From: Streptacidiphilus carbonis
GTDB lineage: Bacteria; Actinomycetota; Actinomycetes; Streptomycetales; Streptomycetaceae
DNA: 64,000 bases
Direction: 5' to 3'
Assembly (NCBI RefSeq): GCF_000787775.1
Contig: NZ_BBPM01000010.1
Location: forward strand, 62,001 to 126,000
Every line of letters starts with the position of its first letter. Positions within the stretch are counted from its first letter, which is position 1. This document shows positions 1-64,000 of the stretch, in pieces. The position numbers and the translations under genes were made by a program. The notes under the pieces were generated by a model that saw nothing but the letters and a program-made list of their open reading frames with translations, had not been told where the DNA came from and did not search any database.

Positions 1-1
1 C

Positions 2-1315
2 CTGGACGCCGCGGTCGCCGCAGCCCGGAAGGCGTTCGACGAGGGGCCCTGGGGGCGGACCTCGGGGCGCGAGCGCTCGCGCGTGCTCAACCGGGTCGCG
101 GAGCTGATCCGGCAACGCGAGGACGAACTCGTCGCGGTCGAGAGCCTCGACGTCGGCAAGCCGGTGAGCCTGTGTCGCGCCGTCGACGTGACCACCGCCG
201 CCGAGGTGTACGAGTACTTCGCCGCGCTCGCGCAGGGCGCCGACGGCGCGGCACGACAGATCCCGCTCCCCGTGCACGCCTACTCCCGCCGCGAACCGCT
301 GGGCGTGGTCGGCGCGATCACCCCCTTCAACTTCCCGCTGATCCTGAGCACCTCCAAGCTCGCGCCGGCCCTGGCCGCCGGCAACACCGTGGTGCACAAG
401 CCCGCGGAGGAAACCCCGCTCAGCGCACTGCTGATGGCGGAGATCCTGGCCGAGGCCGGGGTGCCGGACGGCGTGGTCAACGTGGTGACCGGCAGCGGTC
501 CGGTCGTCGGCGAGGCCCTGCTGCGCCACCCCGGCGTCGACAAGATCGCCTTCACCGGCTCCACGGCGATCGGACGGCACGCGGCGAGCACGGCGGGGGA
601 AGCGCTCAAGCCCGTCACCATGGAACTCGGCGGCAACGCGGCGCAGATCGTCTTCGAGGACGCGGACCTGGACAAGGCGATCGGCTCGGCGATCAAGGGC
701 TTCGTCTTCAACACCGGCCAGTTCTGCATGGGCGGACCACGGCTGCTGGTCCACCGCTCGCTGTACGGCACGATCCTGGAGATCCTGGCCGGCGCCGTCG
801 CCGGGGTGCCGCTCGGCGACCCGTTCGACCCCGCCACCGTCATCGGCCCGATGGCGGGTGAGCGGCACCTTGCCAAGGTCGAGGAGTACGTACGGATCGC
901 CAAGGAGGACGGCGGCCGGATCGTCGCCGGAGGTGCGCGTCTCGACCTCGACGGCGGCTACTACTACCGGCCGACCGTCATCGCCGACCTGGGCAACGAC
1001 TCCCGCGCCGTGCAGGAGGAGATCTTCGGCCCGGTGCTGACCGTGCAAGCCTTCGACACCGAGGACGAAGCGGTGGCCCTGGCCAACAGCACGCCCTACG
1101 GACTCGCCTCGGGCCTGCAGACCAGGGACCTGGCCCGGGCCCACCGGGTCGCGGCGCGCCTGCAGGCGGGCATCGTCTGGGTCAACGACTGGGCGATGCT
1201 CGACCCGGCGATCCCCTTCGGCGGCGTGAAGCAGTCCGGCTTCGGCCGCGAGTACGGCCCCGAGGCACTGGAGTCGTACACCAGGGTCAAGTCCGTCGTC
1301 ATCTCCCTCGCCTGA
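2..1315 (+). CDS. Aldehyde dehydrogenase (5' end outside the window)
   Basis: NAD(P)-dependent oxidation of an aldehyde to a carboxylate, cytoplasmic. The open frame runs in from the left edge: codons from base 2 read LDAAVAAARKAFDEGPWGR, the usual N-terminal stretch of the family, so an internal start at base 83 would be wrong. About 437 residues are visible; the family is about 480-500. The general-base Glu lies in the MELGG motif (codon 623-625) and the nucleophile Cys in NTGQFCMGG (codon 725-727); the C-terminal PFGGVKQSGFGRE motif is intact. It is followed after 28 bases by a zinc alcohol dehydrogenase, so the pair probably works alcohol to aldehyde to acid, as in aromatic or terpenoid alcohol degradation. 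Substrate cannot be told from sequence. Confidence 0.95.
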   Translation: MDAAVAAARKAFDEGPWGRTSGRERSRVLNRVAELIRQREDELVAVESLDVGKPVSLCRAVDVTTAAEVYEYFAALAQGADGAARQIPLPVHAYSRREPLGVVGAITPFNFPLILSTSKLAPALAAGNTVVHKPAEETPLSALLMAEILAEAGVPDGVVNVVTGSGPVVGEALLRHPGVDKIAFTGSTAIGRHAASTAGEALKPVTMELGGNAAQIVFEDADLDKAIGSAIKGFVFNTGQFCMGGPRLLVHRSLYGTILEILAGAVAGVPLGDPFDPATVIGPMAGERHLAKVEEYVRIAKEDGGRIVAGGARLDLDGGYYYRPTVIADLGNDSRAVQEEIFGPVLTVQAFDTEDEAVALANSTPYGLASGLQTRDLARAHRVAARLQAGIVWVNDWAMLDPAIPFGGVKQSGFGREYGPEALESYTRVKSVVISLA

Positions 1316-1343
1316 AAACCCTTGGCTGAAAGGCACGTTCGTC

Positions 1344-2447
1344 ATGACCACCACCACTGCCGCGGTAGTCGAGTCCGCCGGCGCCGGTTTCTCCCTGACC
1401 GAGGTCGACCTGGCCGCCCCCCGCCCGGACGAGGTGCTCGTCCGTATGGTCACGGCCGGGTTGTGCCACACCGACCTCGGGGTCGCGGGCGGCGGACTGC
1501 CCTTCCCGCTCCCCGGCGTCCTCGGCCACGAGGGCGCGGGCGTGGTGGAGGCGGTCGGCTCCGCGGTGACCCGGGTCCGTCCCGGCGACCAGGTGCTGCT
1601 GTCCTTCACCTCGTGCGGGGGCTGCGCCAACTGCCGGGACGGGCACCCCGCCTACTGCGCGACCTGGCTCCCGCTGAACCTCCTCGGCGGCGCCCGCGCC
1701 GACGGATCGCCCACCATCGGCCGAGGCGGCGAGGCGATCGGCGGGCACTTCTTCGGCCAGTCCTGCTTCGCCCGTCACGCGCTCGTCGACGAGCGCAGCC
1801 TGGTCAAGGTTCCCGACAGCGCGCCGCTGGACCTGCTCGCACCGCTCGGCTGCGGCGTGCTGACCGGGGTGGGGGCGGTCTGGAACGTCCTGCGCCCGCG
1901 CCCCGGCGCCAGCCTCCTGGTGACCGGAGCCGGTGCCGTCGGCCTGTCCGCCGTGATGGCGTCCCGGCTCACAGCGGCCACCCAGGTCATCGTGGTGGAC
2001 CGGGTGGCGACCCGGCTGGAGCTGGCGCGCGAGCTCGGTGCCACCCACACCGTCGACACCACCACGACCGACCTGGCCGAGGCCGTCGCCGAGATCACCG
2101 GCGGCCGGGGCGCCGACGGCCTGGTGGAGTCCACCGGGAACACAGCGGTCGCCGGCGCGGCCATCGCCACCCTCGCCGCCCGTGGCACCGCCGCGCTGGT
2201 CGGCGCACCACCGTTCGGCTCGACCGTCCCACTGGACGTCAACTTCATGCTGCCGGGCCGCAGGGTCGTCGGCGTGACCCTCGGCGACGGCGAGACCGAG
2301 TCGCTGATCCCGGTCCTGGCCGAACTGGTGGCCTCGGGGCGGCTACCGATCGAACGCCTGGTCAGGCACTACAAGTTCGAGGAGATCCAGCGCGCGGTCG
2401 GCGACATGCTCTCCGGGGCGGTCGTCAAGCCGGTCCTCCGGTTCTGA
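1344..2447 (+). CDS. Zinc-dependent alcohol dehydrogenase, aryl-alcohol (XylB-like) type
   Basis: Medium-chain dehydrogenase of 367 residues, oxidising a primary, probably aromatic, alcohol with NAD. Catalytic zinc ligands are the Cys of LCHTD, the His of GHEGAG and the Cys of LGCGVLTG; the structural zinc lobe CGGCANCRDGHPAYC has all four Cys. The cofactor fold carries GAGAVG. The run LGCGVLTGVGAVWNVLRPRPG resembles benzyl-alcohol dehydrogenases. The ATG follows the aldehyde dehydrogenase stop by 28 bases on the same strand, with a GGCTGAAAGG-like ribosome site, so the two form an operon converting an alcohol to an acid. The aryl assignment is by remembered similarity, not by a search. Confidence 0.93.
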   Translation: MTTTTAAVVESAGAGFSLTEVDLAAPRPDEVLVRMVTAGLCHTDLGVAGGGLPFPLPGVLGHEGAGVVEAVGSAVTRVRPGDQVLLSFTSCGGCANCRDGHPAYCATWLPLNLLGGARADGSPTIGRGGEAIGGHFFGQSCFARHALVDERSLVKVPDSAPLDLLAPLGCGVLTGVGAVWNVLRPRPGASLLVTGAGAVGLSAVMASRLTAATQVIVVDRVATRLELARELGATHTVDTTTTDLAEAVAEITGGRGADGLVESTGNTAVAGAAIATLAARGTAALVGAPPFGSTVPLDVNFMLPGRRVVGVTLGDGETESLIPVLAELVASGRLPIERLVRHYKFEEIQRAVGDMLSGAVVKPVLRF

Positions 2448-2743
2448 CCTCTGAGGACGCCCAGGACGCCGAGGCGCCCGCGCGCCGCTCGGCGCTGCTG
2501 CACCACCTGGCAACAGCCCTCGGCTCCCGCGTCACGCCCTCGGCAGAACAGCTCGTGATCACGCCGGCTCGAAGGGGCGGCATGCGCGGGGTTCCTTACG
2601 ACAGCGCCCGTCGAAAGCGGACCCGCACCGCTGCTCCTGGTCGGGCGCAGGGTGTCCAGCAGCGGGGTACGGGCCGGCCGCGGCCAGTGGGCGGCCCACG
2701 GCGCACCGGCTGTGAGTTCAGCTGCCGAAGGCGGGACGCCTCC
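2448..2743. other. Non-coding gap between convergent genes; possible decayed fragment
   Basis: About 296 bases between convergent genes. One plus-strand frame reads ALLHHLATALGSRVTPSAE then QLVITPARRG, faintly like the aminotransferase half of MocR/GntR regulators, but it has no start and is too short to call. No obvious terminator hairpin was found. Confidence 0.3.
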
Positions 2744-3541
2744 TCAGCCGCATGCCGCCCGCCCCACCCAGTCCGTGATCAGTCGGGAGAGCTGCTCGGG
2801 ACGCTCCTCGTGCAGGTAATGGCCGCATCCCTCGAACAGTTCGACGCGGGAGCGCGGGTCCTTCACCGTGCGGCGGGCCCAGGAGGCGCGTTCGCGGCTG
2901 GTCATGACGGTCAGTACGGGGCAGGTCAGCGCCTTGAGCGCGGCCTCGGCGGCGGGCCGGGAGCCGATGGCGTCCGGTGCCAGGTACAGGGCCTCCCGGG
3001 CCGCGGCGAGCACCTGCGGATCCATGGCGGCCAGCACCTCCGCATGGCGTCGCCGCAGCGCCTGCGGGGTGGCGGCAACGTGCGAGCCGTCGGCGAAGCG
3101 CACCGCCCAGGCGCTGCCCTCGGCCAGCAACTGCCGCTGCTCGCGCGGAATCCGCAGCAACTCGGCCTCGTCCGCGCCGTAGGCGGGGTCGAGCACGACC
3201 AGGCCCGCCACCGCCGCCGGGTGGCCTGCCGCAAGGGCGACGACCGCCTGCGCACCCATGGAGTGGCCGACGGCGACCACCGGCGGCAGGTCGAGTCGCT
3301 CAAGCAGGCCCGCGAGGTCGCCGGCGAAGTCGGCCGGGGCGTAGCCGGTGGGCGGGGCGGAGGAGCGACCGTGGCCGCGCAGGTCGACGGCGAGGACCCG
3401 GCGCTCCGGGAGCCGCGCGATGAGCGGCAGCCACTCCGCGCTGTCGCCGCCCCAGCCATGCACCAGAACCAGCGGCACACCGGGTCCTGATCCGGTGTCG
3501 GTGTAGTGGATTCGCACCTCGGGGGTCTCCAGAACGCTCAT
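2744..3541 (-). CDS. Alpha/beta hydrolase
   Basis: 265-residue cytoplasmic alpha/beta-hydrolase. The oxyanion-hole HGWGG follows VLVHG near residue 30, the nucleophile Ser sits in GHSMG, and the catalytic His in the late GCGHYLHEE motif. The frame stays open far upstream, but ATG at 3541 starts a normal family N-terminus (MSVLETPEVRIHYTDTGSG), so the longer frame is not used. It is the last gene of the minus-strand sugar operon, about 190 bases after the GH43 gene, so it may be an esterase that trims acyl groups from the sugar substrate or may be independently transcribed. Exact substrate unknown. Confidence 0.88.
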   Translation of the reverse strand: MSVLETPEVRIHYTDTGSGPGVPLVLVHGWGGDSAEWLPLIARLPERRVLAVDLRGHGRSSAPPTGYAPADFAGDLAGLLERLDLPPVVAVGHSMGAQAVVALAAGHPAAVAGLVVLDPAYGADEAELLRIPREQRQLLAEGSAWAVRFADGSHVAATPQALRRRHAEVLAAMDPQVLAAAREALYLAPDAIGSRPAAEAALKALTCPVLTVMTSRERASWARRTVKDPRSRVELFEGCGHYLHEERPEQLSRLITDWVGRAACG

Positions 3542-3731
3542 GAGGCCGGAGCCAGTCGTAGCAGCGGTGCGCTGTGCGGACGCGGCAACCGTACCGTCAG
3601 CTCTCCGGCGGGCCGTCCCAGGACGCTTCCGCCTCGCCCGCCGCGTCGAACGGCGGTTCAACGGCCAGGGTCTGTCCCCGCAGTTCGGGTCAGTGCGCTG
3701 TTGCCCCAGCGCTGTTCCGTGGGCTTCGCGG

Positions 3732-5360
3732 TCACGGTCCGTTCTCCGGGTAGTCGATGGTGAGGTGGTCGACGTCGGCGCTGAAGCCGTCACCGTCATA
3801 GTCGTCGACCCGCAGCGCGGCGAACGCGCCGGTGAACCGCAGCAGGCCCTGGTAGTCGTCGGAGAGCGGGCGGCTCGACAGCGTCGGGCCCGTCCAACCG
3901 TCCTGGTGCGGTTGGGGCCCGGCCGAGAAGGTGATCGAGGGGCCGTCCAGGGCGAAGCGCAGGTGCAGTTCGGGCCAGTCGTCCACCGGCACCGGTTCGC
4001 CGAGCAGGGACGTGCCCGCGGGGGCGCTCTGCTCCAGGTGCAGCACCCGTCGCCCGGCATCGTCCAGGGTGAGGTAGAGGCTGTAGTGGCTGTGGCGGTC
4101 GTACCAGGCGACCAGGCCGGCCCGGTGGCCCGTGGTGCGCGGCCGTGCGTCGATCCGGGTGGCCACCCGTGCCGTCGGCTCCTCGATCCGGGTGGCGATC
4201 AGGCTCTGCTCGAAGACGGACGCGCTGGACTGCCCGCCGTGCAGTCGCAGCCGTCCGGGCCGGGTTTCGAGGTCGAGCCAGCCGGGCTGCACCCGCCGGC
4301 GCAGGGCCGACCAGCGGGTGCGATCGAGGCGGGGCGTGGTGAAGTCGTCGTGGAAGCCGGGGGCCACGGCGGCGCCGTCCGGGGTCCCGGACGGCGCTAC
4401 GGTCGATCGGACCCGGGTCCTGGCCTGTGTCCCCGTGACCGGGCGGCCTTCGTCGTCGGCCAGCCGCAGCCAGCCGTCCTGGGTCCAGGCCACCCGCTGC
4501 AGGCAGGTCTCCCGTCCGGTGACCGCGAACGGGCCCTGACTGTCGCGGCTCATCCGGGAGGCGAGGTGGGCCAGGTACCAGTCGCCATCCGGGGTACGCA
4601 CCAGTTCGCCGTGGCCGGCCTTCTGCAGCTCCCAGTCGGGGTTGTCCCGCGAGGTCAGCAGCGAATATTGCGGATCGGGCTCGAACGCGCCGTCCAGGGT
4701 TCGGCAGCGGCGCATGCTGATGCCGTGGTTGAAGCCGGTTCCGCCCTGAGCCAGCATCAGATAGTAGTAGCCGTCGTGCCAGTAGAGGTTGGGGCCCTCG
4801 ATCAGCCCGGTGTCGCGAGCGATGATGCGGCTCTCACCCACGAGCCCGCCGACCTTGGCGTCGTACTCCTGCAGGCTGATGCCGGCGAACCGTTCGCGAC
4901 CGGGGCGCGGGTCCCACTGCACGCCGACCAGCCAGTGCCGTCCGTCGTGGTCGTGGAACAGTGATGCGTCGAAGCCGCGCGAGTTCAGCCGGACCGGGTC
5001 GGACCAGGGGCCGGTGATGTCGGGGGCCGTGACGAGGTAGTTGTCCAGGTCCTTGGCGTCGCCGTCCATGGTCCTGATGATGCTCAGGACCAGCCAGAAC
5101 AGACCGTCGTGGTGGGAGAGGGAGGGTGCCCAGACCCCACCTGAGTCCGGTACGCCCCGCAGGTCGACCGCGCCACCGCTGTCCGCGGCGTGTCCGAGCG
5201 TGGTCCAGTGCACCAGGTCGCGTGAGTGGTGCAGCCGGACCAGCGGCGACCATTCGAAGGTGCTGGTCGCGAGGTAGTAGTCGGCGCCGACACGCAGGAA
5301 GGACGGATCCGGGTTGAAGCCACGCAGGACCGGGTTGACCAGATGAGTCGGATGGGACAT
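3732..5360 (-). CDS. Glycoside hydrolase family 43 (beta-xylosidase / arabinofuranosidase type)
   Basis: 542 residues without a signal peptide, so it acts in the cytoplasm on imported oligosaccharides. The five-bladed propeller of GH43 occupies roughly residues 8-310: NPVLRGFNPDPSF holds the general-base Asp, GFDASLFHDHDG the pKa-modulating Asp, and IEGPNLYW the general-acid Glu. The C-terminal 200 residues form the beta-sandwich (DUF1349/concanavalin-like) typical of GH43 subfamilies 11/12. The start is decided by AGGAGGG nine bases before ATG. It is part of the transporter operon and is the likely final hydrolase for the imported saccharide, xylo- or arabino-configured by family habit. Confidence 0.93.
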   Translation of the reverse strand: MSHPTHLVNPVLRGFNPDPSFLRVGADYYLATSTFEWSPLVRLHHSRDLVHWTTLGHAADSGGAVDLRGVPDSGGVWAPSLSHHDGLFWLVLSIIRTMDGDAKDLDNYLVTAPDITGPWSDPVRLNSRGFDASLFHDHDGRHWLVGVQWDPRPGRERFAGISLQEYDAKVGGLVGESRIIARDTGLIEGPNLYWHDGYYYLMLAQGGTGFNHGISMRRCRTLDGAFEPDPQYSLLTSRDNPDWELQKAGHGELVRTPDGDWYLAHLASRMSRDSQGPFAVTGRETCLQRVAWTQDGWLRLADDEGRPVTGTQARTRVRSTVAPSGTPDGAAVAPGFHDDFTTPRLDRTRWSALRRRVQPGWLDLETRPGRLRLHGGQSSASVFEQSLIATRIEEPTARVATRIDARPRTTGHRAGLVAWYDRHSHYSLYLTLDDAGRRVLHLEQSAPAGTSLLGEPVPVDDWPELHLRFALDGPSITFSAGPQPHQDGWTGPTLSSRPLSDDYQGLLRFTGAFAALRVDDYDGDGFSADVDHLTIDYPENGP

Positions 5361-5408
5361 GGGGTCAGACCCTCCTATGGGGGCTGTCGGTGCCGAGGGT
5401 CTCGCGCA

Positions 5409-5639
5409 CTACGGCTCTGGTCTGCTCCAGTGCGGCCTGGGGTGGTCGCCGTTCCCGGCGCAGAACACGACCGTGGTGAGATCGGTCTGGGAGGTCCACT
5501 CGGCGTAGTGGTCGAAGAACTCCCGCACCCGGGGCAGCGGGTCGGCGAAGTCCGGGAAGATCTTGGGGGTGAGCCAGAGGCAGACCTGCTGCCTCCGCCC
5601 CACACGCGCTCCCGGCCCGCCCGGGATCGGCTCAGCCAC
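5409..5639 (-). CDS. Short truncated-looking reading frame overlapping the upstream gene's stop
   Basis: 76 codons. GTG at 5639 overlaps the stop of the 989-residue gene (GTGGCTGA arrangement), which suggests translational coupling. The central part, CLWLTPKIFPDFADP followed by REFFDHYAEW and TTVVFCAGNGDH, has strong coding bias and reads like the opening strand of a TIM-barrel or glycosidase domain, then ends abruptly in a proline/arginine tail and a stop 49 bases before the GH43 gene. I do not recognise a family. Most likely it is the surviving N-terminal piece of a larger enzyme lost by deletion; alternatively a genuine small protein. Confidence 0.45.
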   Translation of the reverse strand: MAEPIPGGPGARVGRRQQVCLWLTPKIFPDFADPLPRVREFFDHYAEWTSQTDLTTVVFCAGNGDHPRPHWSRPEP

Positions 5640-8601
5640 GCTCGTCCCGGTGGAGCACCAGCGTGCTGAGCGGTGCGAGGGCGATGTGCCTGTCGTCGCT
5701 GACGTGCTTGCCGGTGGTCAGGTCGGTGGCCGATCCGAACGCCTTGCGGTGCGGCAGGGTGAAGGTCTTGTCGGTCGTGGTGTTCATGGCGATGTAGTAG
5801 TCGCCGTACTGGCAGAGGTAGAGCGGGGCCTTGCCGACCAGCATGCTCTCCACGCCGGTGAAGTGGACGCCGAGGGTGGGGTCGGGGACGTCGGCGGGGA
5901 TCGGCGCCAGCGGGTAGACGTCGCCGGCCAGTGACTGGTGCAGGGTGTCGCCGGGCGGCGGGAAGCCGCCCGGGGGGATGCCCGCCGCGCCGGGGTCGTT
6001 GATGGCGTAGTCCCACAGGATCCAGTCCAGTGCGGTGAAGGTCGCGCTCGTGGCACCGGAGCTGTTCTGACGGATCGTCGCGGAGCGCTGGTCGACCGGG
6101 GTGACGTGGTGAACCCGGGCGTAGTTGTTGACGCCCTGCCGGGCCCGCCAGTAGAGCGAGGCGTAGAGCAGTTCCTCACCGTTCTTGACGGCGACCACGC
6201 CGTCCTCCTCGTCGGCGAAGACGAAGGCAGGGGCGTTCCAGTCGGTGGGCAGCCGGTAGGGGCGCGAGGGGAGCGCCTGGTAGGCGTCCCAGTCCCGGGC
6301 CACCAGCCGGAAGGCGTTCAGGCCGACCCTGGTCCAGGAGTTGGAGGTCATCAGGTCCAGCTGCCGGTAGAACTGCCCGTCTGCGAACATCTCCTGGGTC
6401 CAGCCGATGATCTCCGGGTCCTTGAGGACGACGGCTGCCTGGATGGGGTGCGAGTCCCAGGCGGTGCGCTGGGCGTAGCCGACCTCGCCGGGGTAGACCT
6501 CGTTGCGCCAGCCGACGACGGTCTCCAGTCGGGCGACACGGCCGCCTGCCTCGTCGATGTCCAGGATGCGGAACTTGCTGCGGGCCTTGACCATCTTGAC
6601 GATCTGCGCCTTCAACGCGGGGTCGTCCTGGGGCTGGTAGCCGCGGGTGATCGACTCGTACATCATGATCAGCCAGTCGGTGACCTCGCCGTAGTTGCCG
6701 ACGTAGCCCAGCTCGCGGGTCAGGCCCTTGGCGGTGACCTGGTTGTAGGAGCGGCCGAGTGGAACGGTGGGGGTGCCGTCGGCTGCATCGGGGCCGAGGT
6801 AGGGGGTCAGCCCGACGGACTGGTACATGAAGCTGCGGGCCTTGTCCTCGGTCCACGCGAGGGCGGGGTCCAGCAGTCCCAGCGCCCGGTTGACCTGATA
6901 GAGGCCGATCGCGCAGATCTGGGTCTGGTTGGAGTAGTGCGGGAAGTGCTCGCGCCAGTAGTCGCGGCTGGCCTGCAGCATGGCCGTGTAGGCGGCGCGG
7001 CGGACCGGTGCGGCGTGGCTGCTGGCCGACGGGGCCAGCAGGGTGACGTCGTCGATCCAAGCGGTGCCGCCGTCGTGGACACCGATGAAGAGCCAGGCCG
7101 AGACTGCGGTCGCCGGGGTGGCCAGGGTGGTGGACAGGTAGGTCCAGTCGTAGGTTCCGGCGGGCGCGTAGACCTTGTTGTCGGTTCCGACGATGGCGCC
7201 GGCGGCGTTGTAGAAGAGCACGTCGAGGTAGATGCCGGTGCCGGTGAGATTCTGCCCCCTGACCCAGACGCCGTACTCGTAACTGCCCTGATCCAGGCTG
7301 ACCTTGGTGTTGTTGTTGACTGCTATCGCGTTCGCGCCGGTCGCGTTGTGTTCCAGCTTCATCGAGTAGGTGCCCGAGTGGGCGTAGGTCGAGTCGCGGC
7401 TCGCGGTGCCGTTGGCGGTCCACCCGGCCACCGACCAACCGGTGGCCGTGGTTCCGCTGCCGTTCTCGAAGCCGCCGTTCGTGATCGAGTACGGCGACCC
7501 GGTGACCTGCTGGTCCAGGCGGGTGCCGAGGTGCTCCCAGAGCAGCGCCAGGACCAGGCCGACCCGGCCGAAACCCTGCCACTGCTGGTCGGAACCGGTG
7601 AGTACGGCGGGACTCCTCTGCCAGGCGTTGTAGCGGCCGTCGATGGCCTGCAGGGTGCGGTCCAGCGCGGTGTCCGACTGGTAGCCGGAGCCGTCGGACC
7701 AGAAGTAGGACTCGGCCAGTTGCTGCATCGCCCAGCCGTCCAGGTTGGCCGGGTCGGCCGTGGTCAACAGGGCGGTGGTGTCCTTCAGCACCCGGGCCCT
7801 GACCGCGGTGAGCACCTCCGGGCCCTCGACCGTGCGCACGGCCGGGACCGGGGCGGCCCCCTGGACGTCGCCGGCCGGCGCGGTGAAGTACGGGTCGGTG
7901 TGTGTGTAGAGCCGGTAGACGGAGCGGGAGGGTGTGGTCATCCTGTAGTACAGCTGTGCCTGGTTCTGGCCGTAGGACCAGATCCGGCCCATCGAGCGGA
8001 TCTCCAGGGCGACCGAGGTCCTGCCTGTGGTGAGCTTCTCCGGGAGCGGCAGGGTGTGGAAGAAGAAGCGTCCCGGCGTGCGCGGCGCGGTGTCCAGGAT
8101 GTCGAGGTTGTCGACCTCGCCCTGGTCCTGGTAGCCGACCTGGAGACCCTCGCAGAAGAGTTGGAGACGCCACATGTTGGTCCCGCTGGCGTCCTCCGCG
8201 GAGCTGGAGTCGTACTCGTCGCCCCAGAGTTTGACGGTGACGTAGGTCGTGCCGGTGGGACTGCAGGCAAGGGTGAAGGAGAGCGTTCCGCCGTAGTAGC
8301 TGGCGGGGCTGGTCGGGTTGAGCACCCGGGCCGACTGACCCAGGCCCCCGGCAGTGACGGTGTCGGACAGGGTGGCGGTCAGGGCGTGGGCGGTCTCGGA
8401 AGCGGCGTCGCCCAGGACCAGGGTGTCCAGAAGGCCGGCGCCGGCGGACCGCTTGGACGCCGGCTGGGTCGGGGCGGTCGTGGTGCCGAAGATGGTGGCC
8501 GCCTGGGCGGAAGGGATTCCGCCGAGCCAGCCGACGCCTGCGGCGGCCCCGGCGGCTCCGGCGTACTTCAGGAGATCGCGACGCGCGGGGGTTTCGGGCA
8601 T
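5632..8601 (-). CDS. Tat-exported 989-residue protein with inserted carbohydrate-binding module
   Basis: Signal: twin-arginine motif RRDLLK at residues 7-12 and a hydrophobic Ala/Gly segment to about residue 35. Residues 55-250 look like a beta-sandwich. Residues about 370-523 are a CBM4/9/CBM22-like jelly roll, from SITNGGFENGSG to AWIDDVTLLAP, inserted in a longer alpha-rich region (about 255-370 and 530-790, many Trp and aromatic residues) suggestive of an (alpha/alpha) toroid, as in polysaccharide lyases and heparinase-like enzymes. A C-terminal beta domain closes the protein. GGAAGG precedes the ATG. It lies between the binding protein and GH43 genes, so an extracellular depolymerase feeding the transporter is the best guess; no catalytic residues could be assigned. 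Confidence 0.85.
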   Translation of the reverse strand: MPETPARRDLLKYAGAAGAAAGVGWLGGIPSAQAATIFGTTTAPTQPASKRSAGAGLLDTLVLGDAASETAHALTATLSDTVTAGGLGQSARVLNPTSPASYYGGTLSFTLACSPTGTTYVTVKLWGDEYDSSSAEDASGTNMWRLQLFCEGLQVGYQDQGEVDNLDILDTAPRTPGRFFFHTLPLPEKLTTGRTSVALEIRSMGRIWSYGQNQAQLYYRMTTPSRSVYRLYTHTDPYFTAPAGDVQGAAPVPAVRTVEGPEVLTAVRARVLKDTTALLTTADPANLDGWAMQQLAESYFWSDGSGYQSDTALDRTLQAIDGRYNAWQRSPAVLTGSDQQWQGFGRVGLVLALLWEHLGTRLDQQVTGSPYSITNGGFENGSGTTATGWSVAGWTANGTASRDSTYAHSGTYSMKLEHNATGANAIAVNNNTKVSLDQGSYEYGVWVRGQNLTGTGIYLDVLFYNAAGAIVGTDNKVYAPAGTYDWTYLSTTLATPATAVSAWLFIGVHDGGTAWIDDVTLLAPSASSHAAPVRRAAYTAMLQASRDYWREHFPHYSNQTQICAIGLYQVNRALGLLDPALAWTEDKARSFMYQSVGLTPYLGPDAADGTPTVPLGRSYNQVTAKGLTRELGYVGNYGEVTDWLIMMYESITRGYQPQDDPALKAQIVKMVKARSKFRILDIDEAGGRVARLETVVGWRNEVYPGEVGYAQRTAWDSHPIQAAVVLKDPEIIGWTQEMFADGQFYRQLDLMTSNSWTRVGLNAFRLVARDWDAYQALPSRPYRLPTDWNAPAFVFADEEDGVVAVKNGEELLYASLYWRARQGVNNYARVHHVTPVDQRSATIRQNSSGATSATFTALDWILWDYAINDPGAAGIPPGGFPPPGDTLHQSLAGDVYPLAPIPADVPDPTLGVHFTGVESMLVGKAPLYLCQYGDYYIAMNTTTDKTFTLPHRKAFGSATDLTTGKHVSDDRHIALAPLSTLVLHRDERG

Positions 8602-8700
8602 GGCTGTGCCTTCCTGTGCGCGGGTGGAGCGGGGAAGGTGGTGGCGAGCGGTTGCGGGCGCCGCCGGCTCGCACCGGGCGACGAGGAGGTGGGCGCGTCC

Positions 8701-10260
8701 TCAGCTCTTCCGGGCCTTGAGGTGGGCGTCGGCCTGCTTGGCCATCTCGGCCTGGAGCTTGGCCAGGCCTGCGCTGTCAGCGGCCGCCTTGAGCTTGCTC
8801 AGCTGGCTGGTGACGTCGGTGACGCCGTAGTACAGCGGGTTCGCGTACTGCGTCATGACGTTGGTCATCTGCGCGATCTCCTGCTTGACCGGCGTGATGT
8901 CCGGGATGAACGTCGCGAAGGGGTCCAGGGTGAAGTTGCCGTAGTCCTGGGCCCAGTCGAAGATCTTCTCCTCCGACGCGGTCATGTAGATGGAGCGCCG
9001 TTCCAGCTTGGAGCGCCACAGCAGGCCGAAGCCGGGGAAGGCGTACTGGCTGAGGATCTTGTACTTGTTGCCGGCGGCAGGCTCCCAGTCCGTCCCCTGG
9101 ATGCCGTACTCCAGCAGGTCGTGGTTCTCCTGGATGGACAGCCAGTCCTGCAGGTGCATGGTGCGGTCGAGGTCGCCGCCGTTGGCGTTGACCACGACCA
9201 GGTTGTCGGCCTGGAAGGTCTGCAAGGGCTTGGCGCCGGCCGGCAGCGGCATCACGTTGGCCAACTGGGCGTTCTTCACGGTCTTCTGCAGGGTGGGCAG
9301 CCCGTTGCTGGAGGTGCCGTCGCTCATGGCCCAGATGGAGCCGTAGCCGCCGGCGTTCCAACGGCTTGCGGCGGTGGCCTGGTCGGTGCTGATGGCGTTG
9401 GCGTCGATGACGCCGTCCTGGTTGTACTTGCGGATTCGGTTGAAGGCGTCCAGGCAGCCGGGGTCCTCCCAGAAGGGCTTGGGATTGGAGGAGCCGGTGG
9501 TGGCCGCGTTGCGGTCGAACAGGAAGTACAGGTTGGAGCCGGTGAACTGGTGGGCCGAGGTGAGCGGGTCGTTCCAGGACTGGGCGTTGAACAGCCCGAC
9601 CGGTCCGGGGACCACATACAGGAAGGTCGAGTTGGAGGACGCGGCGAAGGGGGTGATCCCGGCTTTCTGCTTGACCGCGTAGAAGTAGCGCTCCAAGGTG
9701 TCGTAGTCCTGGATGGCGGAGAATCCGTACTTCTCGGCAAGGTCCTGGCGGATGGTGAAGTGCTGGATCCGGCCGGCACTGTTGACCTGCGGGATGCCCC
9801 ACAGTTTGCCGCCGCTCCAGGTGTTTGCGGCGATCAGCTGGGACGAGAGCTGGGCCTTGAGGTTGGGGTACTTGCCGATCTCGCCGGACAGGTCGACCAG
9901 TGACTGGGACTGCACCAGCTGCGACATGTTCAGCCACAGTGCCTCGAGCGCGGTGTCGAAGTGCGCGCCGGCGGTGAACTTCAGCAGGGCCTGCTGACCG
10001 TAGTTGGTCCAGGCGGTGAACTGTGCGTCCAGGGTGAAGCCGAGGTCCTTCTTGAGCTTGGCGTTGACCTGGGCGATCACCGTGCTCCAGCCGACGGGCG
10101 CCGTGCTCGGCAGCAGGACGGTGGAGGTGCCGCTGAGCCCGCCCCCGGAACTGCCGCCGGAGGAGCAGGCGGTCAGGGCCAGAGCGGCGCCGAGGCCGCC
10201 GGTGGCGGCGAGAAACCCTCTGCGGGACAGCTGCGGGGACAGGCGCGGAGTGCTTGGCAT
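8701..10260 (-). CDS. ABC transporter substrate-binding lipoprotein (LplA-like)
   Basis: 519 residues. A twin-arginine motif SRRGFLA (residues 12-18) is followed by the lipobox LTAC with lipidated Cys at residue 32, then a Gly/Ser linker: a Tat-exported lipoprotein on the outer face of the membrane. The mature part resembles family 1 extracellular solute-binding proteins of the LplA/YtcQ group, which bind oligosaccharides or uronate-containing fragments. The ATG at 10260 is 59 bases after the permease gene stop. With the two downstream-partner permeases it makes an importer that lacks its own ATPase, as usual for streptomycete sugar importers that share MsiK; the sharing here is inference. 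Confidence 0.93.
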   Translation of the reverse strand: MPSTPRLSPQLSRRGFLAATGGLGAALALTACSSGGSSGGGLSGTSTVLLPSTAPVGWSTVIAQVNAKLKKDLGFTLDAQFTAWTNYGQQALLKFTAGAHFDTALEALWLNMSQLVQSQSLVDLSGEIGKYPNLKAQLSSQLIAANTWSGGKLWGIPQVNSAGRIQHFTIRQDLAEKYGFSAIQDYDTLERYFYAVKQKAGITPFAASSNSTFLYVVPGPVGLFNAQSWNDPLTSAHQFTGSNLYFLFDRNAATTGSSNPKPFWEDPGCLDAFNRIRKYNQDGVIDANAISTDQATAASRWNAGGYGSIWAMSDGTSSNGLPTLQKTVKNAQLANVMPLPAGAKPLQTFQADNLVVVNANGGDLDRTMHLQDWLSIQENHDLLEYGIQGTDWEPAAGNKYKILSQYAFPGFGLLWRSKLERRSIYMTASEEKIFDWAQDYGNFTLDPFATFIPDITPVKQEIAQMTNVMTQYANPLYYGVTDVTSQLSKLKAAADSAGLAKLQAEMAKQADAHLKARKS

Positions 10261-10319
10261 GGCTGTACTCCTGGAAGTGTGCGGAGTGGGTGCTCTGGGG
10301 TGCGAGCGAGCCGGCGGGG

Positions 10320-11255
10320 TCAGCCCTTGGTGGCGCCGAGGGTCAGGCCTTTGACGAAGTAGCGCTGGGCGAACGGGTAGGCGAACATGATGGGTGCGAC
10401 GGTCAGCACCGTCATCGCCAGTCGCAGCTGGTAGATGGGGGCGGCGGCCTGGGCGGCGGTACTGCCCGGCAGGGTGGCCGCGTTGGCCACGTTGGCGATC
10501 AGGTTCTGCAGCATCAGCTGGAGCGGGAACTTGTTCTGGTCGGAGAGGAACAGCAGGGCGTTGAACCACTCGTTCCAGTAGGTGACCCCGTAGAACAGGG
10601 CGATCACGGCCAGGACGGGCTTGGAGAGCGGCAGCACGATCTGGAAGAAGATCCGCATTTCTCCGGCGCCGTCCACCCGCGCCGAGTCGATGATCTCCTC
10701 GGGCAACTGGCGGAAGAAGCTCACCGCGATGAAGACCAGGAAGGGCGCCATCATCCCCGGCAGGATCACCGCGAACCAGCTGTTCTGGAGTCCCAGCACC
10801 TGGGTGACCAGCAGGTACAGCGGGACCAGGCCGCCGGTGAACAGCATCGGGATGTAGGTGATCACCGTCAGCGGCCGACTGATCCCCGGCATGCGGCGGG
10901 CGATCGCCCAGGCCAGCGACGCAGTGCAGGACAGTGAGAGCACGGTGCCGACGCTGGTGATGAACAGCGTGGCGAGGTAGCCGTCGAGCAGTGCGCTGCC
11001 GGAGAACAGCATCCGGTAGGCCGCCAGCGAGAACGGGTGCGGCCACAGCGAGTAGCCGGTCAGGGCCAGCTGGGACTCGGCGGTGAAGGAGCCTGCGATG
11101 ATCATCCACATCGGCACCAGGCAGAACAGGCCGAACACCGAGACCACGAGGTAGCTGACTACGGTGAAGGCCTCGGGGCGATTGTGCCTGGGTGCGCGCC
11201 GACTCACATGGTCGACCCGGGCTCCGACGATCGGTTCGGTCAGCTGCGCCGTCAC
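10320..11255 (-). CDS. ABC sugar transporter permease, LplC/MalG type
   Basis: 311 residues with six predicted membrane segments. The cytoplasmic EAA loop that contacts the ATPase is IIDSARVDGAGEMRIFFQIV followed by LPLSKP. The C-terminus ends in PFAQRYFVKGLTLGATKG, the signature of LplC/YtcP permeases of the family that imports complex oligosaccharides. Its ATG overlaps the stop of the other permease by four bases, so the two are translationally coupled and assemble one heterodimeric channel. Next gene downstream encodes the binding protein. Confidence 0.95.
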   Translation of the reverse strand: MTAQLTEPIVGARVDHVSRRAPRHNRPEAFTVVSYLVVSVFGLFCLVPMWMIIAGSFTAESQLALTGYSLWPHPFSLAAYRMLFSGSALLDGYLATLFITSVGTVLSLSCTASLAWAIARRMPGISRPLTVITYIPMLFTGGLVPLYLLVTQVLGLQNSWFAVILPGMMAPFLVFIAVSFFRQLPEEIIDSARVDGAGEMRIFFQIVLPLSKPVLAVIALFYGVTYWNEWFNALLFLSDQNKFPLQLMLQNLIANVANAATLPGSTAAQAAAPIYQLRLAMTVLTVAPIMFAYPFAQRYFVKGLTLGATKG

Positions 11256-12292
11256 AGGATGCTGCCTTCCTTGCTGAGCCTGCGCTGGACGAACACGGCC
11301 GCGGTGACGAAGACGAAACCGACCACCGACTGGAACAGGCCGATCGCCGCAGTGGTCCCGAAGTCGCCGACCGTGCGCAGCGAACGGAAGACATAGGTGT
11401 CGATCACGTCGGTGGTCGGGAACAGCGTTCCGTTGTCGCCGACGATCGCGTAGATGGTCGCGAAGTCACCGAAGAAGATCCGACCCACGCTGAGCACGAT
11501 CAGGATCGCGGCGGTCGGCGCCAGCAGCGGGGTGGTGATGGACCGGGCCATCCGCGCCCGGCTCGCACCGTCGATCATGCCCGCCTCGTACACCTCCTCG
11601 GGAATCGAGGTGATCGCGGCCAGGAAGATGATCGACATATAGCCGCCGAGCTGCCACATCTTGACCACGGTGAGGATCCACGGCCAAGGGCCGGGGGTTG
11701 TGTACCAGCTGACCCGGGGCAGGTCGAAGACACCCAGCATGCCGTTGAGCGCACCGCTGCGCCCACCCACCCCGGCCAGCACGACCTGCAGGATGATGCT
11801 GATCACGATCGGTGAGACGAAGTACGGGAAGAACACCGACGACTGCGCGAACCGCTTGAAGCGCTGGGCTCTGATCTCATTCAGCATCAGCGCGAGCACC
11901 AGCCCGGTTCCCAGCGAGGCGGCCATGAACAGCACGTTGAGGAACAGCGTGTTGCGTACGATCGTCCAGGCGTCGCCGCTCTCCAGGAAGTACGTGAAGT
12001 TCTGGAGGCCGTTCCAGGGGCTGCCGAAAATGCCCTGACGGATGTTGAAGTCCTTGAAGGCAACCACGAGGCCGGCCATCGGCCCGTACGCGAAGACCGC
12101 GAACCACACGAGACCGGGGGCGGCGAGCAGCAGCAGGGTCCAGCCGCTCCGGTCGGGACCGCGACGCCGGCGAGCCTCGCCCGGTCTGCCGGTTCGGGCG
12201 CCCCGGCCGCTGCCGACGGGTCGGGTGCGCACGCGTCGGGTGGAACCCTGGGGCGTCGCGTCGCCCACCGCCCTTCCTGGAACTAGTTTCAT
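11252..12292 (-). CDS. ABC sugar transporter permease, LplB/MalF type
   Basis: 346 residues; an Arg-rich cytoplasmic leader of about 50 residues precedes six membrane segments beginning at GWTLLLLAAPGLVWF. The EAA loop is EVYEAGMIDGASRARMARSI. First gene of the minus-strand transport and catabolism operon. The annotated ATG sits inside a palindromic site, CTGGAACTAGTTTCAT, so either the transcript starts at or beside the ATG or translation begins at a downstream GTG in the poorly conserved leader; both would leave the membrane part unchanged. Repression by the divergent LacI protein is likely. Confidence 0.92.
   Translation of the reverse strand: MKLVPGRAVGDATPQGSTRRVRTRPVGSGRGARTGRPGEARRRRGPDRSGWTLLLLAAPGLVWFAVFAYGPMAGLVVAFKDFNIRQGIFGSPWNGLQNFTYFLESGDAWTIVRNTLFLNVLFMAASLGTGLVLALMLNEIRAQRFKRFAQSSVFFPYFVSPIVISIILQVVLAGVGGRSGALNGMLGVFDLPRVSWYTTPGPWPWILTVVKMWQLGGYMSIIFLAAITSIPEEVYEAGMIDGASRARMARSITTPLLAPTAAILIVLSVGRIFFGDFATIYAIVGDNGTLFPTTDVIDTYVFRSLRTVGDFGTTAAIGLFQSVVGFVFVTAAVFVQRRLSKEGSIL
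12277..12292. promoter_or_regulatory. Probable LacI-family operator, copy 1
   Basis: CTGGAACTAGTTTCAT, centred on the perfect 8-bp palindrome AACTAGTT. It overlaps the start of the permease operon and lies in the intergenic space shared with the divergent lacI-type gene. A 15-of-16 match recurs 1.3 kb away in front of the hydroxyacid dehydrogenase gene. LacI proteins typically bind 14-18 bp palindromes with a central CG or like step; the link to this particular regulator is inference from position. Confidence 0.7.
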
Positions 12293-12415
12293 GACCGGGA
12301 CGTTAAAGCCGTGAGATCCGGGGCGTCAAGGGTCGTGCAGCGAGTTCCCGGGCGAATCGTGCGCAGCCCGTTCCGGCGATCCGAGACCACGGTCGCGGCT
12401 TGTACCATCGGCGCT

Positions 12416-13531
12416 GTGAGCGACCGAGCAGACCCCAACGCCACCATTCCCGCCGCCGGTCCCGCCGCCGGCGGCCGGCGCGGCTCGCGCGGCCCCAAGA
12501 AGGTCGGCGCGGTCAACCTCCGTGACGTCGCAGCTCACGCCGGGGTCGCCCCGGCCACGGTCTCCCGCGTGCTCGGTGGATCCCGGCACGTCAATCCGGA
12601 CACCCGGACCCGGGTGCTCGCCGCCGCCGCCGAGCTCGGCTATGTCGTCAACGGCCTGGCCAGAGCCATGACCGGGCGGGGGACGCGCAGCATCGCCTTC
12701 CTGACCGCGGAAATGGCCGGTTTCACCTTCGGCGCCACCGCCGCCGGGGCGGAGAGCGTGGCCGCCGAGAACGGCCACCTGCTGCTGCTGTGCACCACCC
12801 ACGGACGCGCCGAGCGTGAGCGGCAGATCATCGCGACCCTGTGCGAACAGCGTGCCGCAGCCGTACTGCTGGTCGGCTCCTCCGGCACCGACCGCCTCTA
12901 CACCGAACGCATCGCGGGATACGTCCGCGACCTGGCGACCGTCGGCTCGAAACTGCTGTTCTGCGGCCGGCCCGGGCTTCCGGGACTGCCCGAGGTGCGC
13001 AGCGTCGACTACGACCATGTCGGTGGGATCAAGGCCGCGGTGTCCCACCTGGCCGCGCTCGGACACCGGTCGGTCGGCTATGTGGGCGCGCCCCGCGGCG
13101 GCACGATGCCCGACCTGCGCCTGGACGGGTACCTGATGGGGGTGCGGGAGAACGGTCTCGAAGCCCGACCCGGGCTGGTGGCGCATGCGCAGAACACCAT
13201 CGAGGAGGGCGAGCGCGCCACGCCGCTGCTGCTCGACGCGGACCGGCCGCCCAGCGCGCTGGTCTGCATGACCGACAATGTCGCGGTCGGCGCCTACCGC
13301 GCGGCGCGGGCACGGGGGCTGCGCATCCCCGAGGACCTGTCGATCGTCGGCTTCGACGACGCCCCGGTAGTCGGCGACCTCACGCCGGGCCTGACCACGG
13401 TGCGTCCGCCGTTCCGGCAGATCGGGGTGGACGCCGCCGAGATCGCACTCGGGCTGCGCGACGGCGACACCGACGTCCTGCTGGGAACCTCCCTGACCGT
13501 CCGCGGCTCCACCGGGCCGGTTCGGGCCTGA
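12416..13531 (+). CDS. LacI-family transcriptional regulator
   Basis: 371 residues from GTG 12416. The helix-turn-helix NLRDVAAHAGVAPATVSRVL occupies residues 34-53, followed by the periplasmic-binding-protein-like sensor domain to the C-terminus. The GTG is seven bases after a TACCAT hexamer (12403-12408), a good leaderless actinobacterial promoter, which is why the longer open frame from 12311 was rejected. It is divergent from the sugar-transport operon and flanked by two copies of the AACTAGTT palindrome, so it probably represses both the operon and the hydroxyacid dehydrogenase until a saccharide ligand is bound. Confidence 0.93.
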   Translation: MSDRADPNATIPAAGPAAGGRRGSRGPKKVGAVNLRDVAAHAGVAPATVSRVLGGSRHVNPDTRTRVLAAAAELGYVVNGLARAMTGRGTRSIAFLTAEMAGFTFGATAAGAESVAAENGHLLLLCTTHGRAERERQIIATLCEQRAAAVLLVGSSGTDRLYTERIAGYVRDLATVGSKLLFCGRPGLPGLPEVRSVDYDHVGGIKAAVSHLAALGHRSVGYVGAPRGGTMPDLRLDGYLMGVRENGLEARPGLVAHAQNTIEEGERATPLLLDADRPPSALVCMTDNVAVGAYRAARARGLRIPEDLSIVGFDDAPVVGDLTPGLTTVRPPFRQIGVDAAEIALGLRDGDTDVLLGTSLTVRGSTGPVRA

Positions 13532-13607
13532 GTCGGCCCCCGTTCCGCCCTCCTTTCCGGCTTGCCGATCAGTTCATCACTGCGACCCTCTTGCCTTCGC
13601 CCTAGGT

Positions 13608-13623
13608 ATGGAACTAGTTTCAT
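13608..13623. promoter_or_regulatory. Probable LacI-family operator, copy 2
   Basis: ATGGAACTAGTTTCAT: 7 of 8 base pairs symmetric around AACTAGTT. It stands 32 bases before the ATG of the D-2-hydroxyacid dehydrogenase gene, the right place to block its promoter, and matches copy 1 at 15 of 16 positions. Confidence 0.7.
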
Positions 13624-13655
13624 GCATCGCTGACACCCAGCAGCGATGAGGAGCG

Positions 13656-14711
13656 ATGACCCGAACCCCGCAGACACCCACATCCCGAGGCGTCGACCCC
13701 GGGGCGCCCGCCGAGACGCCCCCGGCCCGTACCGTGACCTTCGCCCTCGCGATGCGCCCGGCCTCGCTGGCGCCCCGGCTCTTCGGCCCGGAACTGCAGG
13801 AGCTGACCGGACACCGCACCCGCCAACTCGGGGCCGTACTGGCCGAGTTCGGCTCGCCCTCCGCCCGCCTCGCCCTGGCCGGGGCCGACGTGCTGATCAC
13901 CGGCTGGGGCGCACCTGCCCTCACCGAGCAGGACCTGGCCGCCGCCCCCCGGCTGCGCTACCTGCTGCACACCGGCGGCTCGGCCGCGCAGCTGCTGCCA
14001 CCCGGTGCCCGGCTGCGCGGCATCCAGGCAGCGAACGCGGGACTGGCCAACGCCGTCCCGGTCGCCGAGTACACCATCGCCATGATCGTGCTCGCCAACA
14101 AGGCCGCCTTCCGGTCCCGCAACCTCTACCGGCTGCGCCGTACCCGGATCGACCGGGAGGAGGAGTACCCGCTCACCGGCAATTTCGGTCGCACCGTCGG
14201 CGTCGTCGGCGCCTCCAGGATCGGCCGCGCCGTCATCGAGCGCCTCGCCGCCTTCGACCTCGACGTCGCCCTGTACGACCCCTATCTGACGCCGGAACAG
14301 GCCGCCGCGCTGGGCGCCCGACTGCTGCCGCTGGACGAGCTGATGCGGGTCAGCGACGTGATCACGCTGCACCCGCCGCTCAACGGCGAGACCACCGGCA
14401 TGATCGGCCGCGCCCAGCTGGCCCGGATCCGTGACGGCGCGATGCTCATCAACACCTCGCGTGGCGCGGTGGTCGACCAGGACGCGCTGGTGGACGAGCT
14501 GCGCAGCGGCCGGTTCGACGCCGTCATCGATGTCACCCACCCCGAGGTCCTCGACCCGGACCATGTGCTGTACGACCTGCCGAACGTCTTCCTCACCCCG
14601 CACATCGCCGGTTCGATGGGCCTTGAGCTGCGCCGGATGGGCCATCAGATCGGCGCCGAGCTGGCCCGCATCGTGCGCGGCGAACCGCTGGCCCACTCCG
14701 AGGAACTCTGA
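13656..14711 (+). CDS. D-isomer-specific 2-hydroxyacid dehydrogenase
   Basis: 351 residues, NAD(P)-dependent interconversion of 2-keto acids and D-2-hydroxy acids in the cytoplasm. Catalytic Arg269 (NTSRG), Glu297 (HPEVL) and His316 (TPHIAGS) are all present; the cofactor site reads VGVVGASRIG, an unusual GASRIG in place of the common GxGxxG. GAGGAG precedes the ATG. The AACTAGTT operator just upstream ties it to the sugar operon, so it may act on a keto or hydroxy acid made from the imported sugar, for example a uronate breakdown product; that step is inference. It is followed by a convergent gene and a shared hairpin. Confidence 0.92.
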   Translation: MTRTPQTPTSRGVDPGAPAETPPARTVTFALAMRPASLAPRLFGPELQELTGHRTRQLGAVLAEFGSPSARLALAGADVLITGWGAPALTEQDLAAAPRLRYLLHTGGSAAQLLPPGARLRGIQAANAGLANAVPVAEYTIAMIVLANKAAFRSRNLYRLRRTRIDREEEYPLTGNFGRTVGVVGASRIGRAVIERLAAFDLDVALYDPYLTPEQAAALGARLLPLDELMRVSDVITLHPPLNGETTGMIGRAQLARIRDGAMLINTSRGAVVDQDALVDELRSGRFDAVIDVTHPEVLDPDHVLYDLPNVFLTPHIAGSMGLELRRMGHQIGAELARIVRGEPLAHSEEL

Positions 14712-14906
14712 CCCGGGAGCGTTGCTCCGATGTCTCAGGTACGGTCCTTCGGGCCTGGACGGACCGGCGCACCACGACATGAGTCCCGACCATCGTTCGG
14801 TGCGCCTCGGCCATCCGCCGCTGCTCGGCGCCGCTCTCGCTGCCCTGGAACTGCCGACCGGGACGGACGGCGACCTCGCCGCTGCCGCGGAGCGGCTGCG
14901 CGGACA

Positions 14907-14936
14907 CCTGACGCCCGCCCTGCCGGGCGCGTCAGG
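14907..14936. terminator. Hairpin between convergent genes
   Basis: CCTGACGC at 14907-14914 pairs with GCGTCAGG at 14929-14936, an 8-bp perfect stem that can be extended by GC pairs with a bulge. It overlaps the end of the UbiA gene and lies about 200 bases after the hydroxyacid dehydrogenase stop. No T-tract, as usual at this GC content. Confidence 0.55.
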
Positions 14937-15810
14937 CGAGGCTGCCGCCGCGCAGCAGGAGCAGGGCAACGTCGACGGTGGCCAGGCCGAGGGTGGCCAG
15001 GAAGGGGAGGCGGCTGCGGGGGTCGGTCCCAAGCCGGACGGCAGTGGCCAGGGCCAGGGCCCCGGTGACGGCGAGTCCGGTCCATCCGGCGGCATTGGGC
15101 GTGCCGGGCGGTCCGAGGACGAGCACGACGGAGGCCGCCAGCAGAGTGAGAGCCGCCGCTGAGCGGGAACGTCGTCGGCCGAGCCGCTGAGGGAGGCCGA
15201 GGATGCCCGCGGCGAGGTCGGACTCGATGTCGGGCAGGACGTTGGTGAAGTGGGCGCCCACGCCGAGCAGGGCGCCGGCGGCGGTGAGCCAGGACGGCGG
15301 CCAGGGGTGGCCCGGCAGGCCGAGGGTGACGAAGGCGGGGAGCAGGCCGAAGGCCAGCGCATAGGGCAGCCACGAGAGCGGCGTGGCCTTGACGCCGAGG
15401 TTGTAGGCCCAGGCGGCGGCGACCCCGATCAGATGGGCCGTTCCGGCGAGGACCCCGTTGGCCAGGGACAGTGGGACGCACACCAGGAGGGCGGATCCGG
15501 CCGCGGCCGACACGACGGCCGGCGGCACCGCGCCCGTCACCAGGGGCTTGTCGCGACGCTCCGCGGCCAGGTCGCGTCGCATGTCGACGCGGTCGTTGCT
15601 CCAGCCGACCGACAGCTGCCCGGTGAGTACGGACAGGGCCACCAGCAGGCACCCGGGCGCGTCGCGCCCGGAGGCCGCGGCCAGCGCGGTGATCAGGCCG
15701 GTCACGGCCGTCGCCGGCGCGGGATGGGCGGCCAGCAGCAGCCCGAGTGCGATGGCGGCCGGTGACCGGTCCCGTCGTCCCGGGGTTTCGTTGCCGAGCA
15801 TGCTGAGCAC
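14932..15810 (-). CDS. UbiA-family membrane prenyltransferase
   Basis: 292 residues, about eight or nine membrane helices. The two diphosphate/Mg-binding motifs are NDRVDMRRD (N-D-x-x-D-x-x-x-D) near residue 93 and LPDIESD in the second half, so it should transfer an isoprenyl or related allylic chain onto an acceptor, usually an aromatic ring. GTG at 15810 lies six bases after TACCAT, suggesting a leaderless message. It diverges from a type III polyketide synthase operon with a 77-base shared promoter region, so the acceptor is plausibly the polyketide resorcinol or quinone. Acceptor and donor are inference. Confidence 0.9.
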   Translation of the reverse strand: MLSMLGNETPGRRDRSPAAIALGLLLAAHPAPATAVTGLITALAAASGRDAPGCLLVALSVLTGQLSVGWSNDRVDMRRDLAAERRDKPLVTGAVPPAVVSAAAGSALLVCVPLSLANGVLAGTAHLIGVAAAWAYNLGVKATPLSWLPYALAFGLLPAFVTLGLPGHPWPPSWLTAAGALLGVGAHFTNVLPDIESDLAAGILGLPQRLGRRRSRSAAALTLLAASVVLVLGPPGTPNAAGWTGLAVTGALALATAVRLGTDPRSRLPFLATLGLATVDVALLLLRGGSLA

Positions 15811-15887
15811 GTCACGATGGTACGTCCTGAAAATGCCGTAAGTAACCTATTCGTGATGATTAGTCAGTTTTCCCCTATCATGCCGTC

Positions 15888-16952
15888 ATGACGCGAATCA
15901 TCGCCGTTCATGGGGTGCTCCCCCAGCACCGCTACGACCAAGGCGCCATCACCGAGGCCCTCGCCGAGATGTGCCTGCTCCCCGGTGGCGACCGCGGCGT
16001 ACTGGAACGCCTGCACGCGACTTCCACCGTCCGGGGCCGGCATCTGGCACTGCCACTGGAGCGGTACGCCTCCCTGAACGGCTTCGGCGCGGCCAACGAC
16101 GCGTTCATCGAGGCCGCCCTCGACCTCGGGGAGCAGGCCGTGCGCGGCGCGCTCGAACAGGCGGCGCTGCGGCCCGAGGACATCGACCTGGTCGTCTCGA
16201 CGTCGGTCACCGGCATCGCCGCACCCTCCATCGAGGCCCGCCTGGCCGGACGCCTGGGGCTGCGGCCGGACGTGAAACGGATCCCCAGCTTCGGACTCGG
16301 CTGCGTCGGCGGCGCCGCGGGGATCGCCCGGCTGCACGACTACCTCGAAGGCCGTCCCGACCAGCTCGCGCTGCTGCTGTCCGTCGAACTCTGCTCGCTG
16401 ACCCTGCAGCGGTCCGACGCCTCCGCCCAGAACCTGGTCGCCGGCGCGCTGTTCGGGGACGGCGCCGCTGCCGTGCTGGCGGCCGGCCGCGACCGGCTCC
16501 CCGCGGCTCCGCGCTCGGCGCCGACCGTGGTCGCCACCCGGAGCCACCTCTATCCCGGCACCGAGCGGATGCTGGGCTGGGACGTCTGCGACAGCGGCTT
16601 CCGGATCGTGCTGGGCGCCGACCTGCCGGACCTGGTCCGCACCCACCTAGGCGAGGAGGTGCGCACGTTCCTCGCCGACCACGAGCTGAAGACCGAGGAC
16701 GTCACGGCCTGGGTCTGCCACCCCGGCGGCCCCAGAGTCCTGGACGCCGTACGCGAGACGCTGGCGCTCCCCGCCCGCGCGCTGGAACTGACGTGGCGTT
16801 CGCTGGCCGAGGTCGGCAACCTGTCCTCGGCCTCCGTCCTGCACGTGCTGCGCGACACGCTCGCGCTGTGCCCGCCCCCACCCGGAACACCGGGCCTGCT
16901 GCTGGCGATAGGGCCAGGATTCAGCACCGAACTCGTCCTCCTGCGCTGGTAG
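15888..16952 (+). CDS. Type III polyketide synthase (chalcone/stilbene synthase superfamily)
   Basis: 354 residues. The Cys-His-Asn triad is complete: Cys139 in GLGCVGGAAG, His278 in WVCHPGGP and Asn311 in GNLSSAS. The enzyme extends an acyl-CoA starter with malonyl-type units and cyclises it, giving resorcinols, pyrones or naphthols. The ATG follows TATCAT (15876-15881) by six bases, consistent with a leaderless transcript. Order type III PKS, methyltransferase, flavoprotein matches the phenolic-lipid operon srsABC of Streptomyces griseus, which suggests an alkylresorcinol product; the divergent prenyltransferase leaves open a prenylated aromatic. Starter unit cannot be predicted. Confidence 0.94.
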   Translation: MTRIIAVHGVLPQHRYDQGAITEALAEMCLLPGGDRGVLERLHATSTVRGRHLALPLERYASLNGFGAANDAFIEAALDLGEQAVRGALEQAALRPEDIDLVVSTSVTGIAAPSIEARLAGRLGLRPDVKRIPSFGLGCVGGAAGIARLHDYLEGRPDQLALLLSVELCSLTLQRSDASAQNLVAGALFGDGAAAVLAAGRDRLPAAPRSAPTVVATRSHLYPGTERMLGWDVCDSGFRIVLGADLPDLVRTHLGEEVRTFLADHELKTEDVTAWVCHPGGPRVLDAVRETLALPARALELTWRSLAEVGNLSSASVLHVLRDTLALCPPPPGTPGLLLAIGPGFSTELVLLRW

Positions 16953-16959
16953 CCGCCCC

Positions 16960-17511
16960 ATGCACGCCCTGAACGTCTACACCGCCCTGGTGCTCCTGAC
17001 CGCCCTCGAACGCCTCGCCGAACTCCTCACCGCCCGCCGCCACGCCGCCTGGAGCGCCCGCCACGGCGGAGTGGAGCACGGACGCGGCCACTACCCGGTC
17101 ATGGTCGCCCTGCACACCGCACTGCTCGCCGGTTGCCTGCTGGAGACCGGTCTCGGCCACCGCCCCTTCCTGCCGGCGCTGGGCCTGCCCATGCTGGCCC
17201 TGGCCCTCGCCGCCCAGGCCCTGCGCTGGTGGTGCATCACCACCCTTGGACCGCGCTGGAACACCCGGGTCATCGTGATCCCCGGACTGCCCCTGGTCAC
17301 CGGCGGACCCTACCGCCTTCTGCGGCACCCCAACTACCTCGCCGTGGTCGTCGAGGGAGCGGCACTCCCTCTGGTGCACTCCAACTGGATCACCGCCACC
17401 GCCTTCACCCTCCTCAACCTGCCGCTGCTGGCAACCCGCCTGCGCTGCGAGAACGCGGCCCTCTCCGGCACGGCCCCACATCTCGCCGCACCCGCCCCGA
17501 CCGCACCGTGA
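16960..17511 (+). CDS. Isoprenylcysteine carboxyl methyltransferase-family membrane protein (SrsB-like)
   Basis: 183 residues, four or so membrane segments. The C-terminal half contains LVTGGPYRLLRHPNYLAVVVE, the conserved SAM-site motif GPYRxxRHPxY of the ICMT/PEMT family, with a late Glu (RLRCENAAL). In actinomycete and Bacillus type III PKS operons such proteins (SrsB, BpsB) O-methylate the resorcinol product. It starts seven bases after the PKS stop and its stop overlaps the next gene's GTG, so the three are one translationally coupled operon. Confidence 0.9.
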   Translation: MHALNVYTALVLLTALERLAELLTARRHAAWSARHGGVEHGRGHYPVMVALHTALLAGCLLETGLGHRPFLPALGLPMLALALAAQALRWWCITTLGPRWNTRVIVIPGLPLVTGGPYRLLRHPNYLAVVVEGAALPLVHSNWITATAFTLLNLPLLATRLRCENAALSGTAPHLAAPAPTAP

Positions 17512-18521
17512 TCGACCTACTGGTCGTCGGCGGTGGCCCCGCCGGACTCGCCACGGCCATCCACGCCGCCCGGGCCGGGCTCGACGTCGTGGTCGCCGAA
17601 CCGCGCCCCGCCCCGATCGACAAGGCCTGCGGCGAAGGGCTCATGCCCGGTGCCGTACACGCCCTGGCCGATCTGGGCGTCACGATCGCCGGGCACCCCG
17701 TCCAGGGCATCCGCTACCTCGACCGGCGCAGCAGCGCCGAGGCACTGTTCCAGGGCGGCCCGGGCCGGGGCGTGCGGCGCACCGAGCTGCACGCCGCGCT
17801 GGCGCGCCGCGCCCGGGAACTCGGGGTGGCGGTACTCCCGGTGCGGGTGGGCGTCGTCCGGCAGGAGCGCGCCGCAGTGTCCGCAGCCGGGATCACCGCC
17901 CGCTACCTGGCCGCCGCCGACGGCCTGCACTCGCCGATCAGGCGCCAACTCTCCCTGGACCGGCGCGACCCGAGGCCGCCCAGGTACGGGCTGCGCTGCC
18001 ACTACGCAGTCGAGCCCTGGACCGACTGCGTCGAGGTGCACTGGTCGCCCCGGGCCGAGGCCTACGTCACCCCGCTGTCTCCTGGACTGGTCGGCGTGGC
18101 GGTCCTGACCGCTGAGCGCGGCCCCTTCGAGGCCCACCTCGCGCAGTTCCCGGCCCTGGTACGCCGACTGCCCCGGACCGCCGCCACCGCGGTCCGGGGG
18201 GCCGGACCCCTGCGTCAGCTCGTCCACCGCCGTGCAGCCGGACGGGTGCTGCTGGTCGGCGACGCGGCCGGCTACACCGACGCGCTTACCGGGGAGGGGG
18301 TGTCCTTGGCGCTGGCCTCCGCCGCCGAACTGGTGCGCTGCGTCCGCGCCGACCGCCCGGAGGCGTACGAACAGGCATGGCTCCGCGTCTCACGGCGCCA
18401 TCGCCTGCTCACCGAGACCCTGCTGTGGGTACGCCGCCAACCACGACTCGCACCGGGAATCGTCCCTGCGGCAGCCCGCCTCCCCGGCGTGTTCACCGCC
18501 CTGGTCAACCAGCTCGGCTGA
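17508..18521 (+). CDS. FAD-dependent oxidoreductase/hydroxylase (SrsC-like position)
   Basis: 337 residues from GTG 17508, overlapping the methyltransferase stop in a GTGA junction. The FAD fold starts at once with DLLVVGGGPAGLATAIHAAR, continues with the CGEGLMPG loop of geranylgeranyl-reductase/hydroxylase-like flavoproteins, and ends the FAD site with VLLVGDAAGYTDALTGEGV. The frame is open upstream but that part has no domain, so the GTG is preferred. By position it should hydroxylate or oxidise the polyketide ring, giving a quinone-like product (SrsC does this in S. griseus); reduction of a prenyl chain is an alternative given the neighbouring UbiA enzyme. Confidence 0.9.
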   Translation: MIDLLVVGGGPAGLATAIHAARAGLDVVVAEPRPAPIDKACGEGLMPGAVHALADLGVTIAGHPVQGIRYLDRRSSAEALFQGGPGRGVRRTELHAALARRARELGVAVLPVRVGVVRQERAAVSAAGITARYLAAADGLHSPIRRQLSLDRRDPRPPRYGLRCHYAVEPWTDCVEVHWSPRAEAYVTPLSPGLVGVAVLTAERGPFEAHLAQFPALVRRLPRTAATAVRGAGPLRQLVHRRAAGRVLLVGDAAGYTDALTGEGVSLALASAAELVRCVRADRPEAYEQAWLRVSRRHRLLTETLLWVRRQPRLAPGIVPAAARLPGVFTALVNQLG

Positions 18522-18552
18522 CTGCCGCCACCCGGCGGCCGCATGATGCCGG

Positions 18553-18690
18553 TCAGGGATTGAGGTAGGGGTCCTCCGCCATGCGTGCGTAGGACGCGAG
18601 CGACGACGGCGAGGAGTTGATCTGCCAATGCCGTTCCTTGTCGATGTCGAACCAGACGAATGCCTTGATCAGCGGGAAAGTGCTTCTCAG
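18553..18690 (-). pseudogene. Remnant of a GH26-type glycoside hydrolase C-terminus
   Basis: A short frame reads TLRSTFPLIKAFVWFDIDK, then HWQINSSPSSLASY and MAEDPYLNP before a stop. This looks like the final strand and helix of GH26-type beta-mannanase-like proteins (family pattern KAVVWFD.NKE.DWR..SS..SL..Y...A.DPYFNP). Everything N-terminal is missing. The rest of the gap from 18522 to 18863 shows no gene. Confidence 0.5.
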
Positions 18691-18863
18691 GGTGGGGACG
18701 AGAGGGCTGCCACAAACTCGCGGACGTAGTCCACGGGCCGGCAGCACGAACGAGGCGCACCAAGTCCCGTGCGTGCGCAGTGCCGCCAGGAACAGCCACG
18801 CGCCTGCCCCGGCGTCCGAACCTTCCCACCCGTGCGGTTGCCGGGGCGTTCAGCTGAGGTAGT

Positions 18864-19133
18864 TCACCCACCCTGGTACGGACGGTCGTAGCTGGCGATC
18901 GACTCAAGAACCAGGGCGGTGAACGCCACCCACTCGTCCTCGGGGGCCCACGCCTCCCCATCGTTGGCCTGGGCGTAGAACGGACTGGGTGCCCAGGCCA
19001 ACAGAATGCGATCCTCCGTCACCTCATGGATCCAGCCGAGGAACTCCCTGCCGTCAACGAGGGCGAAGCCCACTTTGTCAGCGCGTTCAAAGCAGCCGGA
19101 GAAGTAGTCGTAGAGCGACTGGTCTTCGAACAT
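18864..19133 (-). CDS. Small hypothetical protein, 89 residues
   Basis: Acidic and aromatic protein starting MFEDQSLYDYFSGCFERAD, with a small beta-rich core (FALVDGREFLGWIHEV then DRILLAW) and a C-terminal helix. No signal peptide or membrane segment. ATG 19133 follows TACGCT by six bases, a leaderless arrangement seen elsewhere in this window; the in-frame ATG 48 bases upstream is less likely. I do not recognise a family with certainty; the shape recalls small Sm-like or immunity-type proteins. It lies between two sugar-gene remnants. Confidence 0.6.
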   Translation of the reverse strand: MFEDQSLYDYFSGCFERADKVGFALVDGREFLGWIHEVTEDRILLAWAPSPFYAQANDGEAWAPEDEWVAFTALVLESIASYDRPYQGG

Positions 19134-19264
19134 TTGACCAGCGTAGCGGTACTGATCCGGGAACCGCTGCGCGCAGCCCACCGGCGTCCTGGGCGCCGAC
19201 CAGAAGCCCGAACACTTCCAGCAACACGCCCGCCGACTGGGCTACCAACTCGCCCTGGACCGGT

Positions 19265-19396
19265 GTCCTGCGCCGGAGAGGCGTGCACCCGCGCCGCCGT
19301 CTCCGCCCCCACCCGGCCCGGACGCGAGAACACCCGGGACACCGTCGACGGCGAGTCCCCGGCGGCTTGGGCGACGTCGTAGATCGTCGGTGGCCT
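19265..19396 (-). pseudogene. Remnant of a LacI-family regulator (HTH only)
   Basis: A frame reads RPPTIYDVAQAAGDSPSTV then SRVFSRPGRVGAETAARV, which is an almost canonical LacI helix-turn-helix and hinge start; after about 44 codons the match stops and no ligand-binding domain follows. Next to the GH26 remnant, it suggests a decayed sugar-utilisation locus. The plus strand over the same bases shows no convincing gene. Confidence 0.65.
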
Positions 19397-19414
19397 GTCC
19401 GTACCCGCCGTCGT

Positions 19415-20083
19415 TCAGCCGCCCACCTTGACCAGGCCGGTCTCATAGGCCATCACGACCAGCTGGGCCCGGTCCCGGGCGCCGAGCTTCAGCATCGCCC
19501 GGTTGGCATGGGTCTTGGCGGTGACCGGGGTGACGAAGAGGCGTTCGGCGATCTCCTCGTTGGACAGCCCCAGCCCGACCAGTCCCATCACCTCGCGCTC
19601 ACGGGGCGTCAGCACGTCCAGCCGGCCAGGGTCGGCGCCCTGGCCGACGCTGGGCTGGGCCAGGAAGCGGGAGATCAGCCCCCTGGTCGCCGCCGGCGAG
19701 AGCAGCGCCTCGCCCGCGGCCACCACCCGGATGGCGTCCAGCAGTTGAGCCGGTTCGATGCCCTTGCCCAGGAAGCCGCTGGCTCCCGCCCGGAGCGCCT
19801 CCACCACGAACTCGTCCACCTCGAACGTGGTCAGCACCAGCACCCTGACCCCGGCCAGGTCCTCGTCCGCGCCGATCATCCGGGTGGCGGCGATCCCGTC
19901 GACCTCGGGCATCCGGATGTCCATCAGCACCACGTCCGCGCGTCGGCTGCGGGCCAGTTCGACGGCCTCGCGGCCGTTGGACGCCTCGCCGACCACCTCC
20001 ATGTCCGCCTCGGCGTTGATGAGCAGTTTGAAGGTGCCGCGCAGCAGCGCCTGGTCGTCCGCGAGCAGGACACGAATGGTCAT
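19415..20083 (-). CDS. NarL/FixJ-type response regulator
   Basis: 222 residues. Receiver domain residues 1-120 with phospho-acceptor Asp55 (VVLMDIRMP) and acidic pair DD9-10; LuxR-type HTH at residues about 155-215 (LTPREREVMGLVGLGLSNEE). The ATG overlaps the stop of the histidine kinase by four bases, so the two are cotranscribed. With an MMPL exporter upstream on the same strand, it probably controls that exporter in response to a membrane-active compound. Confidence 0.95.
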   Translation of the reverse strand: MTIRVLLADDQALLRGTFKLLINAEADMEVVGEASNGREAVELARSRRADVVLMDIRMPEVDGIAATRMIGADEDLAGVRVLVLTTFEVDEFVVEALRAGASGFLGKGIEPAQLLDAIRVVAAGEALLSPAATRGLISRFLAQPSVGQGADPGRLDVLTPREREVMGLVGLGLSNEEIAERLFVTPVTAKTHANRAMLKLGARDRAQLVVMAYETGLVKVGG

Positions 20084-21294
20084 CGGAGTTCTTTCGGGCC
20101 GGGAAGCACAGGAGGCACGGGAAGGTCGGGCAGAACGGGCAGCAGGGGAAGTTCGGCGCGGACCAGGAATCCGCCGTCCGGGTCGGGTCCGGCGGTCAGC
20201 GTGCCGCCGACGGTCGCGGCGCGCTCGCGCATCCCGATCAGACCATGCCCGGTACCCGGGGCGTCCACCCGCGCTGCCGGCCCCTCGTTGGCGACGGTAA
20301 CGGACAGCGCGTCGGCGCCGAAGCCGAGGGTCAGCTCGACGGTACGGCCCGGGGCGTGCTTGCGGGCGTTGGTCAGTGCCTCCTGGACGATCCGATAGAC
20401 CGTCAGATCAACTGCGGGCGCCGGTCGTCGGTGGACACCCTGCTGGTGCAGCCGGACCGGGAGCCCGGCCTTCCGGAACGAGGTGACCAGTCGGTCCAGG
20501 TCGTCCAGGCCCGGCAGCGGTTCGCGCGAGTCGGGCTGATCGTCGTTCTGCCGCAGCAGTCCGACGGTGGCGCGCAGTTCGTCCAACGCGGTGCGGCTGG
20601 TCTCCTTGATGTGGGCCAGCGCCTCGTAGGCCGCCTCGGGGTCGGTGCGCAGCAGGTGGTGCGCGACTCCGGCCTGGGCGTTGACCAGGGTGATGTGGTG
20701 GGCCACCACGTCGTGCAGCTCGCGGGCGATGCGGACCCGCTCGTCGGCGACCCGTCGCCGGGCCTCCTCCTCGCGGCTGCGCTCGGCCCGCGCCGCGCGC
20801 TCCTCCACCGCGGCCAGGTGCATCCGGCGACGGCGGATGCCGATGCCGACGGCGGCCGCCGCGACCAGCAGGTCCAGGAGGACCAGACTGGCCAGGCGGG
20901 TCTGCGTCGCCGGGGTGGTGACCGCGGCCACCACGGTGACGGCCAGGGCGGCGAGGCCGCCGGTGATCCAGGCGGTGCGCCGGGGCGTCCTGGCGGCCAT
21001 CGAGTACACCGCGACCATCGTCGCGGCGGGCACCAGCGGGCTCCCGTGGTCGAGGGCGAGGTGCAGGATGTCCAGGGCGGCGGTCGCCGCCGCCACCGGG
21101 ACCGGCCAGCGGCTGCGGAAGAGCAGCGGCGCGCAGGCGAGCGCGGTGAGCAGCACCCCACCGGCCTCCGGGGTGTGCCAGTTCCCGCCCGTCACCGCGG
21201 AGACCACCAGCGCGACCACGACCACGAGCAGCCCCGGGGCGATGTCCCCGAGCCGCACATGGTGTGCGAACCACGCCCGCACCGCGTTCACCAT
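20080..21294 (-). CDS. Sensor histidine kinase (HisKA_3, streptomycete NarX-like)
   Basis: 404 residues. Five or so membrane helices in residues 15-155 form the sensor; the dimerisation helix carries the phospho-acceptor His in ARELHDVVAHHITLVNAQ, and the ATPase has the N box EALTNARKHA and the G boxes GTGHGLIGMRER. ATG 21294 has GAGGGAG eight bases upstream and is preferred to GTG 21303. The C-terminal tail is Pro/Leu-rich. Member of an MMPL-kinase-regulator operon (81 bases after the exporter gene). Confidence 0.94.
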   Translation of the reverse strand: MVNAVRAWFAHHVRLGDIAPGLLVVVVALVVSAVTGGNWHTPEAGGVLLTALACAPLLFRSRWPVPVAAATAALDILHLALDHGSPLVPAATMVAVYSMAARTPRRTAWITGGLAALAVTVVAAVTTPATQTRLASLVLLDLLVAAAAVGIGIRRRRMHLAAVEERAARAERSREEEARRRVADERVRIARELHDVVAHHITLVNAQAGVAHHLLRTDPEAAYEALAHIKETSRTALDELRATVGLLRQNDDQPDSREPLPGLDDLDRLVTSFRKAGLPVRLHQQGVHRRPAPAVDLTVYRIVQEALTNARKHAPGRTVELTLGFGADALSVTVANEGPAARVDAPGTGHGLIGMRERAATVGGTLTAGPDPDGGFLVRAELPLLPVLPDLPVPPVLPGPKELR

Positions 21295-21384
21295 CTCTTC
21301 CACTCCCTCACCGTACGTGGCACGGACCGGGTGGTGAGGTCGGCGGACCTCTCCACCCGGTGCGCGTCGGGGTCGGCACCGCGT

Positions 21385-23589
21385 TCAGCTGCGGACGCCC
21401 GCGGTCTCCTGCCCCGGGACGGCGACCAGGGCGGCCCGGTCTGGGTCCTCGTCCACCGGGCCCTCCACCGAGAGGTTCGGCAGGGCGCGGTCCAGCCACC
21501 GCGGCAGCCACCAGTTGGCATTGCCGAACAGGTGCATGAGCGCCGGGACCAGCACCATCCGTGCCACGAAGGCGTCGAACAGCACCGCCACCGCCAAGCC
21601 CAGGCCGAACTCGGCGATCACCCGCGAGCCGCCCAGCGCGAAGGGCGTGAAGACGGAGAACATGATGCAGGCGGCTACCGCGATCACCTGGCCGGTCTCC
21701 TGCTGACCGATCCGCACCGCGCGGTGGTTGTCACCCGAGTGGGCCCACTCCTCCCGCATCCGGCTGACCAGGAACACCTGGTAGTCCATCGACAGGCCGA
21801 ACATGATGCCGACCACCAGGATCGGCACGAACGCCTCGATCGGCCCGGCCGCGCCGGCCCCCAGCAGACTCACCCCGAAGCCGTACTGGAACACCGTGGT
21901 GACCACGCCGAAGGCGACCCCGATGGTCAGCACATTCATCACCGCGCCCAGCGCCGGGACCAGCAGGCTCCGGAAGGCGACGGTCAACAGTACGAAGCCC
22001 AGCGCCACGATGATCGCCAGGAAGACCGGGATCTTGCCCAGGAGCACCGATGCGAAGTCGGCATTGGAGGCGGTCACCCCGCCGACGTAGACATGCAGGC
22101 CGGTGCCCTGCTCCGCAGGCGGGATCACGTCCTTGCGCAGGTGGTCGATCAGGTCCACGGTCTGCTGGGACTGCGGCGAGGTGGTGGGCACGACGGTCAG
22201 CACTCCCACGGTCTCGCCGGCCGTCATCGGGACCGCGGTCACGCTCGCCACGCCGGGGGTGGTCCTCAGCTCGCCGACCAGGGCGGTCAGGGCTTGCTGG
22301 TCCTGGGTGCCGGAGACCTCGGCGGCCAGCACCAGCGGGCCGTTGAAGCCGGGGCCGAAACCGTGTGCGAGCAGGTCGTAGGCCTGGCGGTTGGTGCTGC
22401 TGGTCGGCAGATTCCCGTCGTCGGCCGAGCCGAGCCGCATGGACAGGGTGGGAGCGGCGACGGCGGCCAGCACCACGATCGAGACCAGAGCCATGGACTT
22501 CGGCCTGGCCCGGACCTTGCCCGCCCAGATGCCCCAGAAGCCCACCCGCGGCGCCGCGTGCTCGGCGCCCTGCTCGGCGAGCCGCCGGCGCTGCTTGCGG
22601 CTGAGCACCCGCAGACCGAGGAAGCCCAGCAGGGCCGGCAGCAGGGTGACCGCCGCCAGCACGGTCAGCGCCACGGTGACGGCCGCGCCCAGCGCCATGC
22701 CGTTGAGCAGCGGCATCCCCAGGGTGAACATCCCAAGCAGAGCGATGATCACGGTCAGTCCGGCGAAGAGCACCGCCCGTCCGGAGGTGTTCAGCGACTT
22801 GGCGACCGACTCGCCGACGCCCATCCCGGCCATCAGGTTCTTGCGGTGCCGGTTGACGATGAACAGCGCGTAGTCGATGCCGACGCCCAGGCCGATCAGC
22901 GAGCCCAGCGAGATGGCGGTGTCGGCGATGCTTGTCACATGGCTCAGCAGCATCACGCTGATCAGGCCGGTGCCCACCCCGGCGACCGCGGTGACGATGG
23001 GCAGTGCGGCCGCCCAGGCGGAGCGGAACATCAGCAGCAGGATCACCGCGGCGATGCCGATGCCCAGAACGTCGCCGATCGGCGAAGCGGCGGGGGTGAC
23101 CGCGAAGGCCGCACCGCCGAACTGCACATCAAGGCCGTCGGCGCGCGCCCCGGCGGCGATGGACTTGACGTGGCCGGTGACGGAGTCGGCCGGCTTGGTC
23201 CCGGTGAACCTCACCGTGGCGTAGGCGGTCGTGCCGTCCTTGCTGACCTCCGCCGCGCCCTGCGCGGTGTAGGGGCTGACCACGCCGGCCACGCCGGAGG
23301 AGTGGGCGATCCCGGTCAGCGCGGTGGTCATCCGCTGCTTCACCGCGGCGTCGGTCACCTTGCCCGAGCCGGTGTGCCAGACGATGGTTCCGCTCTCCCC
23401 CGCCTCGCCGGGCGACTTCAGCCGCAGCAGGGCGGTGGCCCGGCTGGACTCGGTGTGGGAAGCAGTCGTGGTGCTGCTGAAGCTGCTGCCCAGCGAGGCC
23501 ACACCCACGGACAGGCCGGCGAACAACGCCACCCACAGCAGAACGACGACGAGTCGGCGCCGGTGGCACCAACGGGCGAATGCGGACAT
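21385..23589 (-). CDS. MMPL-family (RND superfamily) membrane exporter
   Basis: 734 residues with the duplicated MMPL layout: one membrane helix near residue 15, a soluble domain, five helices, then the repeat. Key GIDYALFIVNRHRKNL (first half) and GLSMDYQVFLVSRMREEW (second half) carry the membrane Asp-Tyr pairs used for proton coupling. ATG 23589 has GGAGG at good spacing; the frame is open further upstream but adds nothing. Such proteins export lipids or hydrophobic metabolites in actinomycetes. First gene of an operon with a two-component system. Confidence 0.95.
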   Translation of the reverse strand: MSAFARWCHRRRLVVVLLWVALFAGLSVGVASLGSSFSSTTTASHTESSRATALLRLKSPGEAGESGTIVWHTGSGKVTDAAVKQRMTTALTGIAHSSGVAGVVSPYTAQGAAEVSKDGTTAYATVRFTGTKPADSVTGHVKSIAAGARADGLDVQFGGAAFAVTPAASPIGDVLGIGIAAVILLLMFRSAWAAALPIVTAVAGVGTGLISVMLLSHVTSIADTAISLGSLIGLGVGIDYALFIVNRHRKNLMAGMGVGESVAKSLNTSGRAVLFAGLTVIIALLGMFTLGMPLLNGMALGAAVTVALTVLAAVTLLPALLGFLGLRVLSRKQRRRLAEQGAEHAAPRVGFWGIWAGKVRARPKSMALVSIVVLAAVAAPTLSMRLGSADDGNLPTSSTNRQAYDLLAHGFGPGFNGPLVLAAEVSGTQDQQALTALVGELRTTPGVASVTAVPMTAGETVGVLTVVPTTSPQSQQTVDLIDHLRKDVIPPAEQGTGLHVYVGGVTASNADFASVLLGKIPVFLAIIVALGFVLLTVAFRSLLVPALGAVMNVLTIGVAFGVVTTVFQYGFGVSLLGAGAAGPIEAFVPILVVGIMFGLSMDYQVFLVSRMREEWAHSGDNHRAVRIGQQETGQVIAVAACIMFSVFTPFALGGSRVIAEFGLGLAVAVLFDAFVARMVLVPALMHLFGNANWWLPRWLDRALPNLSVEGPVDEDPDRAALVAVPGQETAGVRS

Positions 23590-24258
23590 CGGGAGCCTCC
23601 GGGATACGAGGGACATGCGGGGCAGACTCCCCAACCCTCGCGATCCGCCGACCTCTCGTCGTTGTCCCTGCGCCGACACTTCCCCCTGCTGCACGCGCAG
23701 TACCCGCAGGCGGCAGTAGCCGCACCCGACGCAGGGGCGATTGAGTCCGGGGTCCTGCTCGCCGGAAGATCAAGTCCCGGCCACACTGCCCCTTTCGATA
23801 CCGTGGCAGCCCTCTGGCATCCGGATATGCCCTCTGGCCTCTTCTGCACGGTCCTGGGAGCCCCCGTCCCGCTTCTGGAGTCGGCTCAGTAGGTCGCCAC
23901 ACACGGTTCAGCGGCTCCAGGCCACTTCTCGGCAAGAACTTCCTCATTGAGGTTGTGCGGTACCGCCCCTACGCATGACGCGCATGCGGAAGCGCAGGCT
24001 GTCAGGTGTGCCGTGGTCGTTGAAGGCGAGGAATCGGGGCCGGGCCGCGCCCCGGACCGCCCTGGCTCAGCCCAGCGCGTCCATGAGGGCGGTGACGTAG
24101 GCATCCAGCCGCTCCTCCACAGCTCGTGTCGGGTGAGACGCCTCGCCTCGGCTGCGACCACGTCCAGCGTCGCGAAGCCATGGGCGTCTCACCACTGATC
24201 GGCGCTCACCTGGTCGCCCGTTGGGGATGGCCGCACCGCAGTGCCGGGCGGCGGATGG
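23590..24258. other. 669-base gap with decayed coding fragments
   Basis: No intact gene. On the minus strand two fragments have coding character: PRFLAFNDHGTPDSLRFRM running to a stop near 23960, family not recognised, and around 24066-24190 pieces HGFATLDVVAAEARRLTR and AVEERLDAYVTALMDALG in two frames, resembling the C-terminus of a TetR-family regulator after a frameshift. Both support gene decay downstream of the SRPBCC gene. Confidence 0.4.
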
Positions 24259-24744
24259 TCAGTGGAACTGCTTGCGGCGCAGGACGCTGTCCGGGCGCAG
24301 GTTGCCCGAGTCGTCCAGCTCGTTCAGGACCGCGGTCAGGCCTTGGGTGAGCATCTTGGTGCGGACGTTACCCAGGATCTTGGCCATCACGAAACCACCG
24401 GGGCCGGTGAAGCCGGTGTGGTCGTAGGTGAAGCGGGTTCCACTCCCCAAGGCTTCGAGCCGGTAGGCGACGTCGGTGACCGCGCCGCCGCCCTCGTCCT
24501 GCCAGGAGAAGCGCAGCAGCTCGGGCTCACGCACCTCCAGGACCGTGCAGACCACGACGCCGCTCCAGCCGGGCTTGGGCTTGGCGACGAACTTGAACCT
24601 GGCGCCGACGCTCGCCTCGAAGCCCTCCGGGCGGGCGCCGGCCCCGGTCGCGGTCCACAGCGGGACCAGCTGCGGATCGGTCACCGCACGCCACACCTGC
24701 TGCGGAGCCTGGGGGTAGTCGCGGACGATGTGGATCTCACTCAT
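24259..24744 (-). CDS. SRPBCC (AHSA1/START-like) domain protein
   Basis: 161 residues, the size of a single SRPBCC fold that encloses a hydrophobic ligand. MSEIHIVRDYPQAPQQVW then RAVTDPQLVPLW is the standard opening of AHSA1-like proteins. ATG 24744 has GAGGAG eight bases upstream, so the longer frame from 24789 is rejected. Divergent from a TetR regulator with a 109-base AT-rich gap between them, a common pair in actinomycetes; regulation by that TetR protein is inference. Ligand unknown. Confidence 0.9.
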   Translation of the reverse strand: MSEIHIVRDYPQAPQQVWRAVTDPQLVPLWTATGAGARPEGFEASVGARFKFVAKPKPGWSGVVVCTVLEVREPELLRFSWQDEGGGAVTDVAYRLEALGSGTRFTYDHTGFTGPGGFVMAKILGNVRTKMLTQGLTAVLNELDDSGNLRPDSVLRRKQFH

Positions 24745-24790
24745 GGGAGCACTCCTCTTGCGGGCTTCGAGGGAACGGAAGCGCGCCACT

Positions 24791-24853
24791 AATTACAGCA
24801 GCTAGAAAGTTATAGTAGCAGAAAAGATATTGTGGCTGGACTACAATGCAGCC
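24791..24853. promoter_or_regulatory. AT-rich divergent promoter region
   Basis: A sharp AT-rich island in a GC-rich window. TACAAT at 24842-24847 is a near-consensus -10 ending six bases before the tetR ATG, implying a leaderless transcript. The opposite strand carries TATAAC-like bases for the SRPBCC gene. Related words CAGCAGCTAG and TAGTAGCAG inside the gap may be regulator contacts, but no clean palindrome is visible. Confidence 0.6.
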
Positions 24854-25585
24854 ATGAGCATGCGCACAGTGGACTGGACGACGCTGCGCCCCAAGGGCCA
24901 GGAACCTGCGGGCGAGGGCCTGCGGGAGCGGAAGAAGCGACTGATGCGCCAACAACTGTCAGACACCGCGACCGAGATGTTCCTGGAGCGGGGATTTGAG
25001 GCGGTCCGCGTCGCCGAGGTCGCCCAAGCCTGCGGAGTCTCCGAGAAGACGGTCTTCAACTACTTCCCCACCAAGGAGTCCCTGGTCCTGGACCTGGGCG
25101 AGACCACCATGGACTCCATCCGCGCCGCCCTGGCCGACCCGGGAAGGACCCCGGTCCAGGCGGCGCAGGCGATCCTGGCGAGTGAGCTGGAGGGTGTCAC
25201 CGCCTGGCTCGCCGCCCAGAGCGACACCGCCGACGCCAAGGCCCTGCTGATGCGGTTCGGGATGCTCATCCGCTCGACCCCCTCGCTGCGGGCCTATCAG
25301 CGCGACACGTCCGACCGGCTGGTGGCCCTGGCCGCCGAGCTCCTGGCCGCCCGCACCGGCATGAACCCCGACGACCCCGAACCGCAGATCGCCGCAACCG
25401 CCCTACTGGGCCTGTGGCCCGTGCAGTTCCAGGCGCTGCGCCGACACCTGGGTCGCGACCTGTCCCCCGAGCGGCTGCACCAGGCCGTCACTGCCGACGT
25501 CGCCCGCGCAGCCCGCATCATCGACCGCGGCCTCAACGGCCTCAACGCGCGTGGCCCGGCCGGTGAAACCAGCCGGGCCACATGA
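24854..25585 (+). CDS. TetR-family transcriptional regulator
   Basis: 243 residues. N-terminal HTH at about residues 30-75 (LSDTATEMFLERGFEAVRVA then QACGVSEKTVFNYFPTKE), then an all-helical ligand-binding domain ending near residue 225. ATG 24854 is chosen over the in-frame ATG at 24830 because a TACAAT -10 box lies between them. Divergent from the SRPBCC gene, which it probably controls. Confidence 0.93.
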   Translation: MSMRTVDWTTLRPKGQEPAGEGLRERKKRLMRQQLSDTATEMFLERGFEAVRVAEVAQACGVSEKTVFNYFPTKESLVLDLGETTMDSIRAALADPGRTPVQAAQAILASELEGVTAWLAAQSDTADAKALLMRFGMLIRSTPSLRAYQRDTSDRLVALAAELLAARTGMNPDDPEPQIAATALLGLWPVQFQALRRHLGRDLSPERLHQAVTADVARAARIIDRGLNGLNARGPAGETSRAT

Positions 25586-25601
25586 GCCGATGAACATCTC
25601 G

Positions 25602-25811
25602 TCAGCCGGCGTTCTCCTGCGGGTCGGACACCTCGCTCACCACCGCGTACCGGGCAGGGGAGGTCGAGAATGTCTGGGCGCTGTATCCCTGCGGGGCATC
25701 GTCGCCGAACGGGCCCCGGGCGAACTGCGTGGCGAATGCATACCAGTCCTCGACGCTGTCCCAGCGGACGACGTTCACCAGCGGGTACTGGGCTCGCTCA
25801 TGGGTCTTCAT
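25602..25811 (-). CDS. Short antibiotic-biosynthesis-monooxygenase-like protein or fragment
   Basis: 69 residues, MKTHERAQYPLVNVVRWDS then EDWYAFATQFARGPF and PARYAVVSEV. It matches the second half of ABM-fold (ferredoxin-like) proteins, where VN(V/L)ARW and xALYxVV are conserved. The first half is missing, yet a TATAAA element lies about 40 bases upstream with TTGGTC before it, so it may still be expressed. Either a truncated gene or a genuine half-size ABM protein. Convergent with tetR, 16 bases apart. Confidence 0.45.
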   Translation of the reverse strand: MKTHERAQYPLVNVVRWDSVEDWYAFATQFARGPFGDDAPQGYSAQTFSTSPARYAVVSEVSDPQENAG

Positions 25812-25929
25812 CTCGCGGGGCGGGGACAAGATTACGTACGCAGCAACTTTATACCCACAGAATTAATTGACCAACTGCAAGCCATCTCCACCCCGAAGCG
25901 CAGTCGCGCGGGCTCAAGTCGTGTCGTCG

Positions 25930-26375
25930 TGAGTTCGTCTCACTTCCGTGTCCTTTCCCTCGGCCGTGCAGCGCAGTTGAGACGAACGAGAGCTGACCGA
26001 TGATGCGCAGCGCGGTCTCCACCACGGAGGGATTTGGAACGTCAGCCCCTCGGGCATACGGGCCCAGGCCGTCAGCACGGCGAACTCGGCATAGGTGCTC
26101 GAACCTTCGCCGAACACATGGTCACCGACCTCGACCCCTTCGACGCGCTCGCCGACCTCGTCCACCACCCCGGCGGCGTCCAGCCCGACCCCGGCGGGCA
26201 ACTCGGTCGGATGCGCCCCCAGAACCTGACCTTCACGGACCCTCCAGTCGACAGGGTTCACGCCCGCCGCCCGCACGGCGATACATACCTGACCGGGGCC
26301 CGCGTGGGGCTCCACGGCGTCTATGAGGTGCAGAACGTCCGGACGATCGAGGCGGCATGGGAGGCCACCTGCCCT
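25930..26375 (-). pseudogene. Broken zinc-type/quinone oxidoreductase (MDR superfamily)
   Basis: N-terminal half of an NADP-dependent quinone oxidoreductase: fragments DRPDVLHLIDAVEPHAGPG, VRAAGVNPVDWRVREG, GLDAAGVVDEVGERVEG and GDHVFGEGSSTYAEFAV follow the family pattern. After MPEGLTFQ the reading frame shifts, continuing in another frame as VVETALRIIGQLSFVS (family: a hinge EEAAALPVVVETA), so a short deletion removed the hinge; the whole cofactor and C-terminal half is absent. The start Met is also lost. Confidence 0.7.
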
Positions 26376-26893
26376 TCTCGCCGTGCGCGATGAACTGTTC
26401 CTCCAGGTAGGAACTGTTCCTCCAGACAGGACAGGGGCCCGTCGGGCCGGTACGAGTCGCTGAACGCTTGGTTCCGACTTCGATCTGCTCGGGTTCGTAG
26501 GCCGTCGGCTGTGGCCTTTCCCAGCGCCGGCCGAGGACAGCTCCAGGCCGAGGTAGAGGCCCCACCTCCGAGCAGCAAGAGCGCGGAGCGGAAATCCCGG
26601 TCTCGATCAACTGGGCGTCTCCACGATCAGGTTGGAGAGGACCGCTGTACGGGTCGAGACCGGGATCAGCACTGCGACTAGTGAACGATCAGACGGCAAT
26701 TCGTCTCATCGAGGCGTCACTTGGGCCGGACAAAGGCCATGGTCGACGAGAAAGGGACAGGCGAAACGCGAACCTACAGGTGTCATCGGCTCCGGCGTTC
26801 AGCTGTCTCGTGGTTCGCCGGGATGACGCACCAGCGCCAGGCTTTCTGGCTTGACCGAAATGACACCAGTTGCCACAGCTGGTTGCCGTTGCC
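26376..26893. other. About 520-base gap; inverted repeat, no gene recognised
   Basis: Neither strand shows a convincing gene. It contains a perfect 13-bp inverted repeat (listed separately) and a short plus-strand piece VNDQTAIRLIEASLGPDKG after TGAACG near 26680 with a protein-like opening that does not continue. Looks like debris between the MDR pseudogene and the merR gene. Confidence 0.4.
26594..26666. repeat. 13-bp perfect inverted repeat with 47-base spacer
   Basis: ATCCCGGTCTCGA at 26594-26606 and its exact complement TCGAGACCGGGAT at 26654-26666. The spacer holds no gene. Could be an element end, a large stem-loop or a paired binding site. Confidence 0.7.
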
Positions 26894-27277
26894 TCAAGCG
26901 GAGCAGCCGGGCCGGCCGCCAAAGCCGGCGGGGGCCGCCCTGCCCGAGAGGTACCGGTCGAGCATCTCGCGGCGCTGAGCGATCTGCTGCTCTTGGCGGG
27001 CGAGTTCGTCGCGGACCTGCCGGACGCGGGCCAGGAGTTGTGTGCACTCGCCTGTGGGCGGTGCCGGTGCGGTGCACGGAAGGATGTCCCGGATGATCTG
27101 GGAGGGCAGTCCCGCGCGGTAGAGGTCCTGGATGAAGGCGACCTGGCGTACGGCTTCCTCACCGTACTCCCGGTATCCGTTGGCGCGGCGGTCGCTGGAG
27201 AGCAGCCCTTGGTCCTCGTAGTACCGGAGCGAACGGGTGCTGGCTCCGGTGGTCCTGCTGAGTTCTCCGATGCGCAC
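26894..27277 (-). CDS. MerR-family transcriptional regulator
   Basis: 127 residues from GTG 27277, with GGAGGGG just upstream. Winged HTH opens MRIGELSRTTGASTRSLRYY and continues with the usual E-x-GLL motif (EDQGLLSSDR), then a dimerisation helix LLARVRQVRDELARQEQQIA. The short C-terminal tail has one Cys (PGCSA), not enough for a metal site, so a small organic ligand or none is likely. It diverges from an SDR gene whose promoter has the long spacer and dyad bound by MerR proteins. Confidence 0.94.
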   Translation of the reverse strand: MRIGELSRTTGASTRSLRYYEDQGLLSSDRRANGYREYGEEAVRQVAFIQDLYRAGLPSQIIRDILPCTAPAPPTGECTQLLARVRQVRDELARQEQQIAQRREMLDRYLSGRAAPAGFGGRPGCSA

Positions 27278-27301
27278 GCCGTCCCCTCCAAGAAAACAGG
27301 C

Positions 27302-27332
27302 TTGACATTGACGTTAATGTCAGAGTTTACCG
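27302..27332 (+). promoter_or_regulatory. MerR-type promoter and operator
   Basis: TTGACA at 27302-27307 is a consensus -35. The 20-bp near-palindrome TGACATTGACGTTAATGTCA (27303-27322; 9 of 10 pairs) fills the spacer, and the -10 falls at about 27326-27332, giving an 18-19 bp spacer. This is the layout MerR activators untwist. The SDR ATG at 27341 is so close that its transcript is probably leaderless. Confidence 0.75.
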
Positions 27333-27340
27333 TTCCGAGC

Positions 27341-28129
27341 ATGCAGAGGAAAGAAGAGACGAGGCGGCGCACCGCGGTCGTGACCGGCGCCGCGACCGGC
27401 ATCGGGGCCGCGATCACCGAGCGGCTGGCCGGGCAGGGCATGCACCTGGTCCTGGTCGCACGGGACGGCACACGCCTGGAGGCGGCGGCCGAGCGGCTGC
27501 GCGCCGAACACGGGGCCCAGGTGTCGACGCTCGCGCTGGACCTGTCGCACCAGGGTGCTCCCTCCCGGCTGGCCGAGTGGCTGGCAGGCACGGGAACCGA
27601 GGTCGACATGCTGGTCAACAATGCCGGCGCCGGCCTGATGGAGCCGGTCGCCGACAGCGATCCCACGCGGGTGCGGGGCCTGGTCGACCTCAATGCCGGC
27701 GCGGTGGCGGAGCTGACCGCGCTCCTGCTGCCCGCCATGGTCACGCGGGGCAGGGGCGCCATCGTCAACATCGCGAGCACCGGTGCGTACGCGCCCGCTC
27801 CGTATGTGGCCGCCTACGCGGCCTCGAAGGCGTTCGTCCTGTCCTTCACCCAGGCGGTGTGGGCCGAGACCAGGGCGACAGGAGTGCGGGTCGTGGCGGT
27901 CAGCCCCGGTCCGACCGACACTGCGATGAACACACGGCGCATGCCGGGCAAGCGCGAGCCCGCTGCCGTCGCGGACACCGTCATGTCCGCCTTGCGCAGC
28001 CGGGGCCCGGCAGTCGTCGACGGCCGTCTCAACGCTGTCCAGACCTTCGTCTTCGGCCGCCTGCTGCCCGCGTCGACGGCTGCCCGCATCGCCGAGCGAT
28101 CCCTGCGCAAGGCGGCGTTCGGGCAATGA
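27341..28129 (+). CDS. Short-chain dehydrogenase/reductase
   Basis: 262 residues. Cofactor motif VVTGAATGIG (TGxxxGIG), NNAG at residue 85-90, catalytic Ser in NIASTGAY, and the YAASK pair (Tyr, Lys) are all present, so an active NAD(P)-dependent oxidoreductase is expected; the C-terminus resembles DltE/YqjQ-like SDRs. ATG 27341 is preferred because the in-frame ATG at 27317 lies inside the operator. Divergently paired with the MerR gene that probably activates it. Substrate unknown. Confidence 0.93.
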   Translation: MQRKEETRRRTAVVTGAATGIGAAITERLAGQGMHLVLVARDGTRLEAAAERLRAEHGAQVSTLALDLSHQGAPSRLAEWLAGTGTEVDMLVNNAGAGLMEPVADSDPTRVRGLVDLNAGAVAELTALLLPAMVTRGRGAIVNIASTGAYAPAPYVAAYAASKAFVLSFTQAVWAETRATGVRVVAVSPGPTDTAMNTRRMPGKREPAAVADTVMSALRSRGPAVVDGRLNAVQTFVFGRLLPASTAARIAERSLRKAAFGQ

Positions 28130-28324
28130 AGTGCCACGCCCGTCCGGAATCCATGACGCCCTGCCAGGAAGCAGCACAGTCACGGCAGCTGTGGTTCCTT
28201 GATCGGCAGGGTGTTACTGGTCAGGTCGTTCACATCTACAGCTGCCGTGTCTGTCGGCCAGGATCGGCCGGCACGCCGCCGGTCACTAGCCGGAATCCTC
28301 AGCGCCCCGCGTGCCGAACAAGTC

Positions 28325-28423
28325 CTCTCTGTGCAAACCACGGGCCCCTGGCGCAGCCTGACCGACGTTGAACTCGCGACCACCGAGCGGGTCGAGCGGT
28401 TCAACCACGCCCGGCTCTTCTAG
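28325..28423 (+). pseudogene. C-terminal remnant of an IS3-family transposase
   Basis: The frame reads QTTGPWRSLTDVELATTERV then ERFNHARLF before a stop, matching the end of the integrase core of IS3-family OrfB (GPWRxLxDVExATxxWVxWxNxRRL). The expected Trp residues are replaced and nothing remains of DDE residues upstream. No inverted repeats were recognised. The rest of 28130-28324 shows no gene. Confidence 0.65.
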
Positions 28424-28457
28424 GCCTACGCATTACGTGGCACACCTACAGGGGGTC

Positions 28458-30017
28458 TCATCCACCCCAGGCTTCGACGTCACCTCTACCGCGACCGTAC
28501 CGGGCGAGCGCTCCATCCAGCGCGTCACGCTGCTGATCCGACATCGGCCCGAGGACGCAGACCGGGATCATCCCCTGGCGCCCGATTGCAAGCTTCCGCA
28601 ACGGCCAGCCTGCCGGCTTGACTGACTTCCCGCGCTGCCCGGCTTGGGCGCACTTCACGTAGAGTCCGGCGCGGGCGGCGACTCTGACCTTGCTGGCGAC
28701 CTCTTGGATGGCGAACATCTGCACCTGGTCCCACACGTATTCACGTCTGTCGGGACCGTGAGTGGTTCTGATTCCGGGTGGTCCGATCTGCAGGGACCAG
28801 GATCGCTTGCCCCGCGGGAACGCAGCCTCAGCGGCTTCGCAGAGGAAGATGACCACGAGCACCGCGAAGCCGAGAGAGGACCACAGCAGGGACGACCATC
28901 CGCTGGAGGTGATGTTCTGGCCGTCCCGCCATAACTGGTGTTGCGCCCCGATGACGACGCCCGTCACCGCCACAGCGAGGGCAACCGTCAGCCCAACGAC
29001 CAGCAAACGAGTCTGCCGAATATTGGTGTAGGCGGACAGGGGTTCCTTTCCCGTCCACGAGATGGCGAACGGGCCGGGCACCTCGGATGTCGGCTCCACC
29101 CGTGTTGCCGATGTCTGCTGGTTGAGTGTCGGCGGTGCGGGGGGTTGGCCTGTCCGTGGCGGGGTCGGCGGCATACCTTGTTCCAACTGCCGCAGGGCGT
29201 CTGCGAGGTCGGCGGCGGAGGGGTAGCGCTGGGCGGGGTCCTTGCACAGCAGGGTGAGGACGAGGTCGTCCCAGGCCGACGGGACCGTGGCGCGGATCGA
29301 GCTGGGAGCGGGCGGGGGCTGGGTGAGGTGGGCGGTGACGTAGCCCATGGTGTCCGGGGCTTGGAAGGGCAGGCGGCCGGTGATCATTTCGAAGAGCAGG
29401 CAGCCGAGGGAGTACAGGTCGCTGCGCGGCTCCGGGGTGCCGCGCGCTTGCTCGGGGGCCATGTAGGGCGGGGTGCCGACGATGAAGCCGGTCTGGGTGA
29501 GGCGGTGCTCGGTGGCGTAGGGGTCAGCGGCGCGGGCGATGCCGAAGTCGAGGACCTTGACCGTACCGGCCGGTGTGATCTGGATGTTGGAGGGCTTGAT
29601 ATCGCGGTGCAGCACCTTTGACCGGTGCGCCTCAGTGAGCGCGTCGCAGATCTCGGCCCCCCAGCGGGCGGCGTCACGCAGCGGTACCGGGCCGCGGCGA
29701 ACCACGGCGTGCAGGGACTCGCCGCGCAGCAACTCCATCACCAGGAAGGGGGCATGGCCCTCCGCCGCGCCGGCCTCGCCCAAGTCGTGGACTGTGACGA
29801 TGTTCGGGTGCTGCAAGGCCGCGGTGATGCGGGCTTCGCGCTGGAACCGGGCGCGGGCCATGTCGCCCCTGCTGCCGCCGCCTGCCAGCAGTCCGATCAC
29901 CTTGACCGCGACCGGGCGCGTCAACACGGTGTCGTGGGCTTCCCAGACCTCCCCCATACCGCCCTCGCCCAACTGCCGTGTCAGCTGGTACCGCCCACCG
30001 AGCACTCGCTCCCCCAC
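28458..30017 (-). CDS. Membrane-bound serine/threonine protein kinase
   Basis: 519 residues. Kinase domain residues about 9-275: glycine loop LGEGGMGEV, VAVKV lysine, catalytic HRDIKPSN, DFG of KVLDFGIA, and GTPPYMAPEQ activation segment, all Hanks-type. A Pro-rich linker (residues 280-320) leads to two membrane helices (about 340-360 and 378-398) with a short loop, and a C-terminal cytoplasmic region whose WSLQIGPPGIRTTHG... pattern resembles a bacterial PH-like domain. No extracellular PASTA repeats, so the signal is probably intracellular or membrane-lipid. Same strand as the NB-ARC gene, 173 bases downstream of it. Confidence 0.93.
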   Translation of the reverse strand: MGERVLGGRYQLTRQLGEGGMGEVWEAHDTVLTRPVAVKVIGLLAGGGSRGDMARARFQREARITAALQHPNIVTVHDLGEAGAAEGHAPFLVMELLRGESLHAVVRRGPVPLRDAARWGAEICDALTEAHRSKVLHRDIKPSNIQITPAGTVKVLDFGIARAADPYATEHRLTQTGFIVGTPPYMAPEQARGTPEPRSDLYSLGCLLFEMITGRLPFQAPDTMGYVTAHLTQPPPAPSSIRATVPSAWDDLVLTLLCKDPAQRYPSAADLADALRQLEQGMPPTPPRTGQPPAPPTLNQQTSATRVEPTSEVPGPFAISWTGKEPLSAYTNIRQTRLLVVGLTVALAVAVTGVVIGAQHQLWRDGQNITSSGWSSLLWSSLGFAVLVVIFLCEAAEAAFPRGKRSWSLQIGPPGIRTTHGPDRREYVWDQVQMFAIQEVASKVRVAARAGLYVKCAQAGQRGKSVKPAGWPLRKLAIGRQGMIPVCVLGPMSDQQRDALDGALARYGRGRGDVEAWGG

Positions 30018-30190
30018 TGCCGAACCACCCCGCCCCGAATTGTCCTGGCACTTCGGTCATCTGCTCCTAGGTAGCCTCCCAAACACCGATGGCCCCGCCA
30101 AGAGGCCGATCCGCAGGGAATCGATCTTTCACAGCGCGGGATACGATCACGGCCAGTAGAGCTTCCACCCTGAGGTCTTGGAGGAGCGGG

Positions 30191-32632
30191 TCAGTCACGA
30201 CCACCCATGATCGCGGCTTCTTCGCTCACGCTCCGTGGCTCTGGAACGGAAAGTGATCCACAACCAGAATTCGCGAAGCGTTGACAACGTTCAGCGGGTT
30301 GCGCTGCATTGTCGTCGGACACAGCGTCAAGACGTTGTCGTGCCACGGCGGCCCCGGGGATGTCCAGTTCCTCGTACAGGGTGATGGCTTCGGTCCAGGC
30401 CGCCCGTGCCTCAGCGGTCCGTCCGCGCGCTGACTGTACGTCCCCGGTGGCGACCAGGCTCTGAGCCTCCTGTAGGGCGTGTCCGTACTGACGCGCCAGT
30501 GCGAGGCGGCGGGTCTCGTAGCTGAAGGCCTCGTCGTATTCGCCGGTGAGGAGCAAGACCTCGGCGATGTTTCCGAGCAGCAGGGCGAGGGCGTAGCTGT
30601 CGGTTTCCGGGGAGTTGAGGATGTCCAGGGCGTGCAGGTAGCTGGCCAGGGCCAGGTCGTAATGCTTCCTCTGGAAGTGGATGGTGCCGATGTTGCTGTG
30701 GGTGGTGCCTGTGTTGCGGCGCTTTCCCTGCTGTTGGTAGATCGTCAGTGCCGCTTGGTAGGAGTTGATCGCGTCGATGTGCCTGTTCTGGTCGCCGAAC
30801 ACCTTCCCCAGGCCGTTGAGGGCGTTGGCCTTGCCGTTCTCGCTGCCGGCTTCCTCGCACAGGGCCACTGCCTTGCGCATGTAGGACTCGGCCACGTTGA
30901 GGTCGGACGGTTCTATGTAGCACCAGCCCAGGTTGCAGAGGATCCGCCCTTCGGCGGATCTGTCGCCAGCCTTCCGGGCTGATTCCGCCCCCCTGTGGTT
31001 CACGCGGATGCTCGCACGCATTCTGCCGCTCTCGTAGTAGTGGTCTTCCAGGTACGCGCTGATTTGCCAGGCGGTGTCGTGGAGCCCGGATTCGGCGGCA
31101 ATACGCATGACGTGGTCCAGGTTGGTCTCCTCAGCATCCAGCCAGGCAAGGGCGGCGTCTCGGGAGTCGAACTGTGCCGGATCGCGTTCGCACGGAGCGG
31201 TGGGAGCCACAGTGTCATTCCCAAGCGATGCAGTCGCGTGGTAGGCGCTGTGCGCGTACCACGCCGTAATCCTGGCGAGGGCCGCCTTGCTCACGGCGGC
31301 ACCTTCGCCAGTGACGAGGTCGAGCGTGTAGGCGCGGAGCAGGTCGTGCAGTTCGAAGCGTCCGCTGCGCCGTTGCTGCAGCAGATGCTCGTCCAGGAGC
31401 AGCTCCAATGTTCGGGTAGCTTCGGTGATGGTGCTGCCGATGAGCGCGGCGGTTGCCTCGGGGGTGAAATCCGGACCGGTGTGGAGGCCTAGTAGCAGGA
31501 ATGCTTGCTGCGCCGTCTCGGGGAGCGCCTGGTAGGAGAGGTCGAGGACGGGGCGTATGGCGCGGCCGCCGGCACGGATCGCCTCCAGCCGGCCCGTGTG
31601 CAGTTGGCTGGCCAGGTCCTCGATGCTCCAGGCTGGCCGGGAGCGCAGCCGCGCCGCGGTCAGTGCCAGGGCAAGCGGGAGACGGTCGCAGTACTCCACG
31701 ATCCGGGCGGCCGCCTCGGGTTCTGCAGCGACGCGCTCATGGCCCGCGATCCGCGCCAGCAGTTCCAGTGACTCGTCCTCGGAGAAGGTGTCGAGCACGT
31801 GCGGGGAGATGCTGTCCAGGCCCGCCAGGCTGCGTCGGCTGGTGATGAGCACCAGGCAGGAGGGGTCGGCGGGGATGAGGTCGCGGACCTGGTCCTCGTC
31901 AGCGACGTTGTCCAGCAGGATCAGCGTGTGGCGGTCGCGTAGCCGGTCGCGGTACATCGCGGCGCGCTCCTCACGGCTGGTGGGAATCTGCTGTGCGGGC
32001 ACGCCCAGCTGCCGTAGGAAGGCCTCGAGGATCGCCGACGGGTCCGCCGGCGGGAGCTCAGGGTCGAAGCCGCGCAGGTTCACGTGCAGTTGCAGGTCGG
32101 TGTAATGGCCGGCGCGCAGGAGCTCGTGAGCGGCATGGACGGCGAGCTGGGTCTTCCCTACCCCGGCCATGCCCTCGATCGCGGAGATCACCACCGTGTT
32201 CCCGGCATCGCCGTCGCGAGGTTTCGTCGCCACCTCGAGCAGACGTGCCAGCTCCTGCTCGCGCCCGGTGAACGTCGCGAGATCCGGGGGCAGCTGACGG
32301 AACACCCCGACCGGTCCGCCCTGCTTGGCCAACCCGTGCACGTTGATGCACGCCGCACGCCAGCGGGCCGTTCCGGGCGCGTCCACGCCAAGCGCCCGGA
32401 CGATCGCCACCACCAAGTCCAGATCCAGACGACGCCGCCCGGGCTTGAACACGTTTACGAGTGTGGACGGTGAGACGGTGCGTGGAGGCCGCATCTGCCG
32501 GCCGACCCGCTTCGCCAGCACCCGATAGGACGGCATCCCCGCCCACGCGCGTAACTCCCCCAGCAGACCGACGAACTCCGCCAGATCCTCGGCCCGGTCC
32601 GGATCCGGTCCGGACCCAATCTGCCCACCCAC
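30191..32632 (-). CDS. STAND regulator: HTH-like + NB-ARC ATPase + TPR
   Basis: 813 residues from GTG 32632. Residues about 10-85 look like an XRE-type HTH (FVGLLGELRAWAGMPSYRVLAKRV then PSTLVNVFKPGRRRLDLDLV). The NB-ARC ATPase follows: P-loop EGMAGVGKTQLA, Walker B TLILLDNVAD, RNBS-like VLITSRRSLAGL and the GLPL-type DRLPLALAL. The last 300 residues are TPR repeats (for example RILCNLGWCYIEPSDLNVAE, ALNGLGKVF.., THSNIGTIHFQ). This is the common actinomycete AfsR-like layout without a SARP output domain. A TATATT element sits about 60 bases before the GTG; the longer open frame is rejected. Inducer unknown. Confidence 0.9.
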   Translation of the reverse strand: MGGQIGSGPDPDRAEDLAEFVGLLGELRAWAGMPSYRVLAKRVGRQMRPPRTVSPSTLVNVFKPGRRRLDLDLVVAIVRALGVDAPGTARWRAACINVHGLAKQGGPVGVFRQLPPDLATFTGREQELARLLEVATKPRDGDAGNTVVISAIEGMAGVGKTQLAVHAAHELLRAGHYTDLQLHVNLRGFDPELPPADPSAILEAFLRQLGVPAQQIPTSREERAAMYRDRLRDRHTLILLDNVADEDQVRDLIPADPSCLVLITSRRSLAGLDSISPHVLDTFSEDESLELLARIAGHERVAAEPEAAARIVEYCDRLPLALALTAARLRSRPAWSIEDLASQLHTGRLEAIRAGGRAIRPVLDLSYQALPETAQQAFLLLGLHTGPDFTPEATAALIGSTITEATRTLELLLDEHLLQQRRSGRFELHDLLRAYTLDLVTGEGAAVSKAALARITAWYAHSAYHATASLGNDTVAPTAPCERDPAQFDSRDAALAWLDAEETNLDHVMRIAAESGLHDTAWQISAYLEDHYYESGRMRASIRVNHRGAESARKAGDRSAEGRILCNLGWCYIEPSDLNVAESYMRKAVALCEEAGSENGKANALNGLGKVFGDQNRHIDAINSYQAALTIYQQQGKRRNTGTTHSNIGTIHFQRKHYDLALASYLHALDILNSPETDSYALALLLGNIAEVLLLTGEYDEAFSYETRRLALARQYGHALQEAQSLVATGDVQSARGRTAEARAAWTEAITLYEELDIPGAAVARQRLDAVSDDNAAQPAERCQRFANSGCGSLSVPEPRSVSEEAAIMGGRD

Positions 32633-32899
32633 AAAGCCCCCGCGACGTTGTTCCCCCGCCGAGCCGAGTCTATGAGCCGGGTGTGCGGATTCGTGCAGAA
32701 TATACGACCCCGCCCCGCCGGCCGAGCAGCACGTGGGGACCCCTGCAGAGCCGGCTGCGGCCGGGGCGCCGTGCCGTTCGGGCTGCGGGTGATGTTCCAC
32801 GGCCAAGCCTCGACCGGCCGCTTCAGTCAGGATCGACCAGCTTGGAACCGGCTGACATCGCGTCAGAGTCCTCTCCTGCGCGGTCCGCGCAGCCGGGGC

Positions 32900-33408
32900 C
32901 GCACGCCAACCGGACGTCTTCCGCCTGTTCGAGCAGCAATGATCCGTCCTCGGCGTGGTGCGCGCGTTCGCCGACCGCAGGTTACACCGGCGTGTGGGCC
33001 GGCAGGCCGGGCTGGGGCCGGCTCACCCACGGCCGGGCCGCCGACGTGCTGCGCAACCCGGCCTGTGCGGGCCTACGCGTTCAGCCGCACCGCGACCGCC
33101 CGCAAGGTCCGCCCCGACGGCGCCGTCGTCACCTGCGTGAACCGGCTGCCACGCGACCAGTGGAAGGCCCTCATCCCCCACCAACACGAGGGATACGTCT
33201 CCTGGCAGCGGCACCTGGACATCCAGCCGAAACTGGCCGGGAACCGCACCCAGGCCGGTGCCCAGCCACCGCACGAGGCGTCCCGATCTGTCAGGGCATC
33301 ATCTTCTGCGGCTCGTGCGGCTTCCCGATGGGCACCCGCTACCGCCGGGCCGACAACACCGCCGACTACCTGTGCATGCGCCCCCGCAGCGACGCGGGGC
33401 GCCCTTGA
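32900..33408 (+). pseudogene. Decayed large serine recombinase (C-terminal part)
   Basis: Successive pieces in alternating frames follow the Recombinase and zinc-ribbon domains: QPDVFRLFEQQ(stop)SVLGVVRAFADR, GWGRLTHGRAADVLRNPACAG, KVRPDGAVVTCVNRLPRDQW then KALIPHQHEGYVSWQ, and finally CQGIIFCGSCGFPMGTRY. At least two frameshifts and one stop; the catalytic N-terminal resolvase domain is missing. It marks a past integrating element. 32633-32899 has no gene apart from the promoter of the STAND gene. Confidence 0.8.
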
Positions 33409-33428
33409 ACCGGGCCCCCGTATTGGGG

Positions 33429-34109
33429 CTATCGGCGGCTGTTCCGTTGCTTTGCGCTGCCCGGCATGAGGTGGGATTCCCAGGCCCAGGCGGTGATCTC
33501 GCTGCGGTTGCGGGCTCCGAGCTTGTCCTGGATCGCGGCGAGGTGACCCTTCACGGTGCTGACGGAGATGAAGAGGGCGGCGGCGATCTCCTGGTTGGTC
33601 CTGCCCCGGGCGACGGCGCGGACGACGTCGGTCTCCCGGTCGGTGAGCGGGGTGTTGGGTCGGAGGGCGGAAGGGGTTGTGACGGGGGCGAGGTCGCGGA
33701 GCAGGCGCCGGGTGATCGACGGGGAGATCAGGGCGTCCCCGACGCCGGCAGCGCGCACGGCGGCGGCGAACAAGGCGGGGTCGCCGTCCTTGAGGACGAA
33801 TCCGAGGGCTCCGGCCTGGAGGGCGCCGTGGACGTACTCGTCGAGTCCGAAGGTGGTGACGATGACGACCCGGAGTGGGTCGACAACGCCCGGGCCGGCG
33901 AGCGCGCGGGTGACGTCGATGCCGTCGAGGCGGGGCATGCGGATGTCGATGAGGCAGACGTCGGGCCGCAGTTGGCGGGCAAGGTCGACGGCCTCGGCAC
34001 CGTCGCGTGCTTCCGCGACGACGGTGATGTCGGGCTCGTCCTCCAGGATGAGGCGCAGGCTGGTGCGGATCATGGCCTGGTCGTCGGCGACCAGCACGCT
34101 GATGCTCAT
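33429..34109 (-). CDS. NarL/FixJ-type response regulator (second system)
   Basis: 226 residues; phospho-acceptor Asp55 (DVCLIDIRMP), Thr and Lys switch residues in place, LuxR HTH from LTDRETDVVRAVARGRTNQE to the SVSTVKGHL recognition helix. ATG 34109 overlaps the kinase stop by four bases. The neighbouring plus-strand ABC-2 exporter operon, facing away from the kinase, is its likely target through the 14-bp inverted repeat between them. Confidence 0.95.
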   Translation of the reverse strand: MSISVLVADDQAMIRTSLRLILEDEPDITVVAEARDGAEAVDLARQLRPDVCLIDIRMPRLDGIDVTRALAGPGVVDPLRVVIVTTFGLDEYVHGALQAGALGFVLKDGDPALFAAAVRAAGVGDALISPSITRRLLRDLAPVTTPSALRPNTPLTDRETDVVRAVARGRTNQEIAAALFISVSTVKGHLAAIQDKLGARNRSEITAWAWESHLMPGSAKQRNSRR

Positions 34110-35248
34110 CGGCGGTCTCCGTTCGGCAGGGGCAGGGTGGCCCGTACCGACCAACCAGTCCCGGGCTGCGGACCGGCGTCGAGCGTTCCGCCCAGGGCCT
34201 CGATGCGCTCGCGCATGCCGACCAGACCGTAGCCGGCGCGCGGGGAGGCGCGGATCGGGGGGTGCGGCGGAGCGTCGTTGCCGATCTCGACGGTGATGTC
34301 CGTGCAGTCCTGGGAGATGGTGACGGTTGCCGCGCGGGCGCCGCGGGCATGGCGGGCGATGTTGGTCAGGGATTCCTGGACGACCCGGTACACGGTGCTG
34401 GTGACCACGGGTGGCCAGGGCGGCGCCCCGGTGGGCAGCCGGAGGTCGACGGCCGGTCCGTGCTCCTCGAAGCGGCGGACCAGGTCGACGAGTTGCTCCG
34501 GTCCCGCGGTTACGGCGGCACCGTCCTCCGCGTCGCGGAGCAGCGCGACCACCCGTCGCATCGCGTCCATGGCGTCGGTGCCCGAGCGCTCGATGTCCGC
34601 CAGGGCGGTGCCGAGGCGGTCGGGCTGCTTGCGGAGCATGATCTGGGCGGCGTGGGTATGCATCACGATGCCGGACACGTGGTGGGCGACGACATCGTGC
34701 AACTCCCGTGCCAGGGCCAGGCGTTCGTCACGCCGCACCGCCTCGACGGTGGCCTGGCGGCGTTGCTCCAGGAAGCGCAGGACGAGCCCCGTGCCGAGGC
34801 CGAGCAGCCAGCACTGGACGCCCACGTGGAACGAGCCGACGGCAGTCGGCGTGGTCGCGAGCCGGCCGAGTGTCGTGACCGCGAGTCCGGCGGCGGCAAC
34901 CACCACTGCTCGCCGGAGCGGCAGCACCCGGACCGCCGAGCCGGCGAGGACGGCCAAGGCCAAGGACGCGGCCAAGCCGGGCTGAGCGGTCAGGTACCCC
35001 CTGCTGGAGGCAAGGACCGCGGCAGCCGCGACGGACAGGCCGACGGCCACGGCGACCAGCCGGTCGCGCCCTCGAAGCAGCGCCGCGAGGCACACCACCG
35101 CGCTGACGCCGCAGTCGAGCGCCCAGTCCCGGCGCCCCGCGTCGGCACGGTGGTAGGCCGTCGCTGCCAGGATCGCCGCGAAGGCGAGCCCGGACAGGAC
35201 GTTGGTTCGTCTGGCGGCCAGTGCGCCCAGTGCGGCGAGCCGTTCCAT
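34106..35248 (-). CDS. Sensor histidine kinase (second system)
   Basis: 380 residues. Residues 15-165 hold five or six membrane helices; HisKA_3 phospho-acceptor His in ARELHDVVAHHVSGIVMH; ATP-lid motifs ESLTNIARHA and GYGLVGMRERIEALGG. ATG 35248 is taken as start; GTG 35257 is possible. The frame runs much further upstream through the regulatory region, which has no coding character. Forms a coupled pair with the response regulator. Confidence 0.93.
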   Translation of the reverse strand: MERLAALGALAARRTNVLSGLAFAAILAATAYHRADAGRRDWALDCGVSAVVCLAALLRGRDRLVAVAVGLSVAAAAVLASSRGYLTAQPGLAASLALAVLAGSAVRVLPLRRAVVVAAAGLAVTTLGRLATTPTAVGSFHVGVQCWLLGLGTGLVLRFLEQRRQATVEAVRRDERLALARELHDVVAHHVSGIVMHTHAAQIMLRKQPDRLGTALADIERSGTDAMDAMRRVVALLRDAEDGAAVTAGPEQLVDLVRRFEEHGPAVDLRLPTGAPPWPPVVTSTVYRVVQESLTNIARHARGARAATVTISQDCTDITVEIGNDAPPHPPIRASPRAGYGLVGMRERIEALGGTLDAGPQPGTGWSVRATLPLPNGDRR

Positions 35249-35290
35249 CACACTCACGGTGCTCAGACTACGGAACCGGCCGTGAACGCT

Positions 35291-35344
35291 GTACCGGCCA
35301 AAAGGACCGCTCCGATCCGCCCGATCAGTACTTTTGGCCGGTAC
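35291..35344. promoter_or_regulatory. 54-bp interrupted palindrome between divergent kinase and ABC genes
   Basis: GTACCGGCCAAAAG at 35291-35304 and its exact complement CTTTTGGCCGGTAC at 35331-35344, separated by 26 bases. Each arm itself contains CGGCC and an A-tract. The centre-to-centre distance of the arms is 40 bases, close to four helical turns, suiting two regulator dimers on one face of the DNA. It sits 43 bases before the kinase ATG and about 90 before the ABC operon, so it is the natural site of the paired response regulator. Confidence 0.8.
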
Positions 35345-35376
35345 GAGCCACAGTCGGCGTGCGCAGGCTTGACGGC

Positions 35377-35442
35377 ATGCAACGAGACCTCGACACACCC
35401 CGCGGCGACGCGGGGTCCGCACGAGCCGGCAGGTGGATGTGA
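35377..35442 (+). CDS. Possible 21-codon leader frame before the ABC operon
   Basis: ATG at 35377 reads MQRDLDTPRGDAGSARAGRW then M and stops at TGA 35440-35442, overlapping both candidate GTG starts of the next gene (35433, 35439). The direct overlap would couple translation of the first permease to this short frame. No clear ribosome site precedes the ATG, so it could also be chance. Confidence 0.3.
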   Translation: MQRDLDTPRGDAGSARAGRWM

Positions 35443-36137
35443 ACCGGTCCACCTGGGCCCGCCTCCGATTGGAGCTGCGGGTCATCGGCATCGCCCCGCC
35501 GGTGACGGCACTGGCGGCAACGCTGGGCGGCGCGATCCTGGTGATCGTCATGCATGCCACCGGGGCCGGTGCGGAGCACGTCAACCTAGCCGCCGGCGCG
35601 GCCCTGGCGGGCTTCGCCCCTCTCGGCACCGCCGTCGCGGCCTCCTCGATCGTGGGGCGTGATTCCGGCGCCGAGCTGGTCATGACCACCACGGTCTACC
35701 GCCGGGTGCTGTTCCTGCGTGTCGGCCTGGTGGTGCTCCCAGCGGCCCTGGTCACACTGTTGGACGCCGTCGTATTCCGGGCCCTGAACGCGTGGCCCGC
35801 GGGCCAGGGCACGGGCGGCTACGTCCTGGTGTGGGCCCCGCCGATGCTCTGGCTGGTCGCACTGGCGATGCTCATCGCAATCGGCCTGCGCAGCCCGGGC
35901 GCCGCAAGCGGCCTGATTGCGGGCATCTGGCTGGCCCAGGACCTGATGCGGAGCGCCATCCTGGACAACACGGTGCTGCGGACACAGTTCCTGTTCATGG
36001 GCGTCGCCGACCGGGTCCCGGTGCACGAATGGACCGTCAACCGAATCGCCCTGCCCACCGTCGGCGTCGTCGCCGTGATCGCGGCCGGCCTGCTGCTGGG
36101 GCGTCCCGAACGATTCCTGGGGAGCGATGCCGCATGA
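35433..36137 (+). CDS. ABC-2 type exporter, membrane protein 1
   Basis: 234 residues with about six membrane helices (segments at APPVTALAATLGGAILVIV, LAAGAALAGFAPLGTAVAA, VLFLRVGLVVLPAALVTLL, LVALAMLIAIGL, TVGVVAVIAAGLLL). No ATPase motifs. First gene of a four-gene operon; its stop overlaps the ATG of the second membrane gene. Start is GTG 35433 or GTG 35439. Probably exports a peptide, lipid or drug whose presence is sensed by the divergent two-component system. Confidence 0.85.
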   Translation: MDVNRSTWARLRLELRVIGIAPPVTALAATLGGAILVIVMHATGAGAEHVNLAAGAALAGFAPLGTAVAASSIVGRDSGAELVMTTTVYRRVLFLRVGLVVLPAALVTLLDAVVFRALNAWPAGQGTGGYVLVWAPPMLWLVALAMLIAIGLRSPGAASGLIAGIWLAQDLMRSAILDNTVLRTQFLFMGVADRVPVHEWTVNRIALPTVGVVAVIAAGLLLGRPERFLGSDAA

Positions 36138-36946
36138 CCGCCGTCCTGGAGCGAACCGCCCCGCCGACTGCGGCTCAGGGCCGGTTGGCGAAGACCGTCG
36201 CGGCCGCCCGCTACGAGTACCTGATGCAGGTGCGCCGCCCGGCCGTCTGGCTGGTCGTGCTCGCGCTGATCACCCTGCGCTGCGCATCGCCCTTCCCGCC
36301 CGGCTTCACCAGCACCACGGACCACGCCACGCTGGTCGCGGACTGGGCGTTCAACTTCATCATGCTGTGCCCGATCGGCGTCGGCGCCGTCCTCGCCGAC
36401 CGCGCCCGGCGGGAGGCCCGGCTGGAGCTGAACGACCTCCTGACATCGACGCCCACCAGCATAGGCCCGCGCCTGTGGGGCAAGGCCATCGGCGCCGGCG
36501 CGGCGACCATCACACCGGTCGCCGTCGCCTGGGTCGGCCTGCTCGGCTACCTGACCGCCCAGCGCGGGGCCGGGGTGATCCCGGTCGGCCTCGCGGCGTT
36601 CGCCGCCATCATCCTGCCCGCGCTGCTCTTCGTCGCGGCCTACTCGGTCACCATCCCGTACCTGACCGGACCCGCACTGTACCGGCTGGGCCTGTTCGGC
36701 TACTGGATCTGGGGCAACATGGTCGGCCCGCGCTACGGCATCCCCACCCCCGCCGGAACGCCCTTCGAACCCATCGGCGAATACCCGTCCGGCGCCTGGT
36801 TCCACGGCGTCATGTTCGACGCCAAGCAGCGGGGAGTACACGCGACCGGCGGCGAGGCCGTCCTCAGCATCTCCTTCCTGCTCCTCGCAGCGCTCGCCGC
36901 CCTGGCGATCACCCACTACGTGCTCTCCAGGAGGAGCCCGTCATGA
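36134..36946 (+). CDS. ABC-2 type exporter, membrane protein 2
   Basis: 270 residues, about six membrane helices; cytoplasmic N-terminus with LAKTVAAARYEYLMQVRRPA, the amphipathic coupling region of ABC-2 permeases, and a conserved-looking RARREARLELNDLLTSTPTS loop found in bacitracin-type/NatB-like permeases. ATGA overlap with the preceding gene and again with the following ATPase gene shows tight coupling. Partner of membrane protein 1. Confidence 0.88.
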   Translation: MTAVLERTAPPTAAQGRLAKTVAAARYEYLMQVRRPAVWLVVLALITLRCASPFPPGFTSTTDHATLVADWAFNFIMLCPIGVGAVLADRARREARLELNDLLTSTPTSIGPRLWGKAIGAGAATITPVAVAWVGLLGYLTAQRGAGVIPVGLAAFAAIILPALLFVAAYSVTIPYLTGPALYRLGLFGYWIWGNMVGPRYGIPTPAGTPFEPIGEYPSGAWFHGVMFDAKQRGVHATGGEAVLSISFLLLAALAALAITHYVLSRRSPS

Positions 36947-37863
36947 CAGCGCCCAACGTGACCATCACCGATCTGACCGTCACCTTCCAGCGCGGACAGG
37001 TCCGCGCCCTCGACGGCATCAGTCTCCGCCTGCCCGCGGGCATGGTCGGTCTGCTCGGCCCCAACGGAGCCGGCAAGACCACCTTCATGCGGGTCCTGAC
37101 CGGGGTGCTGCTGCCGACCTCGGGCACCGTCGCGGTGGACGGCACCGACCTGACGTCGCGCAGCCAGCGCCGAGAGGTCAAGGCCGCCACCGGCTACCTC
37201 CCCCAGGAGCTCGGCCTGTACCCGGATCTGACGGCCAGCCAGTTCCTCGACTACATGGCGCTGCTCAAGGGCATCACCGACCGGCGCGCCCGCCGCACCC
37301 GCGTCAAGGACGTCCTCGAACTGGTCTCGCTCAGCGATGTCGCCAACCGGAAGCTGAAGGGCTATTCGGGCGGCATGAAGCGCCGCGTGGGCATCGCCCA
37401 GGCCATCCTGAACGACCCCCGTCTGCTGATCGTCGACGAGCCCACCGTGGGGCTGGACCCCGAGGAACGGCTGCGGTTCCGCAGCCTGCTCGCCACCCTG
37501 GCCGACGACCGTACGGTGCTGCTCTCCACCCACATCGTCGACGACATCGTGCAGACCTGCCCGAACGTCGTGGTGGTCGAGCACGGCAGCATCGCCTTCC
37601 AGGGCGCCATCGGCGACCTCGCCGCTCGCGCCGAGGGCATGGTGTGGCACGTCACCCAGCCGGCCACTGCCCCAGCGCCCGACCTGCCCACCGTCACCGT
37701 CACCCCCGGCATGACCGGCACCACCTACCGGGTCATCAGTTCCGGCATCCCCGCCCAGGACGCGGAGAGCGTCAGCGCCACCGTTGAGGACGGCTACATC
37801 GCCCTGATGCACGGCACCGTCCCGCAGCGGGCCCAGCACGGCCCCGACCTCCGCGCCATCTGA
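36943..37863 (+). CDS. ABC transporter ATP-binding protein
   Basis: 306 residues. Walker A GPNGAGKTT, Q-loop PQELGLYPDL, signature YSGGMKRR, Walker B LLIVDEPTVGLD, and the H-loop STHIVDD are complete; a C-terminal extension after residue 225 is typical of ABC-2 exporters. Drives the two preceding membrane proteins. Followed after 33 bases by a small membrane-protein gene. Confidence 0.96.
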   Translation: MTAPNVTITDLTVTFQRGQVRALDGISLRLPAGMVGLLGPNGAGKTTFMRVLTGVLLPTSGTVAVDGTDLTSRSQRREVKAATGYLPQELGLYPDLTASQFLDYMALLKGITDRRARRTRVKDVLELVSLSDVANRKLKGYSGGMKRRVGIAQAILNDPRLLIVDEPTVGLDPEERLRFRSLLATLADDRTVLLSTHIVDDIVQTCPNVVVVEHGSIAFQGAIGDLAARAEGMVWHVTQPATAPAPDLPTVTVTPGMTGTTYRVISSGIPAQDAESVSATVEDGYIALMHGTVPQRAQHGPDLRAI

Positions 37864-37896
37864 CCCCAGCCGCCTTCAACACCCGAGGACCAGCAG

Positions 37897-38058
37897 ATGT
37901 CCCAGCAGCCCCTCACCTCCGCCCTGGCCGCCTCCACCACCACCGGTTTCCATCCCGGCCTCGCCTTCTTCGTGGAGTGGGCCCTCGTCATCGGCGCCAT
38001 CATCGGCGTTCCCATCTACGTCGTCCGCCTGGTGCGCAATCGCCGCAAGAGTCGCTGA
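37897..38058 (+). CDS. Small single-helix membrane protein, 53 residues
   Basis: MSQQPLTSALAASTTTGFHP, then one membrane helix (AFFVEWALVIGAIIGVPIYVV) and a basic tail RLVRNRRKSR. Too short for usual gene callers. It ends the ABC operon in the same orientation, with GAGGACCAGCAG before the ATG as a weak ribosome site. The basic tail predicts an N-out, C-in topology. Possible roles: a stabilising subunit of the exporter or a small regulator of it; no family is recognised. Confidence 0.65.
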   Translation: MSQQPLTSALAASTTTGFHPGLAFFVEWALVIGAIIGVPIYVVRLVRNRRKSR

Positions 38059-38166
38059 ACACCGCCTGAGCGCACCGCGGGTCGCGCCTCCCGGGGCGCT
38101 CTGGTGGACCTTGCCCTCAGGGGGAAGCGTTGGCGCTGGTCACGCGGTTGCGGCCAGGGAGGTGGT

Positions 38167-39093
38167 TTACGCGTCGGAGTCAAGCTGAGCGTCTGCCGCC
38201 GGCTGCGCGGCCCGCTGGGCAGCCCGCCAAGCCTCCTCCGCACGCTGCATGCGCTCGAACAGTGCCGCACGGTCGGCGTCGCCGATGGCCGACAGGTCCA
38301 GTCGGAACAGATTCTCCGCGACCTGGAACCACTCCTCGGCGGACGTCAGGACCCGGGTGGAACGTCCACTGGCATCGTCACGGGTCAGCTCGTCGTTGAG
38401 GATGAAGTCGGTCCCCTGCGCGTCGCGCCGGAAGAGCTCGCAGGTCTGGACGAACGAAGACTGCGGCGACGTCGAGAGCTCGGCGTGATGTCCGCCGAAG
38501 TCCTCCCAAGCGGCGGGAGCGAGCGTGAAGTCCATGCTGTGGAAGGTCGTCTGCACGGGATCGGTGACGAACCGCCAGGCGTCGGGCCCGATCTCGGGCA
38601 GCGCCTGCAACCGAAAGCTGAAGGGGCCCTGGACATGGACGCCCTCCCGCAGCGGGATCGGCTCATGGTGCGAGTTGGCCAGCCCGACATCGACCGACCA
38701 GCGCTCGCCATCGAGCACGACCGTGAGCGCCAGGTGAGTGCCGTACTCCTCCGGGGTCGCCTTCGCGCTCTTGACGCTGCCGTTGATGGCCCCACGATGC
38801 AACGTGACGTCATACCCGAGGACGGTCAGCAGGGATGCGAAGGCGTTGTTCAGATTGAAGCAGTAGCCGCCCCGGCCCGCCAGGATGCGGGCTATCGATT
38901 CCTCCGGGCTGATGCCCTGCGGACGTCCGAGCTGGATGTCGATGTTCTCGAAGGCGATCCGCTCGACATGCGCACGGTGCAGCGCGCGCAGGGTCTCGAG
39001 CGTCGGCGCTCCGAGAGACTCCGGGTCTTCGACGCCGAGCCTGGCCAGATAGGGGGCGACCCAGAGGGGACGGTCGTTCGTCTGCGCAATCAT
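38167..39093 (-). CDS. Arylamine N-acetyltransferase
   Basis: 308 residues. Acetyl (or acyl) transfer from CoA to arylamines. The Cys-His-Asp triad is Cys78 (RGGYCFNLN), His120 (YGTHLAL) and Asp135 (WSVDVGLANS). ATG 39093 follows TACCCT by eight bases and gives the usual N-terminus (RPLWVAPYLARLG); the longer frame from 39189 is less likely. The C-terminus carries an extra Ala-rich helix of about 40 residues. In actinomycetes NAT homologues also act as amide synthases in ansamycin clusters, but no PKS cluster is present here. Convergent with the ABC operon. Confidence 0.94.
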   Translation of the reverse strand: MIAQTNDRPLWVAPYLARLGVEDPESLGAPTLETLRALHRAHVERIAFENIDIQLGRPQGISPEESIARILAGRGGYCFNLNNAFASLLTVLGYDVTLHRGAINGSVKSAKATPEEYGTHLALTVVLDGERWSVDVGLANSHHEPIPLREGVHVQGPFSFRLQALPEIGPDAWRFVTDPVQTTFHSMDFTLAPAAWEDFGGHHAELSTSPQSSFVQTCELFRRDAQGTDFILNDELTRDDASGRSTRVLTSAEEWFQVAENLFRLDLSAIGDADRAALFERMQRAEEAWRAAQRAAQPAADAQLDSDA

Positions 39094-39501
39094 GGTTCCG
39101 GAGGGTAGCGCCCCGGGTTTCTCCGGCCCCAACGATTTTGCGATGATGATCTTCATCAACTCGCCGGCCCCGCCGTCGATCCGCGACACCCGCCTACAGG
39201 CGACGTCGGTCTACGATCCGGCCAGTCAGGTGCGTCGCGGCAGGCGGCGGAGCCTGCGTCGGCATCGTTGCCCTGACCTCGCTGGCGGCCTGGTCCAGTT
39301 CAGCTCCACCTGGTCCGTGGACTCCGCCGCCGACGGGCGCGGCACCGCCCGGCGGCGACGCGTGCCTGGCTGGGTCGGGCAGGGGCATGAGGGGCGGGCG
39401 GCGGCTGCCGATAGGCGGAGGGGCCGCCGTCCCTGCGGTGGTCCGGGTGCTACGGTGTGGCATGAAACGACTACTGTGAGCTGCTTTGATCATGGGGACA
39501 G
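39094..39501. other. 408-base intergenic region between divergent genes
   Basis: Holds the promoters of the NAT gene and the flavin monooxygenase. A plus-strand frame with a hydrophobic, Pro-rich stretch (ACVGIVALTSLAAWSSSAPP) is open from about 39230 to 39479 but has no clear start or family and is not called. Confidence 0.4.
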
Positions 39502-40713
39502 ATGCGCATCGTGTGCGTTGGCGGAGGGCCCGCCAGCCTCTACTTTTCGATCTTGATGAAGAAGTACGACCGGGACCACAGCATCACGGTCCTCGAACGC
39601 AACCCTGTTGGATCCACTTACGGCTGGGGGGTGACCTACTGGGCTGACCTGCTCGACAAACTGCGGGAGGGCGACGCCCCGACCGCGGAGGCGATCAGCG
39701 AGCACTCTGTCCGCTGGGGAGGCGGCGTGGCGCACGTTCGGGACGAGGTGACGACCCACTCCGGCGACGAGGGGTTCGGCATCGGCCGACAGCGCCTGCT
39801 CGACCTCCTGGCCGAGCGGGCGACCGACCTCGGCGTGCGCCTCGAGTTCGGTCGCGAGATCGAGAGTCCCTCCCAACTCCCCACCGCAGACCTGATCGTC
39901 GCCGGTGACGGCGTCAACAGCCGCCTGCGCCAACTTCATTCGGATCACTTCGGGACCGAGGTGACGGCTGGACGGAACAAGTTCATCTGGCTGGGAACAA
40001 GAAGGGTGTTCGAATCCTTCACGTTCGCCTTCGTCGAGACCCACTGCGGCTGGATCTGGTTCTACGCCTACCGGTTCACGGGCGACCTCAGTACCTGCAT
40101 CGTCGAGTGCTCGCCGGAGACCTGGGCCGGGCTCGGTTTCGACAAGCTGGGTGAGAGCGCGACGCTGGCGCTGCTCGGGGACATCTTCGCGAAGCAACTC
40201 GACGGTCAACCGCTGATCAACCGGGCGGCCGGGGAAGGCCGCGTCCCTTGGCTCAACTTCCGGACCATGACGAACACAACGTGGCGTCACGACAACATCG
40301 TGCTGCTGGGAGACGCCGCTCACACCACGCACTACTCCATCGGCGCCGGAACCACGTTGGCACTCGAGGACGCCATCGGCCTTGCCGGAGCGCTGCACCG
40401 GCACACCGGGCTCCAACCCGCCCTGGCAGCCTACGAACAGGAGCGCAAACGCGCCCTCCTCTCCACTCAGGCCGCGGCGCGCTACAGCGCCCAGTGGTAC
40501 GAGAACATCCCGCGCTACATCCACCTGAAGCCCGCACGGCTGTTCGCGCTGCTCGGCCAGCGGCACTCACCGCTTCTCCCGTACGTGCCGCCGCAGATGT
40601 ACTACGTGGCCAACCAGGCCTTCGAGGAGTTCACAGCCCTGCGGAAGTTCCGCAAGTGGCTGGGCCCCAAGGTCGTGCGGACCCTGCAGGCACGCCGGCC
40701 CGGTCCGCCGTGA
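39502..40713 (+). CDS. VioD / salicylyl-CoA-hydroxylase-like FAD monooxygenase
   Basis: 403 residues. FAD fold MRIVCVGGGPASLYFSILMK with the family-specific GWGVTYW after the second strand, substrate-side GRNKFIWLGTRRVFESFTFA, STCIVECSPETW, and the second FAD motif LLGDAAHTTHYSIGAGTTLA. These blocks match tryptophan-derived VioD (GRNKYIWYGT, STFIVECSEETY, HFSIGHGTT) and the first domain of salicylyl-CoA 5-hydroxylase. It likely hydroxylates an aromatic or indole ring with NADPH and O2. GGGGA sits before the ATG. No violacein-type partners lie nearby, so it stands alone; function in context unknown. Confidence 0.9.
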   Translation: MRIVCVGGGPASLYFSILMKKYDRDHSITVLERNPVGSTYGWGVTYWADLLDKLREGDAPTAEAISEHSVRWGGGVAHVRDEVTTHSGDEGFGIGRQRLLDLLAERATDLGVRLEFGREIESPSQLPTADLIVAGDGVNSRLRQLHSDHFGTEVTAGRNKFIWLGTRRVFESFTFAFVETHCGWIWFYAYRFTGDLSTCIVECSPETWAGLGFDKLGESATLALLGDIFAKQLDGQPLINRAAGEGRVPWLNFRTMTNTTWRHDNIVLLGDAAHTTHYSIGAGTTLALEDAIGLAGALHRHTGLQPALAAYEQERKRALLSTQAAARYSAQWYENIPRYIHLKPARLFALLGQRHSPLLPYVPPQMYYVANQAFEEFTALRKFRKWLGPKVVRTLQARRPGPP

Positions 40714-40992
40714 GATCCACCCCGGTCACCCAGGTCCGCGCTCGGGGGGTGTCGGAGCCGGGGGGCGGCGGTCGCTCTGCCCTGGCGCGTCAGCGCCCTT
40801 CTGTGGCAGTCAGGTGGCCAGGGAGGCAACCGTGATTGTGAATGATCGACTGCCGGAAAGACGGTTCAAGGAGTATCGGGGCATGGGCCGGTAAGTCCCC
40901 ACCCGAGGAGCGTCGCGCCCAGCGCCGAGCCATCGGGTGGCGTCGGGGGTCTCCAATTCGGCTGTCAGACCACGGGCCTAATGTTTTCCCCT

Positions 40993-41886
40993 ATGAACCC
41001 TGAACTGCTCGGCCGGCTGCGGCCGTTCCGTGAAGAAGCATTGAAGCGCGGCTTGCCGTCGGAGGATGTTGAGCGGTGGATCGCCACCGCCCGCCCGTCC
41101 GGGACGCTGGTCACGAGCGGGGACGGCCCGGGGGTCGGCCGGTTCGGTGGCCCGCTGATGCTGCCCGCCGACGCCCCGGACCCCTGGTTCCCCCTGCTCG
41201 CCACCCTCGACTGCGCGGGCCTGCCCGAGGAGGTGACGGGCCTGCCGCTGCCGCCGGACGGGCGCCTGCTGCTCTTCGGCTTCCCCGAGATGACGGACTA
41301 CAGCGCCAGCGCCGGTGAAGTCGTGTACATCCCGGCCGGAACCCCCGTCGAGGAACGCAAGACGAAGTACCCGTGCGTCTACGGCGAGGAGGGGAACGAA
41401 TACGACGACGGGACACTGCGCATCTACGAGCAGTTCCCGCAGGACGAACTGCGCCTGACGGCCGACGTCTGCCTGCCCTACCACTTCCTGATTTCGGCCC
41501 TGGATCCCCCCTACGACGACACTCCGCTCCCCGGCCACCCCCTCGCCGAGGAACTGGCCGAAGCGTGGCTGGAAACCTCCGGCGCCATCACCGTGGACGG
41601 CCCGCTGCACATCGGCGGATACGCCTCACACGAATGCACCGAAGCAGACCCTGTCGCAGACGCCGCACAGGACGCTGTGCGGTCGCGACGGTTCCGGGCC
41701 GCGCAGTCGCGCGAGCCCGAAGACGCCCTGGAACTGCCCGCCCCGCAGGACTGGATGCTGCTCGCCCAATGGGACATCGGTCTCAACGGGCGGGAGGGAT
41801 CCACCCTGCACTGGGTGATCCCGCGACAGGACCTGGCCGAGCGCCGCTTCGACCGCGCCCATGTCTCGTTCTTCTGGAACCCCTGA
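40993..41886 (+). CDS. DUF1963 (YwqG-like) protein
   Basis: 297 residues, soluble. FGGPLMLPADAPDPW then PLLATLDCAGLPEE and the late DWMLLAQWDIGLNG follow the DUF1963 pattern (GG.P.LP....WP......L..l..idl). Two starts compete: ATG 40981 and ATG 40993; TAATGT at 40979-40984 as a -10 favours the second as a leaderless start. Proteins of this group often appear near toxin-immunity genes but no biochemical role is firm. No operon partner; 267 upstream bases hold no gene. Confidence 0.85.
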   Translation: MNPELLGRLRPFREEALKRGLPSEDVERWIATARPSGTLVTSGDGPGVGRFGGPLMLPADAPDPWFPLLATLDCAGLPEEVTGLPLPPDGRLLLFGFPEMTDYSASAGEVVYIPAGTPVEERKTKYPCVYGEEGNEYDDGTLRIYEQFPQDELRLTADVCLPYHFLISALDPPYDDTPLPGHPLAEELAEAWLETSGAITVDGPLHIGGYASHECTEADPVADAAQDAVRSRRFRAAQSREPEDALELPAPQDWMLLAQWDIGLNGREGSTLHWVIPRQDLAERRFDRAHVSFFWNP

Positions 41887-41997
41887 GTCAAAAATGCGTT
41901 TCACCATCAGTGGCGCCCAGCCCGAACTGGCGGGCAATTCCAAGGCCGTTGTTGCGAGAGGGAACAGGCCTCGGTCGGTCCAGTCCTGCGAAGACGC

Positions 41998-42033
41998 GGG
42001 GCAGGGCCCGTCGTGGTCGACGGGCCCTGCCCC
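41998..42033. terminator. Strong hairpin terminator
   Basis: A 16-bp perfect stem, GGGGCAGGGCCCGTCG / CGACGGGCCCTGCCCC, with loop TGGT. It starts 27 bases after the stop of the minus-strand lipoprotein gene and 111 bases after the plus-strand DUF1963 gene, so it can serve both. Confidence 0.9.
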
Positions 42034-42059
42034 CAGGATCTGCGCTATTGCTGCAGGGC

Positions 42060-42779
42060 TTACTTGCCGTAGCCGGTGTGGTAGCCGATGGGGTAGACGA
42101 AGACGTCGGGAGACTGGGCGTCGGGGGTGGGGATGGTGATGGCGAGGGCGTTGAGGTTCACGATCTGCCCGACCGTCTCGTTGGGCGGGGTGACGAGGAG
42201 CCGGGTGTAGGTCTTGGTGGAGCCTGAGGTGGCCGGGAGGTAGTCCAGCAGGAAGCGGGTCTCCTCGCCGGGCCCGACGGTGACGGTGGACCCCGAGGCA
42301 TCGGTGCGGGCGGCGTCGGGACCGGTGTCGCCCAGGCCGTTGGGGCCTATGAGCTGGACGCCCGGGAAGCCGTGCATGCTGCACGTGCTGGAACCGTTGT
42401 TCTTCATACTGACCACGATCTCGTTCTTGGTCCCCGAGGCGACGACGCTGTATCCGAGATTGTCGGTCTTGCACTTGGGGCTCGACGCCGAGGACGGGGC
42501 CTGGGCGGAGATCCCGCTGCCCGTGCCGCCTGCGGTGGAGGAACCGGACGAGGAGGACCCCGAGGTCGAACCCTGGCCGCCGGTGGAGCCGGTGGAGGGG
42601 CTGGACGAGGGGGCAGGCGCGGCCGGAGTGGAGGCAAGGCTCCCGGCGGAGCTGCTCGCGACGGCCGACGGACTGGTCTTGGCGGAGGCGCTTGCCCCGG
42701 TGCTGCTGCCGCACGCGGTCAGTGAGACACCTGCGGCAGCGACGAGCAGGGCGAGGGCGGGGATGTTCTTGACGCGCAT
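42060..42779 (-). CDS. DUF4232 lipoprotein
   Basis: 239 residues. Signal peptide with lipobox LTAC (Cys23), then about 75 residues of low-complexity Ser/Thr/Pro/Gly linker, then the DUF4232 beta-sandwich (CKTDNLGYSVVASGTKNEIV.., SSTCSMHGFPGVQL) with its paired Cys. Anchored outside the cell membrane, with the linker reaching through the wall. Common in many copies in streptomycetes; ligand unknown. Confidence 0.93.
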   Translation of the reverse strand: MRVKNIPALALLVAAAGVSLTACGSSTGASASAKTSPSAVASSSAGSLASTPAAPAPSSSPSTGSTGGQGSTSGSSSSGSSTAGGTGSGISAQAPSSASSPKCKTDNLGYSVVASGTKNEIVVSMKNNGSSTCSMHGFPGVQLIGPNGLGDTGPDAARTDASGSTVTVGPGEETRFLLDYLPATSGSTKTYTRLLVTPPNETVGQIVNLNALAITIPTPDAQSPDVFVYPIGYHTGYGK

Positions 42780-43569
42780 CGAAACTCCTGGGAAGCGGTG
42801 TCGTATCGGTATCGGCAGGTCGCGCGCTCGAGCAGAGCGGGTGCGGTTGTTTCCTAGGAGGCCCGTGTCCGGCGATGGGTTGCGGCAGGGATCACGTCAT
42901 GACATGTTCGAGGCATTTTGGGCGTACCGCCGTTACAGAAGAGCGGGGAAAGCGGGACATGCAGGGCAACTCGCCTCGACCATGGGGCCGGACCGAGACC
43001 GCAATGCGGGTCACGTGACGCCTCGCCATCCGGCCGGAAGCCGGTTCCGTCTGCTGCCGCAGCAAGGAGCCGCCCCGCCAGTGCTGTTCCGGCACCGAGT
43101 TCCGGAGTTCACGATGGACCTGGAACCGCGGTAGGAGAGTGCTCCTACTACTTGGACAGCGTCCCCACTTTTGACGGGACGACCTACCGGTTCTGCTTCA
43201 AGGCGGGTCGCTCGACCTGAAGGACGGTTACGGTCCCTGTTCGACTCGGGTCAGGTTCATCCGGCGTCGCCCTGACAGCGACGTCCGAGCACAGCCCTGC
43301 TCAGTGTTCGCTCGCTCAGCCGTTCCCTTCAAAGGAGCCGAACCCAACGGCAAATGCGTGGCACGATCGACGCGCGTCGAAGAGGATGGGTTCGCTGGCG
43401 GACCTTCCTCGGGTGTGCTGGAGGGCCATTGCCATGACCGGAATCGAGGCTTCGACCTCTCCCTGGAGGTCCTCGCCCACGCGGAGGTCACCCGTAGCCG
43501 CCGCCGGAGTGCCGCGCCGCCGGCCTGACGGCATGCCGTCCGGCCGACGACCAGTCGGCTGACGTCTGG
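42780..43569. other. 790-base gap without a recognised gene
   Basis: A short plus-strand piece, GECSYYLDSVPTFDGTTYRF then CFKAGRST before a stop at 43220, looks like the end of a protein but has no family match and no plausible start. On the minus strand LQGEVEASIPVMAMALQHTRG near 43430-43470 is similarly isolated. Probably remnants. Confidence 0.4.
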
Positions 43570-44535
43570 TCAGAGGCGCAGCAGGGCGCGGGCGTTCGCC
43601 GAGCCGATGCGGTGCTTGACCTCCTGCGGGAGGCTGGTCCGCTCCAGGGCGGCGACTGCGGCGGCGGTCTTCTCGTAGGGGTAGTCCACGGCGAAGAGCA
43701 CCGCCTGGGGGCCGAGCACGTGTACCAGCGCCTCGACCGCGGCCGGGGAGAGCACCCCGCTGGTGGTGGCCAGCACGTTGCTGCCGAAGTACTGCGACGG
43801 CTTGCGCAGCAGCGGGGTCGGGGCGCTGAGCGTGGCGTACCGCGAGTCGAACCGGGAGAGCTGGAAGGGCAGGAACTCCCCCGCGTGGCCGAGGATCATC
43901 CGGGCCTGCGGGTGGCGGTCGAAGACGCCGGAGAGCACGATCCGCATGGCGTGCCCGCCTGTCGTGGCCTGCCAGCTCCACAGCGCGCCGTCCATCTCCG
44001 GGTGGCCGGACAGCACGTGCCAGGAGTCGGCGGGCGGCATGCCCGGGTGCAGGTAGAGCGGCACGTCGAGTTCGACCAGGGCGGCCCAGACGGCGTCGAA
44101 GGCGGGGTCGTCGAGGTACCTGCCCTGGATGTGGTCGTTGACCAGGACGCCCTTGAAGCCCAGCTCCCCGACCGCGCGCCGGAGTTCGGCGACGGCAGCG
44201 GGCGGGTCCTGGAGCGGGAGCGCGGCGAAGGCGGCGAACCGGTCGGGGTGCGCCGTGACGATCGCGGCCAGCGAGTCGTTGACGTAGCCGGCGTTCGCCA
44301 CCGCGCGGGCCGGGTCCGGGTCCGCCTCGATGCCCGGGACGGTCAGCGAGAGCACCTGCACGGCGATGCCGTTGGCGTCCATGTCCGGCAGCCGCAGCTC
44401 GGTGACGTCCGGCAGCCGCCGGACCACGTCGGCGACGAAGGCGGGGTCCATGCCGGCCGGCACCGGGAACGGGGGACGGCGCTCGGCGAGGCCGGGGATG
44501 GCGACGGCCTCCTCGATCGCGATGTAGCCCGCCAT
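43570..44535 (-). CDS. Amidohydrolase-2 (ACMSD / resorcylate-decarboxylase-like) protein
   Basis: 321 residues, TIM-barrel. Recognisable blocks: MAGYIAIEEAV (normally I-A-x-E-E-H), LYLHPGMPPAD with the metal His, ILGHAGEFLPFQ, and FAVDYPYE with the metal Asp. The Ala in EEA replaces the His that normally completes the E-x-H metal pair, so metal binding or decarboxylase activity may differ. ATG 44535 overlaps the stop of the NAD(P)-binding gene (TGATG), so the two are coupled. Likely acts on an aromatic or beta-keto acid; may be a hydrolase. Confidence 0.87.
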   Translation of the reverse strand: MAGYIAIEEAVAIPGLAERRPPFPVPAGMDPAFVADVVRRLPDVTELRLPDMDANGIAVQVLSLTVPGIEADPDPARAVANAGYVNDSLAAIVTAHPDRFAAFAALPLQDPPAAVAELRRAVGELGFKGVLVNDHIQGRYLDDPAFDAVWAALVELDVPLYLHPGMPPADSWHVLSGHPEMDGALWSWQATTGGHAMRIVLSGVFDRHPQARMILGHAGEFLPFQLSRFDSRYATLSAPTPLLRKPSQYFGSNVLATTSGVLSPAAVEALVHVLGPQAVLFAVDYPYEKTAAAVAALERTSLPQEVKHRIGSANARALLRL

Positions 44536-45155
44536 CACGCCGCACCCGCCATCGGGACGAGGATGCCGGCGCCGACCGTCGGCGCCTCGACCTCGTCCAG
44601 CATCAGCGCCGCGACGGTGGCACGGGAGGCGTGCGGTGGCAGCAGCGGTTTGGGGTACTGCGCCAGCGGGATGTTGCGCCGGACCGTGCTGACCTGGCCG
44701 ACCCGCAGGTCGGGCGCGTGGAAGACGGTGGCGCCGCCGGCCAGCGCGATCGTGTCGGCCGCGCTCTTCTCCTCCAGCTCCTTGCCGACGAACAGCTTCA
44801 TCACACCGTGGTAGATCCCGCCGCCGGCGCCGGTCGAGGCTCCCGAGCCCAGCGCTCCGAGCCAGAGGACGCGGACCGGCAGCCCCGCCACCAACCGGGC
44901 GCCGGCGAGCAGGGCGCCCGGGCCGTCGCCCTTGCTGATGCCGAGCGCGGAGACGAGCACGTCGACGTCGACCGGCTCCGGGAACTCCTGCGGCCTGGTC
45001 ACGTCCGCTTGCCGGACCTCGACTCCGCCCCGCGCGGGCCGGGCGTACTGCTGCGGGCTGCGAACCAGGGCGACCACCTCGTGGCCCCGGTCGAGCGCCT
45101 GTTCCACGACCAGGCGGCCGACCCGCCCGGTCGCACCGAGGACTGCGATGCGCAT
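44535..45155 (-). CDS. NAD(P)-binding atypical SDR (NmrA-like)
   Basis: 206 residues. Opens MRIAVLGATGRVGRLVVEQA with the GxxGxxG dinucleotide site, but lacks the YxxxK pair, as in atypical SDR/NmrA-like reductases and redox sensors. GGAG lies six bases before the ATG. First of a two-gene operon with the amidohydrolase, driven from a promoter that contains a 33-bp inverted repeat next to the divergent tetR gene. Confidence 0.9.
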   Translation of the reverse strand: MRIAVLGATGRVGRLVVEQALDRGHEVVALVRSPQQYARPARGGVEVRQADVTRPQEFPEPVDVDVLVSALGISKGDGPGALLAGARLVAGLPVRVLWLGALGSGASTGAGGGIYHGVMKLFVGKELEEKSAADTIALAGGATVFHAPDLRVGQVSTVRRNIPLAQYPKPLLPPHASRATVAALMLDEVEAPTVGAGILVPMAGAA

Positions 45156-45171
45156 GGTGACTCCATAACTA

Positions 45172-45204
45172 AACAGGTGTTGGTTACTTGAGTGAACACC
45201 TGTT
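45172..45204. promoter_or_regulatory. Probable TetR operator
   Basis: AACAGGTGTT (45172-45181) and AACACCTGTT (45195-45204), exact 10-bp inverted repeats with a 13-base spacer. They overlap the promoter of the minus-strand SDR/amidohydrolase pair (candidate -35 TTCACT between the arms and -10 TAGTTA just outside). Confidence 0.75.
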
Positions 45205-45366
45205 GGTGATGGGTGTCAAGGCGCGCCCAGGCCCTGCGCAGCACTGCACAGGGCCTGGGTTCCCGGTCTGCCACGGCCGGTCCCGCTCCACCACGACCGG
45301 CCGGGGCGCGTCAGCGGCGCCAAAAGGTAAAGTGATCTTCCGTCACCGACAGGGAGGATCCGGGAC

Positions 45367-46023
45367 ATGGGCGGTGAGCAGGCCCCGCGCCGCCGGCGCA
45401 ACCCCCGCGGGCAGGGGCAGGTGCTCAAGGCCGAGCTGGTCGAGGCCGCGGCCCACCTGCTGGCCACCCTCGACCAGCCCGAGACGCTGACCCTGCGGCA
45501 GGTCGCCCGCGAGGTCGGGGTCGCGCCCGCCAGCATCTACAGCCACTTCCCCGACCTCGGGTCACTGGTCCAGCACGTGCTGCGCCTGCGCTACGCCGAG
45601 CTGGCCCGCCTGATGGACCAGGCCGCGGCCCCGGCCGCCGACCCCCTCGACGACCTTGTCGGCCGCTGCGCGGCCTACGTGCGCTGGGGCGTCGAGCACT
45701 CCGGCGAGTACCGCACGCTCTTCGGCGGCCGGATGCCCGCCGACCTCGCACTGCTCCAGGACCACGGCGCCGGCGAGGCCCTGCTGGGCTCCGTCATCGC
45801 CTCACTCACGGCCGTCCGACAGCGCGGGGGCAAGCAGACCACCCCCGCCCAGCAGTGGCAGAACGGGCTGCTGCTCTGGACCGGACTGCACGGCCTCGTC
45901 ACGCTCTACAACGACCACGGCGAGCTGCCCTGGCCGCCACTGGACGCCCTGATCGCCGACCTTCTCGGCCTCCACACCGGACAGCCCGCGGAGGAGTTCG
46001 CGGCGCGCCTCACCCCGCCCTGA
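45367..46023 (+). CDS. TetR-family transcriptional regulator
   Basis: 218 residues; HTH with LVEAAAHLLATLDQPETLTL, then QVAREVGVAPASIYSHFPD, and a C-terminal WHG-like domain. GGGAGG precedes the ATG. Divergent from the SDR/amidohydrolase operon, with a clear inverted repeat between. Its own upstream region has GTGATCTTCCGTCAC at about 45330-45345, a weaker dyad that may mediate autoregulation. Confidence 0.94.
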   Translation: MGGEQAPRRRRNPRGQGQVLKAELVEAAAHLLATLDQPETLTLRQVAREVGVAPASIYSHFPDLGSLVQHVLRLRYAELARLMDQAAAPAADPLDDLVGRCAAYVRWGVEHSGEYRTLFGGRMPADLALLQDHGAGEALLGSVIASLTAVRQRGGKQTTPAQQWQNGLLLWTGLHGLVTLYNDHGELPWPPLDALIADLLGLHTGQPAEEFAARLTPP

Positions 46024-46119
46024 ACCCCGGCAGTGCGGGGTGGCCCCTCACGTCCGCTTGCAGCCAGGCGATCTCTCGCGGGCCCGGGCCCCCAGGAGGG
46101 CGCTCTCACCGACGGCGGC

Positions 46120-47316
46120 TCAGCCCAGGCCGGTGAGCAGCACCGACTGGGGTATCGCCACGGTCGGATCGGAGACCGTACCCACAGCCGTCACCCGGCC
46201 CTGGGCCGAGACCACGACGCCGCTGGGGTCGAAGAGGGTGCCGGCGGGCAGCCCCAGCGAGTGCCACGTCCCAGCGGTGTAGCTCATGGCGTAGCCGTCG
46301 GATCCGGGCCCCGGGTAGGGCGCCAGCGTGGTCCGGCCGACCACGACCACGCCCGCCGGGTCCAGGGCCAGGGATGCCGCGCGGCCCGCCGCGGCCGGTG
46401 TGGCCACCTGCCGCCAGGTGCGGCCGTCCCAGTGCTCGACCAGGGCGTGTCCCACTCCCCCGTCGGCGTCGTCGAGCATGGTCCGGCCCGCCACCCACAC
46501 GTCGTGAGGACCGCGGGCTGCGATGGCGTTGAACTCGCCGAAGACGCCCTGGTACTGGGGTGTGGCGACGTGGGTCCAGCTGTGCCCGTCGAAGTGGAGC
46601 AGCAGCGGCTGGTCGTCGTCCATGCTCGCGCCCACGGCCCAGACGTCGCCGGGGCCCACCTCCGTCACGGCGTTCAGGGCCCAGTCCCCGGACAGCTGCG
46701 GGAGCGCGGCCTGCGTCCAGCCGGTGCCGTCCCAGTGGTCGACCAGCCCGGTGAGGATGCCGTTGGGGTTGTTGTCCCCTCCTCCTGACACCTGGGCCCA
46801 GCCGACCGCCCACGCGTCGTGGCTGCCGCTTCCGGAAACCCCCAGAAACCCGGCGGTGTCGGCGAGGGTGTCCGACGGAACGGGCGCGCTGACCAGCTTC
46901 CAGGACGCGCCGTCCCAGTGCTCGGTCACGATGCCGCCCACCGCGCTGTTGTCGTCCCCGACCAGCCAACCGTCCCTGCTGGAGCGCGCGCTGACGGCGT
47001 TGAAGCGGGTCCGGGCGCCGTCGGGCAGTGGCGCGGTGGTTGCGGTCACCCACCCCTGCCTGTCCGCGCCGGCGCGGACCAGCAATACCGGCGAGTGCAG
47101 GCTGACCTTGCCCTGCTGGGTGATCTGGAAGCCGGCTGCCCAGGTGGTCCCCGGTGCCGTCTCGGCGGCACCGGTCAGCACGGTGTCCGCCACCGGCGAG
47201 GCCGCCACCGTCCAACCGGACCCGGCGACAGGGTCCGCCGCGTCGGCACGGCCCGCGCCTCCCACAGCAAGCGCCACCGCGATGGCCGCGGTCGCCACCT
47301 TCGTACGATTCAGCAT
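46120..47316 (-). CDS. Secreted beta-propeller protein
   Basis: 398 residues with a Sec signal (MLNRTKVATAAIAVALAVGG then ADAADP). The mature part has about six repeats built around (H/D)xWAVGxxx...HWDGxxWxxVxxP, for example SHDAWAVGWAQ, GDVWAVGASM and HDVWVAGRTM, each a propeller blade. Such proteins are common secreted proteins of unknown role in streptomycetes. No catalytic motif. Single gene; followed by a convergent tetR gene. Confidence 0.9.
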   Translation of the reverse strand: MLNRTKVATAAIAVALAVGGAGRADAADPVAGSGWTVAASPVADTVLTGAAETAPGTTWAAGFQITQQGKVSLHSPVLLVRAGADRQGWVTATTAPLPDGARTRFNAVSARSSRDGWLVGDDNSAVGGIVTEHWDGASWKLVSAPVPSDTLADTAGFLGVSGSGSHDAWAVGWAQVSGGGDNNPNGILTGLVDHWDGTGWTQAALPQLSGDWALNAVTEVGPGDVWAVGASMDDDQPLLLHFDGHSWTHVATPQYQGVFGEFNAIAARGPHDVWVAGRTMLDDADGGVGHALVEHWDGRTWRQVATPAAAGRAASLALDPAGVVVVGRTTLAPYPGPGSDGYAMSYTAGTWHSLGLPAGTLFDPSGVVVSAQGRVTAVGTVSDPTVAIPQSVLLTGLG

Positions 47317-47787
47317 GGTGTCCTCCAGGTTCGCCGAATACGACCGAGGAGGGACTACGGAGCCATACGGACCCCGGTGATCCCCTCCGCCTGCATGACG
47401 CTTGAGAGGTCGCCGGTTGTCACATCGTCAGGTACGGCGGATCGCGTAGATCGAGCCGATCTCGGACATCTTCTCTGCTCTCCAGCAACGCGGCTGCGCA
47501 CTCTCTGCTAGGCGGGGGCCGGCCAGGTCACGGGCCGTACGCTCGCCGGCGTGCGGCTCTCGCCAGCGCATCCCGATTACCGGGTGCTGGAGAAGGTGCC
47601 CCGGGCCGGCTGTCGGGACGTTTCGCCTTCAGCCCGGAGATGCTGGTGATCGAGGCAGCGGCGCACGGGAGGCCAAGGCGGTGCCCCGAGTGCGCGACCT
47701 TCTCGGACGTCCCAGAGCGCCAGCGCCTCGAAATGACGCCGTCAGGGCCAGTCACGGAGGAGGCGCCCGCGAGGGTCCAGGACCCGG
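47317..47787. other. 471-base gap, fragments only
   Basis: Plus-strand pieces VRLSPAHPDYRVLEKVP (about 47550) and MLVIEAAAHGRPRRCPECAT (47640 on) have coding character but different frames; the second has a CxxC resembling the N-terminal zinc motif of some transposases. Neither can be called. Confidence 0.35.
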
Positions 47788-48048
47788 TCAGCCATCATGC
47801 TGACGGCGTTGAAAGCGGGACCAACCCACGGCGAACAGCAGCGCGAAGGCCCACACGTAAAGCCCCGCGCACGCAATCACGCCCGTGCCGATCATCCCGA
47901 GGAAAGCCCACAATCCTGTCCCATCGAGCAGCAGCACGAAGAAGCCGACCAGCGCGAACGGCGTGGATACCATCAACGATATGAGGCCATAGAGCGGCCT
48001 GAATTCCGCTTCTCTCACGTTCCCCCCAACGACGAGCACCGTCAACAT
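47788..48048 (-). CDS. Small membrane protein, 86 residues
   Basis: Two membrane helices (LYGLISLMVSTPFALVGFFV and MIGTGVIACAGLYVWAFAL) with a basic C-terminus RFQRRQHDG. ATG at 48048, GGGA seven bases before it. No family recognised. Immediately upstream lie two exact 36-bp tandem repeats that may regulate it. Confidence 0.65.
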   Translation of the reverse strand: MLTVLVVGGNVREAEFRPLYGLISLMVSTPFALVGFFVLLLDGTGLWAFLGMIGTGVIACAGLYVWAFALLFAVGWSRFQRRQHDG

Positions 48049-48066
48049 TGTCCCAACGGCGCGGCA

Positions 48067-48145
48067 GCGGGCCCTGAGTACGGAGACTCAGCTTCACGTC
48101 ACCGCGGCCGCGGGCCCTGAGTACGGAGACTCAGCTTCACGTCAC
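48067..48145. repeat. Two exact 36-bp direct repeats, 7-bp apart
   Basis: Copies at 48067-48102 and 48110-48145 begin GCGGGCCCTGAGTACGGAG and end CTTCACGTCAC; period 43 bases. Each contains the small hairpin CTGAGT-acggag-ACTCAG. They lie 19 bases upstream of the small membrane protein gene, so may be regulator sites or a recent duplication. Confidence 0.9.
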
Positions 48146-48694
48146 TGGGCGGCAACCGGGCCGCAGGCAAAGAATCCCAACCAGGCCGTCAGCGAACCGA
48201 GAAGCCGTATCGCTATCGATCATGAGGTCGGTTCTGATCGAACAGGGTGCCTGGTCTGATGATGTTGGCCCGGTGGGCGCATGGGAGCAGGGCCTCCGGT
48301 GCAGCACGAGGGTTGCCGCAGCCAACGCGTGCCCTGGCGGCCCTGCTGTCCAGTCTTGCGTGCCGGTAACGGTCGCGTCCAACTCCCGTGCGTCGGCGTG
48401 CGATTGTCTCGCGCACCGGCTCGGGAACGCCGGGTACCGACCGGAGCGGGTGCGGCGGGATCCGGCGGACATGACGGACGCGCAGGGGGCGCCGAGCCCA
48501 CCGGGCGTGACACCCTGAGGCCGCTCGGCTGAGCGGGGTCCGCTGGATCCAAGCGTCAGCCCTTGTCTTATCTGCGGGATCCCGGACCGGCGTCGCAGCC
48601 AGGCGCCGCGCTGGTGCGTCTGCCCCGGATATCTGTTCGGGAACACGCCGTCCGTAACTGGCGCCCGCCCCGTCGCCTGGGCGAGGATGATCGC
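48146..48694. other. 549-base gap, nothing recognised
   Basis: Long open frames on both strands are GC-bias artefacts: compositions are rich in Arg, Pro and Ala and show no domain. It must contain the aldo-keto reductase promoter near its right end. Confidence 0.4.
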
Positions 48695-49624
48695 GTGAAG
48701 ATGCTCCCTATTCCCCATACCCAGGCCAACGCCTCGAACGTCGTCCTCGGACTCATGCGCATCGCAAAACTCCAGGACGAGGACATCAGGGCCCTGTACG
48801 GCAGCGCCCGCGACGCCGGCATCAACGCCTTCGACCATGCCGACATCTACGGTCCGTCGCGGCACGCCTGCGAGGAGCGGTTCGGGCAGGCCGTCAAACT
48901 GACCGGCGCAGAGCGCGAGTCGGTGGTCATCCAGAGCAAGGTCGGCATCCGCCCCGGGTTCTTCGACTTCTCCAAAGAGCACATCCTGCGCACCGTCGAG
49001 GAGTCGCTTGCCGCGCTGCGCACCGACTACCTCGACATGCTGCTGCTGCACCGCCCCGACGCCCTTGTCGAGCCGGAGGAGGTGGCCCAGGCATTCGACG
49101 AACTGCACGAGGCCGGGAAGGTCATCTCTTTCGGGGTCTCCAACCACACGCCCGGACAGATCGAACTCCTCAAAACCGCCGTACGCAGGCCGCTGGTGGT
49201 CAATCAGGCGCAGTTGAGCATCACGCACTGCCCGATGATCGCTTCTGGTGTCGCGGCGAACATGGCCGGCCTCGACCAGTCCGTCGACCGCGACAACGGT
49301 CTGCTCGACCATGCGCGCCTCAACGGCATCACCGTGCAGGCATGGTCCCCGTTCCAGAAGGGCTTCTTCGACGGCGTCTTCATCGGCGACCGGGAGAACT
49401 ACCCGGAGCTGAACACCGCCCTGGAGGAGATCGCCGCGAAGTACGAGGTGACGCCCACCGGCGTCGCCGTCGCCTGGATCACCCGCCACCCGGCCAATAT
49501 GCAGGTCGTGCTCGGCACCACCAATCCGCACCGGGTCACCGAGTGCGCTGCCGGCTCCGAGCTTCCACTCACCCGTGAGGAGTGGTACCGCCTTTTCCGC
49601 GCGGCCGGCCACACCCTGCCGTAG
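48695..49624 (+). CDS. Aldo-keto reductase
   Basis: 309 residues; (beta/alpha)8 NADPH-dependent reductase. FDHADIYGPSRHACEERFGQ has catalytic Asp and Tyr, VIQSKVGIRPG the Lys, and LLLHRPDALVEP the His; the layout matches YdhF/YcsN-type AKRs. GTG 48695 follows GAGGA by eight bases; ATG 48701 is an alternative; the open frame from 48563 is not used. Single gene. Confidence 0.94.
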   Translation: MKMLPIPHTQANASNVVLGLMRIAKLQDEDIRALYGSARDAGINAFDHADIYGPSRHACEERFGQAVKLTGAERESVVIQSKVGIRPGFFDFSKEHILRTVEESLAALRTDYLDMLLLHRPDALVEPEEVAQAFDELHEAGKVISFGVSNHTPGQIELLKTAVRRPLVVNQAQLSITHCPMIASGVAANMAGLDQSVDRDNGLLDHARLNGITVQAWSPFQKGFFDGVFIGDRENYPELNTALEEIAAKYEVTPTGVAVAWITRHPANMQVVLGTTNPHRVTECAAGSELPLTREEWYRLFRAAGHTLP

Positions 49625-49786
49625 TGGATCGGGGGGGCAGACACGGTCGGTCCGCCTGGGCCACGGCCCCATTCGGATCGCCGCCATCTTGACGGTGCCC
49701 GGTGTGCGCCCGGTGGCCGCCCTGTGCCGCGCGGCTCAGGCGGTCGGAGGTCGTCCCGGTGGATCGGATCGGGTAGGAATGTCCTC

Positions 49787-50644
49787 ATGACGCAGCCAGG
49801 TCGTGAGCCGACCCTCCCGCAGATGCTGGCAGCCAACGAGCGGAACTGGGACGCCCGTACGCCCGTGCACGCCGCCAGCGACTTCTACGGCCTGGACGGC
49901 TCCCGAACGGGCACCGATTGGTTCGCGCCGTTCGAGTGGTCGGACCTCGGCGACCTGCGGGGGCGCAATGTGCTGCATCTGCAGTGCCACCTGGGCACCG
50001 AGACCCGCGCTCTGGCCGAGCAGGGTGCCCAGCACACGGTGGGGCTCGACTTCTCCCGCGAGTCCATCACACAGGCCCGAAAGCTGGCCGCCGGGACAGC
50101 AGCGAGCCTGGAGTTCGTCCACGCCGACGTGCACGACGCCGTCGCCGCGCTGGGCGGACGGCGCTTCGACGTCGTCTACACCGGCAAGGGCGCCCTGTGC
50201 TACCTCCCCGACCTGAACCGCTGGGCGCAGATCGTGCACGCGCTGCTGCAGCCCGGCGGGATGCTGTACCTGGTGGAGTTCCACCCGCTGCTCAACTCCC
50301 TTGGCCCCACTCCCCAGCCGGACGAGGAACCCGGGCAGCTGCGGCTGAGCCGCGACTACCTGGGCGGCAGAGGGCCACTGCGGATCGACAACCCCCGCAC
50401 GTACACCGACGGACCGCCCTTGGACGGGGCCACGGTGAGCTACGAGTGGCGCCACGGACTCGGCGATGTCGTCCAAGCCGTGGCGGGTGCGGGGCTGCGG
50501 CTGGACGTTCTGCGCGAGACGGACCTGCTGCCCTGGCCCCGCTTCGCGGCCATGGTCCCCGGTGAAGGCGGCTGGTGGCGGCTGCCCGAGCACCAGCCGA
50601 AGGTACCGTTGATGTTCGCTCTGCGAGCCGTGAGACCGGTCTGA
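49787..50644 (+). CDS. SAM-dependent methyltransferase
   Basis: 285 residues. SAM-binding motif I is degenerate but clear: NVLHLQCHLGTETRALAEQG (LxCxxGxxT type), followed by VGLDFSRESI and FDVVYTGKGALCYLPDLN. This LQCHxG variety is common in actinomycete class I methyltransferases. AGGA eight bases before the ATG. Substrate unknown. It starts 163 bases after the aldo-keto reductase, same strand, so could be cotranscribed. Confidence 0.9.
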   Translation: MTQPGREPTLPQMLAANERNWDARTPVHAASDFYGLDGSRTGTDWFAPFEWSDLGDLRGRNVLHLQCHLGTETRALAEQGAQHTVGLDFSRESITQARKLAAGTAASLEFVHADVHDAVAALGGRRFDVVYTGKGALCYLPDLNRWAQIVHALLQPGGMLYLVEFHPLLNSLGPTPQPDEEPGQLRLSRDYLGGRGPLRIDNPRTYTDGPPLDGATVSYEWRHGLGDVVQAVAGAGLRLDVLRETDLLPWPRFAAMVPGEGGWWRLPEHQPKVPLMFALRAVRPV

Positions 50645-50809
50645 CTGCGAGCAGTGCCCCGCGCGTATCCCGCTCTGCGAGCCGGTGGACGACCCGGCCG
50701 CGCGGTGCGGATCGGTCTACGTCGGGGCGAGCCGAACGTTGATCCTCTTCCCTTCCGGGGTCGGACCGGACGTTCGACCTCTGCAACGTGATTCAGCAGG
50801 TTCCAGCCG

Positions 50810-50834
50810 GACCCGCGCCCCCCGTCGGCGGGTC
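50810..50834. terminator. Weak hairpin after the methyltransferase
   Basis: GACCCGC (50810-50816) and GCGGGTC (50828-50834), 7-bp stem with an 11-base loop, 166 bases after the stop. The 330-base gap 50645-50974 holds no gene. Confidence 0.4.
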
Positions 50835-50974
50835 GGGGATGCGGCGCTGCGTGCGTGTCGCAGGAGACCGGGCCGTTGTGTCGACGGTCTTCTGCACCTG
50901 CCCCCGGCGGGGACGCCGCAGGCAAGGGGCAGAATCCGGGGGGCGGCCGCCGAGGTGCCGGTCGTAATATGGTC

Positions 50975-53539
50975 ATGACGTTCGCGTTCGAACAGCTGCT
51001 GCTCGGGGCGGCGGCGGAGTGTGGGGCCCCTATGGCGGACGGTGGCGGGCCGGGCAAGGCTGCGCGACGCGGTCTGTTCGCCCTGACGGCTTTGGCGGGT
51101 GCCCTCCTCGCCGTACTGGTCGCGGTTGCCTTCGGAGTGCTGTTCTGGTCGATCAACGACCTGCGGGACGCAAATCTGGCGGAACGGCATTCCGTGGCGG
51201 CGGAGAACCAGGCCAGGCTGGTCGACAACCTCGTCCTCGACGTCGAGACCCACCAGCGCGGCTTTGTGATCAGCCGGCAGCCCGTGTTCCTCCAGGCGTG
51301 GGACGTCTCACAGGGTCACTTCCCCGCACAGGCCCAGGAGCTCGTGAGCATCAGCACCTCCACCGCCCAGCGGAGTCTCGCGCAGCAGATCGCCCAGGGC
51401 GGTGAATCGTACATCCGCGACTACTCGACGCCCGTGATCAACATGGCGCAGCGGGGCGACCCGCGAGCTAGCAGTGTGGCGGTGACGCTGGACGGCAAGC
51501 GGCGCGTCGACGCGCTGCGCAGTCTGTTCGACCGCTACACCACCACGGAGAGCGCTGCCCTCACGGCCCGCGAGGCCACCACCGACTCGGACGCCCAGCA
51601 CGCGACCATCGCGGCCGCGGTCGGCATCGGGGCGTCCGTCCTGCTCATCGCCGCCTACTCCGGCTACATGACCCGGGTGGTCGTCTGGCCGGTCCGCAGA
51701 GCGGCCCGTCTGGCGACCCAACTGGCCGAGGGCGACCTCACCGCCCGCATGCCGCGAACCGGCGCGCGGGAGATCGGGCAGCTGGAGACGGCGTTCAACA
51801 CCATGGCCGGCTCACTGGAGAGCAGCCTTGAGCAGGCACAGGAGGCCCACCGGCGGCTCCGGCTGCTCTACGACGCGGGCATGGCGGTCGGCACCAGCCT
51901 CGACGTGGCGCAGACCGCCCGGGAACTGGTGCGGGTGGCCGTACCGCGGTTCGCCGACTTCGCCACCGTCGACCTGGCGGTATCCGTACTGCAGGGCGGC
52001 GAACCGGCGTCCGGTGACGGATCACCCTTGCGGCGCGTGGCGAGGGAGGGTGTGCGCGACGATGCCCCACTGGACCCCGTCGGCGGGTCGGTCCAGTCGG
52101 CGCTGCCCGTCCCGCTGACCGGACGCTCAGGCTCGGGGGCGATGTTCGTCCGTGACCTGCGTACGTCAACCGCATGGCAGGCCGGTAACCGTCAGGAGGC
52201 AGGCAGAGTCCTCGACTACGGCATGAACTCGCTGATCATCGCCCCGTTGTTCGAGCAGGATCTGCTGATGGGGGCGGTCACCTTCTGGCGTGGTCACGGG
52301 TCCAAGCCGTTCGAGAAGGAGGACGTTGCCGACGCCGAGGAGCTGGCTTCGAAGGCCGCCGTCGCCATCGACAACGCCCGCCGCTACACCCGTGAGCGCG
52401 AGACCGCGCTGACCCTGCAACGCAGCCTGCTGCCACAGCAGTTGCCCGAACAGCCTGCGGTGCAGATCGCCTACCGCTACCTGCCCACGGGCACGCGGGC
52501 GGGGGTGGGAGGCGACTGGCTCGACGTGATCCCGCTGTCCGGGACGCGGGTCGCCCTGGTGGTCGGGGACGTCGTGGGTCATGGGATCCATGCGGCCGCC
52601 ACCATGGGACGGCTGCGCACCGCGGTGCGCACGCTGGCCGACGTCGATCTACAACCCGACGAGCTCCTCACCCAGCTCGACGACCTGGTCATCCATCTGC
52701 CCAGGGCCTACGAATCGACGACGGGGGAGCTGGGCGCGACCTGCCTCTACGCGATCTACGACCCGATCTCCCGCCGCTGCTCTCTCGCCAGCGCGGGCCA
52801 TCCGCAGCCCTTCGTGATCACTCCGGACGGTGCGGTGACGGCGGTCAGCGGACATGCCGGCCCCCCGCTCGGCGTGGGCGGCCTGCCCTTCGAGACCACG
52901 GAGGTCGAACTGGCCGAAGGCAGCGTCCTGGCGCTGTACAGCGACGGCCTGGTCCACTCCCGGGAGCTCGACCTCGGTCAGGGCCTCGACCGGCTTCGTC
53001 AGGCCCTGGCGTCGTCCGCGGAGTCGCTGGACCCGGCCGGCTCGGTGGGCTCGCTGGACGCCGTCTGCGGCACCGTCATGGACGCCCTGCTCGCAGGTCC
53101 CCCGGCCGACGACGTCGCCCTGCTGCTCGCCCGCACGCGTGCGCTCTCGTCCGACCAGGTCGTCACCTGGGACATCCCCGCCGACCCTACGTTCGTCGCA
53201 CGGGCGCGAGCACTGGCTACCGAGCAGCTCGAGATGTGGCGGCTGGAGGAGCCGTCCTTCGTCACCGAACTGGTCGTGAGCGAGCTCGTCACCAACGCCA
53301 TCCGCTACGGCAGCTCACCGATCCAGCTGCGGCTCATCCGTGACACGGCACTGATCTGTGAGGTCTCCGACGGAAGCAACACCGCCCCCCACCTGCGGCG
53401 GGCCCGCATCTTCGACGAGGGCGGCCGCGGCCTGCTCCTGGTCGCTCAGCTCACCCAGCGATGGGGCACCCGCCACAGCACGACCGGCAAGACCATCTGG
53501 TGCGAGCAGGCGCTCCACACGCCCGGACAAGAGCAGTGA
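50975..53539 (+). CDS. Membrane SpoIIE-type phosphatase with HAMP, GAF and anti-sigma kinase-like domain
   Basis: About 854 residues. Order: membrane helix (FALTALAGALLAVLVAVAFG), CHASE3-like extracytoplasmic domain with VDNLVLDVETHQRGFVISRQ, second helix, HAMP (RRAARLATQLAEGDLTARMP), GAF, PP2C/SpoIIE phosphatase (GGDWLDVIPL, VVGDVVGHG, LASAGHPQP, LYSDGLVHSR, PADDVALLLAR, metal Asp residues present), and a C-terminal HATPase_c domain (ELVTNAIRYG, GGRGLLLV) like RsbW/anti-sigma kinases. It should dephosphorylate anti-anti-sigma factors on an outside signal. Start uncertain: ATG 50975 after TAATAT, or ATG 51032. Confidence 0.9.
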   Translation: MTFAFEQLLLGAAAECGAPMADGGGPGKAARRGLFALTALAGALLAVLVAVAFGVLFWSINDLRDANLAERHSVAAENQARLVDNLVLDVETHQRGFVISRQPVFLQAWDVSQGHFPAQAQELVSISTSTAQRSLAQQIAQGGESYIRDYSTPVINMAQRGDPRASSVAVTLDGKRRVDALRSLFDRYTTTESAALTAREATTDSDAQHATIAAAVGIGASVLLIAAYSGYMTRVVVWPVRRAARLATQLAEGDLTARMPRTGAREIGQLETAFNTMAGSLESSLEQAQEAHRRLRLLYDAGMAVGTSLDVAQTARELVRVAVPRFADFATVDLAVSVLQGGEPASGDGSPLRRVAREGVRDDAPLDPVGGSVQSALPVPLTGRSGSGAMFVRDLRTSTAWQAGNRQEAGRVLDYGMNSLIIAPLFEQDLLMGAVTFWRGHGSKPFEKEDVADAEELASKAAVAIDNARRYTRERETALTLQRSLLPQQLPEQPAVQIAYRYLPTGTRAGVGGDWLDVIPLSGTRVALVVGDVVGHGIHAAATMGRLRTAVRTLADVDLQPDELLTQLDDLVIHLPRAYESTTGELGATCLYAIYDPISRRCSLASAGHPQPFVITPDGAVTAVSGHAGPPLGVGGLPFETTEVELAEGSVLALYSDGLVHSRELDLGQGLDRLRQALASSAESLDPAGSVGSLDAVCGTVMDALLAGPPADDVALLLARTRALSSDQVVTWDIPADPTFVARARALATEQLEMWRLEEPSFVTELVVSELVTNAIRYGSSPIQLRLIRDTALICEVSDGSNTAPHLRRARIFDEGGRGLLLVAQLTQRWGTRHSTTGKTIWCEQALHTPGQEQ

Positions 53540-53926
53540 GGCGGCGGTCACTCGTTGCGGCTCATCCCCGGTGGCGGAGCTCATCAGCGTCGCTCGCGTT
53601 CCGGAGCGCGGCCGGACCGCCGTCCGCTGGTCCCACCTCGCGAACGCGACCGGTGGGCTGCTGGGACCACCCCCCGGGTGGGTGGGAACCGCCGTTCGGG
53701 CTCCCATGCCCCGGCGGCTACCGGCGCTGTCCGGACAAGCTCCGTCGCGACGGCTGCTCGGGGAAAGGCGACCTCGAAGTGAAACCGTCGTAGCCGAGCG
53801 CACCGCAGCCTCCGCAGCACCGCCTCAGGATCGTCGTAGGGGCCGTTGACGAAGAAGGGCACACCGTCCCGGTCGAAGCTGTGAAACGGCGAAAGTCGAA
53901 CACTGTGGTCCGCAGCCGAAAATCCG
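53540..53926. other. 387-base gap with a protein-like minus-strand piece
   Basis: Minus-strand frame from 53940 reads FHSFDRDGVPFFVNGPYDD then PEAVLRRLRCARLRRFHFEV, which looks folded, but the rest of the frame is low-quality and no start fits. Family not recognised; possibly a remnant. Confidence 0.35.
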
Positions 53927-54331
53927 TCACACTCCCCCACCAGCCGCCGCTCGCGCGGCCAGCACCTCGGGCACCCGCCGCTGGGCCCAAACGGCCAACT
54001 GCACCACCAACTCGGCCGCCTCCGCGCCGAGCGCCGTCAGGCTGTACTCGACGTGCGGCGGGATCACCGGGAACGCGCGCCGCAGCACGAACCCGTCCCG
54101 CTCCAGCATCTGCAGAGTCTGCGCCAGCATCTTCTCGCTGACGCCGTCCACCTTGCGCCGCAGCTCGCTGAACCGGTAGGTGCGCTCGCTGAGCGCCGCC
54201 AGCACCAGCACGCCCCAGCGGCTGGTGACATGCTCCAGCACCTCGCGGGACGGGCACATCCGGCTGTAGACGTCGGCGCCCCGCTCGCCGAAGAGGGCCG
54301 AGAACGTGGATCCACTGCTACTTACTTGCAT
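53927..54331 (-). CDS. HxlR-family (DUF24) redox-type regulator
   Basis: 134 residues; winged HTH with SRWGVLVLAALSERTYRFSE and KMLAQTLQMLERDGFVLRR. One Cys, in SRMCPSREVLEHV, sits just before the HTH, the position of the redox-sensing Cys in QorR and YodB. Divergent from a quinone-reductase gene, as in the QorR-qor2 pair of Corynebacterium glutamicum. Likely a quinone or diamide-responsive repressor of itself and that gene. Confidence 0.92.
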   Translation of the reverse strand: MQVSSSGSTFSALFGERGADVYSRMCPSREVLEHVTSRWGVLVLAALSERTYRFSELRRKVDGVSEKMLAQTLQMLERDGFVLRRAFPVIPPHVEYSLTALGAEAAELVVQLAVWAQRRVPEVLAARAAAGGGV

Positions 54332-54334
54332 GTC

Positions 54335-54359
54335 AGTACCTTACCTGAAAGTGGGTACT
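54335..54359. promoter_or_regulatory. Candidate HxlR operator
   Basis: AGTACC (54335-54340) and GGTACT (54354-54359) flank CTTACCTGAAAGTGGG, resembling the CTTACTGAAAGTAAG-like site of QorR. It lies four bases beyond the HxlR start codon and about 65 before the oxidoreductase ATG, so could control both. Confidence 0.55.
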
Positions 54360-54423
54360 TTCGAATGGTTAGCTTCAAGCCTAGTGTCGGTGACACAGAG
54401 ATCACCTCACTTTGGGAGCCGTC

Positions 54424-55278
<855 letters not shown>

Positions 55279-55469
55279 CCCACGCGGTACCGACGGAGTC
55301 GCCGGGGGCACCGTGTCAGTACGGGCGGGCTACCCAGCGGCTCCCAGGGGGTCGCAGGGGGTCGCAACTGGCGTTCAAGGGTCGCACGATTGAGGGCTCT
55401 GGGCGTGCAGCAGCGTCATGCCGTCCCTCTTGGGAGTTGGGCCTCGGGACCCGCACGGCAGCCGAACGC

Positions 55470-56627
55470 TCAGCGCAGTGCGCCGAAGAACTTCCGCACG
55501 TCGGCGACGAGGAGATCCGGCGCTTCCATTGCCGCGAAGTGGCCACCGCAGTCGAAGTCCGACCAGTGGGTGATGTTGTTGCTGTACTCGGCGTAGCGAC
55601 GGATCGCGACGTCCTCGGCGAACACGGCGACGCCGGTGGGCGTGGTGGCGGGCTCCGAGTGCCAGGTACCGGAGTGCATGTTCTCGTAGTACATCTGCGC
55701 AGCCGAGCCTGCCGTTCCTGTGAGCCAGTACAGCATCACGTTGGTGAGCAGCAGATCGCGGTCGACGGCGGTCTCGGGCAACTCAGCGGCGGGGAAGGTC
55801 CACTCCTTGAACTTCTCTACGATCCATGCGAGTTGGCCTACCGGTGAGTCGTTCAGCGCGTAGCTGATGGTCTGTGGGCGGGTGGCCTGGACCTCAAAGT
55901 AGCCGCGCCCGTCGTCCTGGAAGTTCTTGCGCCGGTCCAGTCTCGCCCGCTCCGCGTCGGTGAAGGTGGCCCGCTCCTCATCCGTCACGTCCCCGAAAGG
56001 TATGAACCCGAAGGTGGCAGCGTTGACGTGCACCCCCACCACCCGGTCGGCGGCGGCCCGGCCCAGCTCCGGGGCAACGAACGCACCCAGGTCACCACCC
56101 TGAGCGCCGTACCGCCGATACCCGAGCCGGCTCATCAACTCCGCCCAGGCCGCCGCAACCCGGCCGGTGTTCCAGCCGGTCTCGCGGGTCGGCCCGGAGA
56201 AGCCGAAACCGGGTAGCGAAGGGATGACCAGGTGGAAGGCATCCGCGGCGTCACCGCCGTGCGCGGCGGGGTCGGTGAGCGGGCCGATGACTTTGGAGAA
56301 TTCCACGACCGACCCCGGCCAGCCGTGGGTGAGGATCAGGGGCATGGCGTCCGGCTCGGCCGAACGCACGTGCAGGAAGTGCACGTTCTGCCCGTCGATC
56401 TCCGTGGTGAACTGCGGTATCGCGTTCAGCTCGGCCTCATGCGCGCGCCAGTCGTACGACGTGCGCCAGTACTCGGTCAGGTCCTTGAGATAGGCCACTG
56501 GCACGCCGCGGCTCCACCCGACGCCGGGCAGTTCGGCCGGCCAGCGGGTGGCCGACAGCCGGGCACGAAGCTCGTCGAGATCGGCCTTGGGGATGTCGAT
56601 CCGGAAGGGAGTAATCGTCTCGCTCAT
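55470..56627 (-). CDS. Epoxide hydrolase with N-terminal EHN domain
   Basis: 385 residues. EHN domain residues 1-110 ([20 protein letters not shown] then [14 protein letters not shown]), then alpha/beta-hydrolase: [10 protein letters not shown] oxyanion loop, nucleophile Asp179 in [10 protein letters not shown], lid Tyr in MYYENMH, acid in [12 protein letters not shown], and His in [12 protein letters not shown]. Full microsomal-type epoxide-hydrolase set. ATG 56627 is the natural start. 191 bases convergent with the Qor gene; no operon partner. Confidence 0.94.
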
Positions 56628-57141
56628 AAGCAACAAGGTACCGGCGCTACTGAACTTGAATGCGTGATATCGGTCAGCCGTCCATGATCAGGCCGGTGCC
56701 GGCCACGCAGCTTCGGCGCCGCCCGATGCAGTTCATGAGCGTCTGCCGCGCAGGACCGATCCGGCTGCCAAGCCGGTGCTCAAGCCGATCAGGATACCCA
56801 CCGGCGTGGGCCACGCGCGCGATCTCGCCGTAGCGGCCCCGCCAGGCGGGCCGGATGTCACGGTTGAGCGAGTCGGTGGCCCGGCGGCGGCAGCCGCCAC
56901 CAAGAAGAGCCAGTGTCGCCCGCACCTCGTGGACGGCTGCCCCGCCGGCACCGACCTGATCACCAACGGCTGACCGGCACCACTCGATCAAGTTCAGTAG
57001 CGGACACCTTCTGTCCGGTGCTGCTGGAGCAGGCGCTGGTCGCGGTTGACCGCCGGCTGACGCCGGGCGGGCGAACCGATCGCGGCATTGAAGCGGCTCG
57101 GGCACGAGCATCGCGCGGGCAGGGTCTGCTCGTCCGGGGTG
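56628..57141. other. 514-base gap, no gene recognised
   Basis: A minus-strand piece PTPVGILIGLSTGLAAGSVL looks like a membrane helix but ends abruptly; other frames are compositional. No terminator or repeat stands out. Confidence 0.35.
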
Positions 57142-57939
57142 TCAGGACTCGTCGAGGTCCAGCCAGGAGCGGTGCCACAGCAGGCCGCACTGGCGGTCGC
57201 AGCCGCTACCCGCCAGGGGTTGGCCCGAGCAGCGCAGTCGGTCCAGGATGTACCAGTCGCCGGTCGGATGCTGCCACCGTGGCAGGGCACGGTGTTGGAC
57301 GTGGGTGAGGACCGGATGCCGCGTGCCGGTGTGGGCAGCCATGCCGGGCTGGAAGGGGACGCCGTCCAGGGTGCCGTGGGCGTCCAGGGTGGCCTGGATC
57401 TCGGCGAGCGGTCGGACCGTGGCGTAGGCCGCCGACGGGCGCGGCTCCGCAAGTTCTGCGGTGGCGGGTTCGAGCCAGTCGTCGCGGAACAGCAGGGCGC
57501 AGGCCAGGCCGCATCCTTGGTCGCCGTGCGGGCCCAGGCAGGTCGCGCCGGCCAGGGTGACGGTGCGTGAGATGCGGCGCATCCGGTAGTGGTCGTCCAC
57601 CATGCGTCGCACCGAATGCTCGACCTGGTAGGTGCGCCCGCAGAAGGCCCACTGGCCGTCGGTGAACCACAGGCCGTGCAGGCGGTTGCGGTCGTCCAGC
57701 GTGGCCTTGACGGCGTCGGTGTCCTTGACCCGCACCCAATCGCCCACCTCGTAGGCGGAGCGCCCACCGGGTTGCGGCAGACTGCGGAACCGCTCGCGCA
57801 AGCGCTCCCGCAGCAGCCGTGAGCGCCGCACAGCCCCCAGCGGGGGTGTGGGGCGTAGCGGCAGCCCCTCGAACTGGCAGCGCGGCCTCGCGCTGAGAAT
57901 CTCGGCGCCGCCGCGCAGACCTGCCTTCGTCCCGGCCAC
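57142..57939 (-). CDS. Protein with two cysteine-bearing repeats, unknown function
   Basis: 265 residues, soluble. Two tandem domains of about 95 residues. Repeat 1: YEVGDWVRVKDTDAVKATLD, GLWFTDGQWAFCGR, RRISRTVTLAGATCLGP, then GCGLACALLFRDDWLEP. Repeat 2: ATVRPLAEIQATLDAHG, GVPFQPGMAAHTG, DWYILDRLRCSGQ, then GCDRQCGLLWHRSWLDL. Each repeat ends C..G......GC...C...(F/W)(R/H)..WL, suggesting a metal or Cys cluster. GTG 57939 has AGGAG eight bases upstream; the frame continues to 58221 but that part is low-complexity. Similar domains occur beside glycosylation or terpene genes in other bacteria, by memory only. Confidence 0.75.
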   Translation of the reverse strand: MAGTKAGLRGGAEILSARPRCQFEGLPLRPTPPLGAVRRSRLLRERLRERFRSLPQPGGRSAYEVGDWVRVKDTDAVKATLDDRNRLHGLWFTDGQWAFCGRTYQVEHSVRRMVDDHYRMRRISRTVTLAGATCLGPHGDQGCGLACALLFRDDWLEPATAELAEPRPSAAYATVRPLAEIQATLDAHGTLDGVPFQPGMAAHTGTRHPVLTHVQHRALPRWQHPTGDWYILDRLRCSGQPLAGSGCDRQCGLLWHRSWLDLDES

Positions 57940-58260
57940 GTTCACCACTCCTGCCCTTCGGTGCCCCTCGGTCCCCTGGAGGTCGAGCCTCGCGCCCGCG
58001 CAGGTATCCCGGGGTGTGAATGCCCGATTGCCATCCGAAAGGGATCCGTCTGGGAGCATGCTCCCGGAGATCGAAAGGCCGTCCAGGTGGCCCGGACCGT
58101 CGGCGAACGGGGCTATCGGACAGGCAGTGCGGAGGGGCATGGCGGTCAAGCCGATCGGCCGAAGTGGATCACTGGTAAGCCGCGGCCTTCCCCGCCCGCC
58201 GTGACCGTGGAGCCCCGGCATCGCGGCGGTCAGCGGGCGCCCGAGCTTGGACTGACCAGA

Positions 58261-58440
58261 TCACTCCGTCACGGGCAGGCACTCGGCGAGCAGGTCGACG
58301 ACATCGCGCCAGGCTCGCTGTGCGTGCCGCGGGTGGTAGCCGACGCCGGGGACCACGGGATGGCCGACCGGCGGGTGGTGGAAGGCGTGCAAGGCGCCGC
58401 CATAGACCACGAGGCGCCAGTCGACGCCCGCGGCGATTGA
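58261..58440 (-). pseudogene. C-terminal fragment of a dienelactone hydrolase
   Basis: Reads SIAAGVDWRLVVYGGALHAF, then HHPPVGHPVVPGVGYHPRHA and QRAWRDVVDLLAECLPVTE to a natural stop: the DLH C-terminus including the catalytic-His motif YGGAxHAF. The upstream frame has no DLH nucleophile or Asp, and no start; a broken gene. Confidence 0.75.
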
Positions 58441-58621
58441 AATGCGGCGGCGGCTCACAAGAGCCGTCACAACCCCCGTTCCCACGGGAGCACCTGCCCC
58501 TGCACCACGCGCGACACAGGTTCCGGAGTCAACCCCTGAAGGATTTGCAGGGCCGACCATTAAGCGCCGCGTCGGCTGTGCAACGCAGCGCCAACACCGA
58601 CGGCAGCCGGTGTGAACTGTC

Positions 58622-58683
58622 TTGACAGTAAACGGCATTGGGTTCAACTTATTGTCATGCTCAGAACGTTGACAACGTTGTCA
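58622..58683 (+). promoter_or_regulatory. Promoter and LacI-type operator of the GH92 gene
   Basis: TTGACA (58622-58627) is a consensus -35; the -10 is about 58646-58652 (AACTTAT). TGACAACGTTGTCA at 58670-58683 is a perfect 14-bp palindrome, typical of LacI-family sites with a central CG, placed just downstream of the start site. ACTGTC..GACAGT around the -35 is a second, weaker dyad. Confidence 0.75.
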
Positions 58684-58701
58684 GAGAGGAATGACCCAAC
58701 C

Positions 58702-61700
58702 ATGCCACGACTACGTGGAAAGAACCGGGCCTTACCCGCCCTCCTCGCCGCAGGAGCTCTGCTCGCCTACGGCGCCGGCTCGCCTACGGCCTTCGCGGCG
58801 GCCCCGGCCGCTAAGGCCGCCCTGGTCACCGCACCCGCCTCGCTGGTGAACCCGTTCATCGGCACCTCCAACACGGCGGACGACTTCCCCGGCGCGGACG
58901 TGCCGTTCGGCATGGTGCAGTGGAGCCCTGACACCCCCTCCCGTCCGGACGGCGGCGGCTATGAGTACAAGGACTCGTCGATCACCGGCTTCAGCCTCAC
59001 TCATATCGCCGGCCCTGGCTGCGGGGCCGGCGGCGACATACCGGTGCTGCCGACCGTCGGTGCGGTCAGCACCAGCGCGACGGACGCGTTCTCGCACGCC
59101 AACGAGTCGGCAACGCCGGGCTCGTACACCGTCTCACTGAACAACGGGGTGAAGACCGAGCTGACCACCACCACCCGCAGCGGGATGGCTCGGTTCACCT
59201 TCCCGTCCACCACCCAGGCCAACCTGGTCTTCAAACTGACGGGCAGCCAGAACGGCGACTCCAACACCCAGTTCAACGTGGTCAGCGACACCGAGGTCAG
59301 CGGCCAGGTCACCAGCGGGAAATTCTGCGGTGCGGGCAACGCGTACACCGTGTACTTCGACATGGTCTTCGACCAGCCATTCGCCACCAACGGGACGGCG
59401 GCGGTCAAGGACGCCGTCCCGAGCGCCACGGCGAAGACCGGGGTCGCGCCCAGCGCCCCCGAGCCGAAGAACAAGCCCACACTGCACGGGAAGGCCCCGG
59501 CCTCCAAGGTCGCACCCAAGACGGTGACTCCGCAGGCCGCAGCGAGCGACGGCTACGTCACCTTCAACACCACCGGCAACCCGGTGGTGCAGGCCAAGGT
59601 CGGCATCTCCTACGTCTCCACCGCGAACGCGGTCGCCAACCGCACCGCCGAGAACCCGAACTGGACCTTCAGCTCCACCCAGAGCGCAGCGCTGGGCGAC
59701 TGGAACTCGGTACTCGGACGGGTCTCCACCGCCGGCGGCACCGCCGCCCAACAGGCAGTCTTCTACACCGCGCTCTACCACTCCCTGCTGCACCCCAACG
59801 TGATCAGCGACAGCAACGGCCAGTACTACGGCTTCGACGGCAAGACCCACACCGTCGACTCCGGCCACCAAGCCGCCTACGCCAACTACTCGGGCTGGGA
59901 CATCTACCGCTCACAAGCCCAACTCGAAGCGCTGGTCGACCCGCAGGCCGCCTCGGACACCGCGCAGTCCATGGTCGACGACTACGCGCAAACCGGCCTG
60001 TTCCCCAAGTGGTCCGAGGACAACGGCGAGAGCTACGTCATGGTCGGCGACCCGGCCGACGAGATCCTGGCCGACTACCACGCCTTCGGCGCCACCGGCT
60101 TCGACAGCGCCACCGCGCTGAACGACATGGTCGCCGAGGCCACCGGCACCAACAACAACCGCCCCGGACTGACCTACCTGGAGCAGTTGGGCTACCTGCC
60201 GAGCGACGGAAGCTACGGCTGCTGCAACTTCTACGGCCCGGCCTCCACCACCCTGGAATACGACTCGGCCGACTTCGCCGTGTCAGCCCTGGCCGGGGCA
60301 CTCGGCGACAGCGCACACCAGACCGCCTTCGCGAACCGGGCCCAGGACTGGCACAACCTCTTCGACTACAGCAGCGGCTTCATCCAGCCACGCGATGCCC
60401 ACGGCACGTGGACCGCCGGCTTCTCACCCACCTCGGGGACCGACTTCGTCGAGGGCGACTCCTGGCAGTACACCCCGATGGTGCCGTTCGACGTGCACGG
60501 CCTGGCCACCGCCATGGGCGGCGACAGCAAGCTGGCGTCCTTCCTGGACACCGACCTCTCCTCGCTGACCGGCGGCAACGGGTACACCGACCTGGGCAAC
60601 GAACCCAGCCTCAACATCCCCTGGGAGTACGACTACGTCGGCCGGCCGTACAGGACCCAGCAGGTGGTCCGACAGGTCCAGGACCAGATCTGGACCGACG
60701 CACCCGGCGGCCTGGCCGGCAACGACGACCTCGGCGAGATGAGCTCCTGGTACGTGTGGTCCGCGCTGGGCCTGTACCCGGAGACCCCCGGCACCGCCGA
60801 CCTGGCCCTCGGCTCGCCGATGTTCACCCAGGCCCTGATCACCCTGCCGTCCGGCAACACGCTGACGGTCAACGGCAGCGGCGCGGCCGACAACGCCCCC
60901 TACGTCCAGTCCGCCACCTGGAACGGGTCGAGCTGGAACAACGCCTACGCGCCGGCCGGCGCGATCAGCGGTGGCGGGACTCTGGGCTTCACCCTCGGCA
61001 CCACCGCCAACACCTCCTGGGCCTCGGCCGCCTCGGCCGCGCCGCCCTCCTACGCCGGGAACCCCGGCTACAGCAACATCGGCGTCTCCGCCGACTCCGC
61101 CTCCTCCTCGGCCGACTTCGACGGCGGCGGCTGGAGCTACTCCGCCACAGCCCTGGCCACGGCCGGGGTCGACCCGGGCGGCACGGTCAGCGCCGGCGCG
61201 GTGACCTACACCTGGCCCGATGTCGCCGCGGGCCAGCCGGACAACTACCTGGCGAACGGTCAGACAATCCCGGCGTCGGGCTCGGGGGCGATCTCCTTCC
61301 TCGGCTCGGCGAGCAACGGGCCCTCCTCGGGAACGGCGACCGTCAGCTTCACCGACGGCAGCACCCAGTCCGTCCCCCTGGCCTTCTCCGACTGGACCCT
61401 CAACGGCGGCTCGGCGACAGCGCTGTCCGGCAGCACTGTCGCGGCCACGGCCGCCTACCGCAACCAGGCGGGCACCACCTCCGACACGGTCAAGACCTAC
61501 CTGTTCAGCAGTGCGCCGGTCACGCTGACAGCCGGGAAGACGGTGACGAGCGTTCGGCTGCCGTCGGCCGTGAGCGCGGGGGCACTGCACGTCTTCGCCG
61601 TCGGTTTCAGTACCGCAGGCGGAGGAGGCGGCACCCCGGCGACCGGTCCGATCACCTCCGGTGTAAGCAGCGGCCTGTGCGTCGACGACCTGCACAGCGT

Positions 61701-62025
61701 CACTACCAACGGGAACCCGATCGACCTCTACACCTGCAACGGCACCACCGCCCAGAGCTGGACGGTCGGCAGCGACGGCACCCTCCAAGTGCTCGGCGGC
61801 TGCCTGGACGTCAGCAACAGCGGCACCGCTGACGGCACCAAGGTGCAGTGGTACACCTGCAACGGAACCGGAGCGCAGCAGTGGCAGCCGGGCAGTTCCG
61901 GCTCCCTGGTCAACCCCAACTCCGGGAAGTGCCTCGACGACCCGGGATCCACAACCGTCACCGGCACCCAGTTGCAGATCTACACCTGCAACGGCACCAA
62001 CGCCCAGAAGTGGAACCTGCCCTGA
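58702..62025 (+). CDS. Secreted GH92 alpha-mannosidase with ricin-type lectin
   Basis: 1107 residues. Sec signal peptide to about residue 38. GH92 core (residues about 45-760): [20 protein letters not shown], the GWDIYRSQ motif, [18 protein letters not shown] with the likely acid Glu, [20 protein letters not shown], and [20 protein letters not shown] with the base Asp pair; calcium-dependent exo-mannosidase. A beta-sandwich follows ([20 protein letters not shown]..), then a ricin-B domain with three QxW-like repeats (TAQSW, GAQQW, NAQKW). Removes mannose from glycoproteins or yeast mannan. ATG 58702 is 11 bases after GAGAGGA. Confidence 0.94.
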   Translation: [1107 protein letters not shown]

Positions 62026-62043
62026 CCCAGTGACGGCTCGGCT

Positions 62044-62079
62044 CTGCCGGTCCCGGCGCACCCGCACCGGGACCGGCAG
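62044..62079 (+). terminator. Terminator hairpin after the GH92 gene
   Basis: CTGCCGGTCCCGG (62044-62056) pairs perfectly with CCGGGACCGGCAG (62067-62079), a 13-bp stem and 10-base loop 19 bases after the stop. Confidence 0.85.
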
Positions 62080-62211
62080 TGTCTTCGTCTCTCGGCACTT
62101 CCCCGCTCGCGCGACCAACGCCGCCGCCCGCAGCGCCGGTGGTACCCGTCTCCCCCTGCCGCTCCACGGGCTGCGAGCCGCCACTCTCTTTCATCCGAGG
62201 AACACTTGCCT

Positions 62212-63126
62212 TTACAGGCGGGCTACGATCTCTTCGTCTATGAGGGCTGTTATGGAGGTTCCCTCGGAGCCCCCTTCCACGTGCGCGGTTACGGTTACCA
62301 CCGCTTCCTTGTCCGGGGAGACTATGCAGAGCTGGCCGTATCTTCCTGCCATTTTGTACGTCTTTTCCCCGGGGGTGCACCAGATGCCCAGGCCGTAACT
62401 GTCCGAGAGGCGGAAGCCTTCGTCTGTCGGGTCCTGCATGGTCGGGACGGTCTCGGTCGCGATTCGCGCGCAGTATTCGGCGGGGACCAGCTGGCGGCCT
62501 TCGTGGCGGCCCTCGTCGAGCAGGAGGCGGCCGAAGCGGGCCAGTTCGGAGGTCCTCAGGTAGAGGCCACTCTCCGCTATCGGGTGGCCGAGGGGGCAGG
62601 TGTGCCACTGGGGGTTGTGGATGGCAAGCGGGGTGAAAAGGCGGGGCAGCAGGTAGTCGCGGATGTTGGCGCCGGTCGCGGCGCGCAGGGCGCGGGCCGC
62701 TACGTACGGGCCGATGCCGGCGTACCTGAAATACGTGCCGGGCTTGTGCGCCAGCGGGGTCGCGAAGAAGTCAGCGGCCGGGTCCGGAACCCCGACAGGG
62801 TCGTCGGCCAGCTCGAGGACCGGGCTGCCGGACGTCATCATGAGCAAGTGCCGGAGTGTGACCTGGTCCAGGCCGGGCGCGGCAGAGCCGGCCAGCTCGG
62901 GGTAGTACGTGAGGGCGGGGTCGTCCAGGGCGAGGCGGCCTTCGGCTTCGGCGATGCCGAGCGCTACGGACGTAAAGGTCTTCGAGACCGACCGCACGTC
63001 GATTCGGTCGTCCGAGCGGAGCCTGCGTTCGACCGGCTCGGCACCACGGCGGTAGATGTGCACTCCGTAGAGTTCCATGTCCTCTCGTTCGGCGGACCGG
63101 ACCAGGGCATCGATGAGTTCTCGCAT
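62212..63126 (-). CDS. Serine hydrolase of the beta-lactamase/class C family
   Basis: 304 residues, no signal peptide. Active-site SVSK (Ser46, Lys49) sits in DVRSVSKTFTSVALG; RYAG takes the place of the YxN motif; the third motif (KTG/HxG) is replaced by MAGRYGQLC. Such proteins are mostly esterases, D-aminopeptidases or amidases rather than beta-lactamases. ATG 63126 is preferred; ATG 63156 is possible. Convergent with the GH92 gene. Confidence 0.88.
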   Translation of the reverse strand: MRELIDALVRSAEREDMELYGVHIYRRGAEPVERRLRSDDRIDVRSVSKTFTSVALGIAEAEGRLALDDPALTYYPELAGSAAPGLDQVTLRHLLMMTSGSPVLELADDPVGVPDPAADFFATPLAHKPGTYFRYAGIGPYVAARALRAATGANIRDYLLPRLFTPLAIHNPQWHTCPLGHPIAESGLYLRTSELARFGRLLLDEGRHEGRQLVPAEYCARIATETVPTMQDPTDEGFRLSDSYGLGIWCTPGEKTYKMAGRYGQLCIVSPDKEAVVTVTAHVEGGSEGTSITALIDEEIVARL

Positions 63127-63231
63127 GGCTGGGAGCCTAGTAGCGGGGTCTGACATTCGCGGCTGTCTGCGCCGCGTCACCGCGGCCCCGCCCGGATGGA
63201 CCGGTGGGCAGTTGGTGCCCGGCAGGACGTG

Positions 63232-64000
63232 TCAGGCGGTCAAGGTGATCGCTCTGGTGACCGCCGTGATCGCAGGGGTGGGCCGGCCGGGGAGGCGTGC
63301 CACCAGCACTCGGCGGATTTCGGGGGGTGCTCCCTCGACGTTCAGCAGGTTGACCCCAACCGGCAGGGCGGGCGAGAGCCGGGACGGAACCGTCGTCACG
63401 CCGAAGCCGCCGGCGACCAGTTGGAGCTTGGTCAGCCAGTCGCGAGCGGAGTGGAGGATCCGCGGCCGTCCGGGCAGGCCGGGCCAGACACCCAGCAGCG
63501 ATTCGGAGTTCGAGGCGGGGCTGGAGATCCACGGAACGTCGATCAGTTCGTCGACGTGCACGGTGGTCCGGCCGGCGAACTGTCCGGTCGACTGCACCGC
63601 GATGGCCAGTTCGGTGTCGGCGACGGTCTGGACGTGGAGCCGGGGCGACTCCCCGTCCGACGGCCGGTGGGGCGGACGGGACGTCAGCAGGGCGAGGTCG
63701 ATCGAGCCGGCACGCAGCGCCCGGCTGAGGGTGGGCGTGGTGCCCTCGATCGTGGTGACCGTGATGTGGGGGTCGGCCGCCGCGAGCCGTGCCAGTGCGG
63801 CGGGCAGCATCGCCGCGCCGGCGCTCAGGAACACCCCGAGCCGCACGAGTTCGGTCTGCGGGACGGCGCCCGTGAGGTCGCGCTCGGCCGCCGCGACGGA
63901 CTCAAGGATCGTGCGGGCGTGCCGCAGCAGGGTCAGCCCTGCGGCGGTGAGCCGCACTCCGTCGGCGCGGCGTTCGAACAGGGTCGTGCCTGCGCTCCGT
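63232..64000 (-). CDS. LysR-family regulator (5' end outside the window)
   Basis: About 256 residues visible, beginning inside the HTH-linker: frame at the right edge reads RSAGTTLFERRADGVRLTAA then GLTLLRHARTILE, the usual end of a LysR DNA-binding domain (TLFxR..xGVxLTxAG). The effector-binding domain follows to ITLTA. The complete protein is likely about 300 residues. Separated by 105 bases from the serine hydrolase on the same strand. Confidence 0.93.
   Translation of the reverse strand, partial: RSAGTTLFERRADGVRLTAAGLTLLRHARTILESVAAAERDLTGAVPQTELVRLGVFLSAGAAMLPAALARLAAADPHITVTTIEGTTPTLSRALRAGSIDLALLTSRPPHRPSDGESPRLHVQTVADTELAIAVQSTGQFAGRTTVHVDELIDVPWISSPASNSESLLGVWPGLPGRPRILHSARDWLTKLQLVAGGFGVTTVPSRLSPALPVGVNLLNVEGAPPEIRRVLVARLPGRPTPAITAVTRAITLTA

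Follow-up and report, generated by a model that had tools for sequence, protein, structure and literature searches.

A likely operator pair of two conserved 17-bp boxes between a NarL-type two-component system and a divergent ABC exporter operon in Streptacidiphilus carbonis

Between a two-component system and a divergently transcribed ABC exporter operon, the window (the whole stretch of 64,000 nucleotides of Streptacidiphilus carbonis DNA analysed here) carries two inverted 17-bp boxes that are, in all likelihood, a conserved operator pair of an already known kind. Judging from sequence comparison, we are fairly confident that both boxes are bound by the NarL-type response regulator encoded at 33429-34109, which would activate the two divergent operons in class-II fashion.

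The boxes contain an inverted repeat spanning 54 bp whose arms, GTACCGGCCAAAAG at 35291-35304 and CTTTTGGCCGGTAC at 35331-35344, are exact and offset by 40. An earlier note on this DNA had described perfect 14-bp arms 40 bases apart between a two-component system and an ABC exporter. We confirmed the arms letter by letter at both coordinates, and the placement holds, with a HisKA_3 kinase gene on the minus strand and the ABC operon on the plus strand. The features of the region are:

33429..34109, minus strand: response regulator, 226 aa, REC plus GerE/LuxR HTH, NarL type (Pfam Response_reg 1.6e-24, GerE 7.2e-17)
34106..35257, minus strand: sensor histidine kinase, 383 aa, GTG start (Pfam HisKA_3 6.5e-14, HATPase_c 3.8e-9; orthologues)
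35265..35270, minus strand: predicted -10 of the kinase operon, TAGTCT, separated by 20 bp from box 1 and by 7 nt from the GTG that follows; the spacing recurs
35291..35307, minus strand: box 1, kinase-proximal, GTCCTTTTGGCCGGTAC on the minus strand; contains the left arm; in 14/14 aligned orthologous loci
35308..35327, no strand: spacer between the boxes, 20 bp; length kept, sequence diverged among clades
35328..35344, plus strand: box 2, exporter-proximal, GTACTTTTGGCCGGTAC; contains the right arm; conserved columns, matrix rank 1
35364..35369, plus strand: predicted -10 of the exporter operon, CAGGCT, separated by 19 bp from box 2 and by 7 nt from the ATG that follows
35377..35442, plus strand: leader ORF, 21 codons, MQRDLDTPRGDAGSARAGRWM, predicted leaderless; stop codon TGA overlapping the start codon of membrane protein 1 (GTGA)
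35439..36137, plus strand: membrane protein 1, probable ABC permease subunit, 5 hydrophobic stretches (hydropathy, conservation)
36134..36946, plus strand: membrane protein 2, probable ABC permease subunit, 5 hydrophobic stretches (hydropathy, conservation)
36943..37863, plus strand: ABC ATPase, DrrA-like, 306 aa (Pfam ABC_tran 5.9e-33)
37897..38058, plus strand: 53-aa protein with one hydrophobic stretch, last in the exporter operon; after the ATPase in 11/11 orthologous loci

Both Pfam domains of the response regulator score over their cut-offs, and its top NCBIfam model is NarL, under that model's cut-off. The kinase and regulator genes, both on the minus strand, overlap. The top NCBIfam model of the ABC ATPase is drrA (6.3e-57, under the model cut-off), and a Pfam search of membrane proteins 1 and 2 gave no match. 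Identity of the 53-aa protein among the 11 orthologous loci ranges from 43 to 81%.

Taken by itself the repeat is weak, mildly improbable evidence since an inverted repeat as good was found in 5 of 100 dinucleotide-shuffled windows (6 matches; the criterion was a perfect inverted repeat with arms of at least 14 and an offset of 14-60), and the weight therefore rests on its recurrence in other loci. The real window holds one other perfect inverted repeat, at 41998-42033, with arms of at least 14 and a short loop; it is probably an ordinary hairpin or terminator. Elsewhere in the window the arm has four copies with 3 mismatches and no further copy with 2 or fewer. The scan of the 8.46-Mb host genome for single arms, which the earlier note had called for, places the exact arm at these two positions only. 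All told, the arm matched at 24 places and its reversed control at 34; the 22 non-exact matches all carry 2 mismatches, and because the control yields more, we consider those 22 to be background. The pattern CYTTYGGCCGGTNC gives 4 matches in the host genome against 14 for its control. With the exact arm local only and CYTTYGGCCGGTNC below its control, we do not claim a wider regulon in this genome.

Recurrence is evident among close orthologues. A search with the kinase protein returned 12 loci, ten of which, in named relatives with 80-89% identity, all have the element at the equivalent position; the other two, from Nocardia (38%) and Paenibacillus (28%), are partial-protein matches whose promoters were left out of the comparison. 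Aligning the window and the ten named orthologues with three further loci (L073, L087 and L092) gave 14 loci in which the element has one constant length. Paired arms searched with a free gap of 10-30 bp occur in 9 of 394 family genomes, always spanning 54 bp, compared with 0 for the control. The earlier note had named beforehand the loss of the arms from homologous loci as one of two results that would speak against it, the other being a lack of binding; conservation was found in 14/14 aligned loci, which supports its view that the stretch separating the two-component system from the exporter holds a regulatory DNA element. Columns invariant across the 14 loci number 12/17 in box 1 and 13/17 in box 2 (25/34 for the boxes together), 7/20 in the spacer, 6/20 in the kinase-side gap and 1/19 in the exporter-side gap; the exporter -10 is invariant at 6/6 and the leader ORF at 34/63. 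Mean column identity among the orthologues is 0.97 and 0.95 for the boxes, 0.91 for the spacer and 0.93 for the leader ORF. The boxes thus exceed the gaps, yet the leader ORF is also well conserved, so that comparison between clades is the stronger evidence.

In distant relatives the conserved unit runs 3 bases further inward on each arm, giving a 17-bp box of about GTNCYTTYGGCCGNTNC, with A favoured at position 3 and G at position 14. The two window 17-mers (35291-35307 and 35328-35344) differ from each other by one mismatch. Column information indicates that the inner GTNC is better conserved, while the outer GTAC of the 14-bp arm is poorly conserved in other clades. The arm as drawn in the earlier note includes the poorly conserved outer bases and omits the better-conserved inner ones. 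A matrix was trained on 16 boxes drawn from eight loci, all of other clades, and applied to 127,968 window positions; box 2 ranks first (21.25) and box 1 third (14.92). The second rank, on the minus strand at 50590-50606 (GTACCTTCGGCTGGTGC, score 21.16), lies inside a methyltransferase-like ORF, and no TANNNT was found at the standard distance from this 17-mer in the stretch examined. For both reasons the site is treated as a chance match.

The distance between the boxes is nearly fixed across clades. Four kinases from the window's genus, identified through protein rather than motif searches and sharing 47-56% identity, carry an inverted pair with an offset of 36 or 37 (loci L032, L033, L034 and L044, with larger stretches as L105-L108; L106 is the locus of L034, and its left box was placed at offset 37, as earlier found in L034). 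Over 23 loci, 15 of the window's clade (L101 included) and 8 of other clades, the offset is 37 in 20, 36 in 2 and 38 in 1, of which L073, L087, L092, L101 and L109 came from a pattern that presets an offset of 36-38 (L092 also from the free-gap pattern); the unbiased sample consists of the window, the ten named orthologues and L102-L108. In six chosen loci with offset 37, mean pairwise identity is 0.81 for the boxes and 0.41 for the spacer, where composition alone predicts 29%, so that the length of the spacer rather than its sequence is kept. The suggestion that the arms are spaced for two dimers on one face of the DNA is not established by these distances: the conserved 17-mers are offset by 37 bp, not 40, and 37 bp between their centres corresponds to about 3.5 turns, so that a one-face reading depends on the position of the true dyad.

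The distances from each box to the predicted promoter elements are equally regular. On the exporter side, an ATG lies 32-33 nt from the box in 23/23 loci and a NANNNT hexamer 19-20 bp from it in 22/23, the exception being L101. On the kinase side, the arrangement box-19/21-TASNNT-6/8-GTG is found in 22/23 loci, with L102 as the exception. That locus (6156-6622) shows a rearranged layout, with a box pair plus a separate third box before the kinase at the standard spacing. A leaderless-type layout, in which the -10 stands 6-8 nt before the start codon, thus recurs on both sides, with TANNNT in 22/23 loci on the kinase side and only NANNNT in 22/23 on the exporter side. Leaderless transcripts and TANNNT are reported together in the accessible part of PMC3898074. 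The centre of each box falls near -41 of its predicted leaderless promoter, as computed from the predicted -10, and the -35, scored on the kinase side only, has at most 3/6 matches in 22 loci. In relatives with direct repeats the distance between boxes is 32 bp, as scored for L047/L113 and judged by eye for L111 and L112; here too, inspection by eye places a NANNNT hexamer 19-20 bp away from the closer of the two boxes.

The leader ORF has exactly 21 codons in 15/15 loci of the window's clade, L101 included, and its amino acids vary. Its pN/pS over 14 loci is 0.74, compared with 1.10 and 0.73 for the shifted frames; given this weak amino-acid constraint, we do not claim a function for the peptide. 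In 8 loci of distant clades, an ORF of 57-84 aa comes first, directly after the box and -10; by eye, these predicted products resemble the 53-aa protein of the window.

We estimated in several ways how widely the box accompanies related regulators. Among 121 family genomes, 22 contain the 13-mer CGGCCRAAAGTAC, which has 24 places in all; its reversed control has 19, so that the 13-mer is not clearly over-represented in number. Seventeen of these 24 places lie no more than 1.5 kb from a related kinase or regulator (7 do not); in a small control, 0/6 of the two-mismatch arm matches of the host genome are near a related system. The paired pattern with the preset offset of 36-38 was searched in 200 family genomes; 27 of them hold it, with 30 places altogether, compared with 13 places for its reversed control. 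Eighteen of the 30 (15 plus L109, L108 and the contig of L010) stand beside a related two-component system and 12 have none within 1.5 kb; of the latter, ten are plain hairpins by eye. In a class-wide sample, 4 of 197 genomes match the paired pattern, and only the window's own genome has it beside such a system. In another family, L115 carries a good box pair at 5887-5939, with an offset of 36, which overlaps what is nominally the start of a hydrolase-like ORF; the 12 kb examined around it contain neither a kinase nor a regulator related to those of the window.

A search with the regulator protein, covering 61 genomes with E up to 1e-70, returned 23 relatives, 11 with a strong upstream box and 12 without, the boxes being counted irrespective of an intervening kinase gene. 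Ten of the 11 strong boxes fit box-18/20-TANNNT-6/7-start. Strong composites score at least 20, whereas the highest score among about 400 random pieces of the window is -1.2 (gaps of 19-21 for the null, 18-21 for the relatives). Among the 12 relatives without a strong box, four show, by eye, a degenerate box at the equivalent position, which in one case scores under the null maximum. Four of the 11 strong-box relatives come from clades that had supplied boxes for the matrix; the remaining seven appear to form a single orthologous group.

The HTH of 20 aligned inverted-pair regulators has TN[QH]EI....FI[ST].STVK[GS]H in common, and five other box-bearing regulators (L110-L114) have TN.EI and ST[VI]K. 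STVK is absent from all ten comparison regulator sequences. One of these ten, a regulator of 32% identity that lacks the HTH signature, has a strong single box beside it (L116 5602-5618). Locus L035 (= L126) combines an HTH close to the signature with a degenerate box only. The earlier note had proposed that the element may define the binding rule of a regulator subgroup, and this is a fair reading insofar as a similar box accompanies a number of related NarL-type regulators, but only 11 of the 23 protein-anchored relatives have a strong one.

Taken together, the near-fixed distance from box to -10, the box centre near -41 and the poor -35 on the kinase side fit class-II activation of two divergent, predicted leaderless promoters. 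The kinase would sense a signal and phosphorylate the response regulator, whose dimers would then occupy both inverted boxes, probably together given the near-fixed offset of 36-38 bp. Each box would take the place of the -35 near -41 of its own predicted promoter, and the bound regulator would bring RNA polymerase to both -10 elements in the class-II manner. The expected outcome is a simultaneous rise of the kinase/regulator operon, that is positive autoregulation, and of the exporter operon. Both transcripts are predicted to be leaderless, one starting at the GTG of the kinase and the other at the ATG of the leader ORF, whose 21 codons run into the first permease gene. Points that count against this activator model include the 12 of 23 relatives without a strong box, the conservation of the box neighbourhood among close orthologues, the 12 of 30 paired-pattern places away from such a system, the good box pair at L115, the strong box at L116 and the box-like 17-mer at 50590, which scores nearly as high as box 2.

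A box at the -35 could equally repress. The same response regulator might sit near -41 and block RNA polymerase at both promoters until a signal releases it; this would suit boxes that coincide with the -35 region of each predicted promoter, and sequence alone does not tell activation from repression. We nevertheless find repression unlikely: the kinase side is without a good -35 to block (at most 3/6 in the 22 loci), which suits activator-dependent promoters, and positive autoregulation is reported, in the accessible text of PMC4193843, for the Streptomyces two-component/ABC operon AbrA1/A2. The boxes may instead belong to a different, shared regulator that is not the cognate one and controls several two-component systems. 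The box pair of L115, with no related genes in 12 kb, and the L116 box beside a different HTH would fit such a regulator, but the exact arm is local only in the host genome and the inverted pair accompanies a particular HTH signature in the 20 aligned regulators, as expected for a local cognate regulator, which makes a shared one quite improbable.

It is hardly credible that the two arms form an RNA element, either an intrinsic terminator or an attenuator hairpin. The window arms are perfectly complementary, and the ten hairpins among the 12 paired-pattern places away from two-component systems recall such structures. However, changes in the arms are uncompensated: among 13 distinct sequences, both sides change in 1 of 182 cells, and the percentage paired is equalled by 249 of 500 shuffles. 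In addition, the element lies upstream of both predicted starts, is not followed by a T-run, and is replaced in relatives by single or direct-repeat boxes. We rejected the RNA hairpin or intrinsic terminator because the stem is without compensatory changes, and take the element to be a DNA site for the same reason; each arm seems to be kept for its own letters, as for a protein site. Activation by the cognate regulator from two DNA boxes is thus the reading that we retain.

This type of regulation has precedents. DevR/DosR of Mycobacterium, which is among the solved relatives of the window's regulator, binds cooperatively to two sites at its promoters, for example the divergent tgs1-Rv3131 promoters, with the proximal site overlapping the -35, as described in the accessible part of PMC3029386. 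DevR shares with the present system a NarL-subfamily regulator, two sites and divergent promoters, the sites here being predicted from sequence, and on that partial source it is an earlier case in which a NarL-type regulator serves divergent promoters and has a site that overlaps the -35. DevR controls a regulon, whereas the window's exact arm is confined to one locus, and unlike DevR each of the window's promoters has its own box, in inverted orientation; the letters of the DevR box were compared only via OsdR. For OsdR of Streptomyces coelicolor, also a NarL-type streptomycete regulator, a site upstream of its own gene was predicted from orthologue comparison (PMC5069765, accessible part). 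Its consensus AGGGCCGATCGGCCCT is a full palindrome, whereas the window's box is about GTNCYTTYGGCCGNTNC. We rejected an OsdR/DevR-type site since neither window 17-mer fits that palindrome as given in the accessible text. AbrA1/A2 of S. coelicolor resembles the present locus in that a two-component system adjoins an ABC exporter, and positive autoregulation is the reported behaviour; its four genes form one operon, according to the same partial source (PMC4193843), in whose accessible text no binding box is given, while the window's exporter is divergent. For CrsR, the accessible part of PMC12623338 reports no conserved motif. In the open-access literature searched, GTACTTTCGG appeared in no paper together with Streptomyces and two-component system, CTTTCGGCC together with Streptomyces and response regulator in one, on AdpA, and the 12-mer GGCCGAAAGTAC only in a cardiac-channel context; no title or abstract was recognised as describing this box; the CCAAAAG form was left out, and motif logos are unsearchable.

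The type of mechanism, NarL-family activation from a -35-overlapping site, is already established biology; the interest lies in a promoter layout that, on the present comparisons, is common to part of the related systems. To our knowledge, the binding site of most streptomycete two-component systems has never been mapped. A box at a near-fixed distance from the -10 and start codon provides a testable operator for the window's system and for some of its relatives. The layout ties each such system to its neighbouring exporter and allows start codons and leaderless transcripts to be predicted. It is conceivable, with the case for and against evenly balanced, that a streptomycete NarL-type subclass uses a readable promoter code consisting of the box GTNCYTTYGGCCGNTNC, about 20 bp, NANNNT, 6-8 nt and the start codon, with the box occurring singly, in tandem (32 bp) or back to back (37 bp). 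If this code is true, the targets of uncharacterised two-component/exporter systems would be readable from sequence, and the letters of the box could be matched to the recognition helix.
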